A DNA stretch of 36,720 bases from Methanobacteriota archaeon (lineage in GTDB: Archaea > Thermoplasmatota > Poseidoniia > MGIII > CG-Epi1). Where the stretch lies: assembly GCA_014240055.1 (NCBI GenBank), contig JAAZXP010000007.1, forward strand, positions 1 through 36,720, in the 5' to 3' direction. The notes under the pieces were generated by a model. That model was not told where the DNA came from. It ran no database searches and saw nothing but the letters and a program-made list of their open reading frames with translations. Shown piece after piece: positions 1 through 36,720 of this stretch; position 1 is the stretch's first letter; each line of letters starts with the position of its first letter. The position numbers and the translations under genes are program-made.

Positions 1-2
1 GT

Positions 3-929
3 AAATATAAAATTAAATTTGCAAATCTTAAGGGTCAAGCAATGCGTTTTACCAAAGGTATGAAAGGAGGTTCAAAAATTCGTTCTAAGATTACTTTTGC
101 TACAAATATTGAAGAATTGGAAAAAGTTGAAGCTTATTCCGATGAGATAGATTTTTTGGTCGGATTGGGTGGAGGTAGACCGATAGATCTAGCTAAACAA
201 GCTGGCTTCAATACAGATATTCCTTTTATTTCAATTCCAACGGCAGCATCTCATGATGGTTTTGGTTCTGCACGAGCTTCAATACGTCAAAAAGGGCGTA
301 AAACCTCGATGCAAGCTATTCCGCCAATAGCAGTAGTTGCAGATACTTCTATAATTTCGAAGGCCCCAAGACGATTACTTGGAGCTGGTGTTGGAGATAT
401 AATTAGTAATCAAACAGCGGTGCTGGATTGGAAGCTATCTGAACAAAAAGCAGATTATAGTGAATATGCTGCAGCCTTATCAGAAATGGCAGCTCAATTG
501 GTTGAAGATGGAATAGATAAAGTGGCTAATGGTAGTGAGGAAGGAGTTCGTCTGGTAGTTAAGGCGCTAATTTCCAGTGGAGTTGCAATGTCCATTGCAG
601 GTACTTCAAGACCAGCAAGTGGAGGTGAGCACAAGTTTTCGCACTGGTTAGATTCACACTGTGAAAATCCTGCTTTGCATGGTGAACAATGTGGTTTAGG
701 ATCTATAGTTACAATGTATTTGCATGGAGGCAATTGGGAAAAAATAAGAGATACATTGAAAGCCGTAAATGCACCAATCAATGCAAAAGGTTTAGGAATC
801 GATGAAGATATGATTTTGTCAGCATTTCTTAATTCTAAAGAAATAAGACCTAATAGGTTAACAATATTAGATACAGCTAGCCCTGACGAAATTAAAAATG
901 CAGCTTTAGTTACTGGTATTATCAGTTAA
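3..929 (+). CDS. egsA: sn-glycerol-1-phosphate dehydrogenase, 5'-partial
   Basis: Makes the sn-glycerol-1-phosphate backbone of archaeal membrane lipids from dihydroxyacetone phosphate with NAD(P)H. It is a cytosolic metal-dependent enzyme of the iron-alcohol-dehydrogenase/glycerol-dehydrogenase fold. Counting from the first Met at base 42, the dinucleotide-binding motif GLGGGRPID is at residues 41-49, followed by the family motif IPTAASHDG. Metal-ligand regions GAGVGDIISN, SGGEHKFSHWLD and HGEQCGLGS come in the expected order. The frame stays open upstream of the first Met to base 3, and the family normally has about 50 more N-terminal residues, so the true start lies outside the window. The Met at 42 is probably internal. 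The 3' end overlaps the convergent symporter gene by 24 bases. The assignment is secure at family level. Confidence 0.9.
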   Translation, partial: KYKIKFANLKGQAMRFTKGMKGGSKIRSKITFATNIEELEKVEAYSDEIDFLVGLGGGRPIDLAKQAGFNTDIPFISIPTAASHDGFGSARASIRQKGRKTSMQAIPPIAVVADTSIISKAPRRLLGAGVGDIISNQTAVLDWKLSEQKADYSEYAAALSEMAAQLVEDGIDKVANGSEEGVRLVVKALISSGVAMSIAGTSRPASGGEHKFSHWLDSHCENPALHGEQCGLGSIVTMYLHGGNWEKIRDTLKAVNAPINAKGLGIDEDMILSAFLNSKEIRPNRLTILDTASPDEIKNAALVTGIIS

Positions 930-2369
930 TCTTTCTTCAATTTCAGTTGATATCCATAAAACTAAGATAGTAATCAGAATTACTGGCGTACTAAAATGAA
1001 ATCCTTGTGTAAACCATTCAGGTATAGCATTCCCTTTTTTAGAAGACCAATATGACCATCCTACTAGAACTTCTCCAGCAATTATAGAAATGATGCAGCT
1101 GTTTGCTCTGACTCTTTTCCAATAAAGTACAGCTACTGTGGTTGGGAAAAGTACTGCTAAGCCTGTAAATGCTTGTGACACGATATCAAATATGGTGTCA
1201 GGAGGGTCATAAGCTAGAAATAATCCAATTATGGCTAGAATTATTACTAAAGCTCTACCAGTCTTTTTTTCATTTTCAGGTTCAATTATTTGATTAGATG
1301 ATAATGCATCTTTTGTTATTATAGAAGACATTGCAAGAATTTGGGAGTCTGCAGTAGACATGAATGCAGCCATTGCTCCAATACTAACAAGAGCTGCAGC
1401 CCAAAGTGGTGCGTATTCAGTTAATAAAAGAGGTAATATATTATCGGATTCTTTCTTAGAAAGTACATGATCAAAATCTACAATATTACCGTAAACACCG
1501 ATTATTACTGGGAACAGGAAAAGTATTGGGACAATTGTAGGATATAACCATGCAGCTGTTCTAATTGCTTTATCATCTTCTGCAATATAAAACCGAGAAA
1601 AGAGTTGCGGAAACATTGGAACTGTTATTGGCCATAATATAGTATATGAAAAAATTACTTGCCAGGTAAAATTCCCTTCTCTCACAAATTTTTCAGGTGA
1701 ATTGTTCCACAATTTTTCACCACCTTTACTAAATCCACCAATTTCATCGTTCATAAAGAATGTAAATACAAAAATTATCAGAATGATAAACATTAGGGTT
1801 CCTTGAAAGACATCAGTTAACGCAGATGATTTCATTCCACCTAATATCAAGTATGAGACCATAACAAGAGTTAGTAAACATGCACCTGTAAAGTATGGAA
1901 TTTCTCCATTTGATAATGTTTCTAACAAGATTCCAGCACCCATGGGTTGAGTTGCTAAATATGGTAAAGTAAATATTACTAGAACTAGACCATAAATCCA
2001 TCCTAAATATTTTGAATTAGTTTCCCCACTTATTAGTTCAGGTGGAGTCATGTATCCTTTCTCTTTTCCGAGTTTATGAATAGGTAAGCCAAGTAATAGT
2101 ATTGAAAGCCCAACAAGTGAAGTTCCCATAGCCATAATTCCATAGAATCCCCATCCTGCACGATAGCTTGACCCTGAGAAACCTAAGAAGAAGAAGGCTG
2201 AAAAATTGGTTGCAGCCAAGGTACAGAAAAGAATCCATGGATTGATTTTTCGGGATGCAACAAAATAATCTTCTGAACTGTCTTCTTTGCTGCGCCCATA
2301 AATTCCAATACCGATAGATATTGCAAGATAAATTGTTAAAATGATTCCAATAGTTAGTAAATCACTCAT
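906..2369 (-). CDS. Sodium/solute symporter (SSS family)
   Basis: A multi-pass membrane protein of 487 residues with about 13 hydrophobic segments, the usual size and topology of sodium:solute symporters (SLC5/PutP/PanF type). Family-type stretches are visible: ATNFSAFFFLGFSGSSYRAG after the second segment, GGMKSSALTDVFQGTLM in the middle and AAFMSTADSQILAMSSIITK later. It would couple sodium entry to uptake of a small organic solute; the substrate cannot be read from the sequence. The start codon lies inside the end of the upstream small membrane protein gene (8-base overlap), so the two are probably coupled. Such two-gene units of a 60-80-residue two-helix protein plus an SSS permease are common. 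The 3' end runs 24 bases into egsA on the other strand. Confidence 0.88.
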   Translation of the reverse strand: MSDLLTIGIILTIYLAISIGIGIYGRSKEDSSEDYFVASRKINPWILFCTLAATNFSAFFFLGFSGSSYRAGWGFYGIMAMGTSLVGLSILLLGLPIHKLGKEKGYMTPPELISGETNSKYLGWIYGLVLVIFTLPYLATQPMGAGILLETLSNGEIPYFTGACLLTLVMVSYLILGGMKSSALTDVFQGTLMFIILIIFVFTFFMNDEIGGFSKGGEKLWNNSPEKFVREGNFTWQVIFSYTILWPITVPMFPQLFSRFYIAEDDKAIRTAAWLYPTIVPILFLFPVIIGVYGNIVDFDHVLSKKESDNILPLLLTEYAPLWAAALVSIGAMAAFMSTADSQILAMSSIITKDALSSNQIIEPENEKKTGRALVIILAIIGLFLAYDPPDTIFDIVSQAFTGLAVLFPTTVAVLYWKRVRANSCIISIIAGEVLVGWSYWSSKKGNAIPEWFTQGFHFSTPVILITILVLWISTEIEERLTDNTSN

Positions 2370-2598
2370 CTTTCCTCCAGCTCTTCGAAAACTTCCAAAC
2401 TGAATATGCTAAAGCAAATTGGATTACAATAAGGTAAATTACCCATATAGGAATCCAGTTATTAATTCGATTACTAGAGTTCCAGCTCCACCAGTCTATG
2501 CTAATAACAATAAGTGTAATGAAAACAATAGCCCATTTCTGATTTATCTTGGAATCTGGGAACCAGAATGGTAAAAGCTCCCATTTCTTTTCGGTCAA
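2362..2598 (-). CDS. Small two-helix membrane protein accompanying the symporter (DUF3311-like)
   Basis: A protein of 78 residues with two predicted membrane helices, roughly 22-38 and 48-66, a Trp-rich loop between them and a basic C-terminus (KFSKSWRKDE). It overlaps eS1 upstream by 4 bases (ATGA) and the symporter downstream by 8 bases, so all three are likely translated from one mRNA. Size, topology and position match the small accessory proteins (DUF3311 type) found next to SSS permeases. The family name is from memory and not verified. Its role is probably assembly or stability of the symporter, which is inference. Confidence 0.7.
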   Translation of the reverse strand: MTEKKWELLPFWFPDSKINQKWAIVFITLIVISIDWWSWNSSNRINNWIPIWVIYLIVIQFALAYSVWKFSKSWRKDE

Positions 2599-3428
2599 GC
2601 TTGAAGTCTTTCAATAAGTTCAGCCTTGGTGCCTGAAACTGGTAAATCTTTTTCTTTTAACAATTCTTTTAGTTCAGCTACTTTCATTTTACTATAGTCA
2701 GTGTCTTCAGCTTCAATTTCTTCTTCAACTGCAGGCGACTCTTCTTGTGCAACTTCAGTTTCTTTTGCCTTTGGAGCTGGTTTAGTATTAGCTTCCTCGA
2801 TTATTTTTTCTAATTCATCATCTTCTGGAGGTACTTCCATAAGACTTGTTGGATTCATAACATGGATTTTAGAAATTTCAACTCTTTTTGTTGGATACGT
2901 AGACTTCAACATGGTTGCAACTTCCTTACTTAGATCACCAGAATATATCTTTTTTAGAGTTTCAGATATGTTTAATTTAGTAAGAGATTCATCAATACAC
3001 TTGTGTGCAACAGCTCTCAAAACTCTTTCCTGGGATTTCTTTATTCTTTTATCAACCATTATAATTGGTTTAATTCTAATTTGAACATCATCTTGTAAAT
3101 TTAAAACAAAGTTACAATCTATACGACTATTCTTTCTTCTGGTTAGCGCTCTTTTGTAGTCTGAAGTTAAACGGTGACCATCGAACGAAGTGAAAGCATT
3201 ATTTCCCCTTACTTCATTAACTCTAAATTTTATCATAAAATTTTTTTGATTAAAATCACCAGTTAATTTTTCTAAAGGAACTTCGGTTACTCTACCATTG
3301 ACAACCTCTGGGCTGTCGGCAGGTGTGTGTGCCATTATTGCGTAATTAAACATGGAAGGTGCATGTAATTGGTACCACATTTTGTTCTTCCATTTGTCTT
3401 TAACTTTTGCTCGGGTAACTTTGGCCAA
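2595..3428 (-). CDS. rps3ae: Ribosomal protein eS1 (S3Ae) with C-terminal SAP domain
   Basis: Small-subunit ribosomal protein eS1, 277 residues from a TTG start (TTG GCC AAA, giving MAKVTRAKVKDKWKNKMWY). The eS1 core fills residues 1 to about 200, including the RVNEVRGNNAFTSFDGH and VDKRIKKSQERVLR regions. Archaeal eS1 is usually a little over 200 residues. Here an acidic, Pro/Ala/Glu-rich linker (about 203-242) leads to a SAP-like helix-extension-helix at 243-276 (MKVAELKELLKEKDLPV). SAP domains bind nucleic acid in other proteins, so the tail may add an RNA or DNA contact. It is the first gene of a coupled set with a small membrane protein and a symporter, and has a TATA-like box about 25 bases upstream. 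Confidence 0.93.
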   Translation of the reverse strand: MAKVTRAKVKDKWKNKMWYQLHAPSMFNYAIMAHTPADSPEVVNGRVTEVPLEKLTGDFNQKNFMIKFRVNEVRGNNAFTSFDGHRLTSDYKRALTRRKNSRIDCNFVLNLQDDVQIRIKPIIMVDKRIKKSQERVLRAVAHKCIDESLTKLNISETLKKIYSGDLSKEVATMLKSTYPTKRVEISKIHVMNPTSLMEVPPEDDELEKIIEEANTKPAPKAKETEVAQEESPAVEEEIEAEDTDYSKMKVAELKELLKEKDLPVSGTKAELIERLQA

Positions 3429-3447
3429 ATTTAATTTCTCCGTGATG

Positions 3448-3458
3448 AACTATAAGTT
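3448..3458 (-). promoter_or_regulatory. TATA-like box for the eS1 gene
   Basis: The minus strand reads AACTTATAGTT, centred about 25 bases before the TTG start of eS1. This is the spacing expected for a leaderless or near-leaderless archaeal transcript. Confidence 0.45.
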
Positions 3459-3482
3459 CAGGTCTGCGCTCACTGGACAGGG

Positions 3483-3491
3483 TTAAATATA
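3483..3491 (+). promoter_or_regulatory. TATA box for the universal stress protein gene; decides its start
   Basis: TTAAATATA lies 24-32 bases before the ATG at 3515. With archaeal TATA-to-start-site spacing of about 25, transcription would begin near 3512. The upstream in-frame TTG at 3494 would therefore not be in the mRNA, which favours the ATG. Confidence 0.6.
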
Positions 3492-3514
3492 CGTTGCGTC
3501 GATTGCAATACAAG

Positions 3515-4315
3515 ATGTTTGACAAACTATTGCTTCCTCTAGACCCTTCGAAGCGTTTGAAACCAGCACAAGATTATGCTATTGCGTTAGCTAAACGACT
3601 AGAAATCCCTCTATTTGCAGTTTTTGTAAGTAATCCATCTAAAACAGGAACTATTACTGCTTCAGGTGAAACTCAAAAGGGTATTGAAGTTCTCGGTGAG
3701 AGACAATTAAATCAATTTATTGAAGGTGTTTCTGATGTTAAGATTAAATCGATATTAAAAACTGGTAAAAGACGGAAAGTTCTAGCTCAATTAATTGATG
3801 AGGGAGTTGCAGACACTTTAATTCTTGGTCCTTTCAGGTCTATGCTAAGTAGATTATTTACAGGTTCAGAGGTTGAAAGAATTTTAGATTCCGAATCTTC
3901 CCATGCCTTTGTAGTTAGAGAGGATCATCCTCTTCCAGGGCCGGGTTCTCCGGCTTTAGTGGTTTTTGATGGGCTTTCATTATCTAAAGATGCTCTTAAG
4001 AGAATCGAAGATTTTTCATTAAAATTCAAGTGTGATATAGAGTTATTGCATATTGGTACTGAAATTTTTGGAGGTGCTGAAGCTATCGATAAAGCGGTAG
4101 AAATTTTAAGGGAAAAATTAGGAACTGAAGTATTAGTTACTTCTAAAATTGTTCCCTTTAGTTTCTTTAAAACTCGAAAGAGTATTGCAAATTCGGTAAT
4201 AAGTTCAACAGGAGCGCGTATAGTTATTCTTCCAGATATTGAAGATGCAGTTAGCGATAATCTAATTCACCAATTGGTTTTGAGTGCGTCAGTTCCGGTG
4301 TGTGTTCTAAGATGA
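3515..4315 (+). CDS. Tandem universal stress protein (UspA family)
   Basis: Begins MFDKLLLPLDPS, a typical UspA first strand, and contains two Usp-like halves (about 1-140 and 145-266). The first half has GPFRSMLSRLFTGS where ATP-binding Usp proteins have G-2x-G-9x-G(S/T). The second Gly is replaced, so nucleotide binding is uncertain. The second half is more diverged and lacks an obvious nucleotide motif. I chose ATG 3515 over an in-frame TTG at 3494 because of the TATA box at 3483-3491 and because the Usp fold starts at once. Its stop overlaps the start of the DASS-type transporter by 4 bases (ATGA). Usp proteins often act beside or on ion transporters, so it may regulate that transporter; this is inference. 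Confidence 0.85.
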   Translation: MFDKLLLPLDPSKRLKPAQDYAIALAKRLEIPLFAVFVSNPSKTGTITASGETQKGIEVLGERQLNQFIEGVSDVKIKSILKTGKRRKVLAQLIDEGVADTLILGPFRSMLSRLFTGSEVERILDSESSHAFVVREDHPLPGPGSPALVVFDGLSLSKDALKRIEDFSLKFKCDIELLHIGTEIFGGAEAIDKAVEILREKLGTEVLVTSKIVPFSFFKTRKSIANSVISSTGARIVILPDIEDAVSDNLIHQLVLSASVPVCVLR

Positions 4316-5886
4316 GTAAAGATGAAGAATTTGAGGAGATGCTCGAAGGTCTCGATATTGTTGCTGAAGCTTTAGATGAAGAACCTCATGCAGTCTTACC
4401 TCGTATTAATCAACTTAAGCGCAGAAAAACCCTATTGGAATTACAATCAGACTTATTTGATCCAATAGAAAGGCAGCATGCATTCTATAGATTATTTCTT
4501 AATTCAACTTTTAGAAAGTTTGGTGCAGGTGTTCTAATTGTTTCTTTCATTAATGTTTTATTGTATTTGTTTGCAGATGGTTTAACTACATCCGGAAGAA
4601 ATGTTTTTGTATTATTTTTATTCATAATATACCTGTGGGTTTCTGAAACATTTCCTCTTCCAGTCACAGCTTTGATGGCTGGTGTGGCTTTAGTATTATT
4701 AGGTGAAAATCGGGATGATGCATTTAGTTCCTATGCTTCTGATTCTGTATTTATGATTCTAGGTTCTTTGATAATTGCGCAAGGAATAACCAAATCCGGT
4801 GCTGAGAATTTAATAATACGAAGATTCCTGGGGCCTTTTACAGGTTCTAATTATTCATTAATTTTGGGAATAATTCTTATTTGTAGTTTTATGGCAGCTA
4901 TAATTCCTGATCACAGTGTTGCAGCAATTATGCTTCCTTTGGTATTAACTATTGCAGATAAAACAGATATAAGAAAACGCCCTAATGAAATGATTGCATT
5001 GGTTTTAGCCGTTGCTTTTTCGTGTTCGATTGCAGGTTTGGCTACTCCATCTGGTGGAGCTAGAAATGTGATAGCTATGGGTTTCTTAGAAGAATTATAT
5101 GATATAAGAATTTCATACATTCAATGGGTTGTATTGGCAGCCCCAATAACTATTGCAGCAGTTCCAGGTGTATTTCTTACTTTAATTTTTGTCAACAAAG
5201 TAACTTATCGTAAAATTGATTATTCAAATGAGCAAACACAACCAATAGATGATCGACAATTATTATCATTATCCATTTTAGGCTTAACTTTCCTGTTATT
5301 TTTAACTTCAGGCTTTAACGGATTAACTTTGGGAACTAGTGCAATGATTGGCGGTATACTAATGCATACTTTTGGAGTTCTTGAATGGGAAGACAGCCGA
5401 CAGCGGTTACGTTGGGGAGTTATGTTCATTTATGGTGCAGCTTTAACTATGGGTAAAGCGATGGTCAGTCACGGTGCAGCAGCATGGTTGGCTGGTGGAT
5501 TGTATGAATTAGCTGAGATTGGATCTCAATTTGGAGGTGATTCAGTAATTATTCTTCTAATCATAATTGTTACGGTATTATTAACGAATGTAATGAGTGA
5601 TGGAGCGGCAGCAGCAATACTTGTGCCTATTACTTTAGCAGTTGGTGCTGCAGCAGGTTTACCTTTAGCATCTGTAGCTTTGATTACGGCAATTAGTACT
5701 GCATTTGCATTTATGACTTCATTTGGTACGCCGCCTAACTTAATAGTTCAGGCTTCGGGTATTCCCAAATCTAGTGATTTTGTTAGAAATGGAGTTCCAT
5801 TGGTAATTTTTACGATTATATTATTAATGACTGCAGAATATTATTATTGGGATATGGCAAGAGAATGGGTTAATCTTACAAACTAA
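4312..5886 (+). CDS. DASS/SLC13-type anion symporter with altered signature motifs
   Basis: 524 residues from ATG 4312, which overlaps the Usp stop. An upstream in-frame GTG at 4300 is less likely. A charged cytoplasmic N-terminal segment of about 65 residues precedes about a dozen membrane segments. The layout is that of divalent-anion/sodium symporters: a first half with the SCSIAGLATPSGGARNVIAMG re-entrant region, and a second half with STAFAFMTSFGTPPNLIVQA. The two positions where the family usually has SNT read PDH (about 199-201, IIPDHSVAAIMLP) and SDG (about 429-431, VMSDGAAAAILVP). Substrate (dicarboxylate, sulfate, phosphate or other) and coupling ion are therefore open. The stop overlaps the convergent gene by 4 bases. 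Confidence 0.82.
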   Translation: MSKDEEFEEMLEGLDIVAEALDEEPHAVLPRINQLKRRKTLLELQSDLFDPIERQHAFYRLFLNSTFRKFGAGVLIVSFINVLLYLFADGLTTSGRNVFVLFLFIIYLWVSETFPLPVTALMAGVALVLLGENRDDAFSSYASDSVFMILGSLIIAQGITKSGAENLIIRRFLGPFTGSNYSLILGIILICSFMAAIIPDHSVAAIMLPLVLTIADKTDIRKRPNEMIALVLAVAFSCSIAGLATPSGGARNVIAMGFLEELYDIRISYIQWVVLAAPITIAAVPGVFLTLIFVNKVTYRKIDYSNEQTQPIDDRQLLSLSILGLTFLLFLTSGFNGLTLGTSAMIGGILMHTFGVLEWEDSRQRLRWGVMFIYGAALTMGKAMVSHGAAAWLAGGLYELAEIGSQFGGDSVIILLIIIVTVLLTNVMSDGAAAAILVPITLAVGAAAGLPLASVALITAISTAFAFMTSFGTPPNLIVQASGIPKSSDFVRNGVPLVIFTIILLMTAEYYYWDMAREWVNLTN

Positions 5887-6491
5887 TTATTCTTACTTCT
5901 ATTCGTTTTATTTTCCACATTCATTAGCCCCCCAATAAATGCAAAAGTTACCACAGATATGAATACTGAAGAATTGCTGTCAGGCATTTTAGAAATGGGA
6001 CCTAGTACACTTTTCTCAGGATTATGTCCTAATATTTCTCCGATTTTATCAGCTATGTCGTTTGGCCCGGAACCTGGAGGTAACGCTCCAGAGGATGCAA
6101 GCAGATATGCTGTAGCAATAACGAGAAAAGGTAACATTGCAGCAGTTAGAGCTCTGGCAGGATCGCCAGCCTTCCTTCCACCGAAGAAACCACCTACAGC
6201 TGCAGTAATTGAACCAGGGATAGTGAGAACCCCTAGAACTATCATGATTGTAAATATGTATATGAAACCAGCAAAAATCCCATCGCCAAATAATTTAATA
6301 GTGCTAAAGTCACTTTTCAGAATATCAGTTACAGGATATTTTTCGTTTTCAATAGTTTCAATTTCACTGTCTTTAAACTCTTCAGTGTCATCTTTTTTTT
6401 CTATTTCTTCTACATAATCCTCTTTGAAAGAATCAGATTCAATGTCTATCTTTTGACGTACTAATTCCCAAATGTCTTTTTCTGTATCCAC
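5883..6491 (-). CDS. Unknown membrane protein, acidic N-terminus
   Basis: 202 residues from a GTG start. An acidic soluble N-terminus (about 1-65, many Glu/Asp/Lys) is followed by hydrophobic segments at roughly 68-95, 110-132 and 175-192. A Gly-rich stretch (AVGGFFGGRKAGDPARA) lies between the first two. I do not recognise the family. A TATA-like element at 6513-6521 sits about 25 bases upstream. The gene converges on the DASS-type transporter, sharing a CTAA tetranucleotide that supplies both stop codons. A plus-strand ORF across the same bases has Pro/Ser-rich shadow composition and is not a gene. Confidence 0.72.
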   Translation of the reverse strand: MDTEKDIWELVRQKIDIESDSFKEDYVEEIEKKDDTEEFKDSEIETIENEKYPVTDILKSDFSTIKLFGDGIFAGFIYIFTIMIVLGVLTIPGSITAAVGGFFGGRKAGDPARALTAAMLPFLVIATAYLLASSGALPPGSGPNDIADKIGEILGHNPEKSVLGPISKMPDSNSSVFISVVTFAFIGGLMNVENKTNRSKNN

Positions 6492-6512
6492 TATTTGTAA
6501 ATTAGTTGCTAT

Positions 6513-6521
6513 CTATAAATT
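6513..6521 (-). promoter_or_regulatory. TATA-like box for the unknown membrane protein gene
   Basis: The minus strand reads AATTTATAG, 22-30 bases before the GTG start at 6491. This is leaderless spacing. Confidence 0.45.
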
Positions 6522-6542
6522 AATGATGATACCTACAACAGA

Positions 6543-6552
6543 TTAATATAAG
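6543..6552 (+). promoter_or_regulatory. TATA-like box for the small-protein/helicase operon
   Basis: TTAATATAAG lies 36-45 bases before ATG 6588. This leaves room for a short leader containing GGTGA at about 6575-6579, a plausible ribosome binding site 8 bases before the ATG. Confidence 0.45.
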
Positions 6553-6587
6553 ACCCAGAACAGACCAGATAGAACGGTGAAAGCTAA

Positions 6588-6965
6588 ATGGAAGTTTTAA
6601 CTACAGAAACACTCGCTTCTGCAATAAATTATAGCCCAGAATATTCTCATATGGGTGATGACGAATCTAGTTATCTAGCAGAGCACATATTGAATTTTTT
6701 TGGATTCAGTGATCGTATAATTGATAATGTTTTACATCCAGAAGATAGAGATACTTTCTATATGCTGGAAGATGCAGGTTTGATGGAAACTGAAAGAGAA
6801 GAAACAACGCTATATGATGGAAGAGAATGGAGAATACATTATTGGCTACTGAAAGTTTCTGAGATTCAGAGCCGTAGAGATGCCGGGCCTAAATATGCAC
6901 CAGACGATATGGAACCTTCAGTATATGATGAAATTCCAGATGACATCTGGTCACGTGAAAATTGA
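6588..6965 (+). CDS. Small conserved archaeal protein (DUF6015-like)
   Basis: 125 residues, soluble and acidic. The stretch LNFFGFSDRIIDNVLHPEDR followed by DTFYMLEDAGLMETEREETT and LYDGREWRIHYWLL resembles a short family I remember from Thermoplasmata-type archaea (DUF6015). The name is from memory. The FYMLEDAGL...REWRIHYW part looks like a winged-helix-type helix plus beta-wing, which is inference. The stop overlaps the TTG start of the XPD-type helicase by 4 bases (TTGA), so the two are probably produced together. A link to helicase function is suggested only by this coupling. Confidence 0.75.
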   Translation: MEVLTTETLASAINYSPEYSHMGDDESSYLAEHILNFFGFSDRIIDNVLHPEDRDTFYMLEDAGLMETEREETTLYDGREWRIHYWLLKVSEIQSRRDAGPKYAPDDMEPSVYDEIPDDIWSREN

Positions 6966-8863
6966 AATTACCCTATTCACTAAGAGCTAATCAAAGTAAA
7001 ATAATAGATAGTATTACCTCAGCATTAAAAAATCAGAATCATCTTGTTTTGGAAGCACCAACTGGGAGTGGAAAAACTTTCTCATCATTGGCTGCAGCGT
7101 TGCCTTTTATTGAAAATAGTGATATGAAGATTGTATATTGTGTACGTACTAACTCACAACAGAAACAGGTAATATATGAGTTACAGAAGTTCAAGGAATC
7201 AGGTAATAAGATAAAGGCTGTAGCGATTCAGGGTAGAGAGGCACTTTGTCCACAGCAAAAAAATGATGATGAGTTAAAGAAATCTAATTGGTCAGAGAAA
7301 TCAAAAATTTGTAAATCTCTGAAGTTGAAATCTAAGTTAGGAGAGAATGGATGTCCATTCTATAGCAAACTTTTGAGAGGAGGTGATTCTTTTACTAAAA
7401 AATGGTCTTCAGAGATACTTACTGCACAGGAATTTGCTAAGAAAGCTGAAGAAGAAGGTGTTTGTCCATATGAACTTAATAAATTGATGCTTAAAGAGGC
7501 TCAAGTTGTAATTGTACCTTATGTTTATTTCTTTGATGAATTTATAAGAAATTACATGTTAGGATGGATGGGTACTTCAATAGATAAAATAATAGCGATA
7601 GTTGATGAAGCACATAATCTTCCAGATTGGGCCAGAGGTGCAGCTTCAGAATCCATGACTTTAAAATCTATTACTCGGGCGATTGATGAAGTAAAAGATT
7701 ATGGATATCAACTTCCCGAGGGAAGAGACCCAATCCATTTTTTAAATCTTGTAGAAGCCTCAATGGAAAAATTGTCTGAAGAACACATTTCAGATGAAGA
7801 AGAAGAAGGCCACTTACCTTCCCATATTGTTTCTCTAGATTCAGAAGTGGCTACTTTTGAAACTGAAATGATGTCACTTGGTGCAATGACTTTACATCGC
7901 CTCAAACAAGATTCTACTGAGATTTCTAAGATGGGTCAGCAAACTCGGCAATATCTTTTGGATAAGAGCAAACGTCCACGTTCCTATCTTGGTTCAGTAG
8001 GGGATTTCCTCTGCCGTTGGCTTGATTCAATAGATAGTCATACAATTCGTTTAATTGGTAAAAAACCATTAAGGTTGGAAAAAGTATGTTTAGATCCAAG
8101 AATAATGACGAGTTTTCTCGATAATACAGCAGGAGTAGTTTCAATGTCAGGGACAATCAGTCCTCTAGATATGTTTAGGGACTTAGTTGGACTTAAACCA
8201 AGCACCATTTTGGAAAAGACAGAATCTATATTTCCGGCAGAGAACAAAAAAATAGTGTATTTAGATGATGTAACTACTTCGTACAATGAACTTAATAGTA
8301 AATCTAGTCTTTGGAGTAAAATAGTATCTAAATTAGAATTGATTACTACAAATTTTAATGGTAATATAGCTTTGTTTTTTCCATCTTATAAATTACTTGA
8401 ATTAGCATTAGAACATTTACATCTAAAAAAACCAGTCTATAGAGAGTATTCAGGAATGGATCAAGAAGAGCTAATGCAAACAGTTGAAAGTTTCAAGTCA
8501 GATAGTGGAGCCATATTGGCAGGAGTAATGGGTGGAAGATTAGCTGAAGGTATAGACTATCCTGAAACTACGCTAGAAATGGCAGTCATAGTGGGTATTC
8601 CTTATCCTTCTCCAGGAGTTAGGCAGAAGGCTTTACAGCATTATTATGACATTTCCTTTAACGGGAGGGGTTGGAAATTTGCAGTAGAATCTCCAGCAGT
8701 GCGTAAACTCTTGCAAGCAGCAGGTCGAGTTGTTCGTTCCGAAAGTGATCGAGGTTTCATTGTTATAGCAGATAGTCGGACAGGTCGTTTTTCAGAGTAT
8801 ATTCCTGATTTAGAGCGTTCAGATGACATAGTTTCAGAAATAAATGACTTTTTTGAAGCCTAA
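6962..8863 (+). CDS. XPD/Rad3-family 5'-3' DNA helicase (iron-sulfur)
   Basis: A superfamily 2 helicase of 633 residues in the XPD/DinG group. Walker A EAPTGSGKT is at 31-39. Four cysteines that would hold the 4Fe-4S cluster are at about 96, 117, 131 and 168. The DEAH box VDEAHNL is at 214-220. Later come SMSGTISPLDMF, the motif V region GGRLAEGIDYPE and the motif VI region QAAGRVVRSESDRG (585-598). These are the parts of an active ATPase with an FeS pin and an Arch insertion between DEAH and helicase domain 2. The role is probably opening DNA in repair. It starts with TTG inside the stop of the preceding small gene, and no closer ATG fits the N-terminus LPYSLRANQ. Confidence 0.92.
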   Translation: MKLPYSLRANQSKIIDSITSALKNQNHLVLEAPTGSGKTFSSLAAALPFIENSDMKIVYCVRTNSQQKQVIYELQKFKESGNKIKAVAIQGREALCPQQKNDDELKKSNWSEKSKICKSLKLKSKLGENGCPFYSKLLRGGDSFTKKWSSEILTAQEFAKKAEEEGVCPYELNKLMLKEAQVVIVPYVYFFDEFIRNYMLGWMGTSIDKIIAIVDEAHNLPDWARGAASESMTLKSITRAIDEVKDYGYQLPEGRDPIHFLNLVEASMEKLSEEHISDEEEEGHLPSHIVSLDSEVATFETEMMSLGAMTLHRLKQDSTEISKMGQQTRQYLLDKSKRPRSYLGSVGDFLCRWLDSIDSHTIRLIGKKPLRLEKVCLDPRIMTSFLDNTAGVVSMSGTISPLDMFRDLVGLKPSTILEKTESIFPAENKKIVYLDDVTTSYNELNSKSSLWSKIVSKLELITTNFNGNIALFFPSYKLLELALEHLHLKKPVYREYSGMDQEELMQTVESFKSDSGAILAGVMGGRLAEGIDYPETTLEMAVIVGIPYPSPGVRQKALQHYYDISFNGRGWKFAVESPAVRKLLQAAGRVVRSESDRGFIVIADSRTGRFSEYIPDLERSDDIVSEINDFFEA

Positions 8864-8864
8864 G

Positions 8865-8872
8865 TAATTTAA
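8865..8872 (+). promoter_or_regulatory. Possible TATA box for tRNA-Thr
   Basis: TAATTTAA lies 24-31 bases before the first base of the mature tRNA, just after the helicase stop codon. The position fits an archaeal tRNA promoter, but the sequence is a weak match. Confidence 0.35.
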
Positions 8873-8895
8873 TGCTCTATTTTTAGACGTGCAGC

Positions 8896-8972
8896 GCCAC
8901 CGTGGCTTAGCCCGGTATAGCGACTGATTCGTAATCAGTAGATCGGGGGTTCAAATCCCCCCGGTGGCTCCA
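8896..8972 (+). tRNA. tRNA-Thr (anticodon CGT), CCA encoded
   Basis: A complete cloverleaf: acceptor stem GCCACCG/CGGTGGC, D-arm beginning GCTT with GG in the loop, anticodon stem ACTGA/TCAGT with loop TTCGTAA (anticodon CGT), a 5-base variable region and T-arm GGGGG-TTCAAAT-CCCCC. Discriminator T and CCA are encoded at 8969-8972. No intron is seen. The last A of CCA touches the stop codon of the convergent pgk gene at 8973, so there is no separate intergenic space for a terminator. Confidence 0.95.
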
Positions 8973-10286
8973 TTATTCTTTGCTATATTTATTCTTACTA
9001 CGTCTCATAGCTTCTAGAGCTGGCATTGTTTCATCGGCCATAAAGGCGATGCATGCCCCACCACCAGTTGAGACATGTTCAATTTTTGAGGTTAGTCCCA
9101 TTTGGTTGAAGGCCATTGCAGTTTCTCCACCACCTACAACAGTCATGTTTGGATTATTTGAGATAGATTGGAATACCTCTCTAGTTCCAACAGCAAATTC
9201 AGCATCTTCGAAGACTCCCATAGGCCCATTAGCGATAACAGTTCCAGCCTTATCAATATATTCTATGTAGTTAACTAATGTATCTAATCCAATGTCATGT
9301 ATTGGATATTCAGTTGGTAATGATTCAATTTGTACTCCCAATCGATTTCCCTCATTATTCAAAGCTACATCATTAGGATAAATAATTTGGTCATTATAAT
9401 TTTTCAATAAATATTTAGCTTTATCTATTACATCTTCATAATTTGGTATATTCTTTTTGATAAATTCGTTACTAGATTTCCCTATGTTTATACCTGCGGC
9501 AATTAAAAATATATTAGCAACAACGCCTCCAGTCAAAACATAATCTACACCTTTTTTTAGGAAATATTCAGATATTGCTACAGAATCTGCAGCTTTACTC
9601 CCTCCTAAAATCGCAATTCTTGGTTGAGGTCCTGAGGCAATCGCCTTTCCTAAAAAATCTAATTCTCTTTGCATTACTCTCCCTGCAATAGCAGGTAGTT
9701 TCTCTGCAAATCCAACAAGAGATGGTTGACATCTATGTGCGGCTGCAAAAGCATCATTTATGAATAAATCAGCTAGTGGAGAAAGTTTAGCAACCATTTT
9801 ACTATTTGACTGCTTTTCAAAATTATTATTTTCGAATTTATTAAGTTCTATTTCTTGTTCATCAAATCGGACATTCTCGAGCATAAGAATATCACTGTTC
9901 TTTAGTTTTTGAATAGAACTAATAGCTTCCTTACCGTATAAATCAGGAACAAATTTTATTTTAATATTAATAATATCAGACATTATCTTAGCATGTTTTT
10001 TTAAACTAACAAAATCTAATTTACCTGGACGGGATTGATGAGCTAAAATTATGATTTTTGCGTTCTTCTCAGATAATTCTTTAACCGTATCAGCATGTCT
10101 TTTAATTCTGGTGTTATCTAATATGTCTCCATTTTCAGGATTAACTGATGAGTTAATATCTATTCTTAAAATTATTACTTTACCCTCGATTTTGAAATCA
10201 TCAATTGTTAAAAAACTACGATCCTCTAAGGTATCAAATTCGCCGTCAACAGTTGTATAACCACTATTTTGACCCACAAGTCGCAA
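8973..10286 (-). CDS. pgk: Phosphoglycerate kinase
   Basis: Glycolysis/gluconeogenesis enzyme interconverting 1,3-bisphosphoglycerate and 3-phosphoglycerate with ADP/ATP. Motifs: RIDINSSVN, NTRIKRH and HQSRPG in the N-domain, GGSKAADS, and NGPMGVFE plus VVGGGETAMAF in the nucleotide domain. The 437 residues are slightly more than usual for archaea. Most archaeal copies start near FLTIDDF, but here about 24 extra residues precede it, and no start codon exists closer than a TTG (10286) or GTG (10277), so the extension is probably translated. An Asn/Lys-rich insert (NKFENNNFEKQSNS) lies in the N-domain. It follows rfcS with a gap of 28 bases and may share its transcript. Confidence 0.93.
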   Translation of the reverse strand: MRLVGQNSGYTTVDGEFDTLEDRSFLTIDDFKIEGKVIILRIDINSSVNPENGDILDNTRIKRHADTVKELSEKNAKIIILAHQSRPGKLDFVSLKKHAKIMSDIINIKIKFVPDLYGKEAISSIQKLKNSDILMLENVRFDEQEIELNKFENNNFEKQSNSKMVAKLSPLADLFINDAFAAAHRCQPSLVGFAEKLPAIAGRVMQRELDFLGKAIASGPQPRIAILGGSKAADSVAISEYFLKKGVDYVLTGGVVANIFLIAAGINIGKSSNEFIKKNIPNYEDVIDKAKYLLKNYNDQIIYPNDVALNNEGNRLGVQIESLPTEYPIHDIGLDTLVNYIEYIDKAGTVIANGPMGVFEDAEFAVGTREVFQSISNNPNMTVVGGGETAMAFNQMGLTSKIEHVSTGGGACIAFMADETMPALEAMRRSKNKYSKE

Positions 10287-10314
10287 GGGGGTTGTTTGTA
10301 AACCTTTTTGTTGA

Positions 10315-11277
10315 TTAATTTTCGATGTGTCTGCCTAATACTACAAAATTAGCTACGACAGCTTCAATCTGAATTCTAGGATTAGCACCTTCAGATAATC
10401 TAAAGTCAGCTTCAGCTAATTTCTCGATCATCTGCACCTTGACATTATCTGGAATATCTAAATCTCTTACACATCTGTGCATTTGGCGTAGTACATCTTC
10501 TCCAGCCAAACCATATGTAATTTGTAAGGTATCCAGCTTCTCTCTTGCTCCGGAAAAGTTACCAGACAATGACATTTGTAATGCATCTTCAACTTCCTCA
10601 GGCCTTGCAGCAGCAACAGCTTGGTAGACGACATCTTGTGTAATATCAACATTTGCTGCGGCAGCCATTTGCAGACTGTTTATGGCACGCCTCAAATCTC
10701 CTTGGGCAAGATAAGTTAAGGATTCATAAGCATCTTTTGATACAGTTAATTTTTCATTCGTCGCTACAAATTTAAGATATTTTTCTAAATCTTCAGCTTT
10801 CAATGGTCTAAATCTGAACACAGCACATCTTGATTGAATAGGTTCTATTATTTTTGATGAAAAGTTACAAGACATTACGAATCTACAGGTTCGTGAATAT
10901 TTTTCCATAGTTCGTCTCAAAGCGGCTTGCGCTGCGCTTGTTAATGCATCAGCTTCATCTAAAAATATTATTTTGAATCCATCTTCCCCTAATGGTGCAG
11001 TTCTTGCAAATTCTTTAATTTTACCCCTAACAACATCAATTCCTCTTTCATCAGACGCATTAAGTTCATGTAAATTATGTCTCCATAAATCTCCAAACAT
11101 TTCTCTTGCTAATGCTAGAGCACTAGTTGTTTTTCCGATTCCTGCAGGCCCTGCAAATAGTAAATGAGGCATGGATCGTTCTTTTACATAATTTTTCAAT
11201 CTTGTAGTAACTGCAGATTGGCCAACGACCTCTGATAGGTTCATCGGGCGATATTTCTCTATCCAAATTTCCTCCAT
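10315..11277 (-). CDS. rfcS: Replication factor C small subunit (clamp loader)
   Basis: AAA+ ATPase subunit that loads PCNA onto primed DNA. It has 320 residues, the normal length. N-terminal WIEKYRPMNLSEVVGQ (box II), Walker A GPAGIGKT at 43-50, Walker B FLDEAD at 105-110, sensor/arginine-finger motif QSRC at 148-151, and the C-terminal collar helices all follow the family order. No intein interrupts the Walker A region, a common insertion site in archaea. It has its own TATA-like box. pgk lies 28 bases downstream on the same strand. Confidence 0.95.
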   Translation of the reverse strand: MEEIWIEKYRPMNLSEVVGQSAVTTRLKNYVKERSMPHLLFAGPAGIGKTTSALALAREMFGDLWRHNLHELNASDERGIDVVRGKIKEFARTAPLGEDGFKIIFLDEADALTSAAQAALRRTMEKYSRTCRFVMSCNFSSKIIEPIQSRCAVFRFRPLKAEDLEKYLKFVATNEKLTVSKDAYESLTYLAQGDLRRAINSLQMAAAANVDITQDVVYQAVAAARPEEVEDALQMSLSGNFSGAREKLDTLQITYGLAGEDVLRQMHRCVRDLDIPDNVKVQMIEKLAEADFRLSEGANPRIQIEAVVANFVVLGRHIEN

Positions 11278-11297
11278 TAATATGCTATTCGCCCGTT

Positions 11298-11307
11298 GTA
11301 TTTAATT
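11298..11307 (-). promoter_or_regulatory. TATA-like box for rfcS
   Basis: The minus strand reads AATTAAATAC, 21-30 bases before the rfcS ATG. This is leaderless spacing. Confidence 0.45.
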
Positions 11308-11329
11308 CCGTCTACAGTTTAATGTAACC

Positions 11330-11337
11330 GATAAATA
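11330..11337 (+). promoter_or_regulatory. TATA box for the acyl-CoA dehydrogenase gene
   Basis: GATAAATA lies 23-30 bases before ATG 11360. Spacing and composition fit a leaderless transcript. Confidence 0.5.
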
Positions 11338-11359
11338 GCCCGTAACTAAACCGTATTTA

Positions 11360-12526
11360 ATGTCCAGATATGAAGGCCTTGATTTTTTTAATTTAGAACA
11401 AAATTTGACTGAAGAGGAGATAATGGTTCGGGATTTAGTTCGTAGTTGGGTAGATGAAAAAGTTCTTCCAATTATTGAGAAATATTATACAGAGGGAACC
11501 TTTCCTGTAGAATTAATACCTGAAATAGGTTCAATGGGTCTTTTTGGATGTAATTTAGACGGTTATGAATGTGCCGGATTATCGAATGTAGCTTATGGCT
11601 TAGTTTGCCAGGAATTAGAGCGAGGTGATTCAGCAATTAGAAGTTGTGTATCTGTTCAAGGTTCATTGTCAATGTATCCAATTCATGCATTTGGAACAGA
11701 AGAGCAGAAGCAAAAATATTTGCCAGGAATGGCTAAAGGTGAATTGATAGGATGTTTTGGACTTACTGAGCCAGATCATGGTTCAGATCCTGCAGGGATG
11801 GAAACCAAAGCAGTAGATGACGGAGATTCCTATATTCTGAATGGAGCTAAAATGTGGATTACTAATGGTACCATTGCAGATTTAGCAATTGTTTGGGCTA
11901 AATTGGATGGGAAAATCCGAGGTTTTATAGTAGAAAAAAGTGATAACGGTTTTACAGCGCCTGAAATGAAGGGTAAGCATTCTCTTAGAGCTTCAATTAC
12001 TAGTGAATTAGTTTTCCAAGATTGTAAGATACCTAAGGACAGACTGTTGCCTGATGTTCAAGGGCTCAAAGGTCCATTAAGCTGTTTAACTCAAGCAAGA
12101 TTTGGTATTGCATGGGGTTCCTTAGGGGCTGCAATGGGATGTTTTCATTCTTCAGTTGATTATTCTAAATCTCGAATAATGTTCAATAAACCAATTGCAA
12201 GTTTTCAATTAGTTCAAAACAAACTGGCATGGATGCTTCGTGAAATAACAAAAGGCCAATTATTAGCATATCATCTTGGTAGAGCTAAAGACAAGGGCGA
12301 ATCTACTCCCGAAATGGTTTCACTTGGTAAAATGAATAATGTTGATGCAGCTATTCAAATAGCTCGTATGTCAAGAGATATTCATGGAGCCAATGGCATT
12401 CTGAATGAGTATCCTATAATGAGACATATGGCCAATCTTGAAAGCGTATATACATATGAAGGTACACACGATATCCATAATTTAATTTTAGGACGTTGGA
12501 TAACTGGTATTCAAGCTTTTGAGTAA
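11360..12526 (+). CDS. Acyl-CoA dehydrogenase, glutaryl-CoA dehydrogenase-like
   Basis: A flavoprotein of 388 residues. GCFGLTEPDHGSDPAGMET (about 131-149) and the MWITNG motif (165-170) form the FAD/acyl-CoA site. The C-terminal YEGTHDIHNLILGRWITGIQ (366-385) carries the catalytic base Glu367 in the pattern of glutaryl-CoA dehydrogenases. It would oxidise and decarboxylate glutaryl-CoA to crotonyl-CoA in lysine/tryptophan breakdown, passing electrons to an electron-transfer flavoprotein. Another short-chain acyl-CoA substrate is possible. It is a single gene with its own promoter. Its stop codon is directly followed by the stop codon of the opposite gene (TAATTA, no overlap). Confidence 0.88.
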   Translation: MSRYEGLDFFNLEQNLTEEEIMVRDLVRSWVDEKVLPIIEKYYTEGTFPVELIPEIGSMGLFGCNLDGYECAGLSNVAYGLVCQELERGDSAIRSCVSVQGSLSMYPIHAFGTEEQKQKYLPGMAKGELIGCFGLTEPDHGSDPAGMETKAVDDGDSYILNGAKMWITNGTIADLAIVWAKLDGKIRGFIVEKSDNGFTAPEMKGKHSLRASITSELVFQDCKIPKDRLLPDVQGLKGPLSCLTQARFGIAWGSLGAAMGCFHSSVDYSKSRIMFNKPIASFQLVQNKLAWMLREITKGQLLAYHLGRAKDKGESTPEMVSLGKMNNVDAAIQIARMSRDIHGANGILNEYPIMRHMANLESVYTYEGTHDIHNLILGRWITGIQAFE

Positions 12527-13525
12527 TTAGATAGTATTAGGTGTAGCTACAGCTTCATTCCATACTTTACAATTATAACAGCTACGTGTTAATGATTTAC
12601 CATTTCCATCAGCACCATCACTACTGGTGTAACTGAATGTATCTTCAAATGATCCTTTAGAGAGTATAAGAGTTTCATTTTTACCCAGCCCATTGCCGAT
12701 AGCATTGTCCTCTACAGAGAAAACATTTTCATAGTTTCCATATGTAGATTTATATGTGGTTGGTGATGTAGTTAATATGGCAACCTTTTTTGCAGGTATT
12801 ACGATTATATCGTCTTCATTTTCAGGTAATATCTTGTCTTTGTCCACATCATCTGCAATTACCCAATTTTCTAGATAAATTGCAGTTGGATTTGGATTAT
12901 ATACTTCAATCCATTCATAATCAATTCCAGTGTTAGTAGGATTATACATGACCTCTGTCAGGTATATTTTATTACCGAGGGTATTACCTTCAAAAACAGT
13001 TACAGTTAGTAATGAAGGTAGTAATTCAGAACCACTATTGTATAGCATATATCTTTCAGATTCAACACTTATTGAAGCTCCACTAGGGTCGCCACCCCAA
13101 ACACATACAGATTCATTTGGAACGATTGTACGAATTTCTATTCTTAGTTCCTGACTAACTTCTAATTCATTTCTTAAAGGATTATATGGAAATTTTCCTA
13201 AGGCTTCGCATTTATCCTTATCCAGATTTCCATTAGAATCCAGTAATCCTACAGTTATGCCATTTCTTAATTGTGATTCACCAGTTCCAAACTCGAAGTC
13301 TTCCCAGTTAGTCACATTATTAATTTTGCCTTGAGAACCAGTTAATTCAGAGATAACTTCTCTGGCCATAACAACACGATTGTCATTGTTATCCAAATCT
13401 ATGCCAATACGGTAATTCATGGCTGAAGTAAATGACTGAATCAGTAAAACAAAAATAGTTAGAGCCATTGTAAACTCAATAACGTGAGTAACGGCATCTT
13501 CAGTTTTGATTGTTCTTGGTTTCAT
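12527..13525 (-). CDS. Membrane-anchored protein with lamin-tail domain
   Basis: 332 residues from the ATG at 13525, which overlaps the permease stop as ATGA. A TTG 27 bases further up is possible but less likely. One hydrophobic helix near the N-terminus (about 15-35, HVIEFTMALTIFVLLIQSF) follows a basic/acidic lead, a layout like pilin-type or pseudopilin anchors. The C-terminal half has the lamin-tail (LTD) pattern: IYLTEVMYNPTNTGIDYEWI, EVYNPNPTAIYLENWVIADD and later IPAKKVAIL. LTD domains in secreted prokaryotic proteins are immunoglobulin-like. It is likely anchored with the LTD outside the cell. Its coupling to the ABC transporter suggests a shared export or cell-surface job. Confidence 0.72.
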   Translation of the reverse strand: MKPRTIKTEDAVTHVIEFTMALTIFVLLIQSFTSAMNYRIGIDLDNNDNRVVMAREVISELTGSQGKINNVTNWEDFEFGTGESQLRNGITVGLLDSNGNLDKDKCEALGKFPYNPLRNELEVSQELRIEIRTIVPNESVCVWGGDPSGASISVESERYMLYNSGSELLPSLLTVTVFEGNTLGNKIYLTEVMYNPTNTGIDYEWIEVYNPNPTAIYLENWVIADDVDKDKILPENEDDIIVIPAKKVAILTTSPTTYKSTYGNYENVFSVEDNAIGNGLGKNETLILSKGSFEDTFSYTSSDGADGNGKSLTRSCYNCKVWNEAVATPNTI

Positions 13526-14982
13526 CCTCTCATTTCCCTCTTGAAAAGCCATGTCGCTATTCTAAGGCATATTAATGGCCACAAGACAAGAGACAATAAA
13601 AGTAACCATCCCGGTACACCTTCGAAATCTATAGATATAGTTCTATGGGTAAATAGTCCTACTGCCATTTGATAAACAAACCCAGGATTGAGTAATGCTA
13701 ATCGAGATGCGATAGCTTGGTATTCAGGGTCATTTTCAAAATTTTGAGCAGATACATCTATACCAATAACAAAAGAAACTGCATAAACAAGCAAGGTCCA
13801 AACTACTGAGAATAACAACCATGCCCCTAATCCATAAATTACTACGTCAGCACCATTCTTTGCCGAAATTGCTAAACATAATTGGAAAGTAACCATAGTA
13901 AATATCATAAATTGTCCAAAAACTAAGAAAGTAACCATACATCCTACTGTGGGCATTTCTCCAGCTACAGTCATGAAATAAAGTCCTAAGACTTGTGCAA
14001 TAAAAGCAGGAACTCCAACTACCATTGTTAGCCCTAGTGCTTTACCAAGTATTATTGTTTCACGATTTATGGGTCTTGCTAAAAGCATATTCAAAGTATT
14101 CGATTGTCTTTCCTTATGAATTGTATCTACTGACACAGCAATTGCTGCCAATGAAACTACAAAGAAACTGAAGTAAGATAATCTCAGAATACCGTCATTT
14201 CCACTTGTTACAGCAAATACAGAGGTACTATTTTGTAAATCTCCTAAAAGCCATCCAATTCCGACAATAAATATAGTGAAAAAAGATCCCAAAACGATCA
14301 TTCGAGGAGCTTTTAGGCCTCTTCGAAATTCGAATAATGCTAAATGTTTAGCAAATTTTAATTGAGTTCTTAAATTTGGTATTCTGCTAAATGAGTAATA
14401 ACTACCTATTGCTAACAGAAGCAATTCGGTTCCAAAGAAATAATAATCAGTATCGGAAGCTAAGTGGATATCTTCAGGTATTGCTTCCCAACCTTCTCTA
14501 TTCAGTGTTATGTTTTGTCCATTTTCAGTATAGTATGAGGTATTTTCAATAACATAGGCTCTAACTGTCACAATTTCACTTTCAAAGAATTCTCCACTAA
14601 GGTCACCATTAACTAAAATTCTCATTCCACTCAAATTGATTATGGTTTTACCATACAAATCTTCATCATAAACTAAGGCTTCATCCTTAGAATATTGACC
14701 AACAACTATACTATCATTATTGTAAACTTCAAATTTAGGTGAAGTTACTAAGATACCTTTGAATGTGATACTATCTCCTACATTCTCAGGGAAGTTTATG
14801 TTCGTTTCATTATTTCCTTTAGTAACAGTTTTCCCTTTCCATATCTCTAATGGATTTGTTTCGGTAGTTAGCTCCCAGTGTGTTTTATGAACAATAGCAA
14901 CAACCATAACCAAAGAAATCGCAATAATCAGAGGCTGCCAGATTTTTAGTTTATTCCATTGATTTAATCTTCTACTAATCAC
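13522..14982 (-). CDS. ABC-2 type transporter permease with large outer loop
   Basis: 486 residues from a GTG at 14982. I chose this because a perfect GGAGGTG ribosome site ends 6 bases before it; a GTG 9 bases upstream lies inside that site. One N-terminal membrane helix (about 17-38) is followed by an extracytoplasmic domain of about 150 residues, then several helices in the last two thirds. The stretch TIHKERQSNTLNMLLARPINRETI is the cytoplasmic elbow typical of ABC-2/NatB-type permeases. Together with the preceding ATPase it would form an exporter. It overlaps the ATPase and the lamin-tail gene at its two ends. Confidence 0.83.
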   Translation of the reverse strand: MISRRLNQWNKLKIWQPLIIAISLVMVVAIVHKTHWELTTETNPLEIWKGKTVTKGNNETNINFPENVGDSITFKGILVTSPKFEVYNNDSIVVGQYSKDEALVYDEDLYGKTIINLSGMRILVNGDLSGEFFESEIVTVRAYVIENTSYYTENGQNITLNREGWEAIPEDIHLASDTDYYFFGTELLLLAIGSYYSFSRIPNLRTQLKFAKHLALFEFRRGLKAPRMIVLGSFFTIFIVGIGWLLGDLQNSTSVFAVTSGNDGILRLSYFSFFVVSLAAIAVSVDTIHKERQSNTLNMLLARPINRETIILGKALGLTMVVGVPAFIAQVLGLYFMTVAGEMPTVGCMVTFLVFGQFMIFTMVTFQLCLAISAKNGADVVIYGLGAWLLFSVVWTLLVYAVSFVIGIDVSAQNFENDPEYQAIASRLALLNPGFVYQMAVGLFTHRTISIDFEGVPGWLLLLSLVLWPLICLRIATWLFKREMRG

Positions 14983-15952
14983 GGTCTTCACCTCCGGTTT
15001 CAGTCATGAAAACATCTTCTAAGGAAGTGTCTTGAGGTTCAATAGAAAAGATCTGTACATTGTTTGATACCAAATTGTTAGTTACCCATGGTATCAAATT
15101 TTCCTTTAATTTTAGTAAAATATGCTGGTGTTTACCTAGCTCTTTCATTTCTAGAATATTAATTCCTTTCTTTTTATTTAATTCTTCCTCATTATTTTTA
15201 TTAAAATTCTTAACTCTTAAAGAAAGTTTAATCGCAGTTTTTCTTACCTTTTCTCTAATATCTTGAATAGATTCTTGTCTAATCAGTTTTCCATTATTTA
15301 TGATTCCAACATGAGTACATATCTCTTGGACTTCTGACAGAACATGTGAACTAAGCAAAATGGTTAGTCCTTTTTTATTTAAATCTCTTAATACACTTCT
15401 TAAGGCCTTTACTCCTCTCGGGTCCAATCCAGATGTGGGTTCATCAAGAACTAATATTTGAGGCTCATGTAGTAATGCAATAGCAAGCGCTAGCCTCTTT
15501 TTCATACCTAGTGAAAACTCTCCAACGGGTCTTTTTGAATCTTTTTCGAGACCAAGAAGTTTCAGCAATTCTGAGCTTCTTTTTTCTATGGTCTCAGTAG
15601 TTAAGTCATAAAACCCCGCATAGAAAGATAGAGTTTCTACACAATTAAGATTTCCGTAAAGTCCGATCTGTTCAGGTAGAAAACCAATTTTATTTTTATT
15701 TTCAAAAGAATTATTTTCTATATCTTCGCCTTCTATTAGTATAGACCCTGCATCAGATTTTAATATTCCAGTTATGCATTTTATGGTTGTAGTTTTACCA
15801 GCTCCATTAGGACCTAGAAATCCGAATATTTGTCCTTTTTCAACTTTAAAACTTAATTTGTCAAGAGCTTTTGTGGTTCTAATAACTCTTCCGAAACTGC
15901 GAATCCGGTAGTCTTTTTGGACTCCGTCTAATTCAAGAAGGGTGTTTGCCAC
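14975..15952 (-). CDS. ABC transporter ATP-binding protein
   Basis: Nucleotide-binding subunit of 325 residues. Walker A GPNGAGKT is at 47-54, Q-loop FLPEQ at 91-95, signature FSLGMKKRLA at 146-155, Walker B LVLDEP at 167-172 and the switch His in SSHVLSE at about 203. A C-terminal extension of about 100 residues, partly Lys/Asn-rich, follows the ABC core, as in drug or Nat-type exporters (CcmA/NatA group). It starts with GTG. Its promoter appears to be the same A/T element used by priL in the other direction. It overlaps the permease gene. Confidence 0.92.
   Translation of the reverse strand: MANTLLELDGVQKDYRIRSFGRVIRTTKALDKLSFKVEKGQIFGFLGPNGAGKTTTIKCITGILKSDAGSILIEGEDIENNSFENKNKIGFLPEQIGLYGNLNCVETLSFYAGFYDLTTETIEKRSSELLKLLGLEKDSKRPVGEFSLGMKKRLALAIALLHEPQILVLDEPTSGLDPRGVKALRSVLRDLNKKGLTILLSSHVLSEVQEICTHVGIINNGKLIRQESIQDIREKVRKTAIKLSLRVKNFNKNNEEELNKKKGINILEMKELGKHQHILLKLKENLIPWVTNNLVSNNVQIFSIEPQDTSLEDVFMTETGGEDRD
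14989..14995 (-). promoter_or_regulatory. Shine-Dalgarno site deciding the permease start
   Basis: The minus strand reads GGAGGTG within the last codons of the ABC ATPase gene, 6 bases before GTG 14982. It marks re-initiation for the permease. Confidence 0.55.
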
Positions 15953-15974
15953 GTAATGTCACCCTTGATTGCTG

Positions 15975-15982
15975 TTATAAAA
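15975..15982. promoter_or_regulatory. TATA element shared by priL and the ABC ATPase gene
   Basis: TTATAAAA on the plus strand (TTTTATAA on the minus strand) is the only strong TATA-like run in the 50-base divergent gap. It is 20 bases from the priL start and 22 bases from the ABC ATPase start, so it could serve both directions as a leaderless promoter. Confidence 0.5.
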
Positions 15983-16002
15983 CCACATCGTCTTAAGGTA
16001 GT

Positions 16003-17490
16003 GTGCCCGAATTTTGGAGATATCCATTTTTGCCAGCTGCAAGTAAAATTCTTGAAGGAGTTACATTAGATGCTCTTCTTAGTGATTACTTTTATGCAGA
16101 AGCTAGAGCACTTGCACTTACTCGTCTTGAGACTTCAGCTTCTTTAGGCATTATTGATGTAGAAGGTCCCCCAACTAATGATGAATCTGATATTGTTTTA
16201 GGATATGTAATTTCTAGATTGGTCTTAGCTGCAGCAGATAATCAAGCCTTAGTTAATTATGTTGCATTATCAGAAGCCAGGCGTGCAGAGCGTTATCTTT
16301 CTTCAGAAACTGATGAGAATTTAGTAAATTTTGTTAACCATTTTGATGCTATTAATGTTAAGCTGAATGGTTCTATTTTTGATATGAATTTTGTAGATTA
16401 CGTAAGGGCTGCTTCTAAGCTTCGTGAAGGAGACTGGAAGCTTTCCAACAGAGGCGTCAGCAAGGGAATTGTTAGCCTAGATCGTATAACATTGATCAGA
16501 CTAATGAGAGAGGTTATTCGACAACATCTTGAGGAATTACCTGAAGCTCCAGTAGAAATTAAGAAACAATTTGAAGGAACAATCGAAGAATTGAAATCCC
16601 AAATTTCTAAGACTTTTGTGGAGAGAATAGGTGGTTTGAATAATGTAGTTAGTGAAAGGCAGGCTGAGGCCATGAAGGAATTAGGCAAATTTGATCTTTC
16701 AAAGGCTCCACCTTGTTTTAATACAAATTTATTAGATTTACAAGCAGGAGTTAATCTTCCACATCCTTCACGTTTTTTTATAACAACTTTCCTTTCATCT
16801 TTAAACCAAAAATCTGAATCTGTAATGCAATTATTTGCCACAGCTCCAGATTTCAAAGAATCTTTTACACGTTATCAAGTTGAACACATAACTGGAACAA
16901 CTTCTAGTACAAAGTACAGCGCACCAAAATGTGATACATTAGTATCTACAGGAGTTTGCCAAGGTCCTAATGGATTATGTCGTCAAATACGTCATCCGTT
17001 GAGTTATTATCGTGTTATGGCTGAATCTGAAAAAGATGTAAAGGTCCGTTTAGAAAGAATTTTGTTAGCTGCATTGAACCGCGAAGAGTATCCTGCTAAA
17101 TTATTAGAAAGAAACATGGAAAAGTTTGGGGACTTTGATTTTTCTTATGGTGAAGAAATAGTTAAAAGGAAGTTGTCAGAAGCCATTAGATCTGATGAAA
17201 TCAGCAAAGTAAGTGTAAAGATCAGTCACTTTCAGGGTAGAGTATATTCTGTTGAAGTTCCAAATGAAGAACGTAAAATATGGATTACAAAAGCGGCATT
17301 GGGAATAACTGATGGCAATTCAGATTATGACTGTTTACCATTAACAGATTGGAAGTTAGCACTTCCGATTGGAGAAGCTCAATACAGGTCTAAATCAATG
17401 GATTTGATAGTTAAACCTTTTGAAATCAATATGGATGATAATGAGGTTCGAAAATTGTTCTTAATATTAGGAATTGTAGAAGAGTCTTAG
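16003..17490 (+). CDS. priL: DNA primase large subunit (PriL), with C-terminal extension
   Basis: Non-catalytic subunit of the archaeal/eukaryotic primase, needed for primer initiation. It starts with GTG, 20 bases after the TATA box, and begins MPEFWRYPFLPAASKI. Four cysteines that fit the C-terminal 4Fe-4S domain are at about 238, 310, 319 and 326 (APPCF, APKCD, TGVCQ, GLCRQ). They are separated by the PHPSRFFITTFLSSL and YQVEHITGTT regions of the family. The protein is 495 residues, longer than the common 330-400, and about 150 residues follow the last cysteine. That tail has no motif I know. The gene overlaps the convergent membrane-protein gene by 4 bases in the stop codons. Confidence 0.87.
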   Translation: MPEFWRYPFLPAASKILEGVTLDALLSDYFYAEARALALTRLETSASLGIIDVEGPPTNDESDIVLGYVISRLVLAAADNQALVNYVALSEARRAERYLSSETDENLVNFVNHFDAINVKLNGSIFDMNFVDYVRAASKLREGDWKLSNRGVSKGIVSLDRITLIRLMREVIRQHLEELPEAPVEIKKQFEGTIEELKSQISKTFVERIGGLNNVVSERQAEAMKELGKFDLSKAPPCFNTNLLDLQAGVNLPHPSRFFITTFLSSLNQKSESVMQLFATAPDFKESFTRYQVEHITGTTSSTKYSAPKCDTLVSTGVCQGPNGLCRQIRHPLSYYRVMAESEKDVKVRLERILLAALNREEYPAKLLERNMEKFGDFDFSYGEEIVKRKLSEAIRSDEISKVSVKISHFQGRVYSVEVPNEERKIWITKAALGITDGNSDYDCLPLTDWKLALPIGEAQYRSKSMDLIVKPFEINMDDNEVRKLFLILGIVEES

Positions 17491-18641
17491 ACTCGAATAC
17501 GTCTTCCACAACTACAGATGAATTTAGGTGTATTTTCATCAATATGATGTACAGTTTCACATGATGGACAGGTGATATTTTTGACACCTTTTCCCATATT
17601 CACATCGGAATCATCAGTTTTTGGAGGTGCTGCTTTTCTTACTACTTTTTTCTTTGTTATAGACTTCTTTGCAACGGTTTTCTTAATAGCTTTTTTCTTT
17701 GGAGCTGCTTTAGGTTCCTCTTTATCGCCCTTATCTTTTGTATCTTTTAGAGTTGCTCCTCCAGTTAATTTAGCTAATAATTCACTCTCATCAAAGTCTT
17801 CATCTTCTTCATCATCATCGTAATCTTCGTATTCTTCATCATCCTCGACTTCATCTTCTTCATCATCCGAATCTGCTTTTGAGTCCTCTAGGCGTTTTAA
17901 TTTTGATTCACTTGGTAATTCTGAATCATATCCTACTCCTGTCAAACTTTTACTTAATGGATTAACGCTTTCTTTGGTCTTATACAAACTAGCAGTTGTG
18001 TCTTCGGGTGCTAAAACAAACGTATAAATTCCAAAAGATAAAAGTATAATTCCAACGAGTCCTACTATAATCATGACCAAGTTATCCATAATTGGTGCAG
18101 GAAGTTCTGGAAGCGTAAAACCAGATGATGTCTCTTTAGCTGCAGCTTCATCTATGGTGAGTTGAATAGTTGTTCCAGCTCCAGTAATAACTGTTGAGGT
18201 TTTATTTGACATTACAATATTGAAACGAATGTCTCCTTTGTAACCATCGAAGTCAGCACTATCTGAATAGAATTTAGCTTCATATACATCATATTCACGT
18301 ATTTCACTGGCTTTAGGTTCAATGTAACGTGGTGCTGCACAGGCCCTACACGCATCCCTTGAATCATCATCACTTAAAAATTCTACATCGATGTTAATAT
18401 TGTATACTGAATATTCTTCGTCATCAGCATCATCACTGTACATGTATGCACCTTTAATATAAAATTCCAAGACAATATCAGTTCCATACGAGATTGAGGT
18501 GTTAACTTCAGCAACGACCAGATCCTCTTTAGATCCGTTCATATAAATTTCTACTAATCCTGCATTAGCTACAGGAAGAAATAAGATCGATAAAATAAAA
18601 CATAGTAGCGCAGTTTGAGTTAACTTATTTCTTTTAATCAT
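17487..18641 (-). CDS. Membrane protein with acidic and basic tail blocks and C-terminal zinc ribbon
   Basis: 384 residues, family not recognised. A signal peptide (about 1-27, cleavage after PVANA) leads to an extracytoplasmic domain (28-185) with acidic patches and a Cys pair (ACRAC, about 98-101). One membrane helix follows at about 187-210. The inside tail has an Asp/Glu run (about 253-288), then a Lys/Ala/Thr-rich block (about 310-338) like basic nucleic-acid-binding tails, and ends in a zinc-ribbon pattern (CPSC at 358-361, CSC at 376-378). The gene has a TATA-like box at 18669-18677. It may tether a nucleic-acid or protein-binding tail to the membrane, which is inference. Confidence 0.75.
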   Translation of the reverse strand: MIKRNKLTQTALLCFILSILFLPVANAGLVEIYMNGSKEDLVVAEVNTSISYGTDIVLEFYIKGAYMYSDDADDEEYSVYNINIDVEFLSDDDSRDACRACAAPRYIEPKASEIREYDVYEAKFYSDSADFDGYKGDIRFNIVMSNKTSTVITGAGTTIQLTIDEAAAKETSSGFTLPELPAPIMDNLVMIIVGLVGIILLSFGIYTFVLAPEDTTASLYKTKESVNPLSKSLTGVGYDSELPSESKLKRLEDSKADSDDEEDEVEDDEEYEDYDDDEEDEDFDESELLAKLTGGATLKDTKDKGDKEEPKAAPKKKAIKKTVAKKSITKKKVVRKAAPPKTDDSDVNMGKGVKNITCPSCETVHHIDENTPKFICSCGRRIRV

Positions 18642-18668
18642 CTATTATTACCACTTTACTCTACTTTC

Positions 18669-18677
18669 TAATATAAG
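18669..18677 (-). promoter_or_regulatory. TATA-like box for the zinc-ribbon membrane protein gene
   Basis: The minus strand reads CTTATATTA, 28-36 bases before ATG 18641. I see no equally clear box for the divergent PLP-enzyme gene in the same gap; an A/T-rich stretch at about 18682-18703 is the only candidate. Confidence 0.45.
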
Positions 18678-18742
18678 ACTTCCTATTTATTATTAGATAT
18701 AACTCAGACAAGCCTCTTAACCGCCACTCTAAATAGTAAATA

Positions 18743-19933
18743 ATGTCAGGTGAAAAAGACTACTTGAAAAAAACAGGAAAAGGTACGCGATCAGTGCACT
18801 CAGGTACTTCATCTAGTGAGAACTCATTGAATACGCCGGTGTATCAATCCTCTACTTTCTTTTTAGATGATGATGCTTATAAAATGTGGAAAGCAGGAAC
18901 TCCTAGAGCTCCAGTTTATACAAGATATAATAATCCTTCAATGAGAGCTGTTGAAGAGAAGATAGCTCACCTTGAAGGTGCCGAAGATGCTTTAGTTTTT
19001 ACTTCAGGTATGTCTGCCATTTGTACAACTCTTCTTACTTTTCTAAGCCAAGGAGATCGTATAGTCACAACCCGTAATCTTTACGGTGGTACTATTATTT
19101 CATTAGATCAGGATTTTACTAGATTTGGAATAGATGTGCATTATATTGATATAAAGGATTTAGATGCAGTAGAAGAGGCTTTGAAAGAAAAAGAAACTAA
19201 GGTATTGTATTGTGAAACGGTTACTAATCCCTTACTTGAAGTTTCAGATTTACCTGAATTGGCAAAATTAGCTAAAAAGTATGGAGCTATACCAATTGTA
19301 GATAGTACTTTTGCCACTCCGATGGGATGTCAACCTCTAGATTATGGTTTTGAAGTAGTACTTCATTCAGTTACTAAATTACTGAATGGTCACAGTGATA
19401 TCATAGGTGGGGCTGCTGCAGGCAGTAAAGAAATAATTAATCAGATTTGGTATAAATTGAGAAATTTTGGAGGGACTATGGATCCTCACCAAGCATCTCT
19501 GCTTGAAAGAGGAATTAAAACATTGCACATACGTTATGAAAAAGCTATGACTACTGCAGGTAAACTAGCAACTTGGCTAGAAGCTCATCCTAAAATTGAG
19601 AAAGTCATATATCCGGGATTAAAGAGTCATAATGATTATGAATTAGCCCAAAAAGTATTGGATAGTTCTAGTACAATGGTATGTTTTGAGGTTAAAGGTG
19701 GCGATGAAGCGGGCCGTAAATTAATGGATAATATGATAGTGGCATCTCAAGCAATTTCACTAGGTGGAGTTGAATCCTTAATTTCAATGCCATGTTCCAC
19801 AACTCATGTTTCTTGGAGTCAAGAAGACCGCCTAGATGCAGGTATCGGCTTAGGTTTCATTAGATTTTCAACAGGTATTGAAGATACTGAAGATTTGATA
19901 TCTGATTTTGAACAAGCGTTAGAGAAATTATAG
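18743..19933 (+). CDS. Cys/Met metabolism PLP-dependent enzyme (cystathionine gamma-lyase/synthase type)
   Basis: 396 residues with the full set of active-site features. YTRYNNP (59-65) contacts the PLP phosphate, NLYGG (Tyr114) stacks on the ring, Asp187 in IVDSTFATP binds the pyridine nitrogen, and Lys212 in HSVTKLLNGHSD forms the Schiff base. The C-terminal SLGGVESLISMP is the usual substrate-carboxylate region. The family includes cystathionine gamma-lyase, cystathionine gamma-synthase, methionine gamma-lyase and O-acetylhomoserine sulfhydrylase. The motifs do not separate these by eye, and no neighbouring sulfur gene helps. polB follows after a gap of 31 bases. Confidence 0.9.
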   Translation: MSGEKDYLKKTGKGTRSVHSGTSSSENSLNTPVYQSSTFFLDDDAYKMWKAGTPRAPVYTRYNNPSMRAVEEKIAHLEGAEDALVFTSGMSAICTTLLTFLSQGDRIVTTRNLYGGTIISLDQDFTRFGIDVHYIDIKDLDAVEEALKEKETKVLYCETVTNPLLEVSDLPELAKLAKKYGAIPIVDSTFATPMGCQPLDYGFEVVLHSVTKLLNGHSDIIGGAAAGSKEIINQIWYKLRNFGGTMDPHQASLLERGIKTLHIRYEKAMTTAGKLATWLEAHPKIEKVIYPGLKSHNDYELAQKVLDSSSTMVCFEVKGGDEAGRKLMDNMIVASQAISLGGVESLISMPCSTTHVSWSQEDRLDAGIGLGFIRFSTGIEDTEDLISDFEQALEKL

Positions 19934-19964
19934 TCCCATAGAGATAATAGCCCACTTTGCTTGG

Positions 19965-22280
19965 GTGCATGTGGATTATACGATTAGGCTGATTTCTGCA
20001 ATTTCTTGCACTGAAGAAATACAAGGTACGGGCAGAAATATAGTGTATCTTTTTGGAACTACTAAAGACGGTGAATCTATTGCTGTTCGAACTCCACTTC
20101 TTTTACCTTATTTCCAAGTGGTTGAACCACCTCAAGATATAATTGAAAGTCTGAAAAAGAGAGATGATGTTGAAAAAGTTGAACCTCAAGAACTGTGGGT
20201 TGATGGTTCTGTAAAAAACTGTATGAAAGTAACAGTCCCTCATCCAGGTAGAGTTCCAAAGATACGGGAATGGTTGAAAGGCAATAATCTAAAATTATTA
20301 GCTGCAGATATTCCTTTCCATCACAGATATTTGTATGATAATAACATAGGCGGATGCGTTCGAGTTCGTGGTAAAAAGATAATAAAAGATAAATGGTCTT
20401 GTGATGTTATTGAGGTCGTTGAAATACTTCCTGCAGAAGATTTTGAATCAAATTTTAAAGTATTAAGTTTTGATATAGAAAATTCCATACTTGAAAGAAC
20501 GATATATTGCTTAAGTTATTGTGTTAAGACTTCAGAAGGGTATGTAAAAGAAGAAACTCTATATGGTGATGAAAAGAAGATATTAACAGACTTTGTAAAA
20601 GCAGTAAATGGTCAAGATCCAGATATAATTACTGGTTACAATATCGATGGATATGACCTTCCTCTTTTAGTTGAAAGGGCCGAAGTACATGGTGTTGAGC
20701 TGAATATAGGCCGTAATGGTTCCGTTTTAGAACAAAGATTTCAAAGATTTTGGCAAGCTAAAGGTCGAGTTATTGTTGATGCTTGGTGGAATGTAAAACG
20801 TGAAGTTAGGCCACGTCAAGAATCACTGAATGCGGTTGCTAAAGAATTGTTAGGAAGAGAAAAACATGACGTTAATCCGAGAAAAATGGATGAGGAATGG
20901 GCCAATAATCCTGAAAAGGTTATGAATTATTGTCTAGAAGATGCTAAACTAGCGTTGGATATACTAGAGCATATTTCGGTCCTTCAAAAGTATCAGCATA
21001 TTGGTTCAGTAGCTAAATTGCCATTTGATGATGTGATTAACGGTATTACTTCTAATATGATAGATTCATTGATGATAAGATTTGCAGATTCTAAAGGAAT
21101 AGGTGTTCCGATGACTAATCGTCAGAAAAGAACTGGGCACATTGAAGGTGGTTATGTTCATGACATAAATCCAGGTTTGTATGAGTGGGTTTGCGTTCTT
21201 GATTTTAAGTCGATGTATCCTAGTATAATCATAGATCGTAATCTCTGTTTTTCGACTATTTCTCCAGATGGTGAAATTGAAACTCCATTAGGAATAAAAT
21301 TTCAAAGTCCAGATAAAAAGAAAGGGCTTTTACCTGAATTATTAGTAAATTTGATGGCAGAAAGAGACGCTGCCAAGAAGCTTCAGGCTTCAGCTACAAC
21401 AGATACGGAAGAGAAATATTATAAGAGAATTCAAGAAGCAATTAAGATATTAATGAATTCGGTTTATGGGGTTTTTGCTTCTTATTTTTATCGTTTTACA
21501 AATTTGAGTATTGGAGCTTCAATAACTGCTTACGCTAGAGAGTATGTTAAAGATATTTTACACGAGTTGGAAAGTGAAGGAATTGATGTGATATATGGAG
21601 ATACAGATTCGGTTTTCTTCCGTTCACCACATGATGATTTAGATAAAACTGTTGAATTTGGTGAAGGTATTGCAAAAAGATATTCAGTAGGTGCTAAACA
21701 GTTAGAGTTTGAAAAAATTCTTCAACCGTTCTTTTCACATGGAGTAAAGAAAAGATATGTGGGTAAGCAAATTTGGCCTAAAGAGAGTATGTTAATCAGA
21801 GGATATGAAACGCGAAGAACGGATTCTTTCTCGATTCAGATTGAAGCTCTTGAAGATATTTTTGCTAAATTAATGGATAGAGATATTGACAATGCACTGG
21901 AAGCTTCAAGGAATTGGGTAACTCGAGTTTCTGAGGGTGATTTTGATGATAAAAACTTTGTTATATCTAAAACAGTGAATCTTAATAGAAAATATGTCAA
22001 TGAAGATAATCAGGCTCACTTACAAGCTTACAAGAAATTTATAGAGACAGGACGTCCATTTGTGAGTGGTATGAAAATATCATTTATCGTTACAGATGCA
22101 AGTGTTAGTCCTATGAAAGTTGAGCCATTTATTCCTGAAGAAGAATGTCCTAAACCAGATTATAATTATTATGCAGATCGTATTGCTAAATCATTATCTA
22201 GAATAACTGATGTATTTGATTGGGATGAAAAAGCATTAAAAACAGGTAAAAGGGCACCCAAGCAGCAAACCTTGTTCTGA
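19965..22280 (+). CDS. polB: Family B DNA polymerase
   Basis: 771 residues with 3'-5' exonuclease and polymerase domains. Exo I SFDIENS is at 168-174, Exo II GYNIDGYD at 224-231, Exo III YCLEDAKL at 322-329. Polymerase motif A DFKSMYPSII is at 413-422, motif B KILMNSVYG at 494-502 and motif C YGDTDS at 544-549. All catalytic Asp residues are present. The last residues, QQTLF, form a PCNA-binding PIP box at the extreme C-terminus. No intein is found in motifs A-C. The start is GTG 19965 or GTG 19971; both leave the fold complete. The stop overlaps the ATG of the next gene by one base. Confidence 0.95.
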   Translation: MHVDYTIRLISAISCTEEIQGTGRNIVYLFGTTKDGESIAVRTPLLLPYFQVVEPPQDIIESLKKRDDVEKVEPQELWVDGSVKNCMKVTVPHPGRVPKIREWLKGNNLKLLAADIPFHHRYLYDNNIGGCVRVRGKKIIKDKWSCDVIEVVEILPAEDFESNFKVLSFDIENSILERTIYCLSYCVKTSEGYVKEETLYGDEKKILTDFVKAVNGQDPDIITGYNIDGYDLPLLVERAEVHGVELNIGRNGSVLEQRFQRFWQAKGRVIVDAWWNVKREVRPRQESLNAVAKELLGREKHDVNPRKMDEEWANNPEKVMNYCLEDAKLALDILEHISVLQKYQHIGSVAKLPFDDVINGITSNMIDSLMIRFADSKGIGVPMTNRQKRTGHIEGGYVHDINPGLYEWVCVLDFKSMYPSIIIDRNLCFSTISPDGEIETPLGIKFQSPDKKKGLLPELLVNLMAERDAAKKLQASATTDTEEKYYKRIQEAIKILMNSVYGVFASYFYRFTNLSIGASITAYAREYVKDILHELESEGIDVIYGDTDSVFFRSPHDDLDKTVEFGEGIAKRYSVGAKQLEFEKILQPFFSHGVKKRYVGKQIWPKESMLIRGYETRRTDSFSIQIEALEDIFAKLMDRDIDNALEASRNWVTRVSEGDFDDKNFVISKTVNLNRKYVNEDNQAHLQAYKKFIETGRPFVSGMKISFIVTDASVSPMKVEPFIPEEECPKPDYNYYADRIAKSLSRITDVFDWDEKALKTGKRAPKQQTLF

Positions 22281-22771
22281 TGTCTAAAATCGAATATAAT
22301 AGTGAAAGCCGCGAGTGGTACATTGCCTCTGCTTTAATTTTAGCAATTATCACAATTTGCTACTTAGTAATAATGAGATATGTTTTTACTAGTGAATCTG
22401 AGCTTTCGCCTGAATTAACCAGTGCAATAAAATTCTCTTTCTTTATTCTTTCATTATCGGGTGTGTTTGTAGGTGTTCAGGGTTATAAATTTAGAGATGG
22501 TAAAGGTATTCTTATTCGCAAGGACGGTGAAGAAATATTATTTGATTTAGAGAAGCTATTTTTGGAATCTGATTTGCCAGTAAAAGAGACCTTTTGTTTG
22601 GGTACAGGTAGTCTAGGTTTGTGGAGGCCAGTTGGCCGTCTTTCTCTTAAGGAAGGTGAAGTTGAAATTAAGGAAATATGGTTTTACATGTATTACTATA
22701 GAACACAGATTGCCTTGCGAGACAAAGTCCCTCAGAAATTGATAGATGAATTTATATCTAATTTGGATTAA
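22280..22771 (+). CDS. Unknown small membrane protein coupled to polB
   Basis: 163 residues. Two membrane helices (about 14-34 and 48-67) with a short acidic loop are followed by a soluble cytoplasmic part of about 95 residues. That part has alternating strands (KGILIRKDGEEILFDLEKLF) and a Tyr-rich stretch (EIWFYMYYYRTQ), and could be a PH-like beta domain (inference). I do not recognise the family. It starts in the polB stop codon (TGATG), so it is translated from the same mRNA. The 3' end overlaps the convergent flavin reductase by 14 bases. Confidence 0.75.
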   Translation: MSKIEYNSESREWYIASALILAIITICYLVIMRYVFTSESELSPELTSAIKFSFFILSLSGVFVGVQGYKFRDGKGILIRKDGEEILFDLEKLFLESDLPVKETFCLGTGSLGLWRPVGRLSLKEGEVEIKEIWFYMYYYRTQIALRDKVPQKLIDEFISNLD

Positions 22772-23246
22772 ATTCACCAAGACCTGAACCGTAATAAATT
22801 AGAGGTTTGGAATTTTCATCGAAATTTCCGTTTTCAATTTGCCCAATAAATATGGTGTGATCTCCTCCTTCGTGTCTTTCGGTTATTTTGCATTCCATTG
22901 ATGCTAGGCAGTCTTCCAATAGTGGAGTTCCTAAATCGGTTAAAGTGTGTGGTAAAGATTTGATTAGTTCATTTTTATCAACATTTGAATTAGCAAAATC
23001 CCAAGCCAGTTTTCCTTGATCAGAATTACATATATTTATACCAAAAGTATCGCTATTTTTTAGCGATTCATGACTAACTATTTTTCTATCGATACATATT
23101 AAAACTAAAGGGGGGTTCATTGACAGCGAACAAAAGCTGGAAACGGTTAGCCCTCCAAATTTATTATTTTCATTAAAAGTTACTAGAGTTACACCTGCTG
23201 CAAACCTACGCATTAATTCTTTAAAAAGATCATTGTCTACTGCCAT
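22758..23246 (-). CDS. Flavin reductase-like FMN-binding protein
   Basis: 162 residues from ATG 23246; a TTG 12 bases upstream is less likely. The sequence has the flavin-reductase pattern: RRFAAGVTLVT at the start, then GGLTVSSFCSLSMNPPLVLI, the DTFGINICNSDQ stretch and the C-terminal HEGGDHTIFIGQIENG. Members reduce free FMN/FAD with NAD(P)H, often as partners of two-component monooxygenases, or simply bind FMN. No monooxygenase gene is visible nearby. A TATA-like box lies at 23270-23280. Confidence 0.87.
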   Translation of the reverse strand: MAVDNDLFKELMRRFAAGVTLVTFNENNKFGGLTVSSFCSLSMNPPLVLICIDRKIVSHESLKNSDTFGINICNSDQGKLAWDFANSNVDKNELIKSLPHTLTDLGTPLLEDCLASMECKITERHEGGDHTIFIGQIENGNFDENSKPLIYYGSGLGEFNPN

Positions 23247-23269
23247 ACTTGACGTCAAAAGGGACTATC

Positions 23270-23280
23270 TATTTAGTATA
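23270..23280 (-). promoter_or_regulatory. TATA-like box for the flavin reductase gene
   Basis: The minus strand reads TATACTAAATA, 24-34 bases before ATG 23246. Confidence 0.45.
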
Positions 23281-23307
23281 TTTCTGTATTTTTAATCCGG
23301 CCTCTTC

Positions 23308-23316
23308 TTTATATAG
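23308..23316 (+). promoter_or_regulatory. TATA box of the giant gene
   Basis: TTTATATAG lies 41-49 bases before the TTG start at 23357. This leaves a leader of about 18-20 bases, unlike the leaderless spacing of most genes here. Confidence 0.5.
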
Positions 23317-23324
23317 CAATTGAA

Positions 23325-23338
23325 CGCGTAAGCACGCG
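23325..23338. repeat. Small perfect inverted repeat in the giant gene's promoter/leader
   Basis: CGCGT-AAGC-ACGCG is a stem of 5 GC-rich base pairs with a loop of 4 bases. It stands out in an AT-rich region and lies between the TATA box and the ribosome site, around the expected transcription start. It could be an operator half-site pair or a leader hairpin. The length is short enough to be chance. Confidence 0.4.
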
Positions 23339-23342
23339 AACG

Positions 23343-23349
23343 AAAGGTG
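23343..23349 (+). promoter_or_regulatory. Ribosome binding site supporting the TTG start of the giant gene
   Basis: AAAGGTG ends 7 bases before TTG 23357, and the resulting N-terminus is a good signal peptide. Confidence 0.5.
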
Positions 23350-23356
23350 TCATAAT

Positions 23357-26300
23357 TTGATAGACAAAAATAATCGGATAGTTAACGCCAGTGTTTTGTT
23401 GCTGATGGCATTTTTATTCGTTGTTTTTGTTGCAGATGATTCTGAAGCTGCGACTTACAAAGTTGATAGTTTAGGCGGTTCAGATTATACTAACATAACA
23501 CAAGCTGTCGAGAATGCATCTGCTGGAGACACAATTAATATCGCCTCTCGAAATTATTTTGATGCGGTAGATGTTGATAAGAGATTAACGATTATTGGTG
23601 GAAATTATGGTGTCAGCTTAAACAATTTGTATAATTATTGCTATGAGAACGATCTTATTGGATATTATACCTTTGATAATTCTGGAACCTATGTTAGTGA
23701 TAGGGTATGGTGTGAGAGTAACTATGGATATTTATCAGGGGCTGTTCGAACTCCCGGTTTTACTGGCGATTATTCAGTAGATTTTGACGGCGATGATGAT
23801 TATCTTGCAATAGATCATGATTCAGTCTATAATGTTTCTAAAGTTTCAATAAGTAGCTGGATTAATATCGATGATAATAATACTGATACCAGAACTATAT
23901 TTTCTAATTATCAAGAGGGGTCCACGCGTCATGGTTATGAAACATTTGTAAATGCTGACGCTAATTTCGGATTTCAATTTGGTTTTGGAAGTAGCTCAGG
24001 TTCATGTCACTCAGATACTGAAATCACTGAGAATAATTGGACACTTGTTACAGCCACTTATGACGGATCAAATATCAAATTATACATTAATGATGAATTA
24101 GATAAGACATGTGGCTATGCTCAGGGTATATCTGATAGTGATGGTAAACAAATTTTTGGGTCTTCAGACCATGATTCAGACAGCACCTATGATAATTTCT
24201 TTGATGGGACAATAGATGAACTGCTAATATGGAAGAAGGCATTAGGTCAGACAGATGTCGAAAATATTTATTGGGGTGGTAATGCAAAACCACGAATTAA
24301 TGCAAGTGAAGGTAGTTATGCCATAAGACTAACAGTTGACAATTCTGTTGTAAGAAATATTGAAGTTGCATTCACTGGCCCAGATATTGGCGAGAGTAGT
24401 GGAGATGCCGGTTTGGTAATTCAAGGTACGGATGGCGATCCAATAACTGGAGTTACAATTTCTGATGTGATATCAAAATATGATAGAAATGGTCTTAGAG
24501 TCTCTAATGCTAAAGATATATTCATTAATTCATTTAGTTCACAGGGATGTGATACTGGCAATGGCCTTAAGACAGGTGTAACTCTTTACAACGTAACAAG
24601 TTCTGAAATGTGGAATGGTCATGTGCAATGTGCTGAAACTGCAGGATACTTGTTTACTTCAGGAAGTAATAATAATATTTTTAATACGATTCAAGCATAT
24701 AGTTGTAAAGTAGGTTTCAAAGTAATATCTAATGGAAATTATTTCAATAATACTTATCTAGGCAACAATGACGATGTAGGTATTTTGTTTTATGGATCTG
24801 ATAACAATCAAATTAATGATGGAAATTACTATAGCAATAAATATGCCATAGGCTTCACACGAGGTGCTGAAAATAATCGGATCAAAAATCTAAACTTTGA
24901 TGATAATGATGATTATGATATTCACCACGGTTATGATTCAAACACAACTAGAAATGGTTGGAATAATATATTGATAGATACCGAATTTGAGGATTTATCT
25001 ATAGATTCCAATTCTAGACTTTTAGAGAAGACTCTGATAGAGACAACTATTACAGATAATGGAACCTATGCCTGGAATAGAGTCAATAAAACATTAGATA
25101 GTGATAGAAGGGCTTACTCAGGTACAAATTCTTTTTGGGCTGGAAATAGTGATGAGGATGAGTATTTTAGAAATTGGAATGTTACTTTCAAGATGAGTTC
25201 AGATATTAGTCTTCCTAGTGGAGGATTAGATGAATCTCGAATATTAGAGATAAGAACATGGTACAAGACAGAAGAAAATTTTGATGGTGGTAGAGTATAC
25301 ATTACCAAGGATCAAGAAAGTACTTGGAATCTCTTAACGCCTTTAGGTGGTTATGATAGTTTGATGAATGATGGTTCTGATTGTGATAATAACGAGAAAG
25401 CTTTTACAGGAGATAAATCGTCTTCTGATTGGCAAAATAAAAAGTTTAACTTATCTGGTTACAGAGGCGAAGATGTTCGAATAAAGTTTGTTTTCTGTAG
25501 TGATTCAGGCACGGAAATGGAAGGTTGGTACATCGATAATGTAAAAATTTACAAAGATGTGGATTCAACCAATGTTGCATATTTTGATGATTTCGAAAGA
25601 TTAGGTCATAGGTGGGTGGATGCTAGAGGCTGGGTCCATGAAGGAAATCCAGAATATGATGGAAAGAAAGATGCAGATATCATAATAATCGAAGATACTA
25701 GTTCCGAAACTTTAGTTAATAAATCAATCAATAAGGATATGAAGATTCATCTGAAATTAGATGAAAGCGGTACTAGTAGTGCATATGATTCTTTGGCAGG
25801 ACAATATTGGTATAGAGCTGGCAATACAAATTATGTTTCAGGATTGTATGGTAATGCAGCTAATTATGATGGGAGTGGAGATTCTCATTACTCCTCATAC
25901 GATTATATTTCAACGTCTCCTTATAGATTTGATGAACTAACAGTTTCAAGTTGGGTTAATTTTGATTCATTTCCATCTAGTAGTACTGATTATGACACGG
26001 TAGTAGCTATGGATAGAGAGGGTCAGTTTAGATTACAAGTTAATAGCAGCGGGAATCCTGTAGCTTATGGTTATTTTTATAGTCCTTCAGGTGAAAAAAG
26101 GGCTATTGGAGATGATGCATTAGTTACTGGTGTTTGGTATCATCTTGCAGCAACCTGGAGCGAGACTACAGACGATATCAAACTTTATGTTAATGGCACA
26201 TTAGTCAAAACTTATTCATTTTCAGAAACTACTCCTTATCTTCGAACTCTTAGTAGTTATATGTACATTGGAAGAGATTACAACGGCCATTACATGGATG

Positions 26301-29300
26301 GTAAAGTTGATAATGTACAAATTTGGCAAGAGGATTTCTCAGCCCGTAATATCAAAGCTATTTATGAGCATCCAATTAATGGACCTGTTCTTTATTCTAC
26401 AAAACATTATGGAGGTTCCGATAGTAAAACCGATAGTGAGGGTAAATTAGATGATATTTATGTAACAACTAAAATTTATGATGGCTCATCATCAGGTTCA
26501 GTAGTAGATACTTACATTGGTATTAGATATGGCGATTGGACGCGCGAAATTGCTAAGGCTACTATAACTGATAGTAAATTAGAAGCTAAGGTTTTTGATT
26601 TCCGTGTTTATAATCGTAATAAAGATAATCTGTATTATTCTTTGTCATCTGCAGTTTCCGGAGCTAGTAGTGGGAATACTCTCGAATTATGGCCTGGGAA
26701 GTATAAAGAAAATATAGAGGTCACGACAAAGATTGCTATACTAGGGGCTGGGACAACTAGAACGATTATTGATGCGAGATATCGAGGTCCAGCACTCAAA
26801 TTCACTAATTACCAAACTGATTATTCATCAGTTAAAAATTTACGAGTTACTCATTCCTCTAACCAATCCAGCAGTTGCCAGTCTTCTGCTCAATATGGAG
26901 GGGCAATATATTCATACTATTCAGATTTTCTAACAATTGATAATGTTCATTTCTTTGAAACCTATATTGGTTATATGTCATGTTATGCAAATGATAATAC
27001 AATTAAAAATTCAGTATTTGATAGAGGTTCTATCAGCAGTTATCATTCTGGAATATATTCTTATGGCGGCATTAATTACGATATAAGAAATAATGTAATT
27101 ACAAAATATTCATATGGTCTGTATCTTTATTATAATAATTACGGTTCACACTTTTTTAATAATTCTATCCATAATAATACTAATTATGGGATATACCTGT
27201 ATTATTCCGGTCACTCTAGTTACGCTAGTGATCCTCTTATTTTCGAAAAGAATAGTCTAGTTGACAATAATTATGGTTTTTACAGAGGAGACACTTCTAG
27301 TAATTATGGCCGATACATCCAATTTAAAGATAATTTAGTTAAAAGTAATTCTAATTATGGGATATATTGTTATTATTATTGCCAAGATTGGAAAGTAGAA
27401 AACAATACGTTTGATGGTGATGACGATCAAACTTATGGCTGGTACACTTATAGATACCAATATAGAACCGAATTCGGAAATAATACTTTTAGAGACCACA
27501 CAAGTAAAGATATTTATCTTCAATATTGTGGAACTGGAACTAATGCTAATAAATTCTTTTACAACACTTATTCTACTATTACAGTTTCATCCGGTTGTCA
27601 AGTTGATATTTACAATAATCTTAATGTAAAGACTGTAGAAGAAGATAGTGATGCTTTTTCTAATGTAGAAATTGAAATTAAAGATAGTTCTAAGACTTAT
27701 TACGAAACTTCACAATGGGGTGGTTCAGATTCTTTAACGGATAGTAATGGTTTTATTTCTAGTTCGATGCTTATACGCTCAGGATATTATGCCTCTAGTT
27801 CAACTCTAACTGATAATAATATTACTGTTAATTTGGCTTATGGGGTCAGGGCAAAATCTACTTGGATTAATTTTGATACTGATACTACTAAGGCCGTTAC
27901 AGTTCCCGACGCTTTCCGTCTCGGTGTTGTTAAAAATACAAATACTAGCACAATTTACACTAGTTTTTCTTCTGCAGTCAATGCTGCAAGCACAAATAAT
28001 GTTCTAAATATTTGGGCGTGGACTTATAATGAAAATTTTGTAATAAATAAAGGAATTACAATAATTGGTAATTCAACAGCTAGTTCGATCATAAACGGTG
28101 GAACTGGAGACTACGCAATTGAGGTCAAATCTAACGGCGTCACAATTAAGAATTTAACACTGAACGGCGCTTCCGATAGTTTACTTTATGCTGGAAATTA
28201 TAATAATCTTGAAGTTGAAAACGTAGTTATGGGTTCTAGTTCCTCTAATTATGGAATTTATTTTGATAGAACAAGTGATACTACTATAACAAGCGTAACT
28301 GTAAATGATACAGATCGTAAATCAGTTTACATTGATGACGGAGATACGATTACCTTCAAGAATAGTTATTTCATGAATTCTTCTTCTTCACATGGTTTTG
28401 AAATTTCAGATAGTGAGGATATAATACTAGATAATGTTTTCATTTACAATGCTGGTTATGATGGTTCCTCAGCCTATGGATTGTATGTTTCAGGAAGTGA
28501 TAAAGTCACGATTAAGGGCACTACAAAGGTGGGCTCTAGTAAATCGTATGAGCTTTATGCGACATCCTCAACAAATTTGAAAATATATAATTCTACATTT
28601 ACAGGTAAAAATTTAGCTTTAATTGAAGACTCAGATAGCTTTTTGGTGGAAAACAGTGTTTTCAAAGATACTTCCAGCGGCGATAATGGCGTTTACATCA
28701 AAAATACAGATAGTGGAATCTTTAAATTTAATACAATAACAAATTCGGCATCAGATGGCACTTCTGATTTTGGTTCGATATATTTGACTAGTTCATCTTC
28801 TAATCAAATTTTGAATAATACAGTTACCAATTCAGGAAGATCAGGAATTCATCTTAAGTCTAGTTCAAATGATAACAAGATTTATGGAAATACAGTATCT
28901 TCAAGTAATTTACATGGTCTTTATGTTCAATCCTCTGATAATACGTTAGTTCGAAACAACTCATTTTCAAGTTCGAGTATTTATGGAATAAAAATTTCAA
29001 GTTCTGATAATGTTGTAATTGATAACAATACATTAGATTCGAATTCTAATTATGGTATTTATCTTTCTTCATCAGATACTGGAATTATTAAGACTAATAC
29101 TATTTCTGATAATCAAGGTGGAATATATATCACCGGTTCAGACGATGTAATTATTTCTTCGAATACCATAGATGATCATTCATTATATGGTGCATATCTT
29201 GCAGATTCGAAAAGAGTTAAGATTAAGAAAAATGTAATCAAGAACAGTCAAAGTGATGCCTTAGTTCTTTCCTCAAGTTGTGATAATGCGTACATTGATA

Positions 29301-32300
29301 ACAATACAATAAAGAACAATGGTTTAACATCCTCAGGAAGAGCTGTGAAATTGTATGAGGTTGATAACTCGGTATTGTATAATAATTCAATTGAATCTAA
29401 CGAATACACTGGAATGTCTATTGTTGCATCTAATAACAATAAAATCATTCAAAACATAGTAAAAGGTAATGGAAAATATGGGATATCGGTAAGTAATGAT
29501 TTTACCAAATCTGCTAATAATACAATCAAATCTAATACTATTAATGATAATGAAGATCACGGAATTTACAATTTAGGTATCTATACCAAAATAATCAATA
29601 ACACGATTAAATATAATGAAAAGGATGGTATTAACATACAATCTGCAGGCGCTAGAACAAGTATTGAACAGAATACAATTACTGATAATGAAGATAATGC
29701 AATAAGCATTTTGGCCAATTATGTAGTAATTAAGTTGAACACGATTGATGGTGCAACTTCCGATAGTGCAATCAATGGCCTCAATTCTAAATCTATATCT
29801 ATAACGAATAACACGATTGAGGGTGGTCTTCAGGGAATTAAGATTTCGAATGGTACGAATTCTTTCATCTACAATAACACTATAACATCTAATTCCGAAA
29901 CTGGAATTTACTTATTGGGAGGATCTCATTCAAGTGAAATAAAATTAAATACAGTTAAGGATAATGAAGATGTAGGAATTCATGTTTTAAGTTCGGATTT
30001 AGTAGTAGTTAAGAATAATATTATTGAAGACAATAATGGATATGGAATTTATGGTTTCAATTCTAAGTTACTTGAATTTCAAATTAACACAATTAAAGAT
30101 AACGATGGAGGGGTAAAGTTCAGTAATTGTGATTATTGTAATTTAACTTCGCTAACTATTTCTGATAACGGTGGAAGGGGTATTTGGTTCTTAAGTGGTT
30201 CTGATAATAATTACATTAAGCATGTGACTTCTTCCAGTAATAGTATTAAAGATGTATATATTCAAGATTCAAATCATAATACTGCTTTTAATTTTACATT
30301 TTCAACAATTTCACTAAATACAAATGCGACACTTACAATTACTTCAAATTTGGAAATTGTATTCCAAGATGGTGGTGGAGATCCATTTGAAGGCATTGAT
30401 TTCGCACTATTGACTGCCGGTGTCAAGGTGTATTCTACACCTTTCTATGGTGGTTCTGATGCAGTTTCAGATTCCAACGGTGAAGCTGGAGCTACATTCT
30501 CTCTTAACTATAGAATTTACAACGGTAGTTCAACGCCAGACACAATTTCTAACATAATTAAGTATCACTATGGTGTGAGAAGTAAAGAAAAATCAATTGA
30601 TATGAGTACTTCCCATACTGAAACAGTTTCAGTACCTTCCTATTGGGTAAAAGGTCTTGTTAGAAATACAGACTCAAGTACAGATTACTATAAGATCCAA
30701 GATGCTATAGACAATGCTTCTTCTGGCGATACTTTACATATTTGGGCATGGAAATATAGTGAGAATGTAGAAGTTGATGAGAGTATAACAATAATTGGTA
30801 ATGGAACTGGAAATACAACTCTGAATGCAACATCTAGTGGTAAGGGTTTCGATATAACTTCAGATGATGTTACAATAAGAAATATTAATGTTGAAGGCTG
30901 TGGTAGTACAGATTCTTACAATGGTTTCCAGTTGTCTGGAGATGATATTACTATCGAAAATGTAATAGTTAAGACGTGTTACAGAGGTGCAGCCATAGGA
31001 GGTTCAGGTGCTTGGATAGGCAATTCTACATTTTCAAATAACTCCAATAACGGTATTGAAGTGTTTATTGGGGATACTTCTACTACTGCAGTTAAGATTT
31101 ACAAGAATACATTATGGTGGAACGGCAATCATGGTATCAGGAGTCTTGAAGATGATGTAATTATAAGCGCCAATAATATTAGAAATAATACCGAAAATGG
31201 AATTTATTTAAGTGGTGCTGAAGATGCAGTTATTTCAGATAACATTATTGTTGATAATAAAGATAATATAGATATTTACAGCGATTCAGCACGTACACTG
31301 ATTAAGAATAATTTGGTATCCAGTGCAACTTCATATGGCATGAGAATCGACGGTACTGCTTCAAATAATATTATAATTGAAGGTAATACAGTCCAAAATA
31401 ATGGTGTAGATGGAATATATATCAAACATTCCGATTATTTCTATCTAGGAAACAATACAATTTCAGGAAGTGGAACTTTTGATTTAAGGTTCTCTGCAAC
31501 TACTATTGGTAATTCTGCTAAGAATACCACTTTCTCAACTATTTCAGTTCATTCAAATGCTTATTTTGCAATTTACAATGATTTAACATTGAAGTTCATG
31601 CAAAATGCTACAGTTGGCTTTGATGAATTAGATGTTAAACTTGTTAGTGATAGTTCTACTAAGTATGCAACTTCTTACTATGGTGGCAGTGACTCTAAGA
31701 CAAATACCAATGGATTAATTAGTACAAATTTCACTTTAAAATTCAGAATATATGATGGAACCTCTACACCTGATGAAGCAACTACAACATTGTATTATCA
31801 TTATGGAGTTCGTGCTAAGGCTTACAATCTGAATATGACGACTTCTCATACAGAGACAGTATCAGTTCCTTCATATTGGAAAGATGGTTTAGTTGAGAAT
31901 TTGGATAGTGGTCTGAAATCTGCAAGTATACAGGATGCTATAGACAATGCATCCTCTGGCGATACACTGAAACTATGGTCCTGGAATTATGTTGAAAGTG
32001 ATATTGAAATAAATGAAAGAGTGACTATTATCGGTAATTCATCAGGAACAGTATCAATTAGTGCCAACTGGGAGAATTCAGTATTTAATATTCAAACAAA
32101 TACTATAACTTTGAAGAATTTGACTCTCAAGAGAAGTAGTAATTCTACTGATGAAGCTTGTATCAAAACTACAGTAGGTACTGGAATATTGATAGATAAT
32201 GTATTGATGAATAATTGTGGTATTGGTATTTTAGTCAAGACCAGTAATGTAGTTATTTCTAATGTTACTATTGAAGATTCAGTAACTGATGGAATAGTTG

Positions 32301-35300
32301 TCAAAAATACAGCTAGTAATGTACGAATTGAGAATTCAACAATTAAGAGAAGTGGAGATGATGGAGTCCAACTTGAGTCTAATGTTTATCTTTACAATAA
32401 TACAATTTCGTCGAATACCAATAGAGGAATTTATGTTATATCAGGTTCAGATTATGCTAAGATTAGGTACAATACAATAGACGACAATGATGAACAAGGA
32501 GTCTATGTTTTCGGTGTACATCATGTTGAGATTAGAAATAATGTAATTGAAGATAATGAAAATTATGGAATACAATTAAAAGATGCTAATTTTACACAAA
32601 TAAGAGATAATACAGTTGATGATAATGATGGTGGTTTGAGAACAGAATCGACATATAATTGTAATATTACAGGAAGTACTTTCAAAAATAATAATGGTAA
32701 AGGAATTTGGTTTACCACTACTTCAAATGGAAATAATATTAGAGACACAGTTGCTACGGGAAGTTCAAGTAATGATATTGAATTAGATGATTCTAAGAAG
32801 AATACTGGATTTAATTTCACATTTGGTTCAGGGAGTATCGATGTTGATTCAGATTCAGATTTCCGTGTGATGAATACTTTGAATATTAAGTTTACAAATG
32901 GTTCAGAGGCATTTGCAGGTGTAGATCTAGAATTATTCAATTATGATACCATTGTTTATGCAACTCCATTTTACAGCGGTAATGATGCTGTTTCATCAGC
33001 TACTGGATTTATCAGTGGTGAATTGACTGTTGCTTACGAGATTTACAACGGAAGTTCTACTACTGAAGATGTGGATACGACTCTCAAGTATCACTATGGT
33101 GTAAGAGGTAAATCAATAGATGTGGATACAGGAACTTCACATACTGAAATCGTGGATGTTCCTTCATATTGGACGAAAGGACTTGTTAGGAATACGGATA
33201 CAAGCACAGATTACTACAAGATTCAATATGCAATAGACAATGCTTCAGCCGGAGATACACTGAACATTTGGGCCTGGACATATTATGAGAATATTGAGAT
33301 TAGTAAGGAATTAACAGTAATTGGCAATGGAACTGGAGATACAACAATTAATGGTAGCTTTATAGATAATACGATTAAAATAACAGCAAGTGATGTAGAA
33401 TTAAGTTATTTTACTGTAATAGGTGGAGGAAATAGTACAAATACTAAAAGTGGAATTCACTTAAGTGGAAGTGATATTAAACTTTCAAACTTAGTTATCG
33501 ATTATGGTTATCAAGGTTTGTATACCTCTGGTTCTTCTAATACAGTATCTTATACAATTATCAAAAACCAGGACAGAGATGGTTTGCTTGTGCAGGGAAC
33601 TACATTTACTTTAATGAATTCCACAATATCTGATAATGGTTATCATGGATTATATTTCAATACGGGTGGTTCAGGTTCATTCATATACAATAATACTATA
33701 GAAAATAGTGGTGGAAGAGGAGTATACATTTCCCAGTCATCTAATATTAGAATTTCCTTTAACACAATTACAGATTCCTCTGGAAATGATGCTAGTGATA
33801 GTGGAGCAGGAATTTGGATTGAAGGTTATTTATCACAAAACATTAGAATATTAAATAATACAATTAAAGATAACAAACATGGAATACATAGTTGGTCCGG
33901 AGGTCAGGGGCCAAGTGATATTTCAGTTATTGGTAACCAAATAAGTGATAATGAGAAATATGGTATTAAGATAACAAAGAATTCAACGCATTGGAAACTT
34001 TGGAATAATACTATAACAGACAATGATGAATACGATATTTCTTTTTCAGATACTGGTTCAGATAATAATTATGCAGTTAATACCGAATTTGATACAATAT
34101 ATGTAAATTTTGGATCATCGCTTACAATTAGAGAATATTTAGTATTAGATGTAAATGATGCTTCTGGAGCTAATATGAGTGGTATTGACATCAAAGTTAT
34201 GGAAGACGATGTCCAGAAGTATGCAACTGATTACTTTGGCGGTAGTGATCCTAAGACAGATTCATCGGGAACTATTGCAACTTTCTTGATAAATTCAATG
34301 AAGTATGATGGTAGTTCAACCCCTACAACAATACCAACCTATGTTACAGCTAGAAATCACGACTGGGTTGAAACTTTCACATCTGATCCTTCTTCTACAG
34401 TAGATATAACTGTTCCAGATCTCCGTGTTCAAAATATAAGGACTGGAACTTTAACTTATCATATCCAGACATCCATTGATGCAGCTGAAGAAGGAGATAC
34501 AGTAAGGGCTTGGAATGGCACTTACTATGAAAATATTGATATTACTGAAGAGTTGGCATTGAAAGGTAATGGAACCTCTACAATAATTAATGGAAATAGT
34601 GGTAATGCAATTGAAGTTAGTGAAGATAGTGTTACCATTACAGATATACAAATAGTATCTTCAGAAAATGGAATTTATCTAAATGGTATTGATGATTTAA
34701 GAGTTTATAATATAAAGTTTGTAAATAATGAACATGGTCTTTATGTTGAAGACTCAACAAATCTTGTTCTTAATAACAGTATATTTGATGTGGATGATTA
34801 TGGAGTTTACTTCACGGGTACATCTGGTTCTATAGTTAGAGATAATTCTTTCCGTAACGGAACAGATGCTGGAAATTATTGTATTTATCAATCAGAGTCT
34901 GATTCAAATGGTAATACACAAATTATAGGCAATACTTTCAACGACTGTTATACAGCTTGGAAATCTAGTAGTAATGCGAATACATTTAGAGATAATACAC
35001 TAAAAGATAACCAATATGGAGTTTTACTTGCCGGTACTGCATCCCATGATAATCTGATAAAAGATAATACATTTGATGATTCTGATACTGCAATATACAT
35101 TTACAATACAGCTCATGACAACATTATTTTTGAGAATAGCTTTGATGATTCTGATGATTATGATATCAAATTAAGTGATTCTTATGATACAGTATCCTAT
35201 AACAATACATTTTCTTCAATTTCAGTAGCTTCAGATTCCAATATGTGGATTAAGGTGTATCTTGACCTAACCGTCTCTGATAATGCAAGTAATGCCTTTT

Positions 35301-36472
35301 CAAATGTAGATGTTGAAGTCAAACAAGATAATTTAGTTGTTTATTCATCAACATATTTCAGCGGCGACGATCCTAAGACAAATACCACTGGTCAAATTTC
35401 GACCTTCCTAGTGGCTACTTCTCAATACAATGGAAGTTCAACACCAACTGCAGTTACTACTACAATTACTGCACGTTATTCGGATTGGATTTCTTCAAGT
35501 GCTTACAACATAAATAATGCAGTATCTCTAAATGTAGCTGATTTCAGAGTTCAAAATCAAGATTCCGAAATAATGTATTATTCGATTGGTGGGGCAATTA
35601 ATGCAGCTAATACTGGCGATACACTTTCAATTTGGAAAGGTACTTACTATGAAAACATTATTATAACTAAAGAGATAACTCTTGTAGGAAATGGAACCTC
35701 TCAAACAATAATCAATGGTAGTTTATCAGGTACTGTTGTTACGGTTGATGCTGATGAAGTGGTAATCGATAATTTAGCGATTATTTCTAGTGGTTCTGAT
35801 GGGTTTGGTTTATTAGTTTCAGAGGGAGATGGAGAATATAAGAATCTAAAACTATCTTATAACAATGTATCTTATTCTTCAATTGGTGACTTTAATGAGT
35901 TGTCATCCAGTGTTATAACGAATAGCAATTTTGGAGTTATAATAAATGGAGATAATAACGTAGTTACTCAGAATACTTTTTCAGATAATCAATACTCAAT
36001 ACACTTTGCTTATACTTCAGAAGATAGTAGGGCAGACAACAATGAAATTACTGATGGGACTCATGCAGGTATTTCTTTGCATGGTACTGAAGAAATAACT
36101 ATTAGAGATAATTATATTCACAATAACTCGGGATACGGTATCCGATTGACAGGCTCTGCTGAAGAGAACATCATTTTCAATAATGATTTAGATTATAACT
36201 CTCTTTACTCAATATATATTTATGAATCTGGAAACAATTCAATACATAATAATACCTTCAAGTCAAACGATGATGGTCCAGTTTTCATAGAGAATTCTTA
36301 CAATAATATTGTACAAGATAATGCTTTCAATGCTAATGATGATTATTTGACCATTGATGGTGGAGGTCAAAATAGTATATTGTTTAACACATTTGCAGAA
36401 AGTGGTATACTTCTTCAAAATGCTAATAACCAAATTATTACAGGGAATACAATAACCGATGCTTCAGCCTGA
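23357..36472 (+). CDS. Giant secreted modular beta-helix protein (4371 residues) with LamG and InhA-like domains
   Basis: One uninterrupted frame from a TTG start. A signal peptide (about 1-32, SVLLLMAFLFVVFVA, cleavage near DSEA) is followed by a beta-helix N-cap (33-90). Next come a LamG/concanavalin-like domain (about 99-312), a beta-helix (about 313-550) and an InhA/MAM-like domain (about 554-752; ends GWYIDNVKIYKD). A second LamG follows (about 795-1005). From 1009 on, right-handed parallel beta-helix blocks of NosD/pectate-lyase type alternate with seven spacers of about 170 residues. Helix coils recur as N-N-T-I ... G-I-Y-L, giving Asn ladders and many N-glycosylation sequons. No catalytic motif is evident. 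It is likely an extracellular adhesin, glycan-binding protein or surface fibre. It ends ITGNTITDASA without a C-terminal membrane helix or sorting signal, so how it is held on the cell is unclear. It may be 3'-truncated. Confidence 0.9.
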   Translation: MIDKNNRIVNASVLLLMAFLFVVFVADDSEAATYKVDSLGGSDYTNITQAVENASAGDTINIASRNYFDAVDVDKRLTIIGGNYGVSLNNLYNYCYENDLIGYYTFDNSGTYVSDRVWCESNYGYLSGAVRTPGFTGDYSVDFDGDDDYLAIDHDSVYNVSKVSISSWINIDDNNTDTRTIFSNYQEGSTRHGYETFVNADANFGFQFGFGSSSGSCHSDTEITENNWTLVTATYDGSNIKLYINDELDKTCGYAQGISDSDGKQIFGSSDHDSDSTYDNFFDGTIDELLIWKKALGQTDVENIYWGGNAKPRINASEGSYAIRLTVDNSVVRNIEVAFTGPDIGESSGDAGLVIQGTDGDPITGVTISDVISKYDRNGLRVSNAKDIFINSFSSQGCDTGNGLKTGVTLYNVTSSEMWNGHVQCAETAGYLFTSGSNNNIFNTIQAYSCKVGFKVISNGNYFNNTYLGNNDDVGILFYGSDNNQINDGNYYSNKYAIGFTRGAENNRIKNLNFDDNDDYDIHHGYDSNTTRNGWNNILIDTEFEDLSIDSNSRLLEKTLIETTITDNGTYAWNRVNKTLDSDRRAYSGTNSFWAGNSDEDEYFRNWNVTFKMSSDISLPSGGLDESRILEIRTWYKTEENFDGGRVYITKDQESTWNLLTPLGGYDSLMNDGSDCDNNEKAFTGDKSSSDWQNKKFNLSGYRGEDVRIKFVFCSDSGTEMEGWYIDNVKIYKDVDSTNVAYFDDFERLGHRWVDARGWVHEGNPEYDGKKDADIIIIEDTSSETLVNKSINKDMKIHLKLDESGTSSAYDSLAGQYWYRAGNTNYVSGLYGNAANYDGSGDSHYSSYDYISTSPYRFDELTVSSWVNFDSFPSSSTDYDTVVAMDREGQFRLQVNSSGNPVAYGYFYSPSGEKRAIGDDALVTGVWYHLAATWSETTDDIKLYVNGTLVKTYSFSETTPYLRTLSSYMYIGRDYNGHYMDGKVDNVQIWQEDFSARNIKAIYEHPINGPVLYSTKHYGGSDSKTDSEGKLDDIYVTTKIYDGSSSGSVVDTYIGIRYGDWTREIAKATITDSKLEAKVFDFRVYNRNKDNLYYSLSSAVSGASSGNTLELWPGKYKENIEVTTKIAILGAGTTRTIIDARYRGPALKFTNYQTDYSSVKNLRVTHSSNQSSSCQSSAQYGGAIYSYYSDFLTIDNVHFFETYIGYMSCYANDNTIKNSVFDRGSISSYHSGIYSYGGINYDIRNNVITKYSYGLYLYYNNYGSHFFNNSIHNNTNYGIYLYYSGHSSYASDPLIFEKNSLVDNNYGFYRGDTSSNYGRYIQFKDNLVKSNSNYGIYCYYYCQDWKVENNTFDGDDDQTYGWYTYRYQYRTEFGNNTFRDHTSKDIYLQYCGTGTNANKFFYNTYSTITVSSGCQVDIYNNLNVKTVEEDSDAFSNVEIEIKDSSKTYYETSQWGGSDSLTDSNGFISSSMLIRSGYYASSSTLTDNNITVNLAYGVRAKSTWINFDTDTTKAVTVPDAFRLGVVKNTNTSTIYTSFSSAVNAASTNNVLNIWAWTYNENFVINKGITIIGNSTASSIINGGTGDYAIEVKSNGVTIKNLTLNGASDSLLYAGNYNNLEVENVVMGSSSSNYGIYFDRTSDTTITSVTVNDTDRKSVYIDDGDTITFKNSYFMNSSSSHGFEISDSEDIILDNVFIYNAGYDGSSAYGLYVSGSDKVTIKGTTKVGSSKSYELYATSSTNLKIYNSTFTGKNLALIEDSDSFLVENSVFKDTSSGDNGVYIKNTDSGIFKFNTITNSASDGTSDFGSIYLTSSSSNQILNNTVTNSGRSGIHLKSSSNDNKIYGNTVSSSNLHGLYVQSSDNTLVRNNSFSSSSIYGIKISSSDNVVIDNNTLDSNSNYGIYLSSSDTGIIKTNTISDNQGGIYITGSDDVIISSNTIDDHSLYGAYLADSKRVKIKKNVIKNSQSDALVLSSSCDNAYIDNNTIKNNGLTSSGRAVKLYEVDNSVLYNNSIESNEYTGMSIVASNNNKIIQNIVKGNGKYGISVSNDFTKSANNTIKSNTINDNEDHGIYNLGIYTKIINNTIKYNEKDGINIQSAGARTSIEQNTITDNEDNAISILANYVVIKLNTIDGATSDSAINGLNSKSISITNNTIEGGLQGIKISNGTNSFIYNNTITSNSETGIYLLGGSHSSEIKLNTVKDNEDVGIHVLSSDLVVVKNNIIEDNNGYGIYGFNSKLLEFQINTIKDNDGGVKFSNCDYCNLTSLTISDNGGRGIWFLSGSDNNYIKHVTSSSNSIKDVYIQDSNHNTAFNFTFSTISLNTNATLTITSNLEIVFQDGGGDPFEGIDFALLTAGVKVYSTPFYGGSDAVSDSNGEAGATFSLNYRIYNGSSTPDTISNIIKYHYGVRSKEKSIDMSTSHTETVSVPSYWVKGLVRNTDSSTDYYKIQDAIDNASSGDTLHIWAWKYSENVEVDESITIIGNGTGNTTLNATSSGKGFDITSDDVTIRNINVEGCGSTDSYNGFQLSGDDITIENVIVKTCYRGAAIGGSGAWIGNSTFSNNSNNGIEVFIGDTSTTAVKIYKNTLWWNGNHGIRSLEDDVIISANNIRNNTENGIYLSGAEDAVISDNIIVDNKDNIDIYSDSARTLIKNNLVSSATSYGMRIDGTASNNIIIEGNTVQNNGVDGIYIKHSDYFYLGNNTISGSGTFDLRFSATTIGNSAKNTTFSTISVHSNAYFAIYNDLTLKFMQNATVGFDELDVKLVSDSSTKYATSYYGGSDSKTNTNGLISTNFTLKFRIYDGTSTPDEATTTLYYHYGVRAKAYNLNMTTSHTETVSVPSYWKDGLVENLDSGLKSASIQDAIDNASSGDTLKLWSWNYVESDIEINERVTIIGNSSGTVSISANWENSVFNIQTNTITLKNLTLKRSSNSTDEACIKTTVGTGILIDNVLMNNCGIGILVKTSNVVISNVTIEDSVTDGIVVKNTASNVRIENSTIKRSGDDGVQLESNVYLYNNTISSNTNRGIYVISGSDYAKIRYNTIDDNDEQGVYVFGVHHVEIRNNVIEDNENYGIQLKDANFTQIRDNTVDDNDGGLRTESTYNCNITGSTFKNNNGKGIWFTTTSNGNNIRDTVATGSSSNDIELDDSKKNTGFNFTFGSGSIDVDSDSDFRVMNTLNIKFTNGSEAFAGVDLELFNYDTIVYATPFYSGNDAVSSATGFISGELTVAYEIYNGSSTTEDVDTTLKYHYGVRGKSIDVDTGTSHTEIVDVPSYWTKGLVRNTDTSTDYYKIQYAIDNASAGDTLNIWAWTYYENIEISKELTVIGNGTGDTTINGSFIDNTIKITASDVELSYFTVIGGGNSTNTKSGIHLSGSDIKLSNLVIDYGYQGLYTSGSSNTVSYTIIKNQDRDGLLVQGTTFTLMNSTISDNGYHGLYFNTGGSGSFIYNNTIENSGGRGVYISQSSNIRISFNTITDSSGNDASDSGAGIWIEGYLSQNIRILNNTIKDNKHGIHSWSGGQGPSDISVIGNQISDNEKYGIKITKNSTHWKLWNNTITDNDEYDISFSDTGSDNNYAVNTEFDTIYVNFGSSLTIREYLVLDVNDASGANMSGIDIKVMEDDVQKYATDYFGGSDPKTDSSGTIATFLINSMKYDGSSTPTTIPTYVTARNHDWVETFTSDPSSTVDITVPDLRVQNIRTGTLTYHIQTSIDAAEEGDTVRAWNGTYYENIDITEELALKGNGTSTIINGNSGNAIEVSEDSVTITDIQIVSSENGIYLNGIDDLRVYNIKFVNNEHGLYVEDSTNLVLNNSIFDVDDYGVYFTGTSGSIVRDNSFRNGTDAGNYCIYQSESDSNGNTQIIGNTFNDCYTAWKSSSNANTFRDNTLKDNQYGVLLAGTASHDNLIKDNTFDDSDTAIYIYNTAHDNIIFENSFDDSDDYDIKLSDSYDTVSYNNTFSSISVASDSNMWIKVYLDLTVSDNASNAFSNVDVEVKQDNLVVYSSTYFSGDDPKTNTTGQISTFLVATSQYNGSSTPTAVTTTITARYSDWISSSAYNINNAVSLNVADFRVQNQDSEIMYYSIGGAINAANTGDTLSIWKGTYYENIIITKEITLVGNGTSQTIINGSLSGTVVTVDADEVVIDNLAIISSGSDGFGLLVSEGDGEYKNLKLSYNNVSYSSIGDFNELSSSVITNSNFGVIINGDNNVVTQNTFSDNQYSIHFAYTSEDSRADNNEITDGTHAGISLHGTEEITIRDNYIHNNSGYGIRLTGSAEENIIFNNDLDYNSLYSIYIYESGNNSIHNNTFKSNDDGPVFIENSYNNIVQDNAFNANDDYLTIDGGGQNSILFNTFAESGILLQNANNQIITGNTITDASA
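23453..23610 (+). repeat. N-terminal half-copy of the spacer (beta-helix N-cap)
   Basis: Encodes YTNITQAVENASAGDTINIA followed by a LTIIGGN ending. It matches the second half of the internal spacers (I..AIDNASSGDTL.IW.W.Y.EN ... TIIGN), so it is an eighth copy of the helix-starting cap. It lacks the preceding beta-sandwich part. Confidence 0.65.
26381..26760 (+). repeat. Spacer repeat 1 of the giant gene (type A)
   Basis: Begins GPVLYSTKHYGGSDSKTDSE, contains IRYGDWTR and FDFRVYNRN, and ends with the cap GNTLELWPGKYKENIEV. It follows LamG 2 directly and lacks the capping strand seen before later copies. Confidence 0.7.
27560..28080 (+). repeat. Spacer repeat 2 of the giant gene (intermediate type)
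   Basis: Starts with the capping strand NTYSTITV, has WGGSDSLTDSNG and YGVRAKSTW, and ends LNIWAWTYNENFVINKGITI. The YGVRAK and VTVPDAF parts are nearer to type B. Confidence 0.7.
30290..30810 (+). repeat. Spacer repeat 3 of the giant gene (type B)
   Basis: Capping strand NFTFSTISL, then FYGGSDAVSDSNGEAG, YHYGVRSKEKSIDM, SHTETVSVPSYWVKGLVRN and the cap AIDNASSGDTLHIWAWKYSE. Protein-level identity to repeats 4 and 5 is high, while third codon positions differ. Confidence 0.8.
31521..32049 (+). repeat. Spacer repeat 4 of the giant gene (type B)
   Basis: Capping strand NTTFSTISV, YYGGSDSKTNTNG, YHYGVRAKAYNLNM, SHTETVSVPSYWKDGLVEN, and cap IQDAIDNASSGDTLKLWSWN. Confidence 0.8.
32805..33340 (+). 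repeat. Spacer repeat 5 of the giant gene (type B)
   Basis: Capping strand NFTFGSGSIDV, FYSGNDAVSSATG, YHYGVRGKSIDVD, SHTEIVDVPSYWTKGLVRN, cap AIDNASAGDTLNIWAWTYYE. The YGGSD motif is changed to YSGND here. Confidence 0.8.
34075..34580 (+). repeat. Spacer repeat 6 of the giant gene (type A)
   Basis: Capping strand NTEFDTIYV, YFGGSDPKTDSSG, STPTTIPTYVTARNHDW, VPDLRVQN, cap EEGDTVRAWNGTYYENIDI and KGNGTSTIING. Confidence 0.75.
35201..35700 (+). repeat. Spacer repeat 7 of the giant gene (type A)
   Basis: Capping strand NNTFSSISV, YFSGDDPKTNTTG, STPTAVTTTITARYSDW, VADFRVQNQ, cap NTGDTLSIWKGTYYENIIIT and VGNGTSQTIING. It is the nearest relative of repeat 6. The helix block after it is the last one. 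Confidence 0.75.
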
Positions 36473-36568
36473 AACATATGGTACTCTGAACCTTGTGTGA
36501 GGTTCGATAATAAACTCAATATTGGAAGCTTTGATATTCTTCACTTTCAATAGTTCCGAGACTGGCCC
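36464..36568 (-). pseudogene. Possible fragment of a VOC/glyoxalase-family gene
   Basis: The minus strand encodes GPVSELLKVKNIKASNIEF and then IIEPHTRF before leaving the family pattern (RVPYVSG, stop). EFIIEPHxRF resembles the region just before the GEQ..MFFxDPSGNxLEFK end of VOC-fold glyoxalase-like enzymes, from memory. There is no start codon context, the frame is closed upstream by a stop, and the expected C-terminus is missing. It overlaps the last bases of the giant gene. The similarity is short and could be chance. Confidence 0.35.
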
Positions 36569-36720
36569 TTAGACAGTCTCCTTGGTATTACTTCAAGCGA
36601 AAGAAGTGTAATTCCGGAATCAATTATTTGCTTTGTTTGTTCTAAATTCCTAAAAGGATCAGCCATGTGCCCTTTTAAACTTAAATATTTTCTGGCCTCA
36701 GAAACGGTATAAAAAGATCC
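36547..36720 (-). pseudogene. Possible fragment of a transhydrogenase-alpha/alanine-dehydrogenase-like gene, 5' end outside window
   Basis: The frame is open from the window edge to a stop at 36547 (57 codons). NLEQTKQIIDSGITLLSLEV followed by IPRRLSKGQS resembles the NxxLxxxLxxxxVTxxxxDxVPRxxRAQS segment of NAD(P) transhydrogenase subunit alpha, where the family continues MDALSSQ. Here the match stops after QS and a stop codon follows three codons later, so the gene looks cut. Alternatively, it is the C-terminus of an unrelated protein that continues outside the window. Confidence 0.4.

Follow-up and report, generated by a model that had tools for sequence, protein, structure and literature searches.

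The gene at 17487-18641 of the window (the whole analysed stretch of 36,720 nucleotides, from a Marine Group III archaeal genome) encodes a membrane protein that belongs to a conserved, Marine Group III-wide family. Its tail combines an acidic block, a short LTG motif, a lysine-rich block and a predicted C-terminal zinc ribbon. Tentatively, we regard the protein as a single-pass membrane adaptor found throughout Marine Group III, in which the lysine block would most likely bind nucleic acid and the ribbon and LTG motifs would dock proteins. The earlier note gave the open reading frame without a strand; it is read from the minus strand and converges on priL, the two genes sharing 4 bases at their 3' ends. 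The features are as follows.

16003..17490 (+), priL, DNA primase large subunit (Pfam DNA_primase_lrg), the convergent neighbour
17487..18641 (-), whole gene, ATG start, encoding a 384-residue type I membrane protein
18561..18641 (-), signal peptide, about residues 1-27; probable cleavage between VANA and GLVE, judged from sequence
18096..18560 (-), outer domain, residues 28-182, predicted Ig-like beta-sandwich
18339..18350 (-), Cys pair of the CRAC motif (C98, C101), not conserved
18009..18086 (-), single membrane helix, about residues 186-211 (hydropathy 2.72 over 188-206; helix 188-210 in the model)
17901..18008 (-), juxtamembrane stretch, residues 212-247, conserved and containing the motifs APEDTT and NPLSKSLTGVGY
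17790..17900 (-), acidic block, residues 248-284, 25 D/E of 37 and 3 K/R
17760..17795 (-), FDESELLAKLTG motif, residues 283-294, with a short helix (285-292) predicted by AlphaFold2
17619..17717 (-), Lys/Ala-rich block, residues 309-341, 14 K/R of 33 and 1 D/E, in H1/HC2-like order
17490..17585 (-), C-terminal zinc ribbon, residues 353-384, CPSC-x14-CSCGRRIRV

From the N- to the C-terminus the protein thus consists of the signal peptide, the outer domain, one membrane helix, the juxtamembrane stretch, the acidic block, FDESELLAKLTG, the Lys/Ala block and the terminal CPSC-x14-CSC ribbon. The layout that the earlier note had described (signal peptide, helix, acidic and lysine blocks, ribbon) is present in full and is kept in all 12 aligned orthologues. 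Structure prediction, proposed there as a check, agrees with it: the full-length AlphaFold2 model (mean pLDDT 65.7) contains an outer domain of β-strands, a helix over the membrane segment, a disordered tail of low confidence and a small, confident β fold at residues 350-384. The hydrophobic segment of the signal peptide is retained in the orthologues, and a helix is predicted by AlphaFold2 at residues 4-20. A signal peptide followed by one helix, with a CxxC/CxC ribbon on the tail, points to a cytoplasmic tail and an extracellular outer domain, as had been assumed before; this topology is predicted from the sequence.

The isolated outer domain is modelled by AlphaFold2 with a pLDDT of 84.1 and a pTM of 0.76. 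Structure comparison with the PDB returns generic β-sandwich matches only. More specific folds (RhoGDI, NPC2, antibody, glycosidase) were considered and rejected, with r.m.s.d. values of about 4.5 or more and matches that vary between models. In a Pfam scan the domain matches no family, and PKD, CARDB and FG-GAP are all absent from the 384-residue protein. The cysteine pair to which attention had been drawn is real in the window protein, but it occurs in only 6 of 12 orthologues and at two different alignment positions.

The charge distribution of the tail was compared with a census of 1,017 non-overlapping open reading frames, drawn from 1.17 Mb of stretches (some overlapping) plus the window, out of a 1.23 Mb genome. 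The protein holds the highest net-acidic 40-residue window of the census and shares the top place for net-basic 30-residue windows with five others; several of its peers in net basic charge are ribosomal-protein-like, as identified by eye. It is the sole frame of the 1,017 to exceed both the acidic and the basic threshold, these having been set with the protein already in view. The charge architecture is more than chance. Two further basic tails were seen in the same genome: one protein (L119:17079-17993 (-)) has a membrane helix and a 57-residue Lys-rich tail (16 K/R) without a ribbon, and another (L178:3672-4352 (-)) has a membrane helix followed by a 72-residue RG/RGG-rich tail with 15 K/R and no D/E.

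At the DNA level the acidic block consists of imperfect repeats of 24-27 bp (at 17788-17868), and its length ranges from 21 to 39 residues across the 12 orthologues. In the same genome, acidic-only tails occur on many type I membrane proteins besides this one. Some of these are ribbon-tailed without a Lys block, and several have neither ribbon nor Lys block. The earlier suggestion that the acidic block masks the Lys block is weakened by these observations. Because acidic tails without a Lys block are common in the same genome, the block does not appear to be specifically a mask for the Lys block, although a masking role in this protein is still compatible with the data.

The FDESELLAKLTG motif that follows contains four residues (E285, L289, L292 and T293) that are invariant in 12 of 12 orthologues. 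It does not represent a widespread LTG linear motif: DNA-pattern searches of 60 and 293 genomes returned only the protein's own family, a soluble protein of two genomes, one MGII gene and chance hits. In the soluble protein, which is also from Marine Group III, FDES-x-LAKLTG is again followed by a Lys stretch, giving an acidic/motif/Lys module. This protein (L080:1501-2091 (-), homologues L081-L087) carries motif and Lys stretch in genomes G007 and G009, the motif being missing from the homologues of other genomes; its C-terminus appears winged-helix-like by eye and has no Pfam match. The MGII gene, from genus g13 (L096, L097, L018/L098), encodes in order a SAP-like segment (judged by eye), an acidic stretch, FDASE-x-x-AS-x-TG, a membrane helix and an outer domain. 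A relationship of the FDASE element to the LTG module is a lead rather than a result, because chance hits occur in the pattern search at a similarly low rate. L018 and L098 are the same gene of MGII genome G034, in which the frame breaks after the helix, unlike in G424 and G432.

The Lys/Ala block had been likened to DNA-binding tails, and the likeness extends to residue order as well as composition. The whole protein scores 18.7 bits (E 0.0021) against Histone H1-like HC2 (PF07382), under the curated Pfam cut-off of 40 bits. The Lys block itself gives an E-value of 0.0053, and since none of five shuffled blocks gives a match, order contributes to the similarity. The block shares a KKAxKKxVAKK-type order with the Lys/Ala tails of HC2 and AlgP, but differs from them in being one short block carried by a membrane protein. 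In a sample of 21 Poseidoniia genomes, neither histone (PF00808) nor HU (PF00216) was detected; 14 of them have Alba (PF01918), which was not found in the window's own, incomplete genome.

The C-terminal ribbon is modelled as four strands (353-357, 364-368, 373-375 and 381-383) with a pLDDT of about 81-87. Its four cysteines (C358, C361, C376 and C378), H365 and the KFIC-x-CGRRIR segment are invariant in 12 of 12 orthologues. Four putative metal-ligand cysteines in two knuckles on a small β fold correspond to the general description of a zinc ribbon, and zinc binding is predicted from sequence and model together. No convincing relative of the ribbon was found among solved structures. The closest named family is Zn_ribbon_4 (PF13717), which scores 14.1 bits for the whole protein and 19.0 bits for the ribbon alone, below the curated cut-off of 30.3. 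This family includes heliorhodopsin fusions (PMC8612252) that resemble the present case in having a four-Cys ribbon on a membrane protein in related archaea. The spacing here is CxxC-x14-CxC, however, and the ribbon is C-terminal, whereas it is N-terminal in the heliorhodopsin fusions.

At least five other proteins of the same genome (L120, L137, L139, L152 and L201, the ribbon of the last read by eye) combine an outer domain, a helix and a ribbon on the tail. The plan of outer domain, helix, linker and ribbon is found also in MGII (L035) and in another Thermoplasmatota family (L056), and the 384-residue protein, with its signal peptide, outer β-domain, single helix and C-terminal ribbon, follows it. 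Such unnamed ribbon-tailed surface proteins of Thermoplasmatota (L139, L120, L035, L056) have one or more outer β-domains, a helix near the C-terminus, a hydrophilic linker and a ribbon at or near the end. Their outer domains, where matched, are CARDB, PKD or FG-GAP (L120, L139, L056) and their ribbons are of the CxxC...CxxC type; the window protein differs in its outer domain without a family, its Lys block, its LTG motifs and its CxC-GRRIR ribbon. Of the other ribbon-tailed proteins in the window's genome, only L152 likewise combines acidic tail residues with a short KKKRK. The earlier statement that no named family has this order holds for the exact order, which is unmatched in Pfam and NCBIfam, but not for the general plan, which recurs in the genome, in MGII and in other Thermoplasmatota. 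What sets the protein apart is its acidic/LTG/lysine module together with a ribbon of the CSCGRRIR type. Among eukaryotic proteins TRAP alpha has a likeness of plan only, and to our knowledge it has no zinc ribbon; the TRAP families give no match to the protein in a Pfam scan (E <= 1). TRAP alpha, part of a ribosome-translocon complex, is likewise of type I, with a signal peptide, a single membrane pass and a cytosolic C-terminus (PMC7276530).

Relatives are present in 17 of the 21 genomes of the protein's own GTDB family, its own genome included. Two of the 17 are contig-end fragments, and two extra hits (f2 and f3) that cover little beyond the acidic region were left out of the count; the four genomes without a match are 60-70% complete. 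Distribution among marine archaea, named earlier as a point to check, is borne out by a scan of named records, in which the hits were to Marine Group III and to other Euryarchaeota/Poseidoniia MAGs. No MGII relatives of the protein were found, and a viral origin is rejected on the ground that no relative was found in IMG/VR. When 243 genomes of the phylum were searched with a profile, just two further matches appeared, both to the ribbon region: L056 has a signal peptide and a membrane helix, and in L055 no membrane segment was seen. The latter (L055:1-1641 (+), from another Thermoplasmatota family) is a coiled-coil protein that has a near-identical CSCGRRIR ribbon at its end and another ribbon upstream of it. 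Mean pairwise identity among the 12 orthologues is 0.73 for the ribbon, 0.68 for the juxtamembrane stretch and 0.40 for the outer domain. As the first two are conserved far above the third, the cytoplasmic face is the constrained part of the protein. In the charged blocks sequence and length drift while charge is retained (15-27 D/E in the acidic block, 12-18 K/R in the basic one). All tail blocks are kept in the 12 intact-frame orthologues, down to 30% identity, and a high-GC genus has an extra Cys-rich segment ahead of the ribbon.

The pairing with priL is conserved in Marine Group III; in MGII it is absent, and priL is followed by another gene. Because the two genes are convergent, not co-transcribed, and the pairing is missing in MGII, priL provides no functional link to replication, and such a link was rejected. 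Elsewhere in the window, a 4,371-residue open reading frame with a TTG start (23357-36472 (+)) contains repeated right-handed β-helix-like segments (DNASSGDTL...IWAW-x-Y-x-ENI) and appears by eye to encode a giant surface protein. A Lamin tail domain protein (12527-13552 (-); PF00932, E 4e-12) directly adjoins an ABC-2 transporter gene.

In the adaptor reading the signal peptide would place the small β-sandwich outside the cell and leave some 175 cytoplasmic residues, most of them disordered. The Lys/Ala block would bind nucleic acid, be it RNA, ribosomes or chromosomal DNA, which are indistinguishable here. Such binding is taken as its most likely role because of the HC2-like order and because no histone or HU was detected in the sampled genomes. 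The retention of basic charge in all 12 orthologues, the ribosomal-protein-like peers in the census, and the recurrence of the module in the soluble Marine Group III protein and of a related element in MGII also speak for this reading. The terminal ribbon and two LTG motifs (SLTGVG beside the membrane and FDESELLAKLTG past the acidic block) would dock protein partners; that the ribbon probably acts on proteins follows from the other membrane-protein ribbons of the genome, which lack a Lys block. The main role of the acidic block would be that of an extended, negatively charged spacer, holding the Lys block away from the anionic membrane and perhaps tuning its binding.

The main rival, which we consider somewhat unlikely, is a surface adaptor that docks proteins only. 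The ribbon and LTG motifs would bring proteins of the cytoplasm to an outer domain with a sensor or adhesion role, and the charged blocks would only determine how far the tail reaches and how soluble it is, or else bind acidic proteins. The ribbon plan recurs with widely differing linkers and with outer domains as unlike as CARDB, PKD and FG-GAP, which fits a ribbon that is a docking module, and partner recruitment has been suggested for zinc_ribbon_4-type fusions on membrane proteins of Thermoplasmatales, among them heliorhodopsins (PMC8612252). This reading leaves unexplained, however, a block of 12-18 K/R that is present in every orthologue and so rare elsewhere in the genome. Since Lys-rich stretches can bind any polyanion, the block might instead contact the anionic inner leaflet, MARCKS being the comparison case for Lys-rich membrane binding, or polyphosphate in an AlgP-like manner, with the tail looping back and the acidic block setting the electrostatic balance. 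AlgP, an H1-like protein, is reported to be tied to polyphosphate granules (PMC9239181). We think this improbable, as an acidic block between the membrane and the Lys block would oppose contact and the residue order is like that of H1-type tails, unlike aromatic/Lys membrane-binding segments. Least probable of these rivals is a mostly passive spacer, expanded in its acidic and Lys stretches by repeat slippage and functional only at the juxtamembrane motif and ribbon. It would suit the repeats, the variable length of the acidic block and the commonness of acidic-only tails. Against it, every orthologue retains separate acidic and basic blocks with LTG between them, even in the high-GC genus, where identity is down to 30%.

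A bolder form of the nucleic-acid reading, to which we give little credence at present, is that the protein is a membrane-bound, H1-tail-like nucleic-acid anchor, and that acidic/LTG/Lys is a reusable unit tying the chromosome or polysomes to the cell surface in a lineage without detected histone or HU. The soluble Marine Group III protein and, in a related form, the MGII protein with the SAP-like segment would be further carriers of this unit. Marine Group III is uncultured, and how it organizes membrane, chromosome and ribosomes is the wider question. If true, the combination of an outer domain with a histone-tail-like block would represent a testable candidate for a link between membrane and nucleic acid in archaea without detected histones or HU. 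Even if the protein docks other proteins only, it brings to light a class of surface proteins with zinc-ribbon tails that recurs in Thermoplasmatota and has no name so far.
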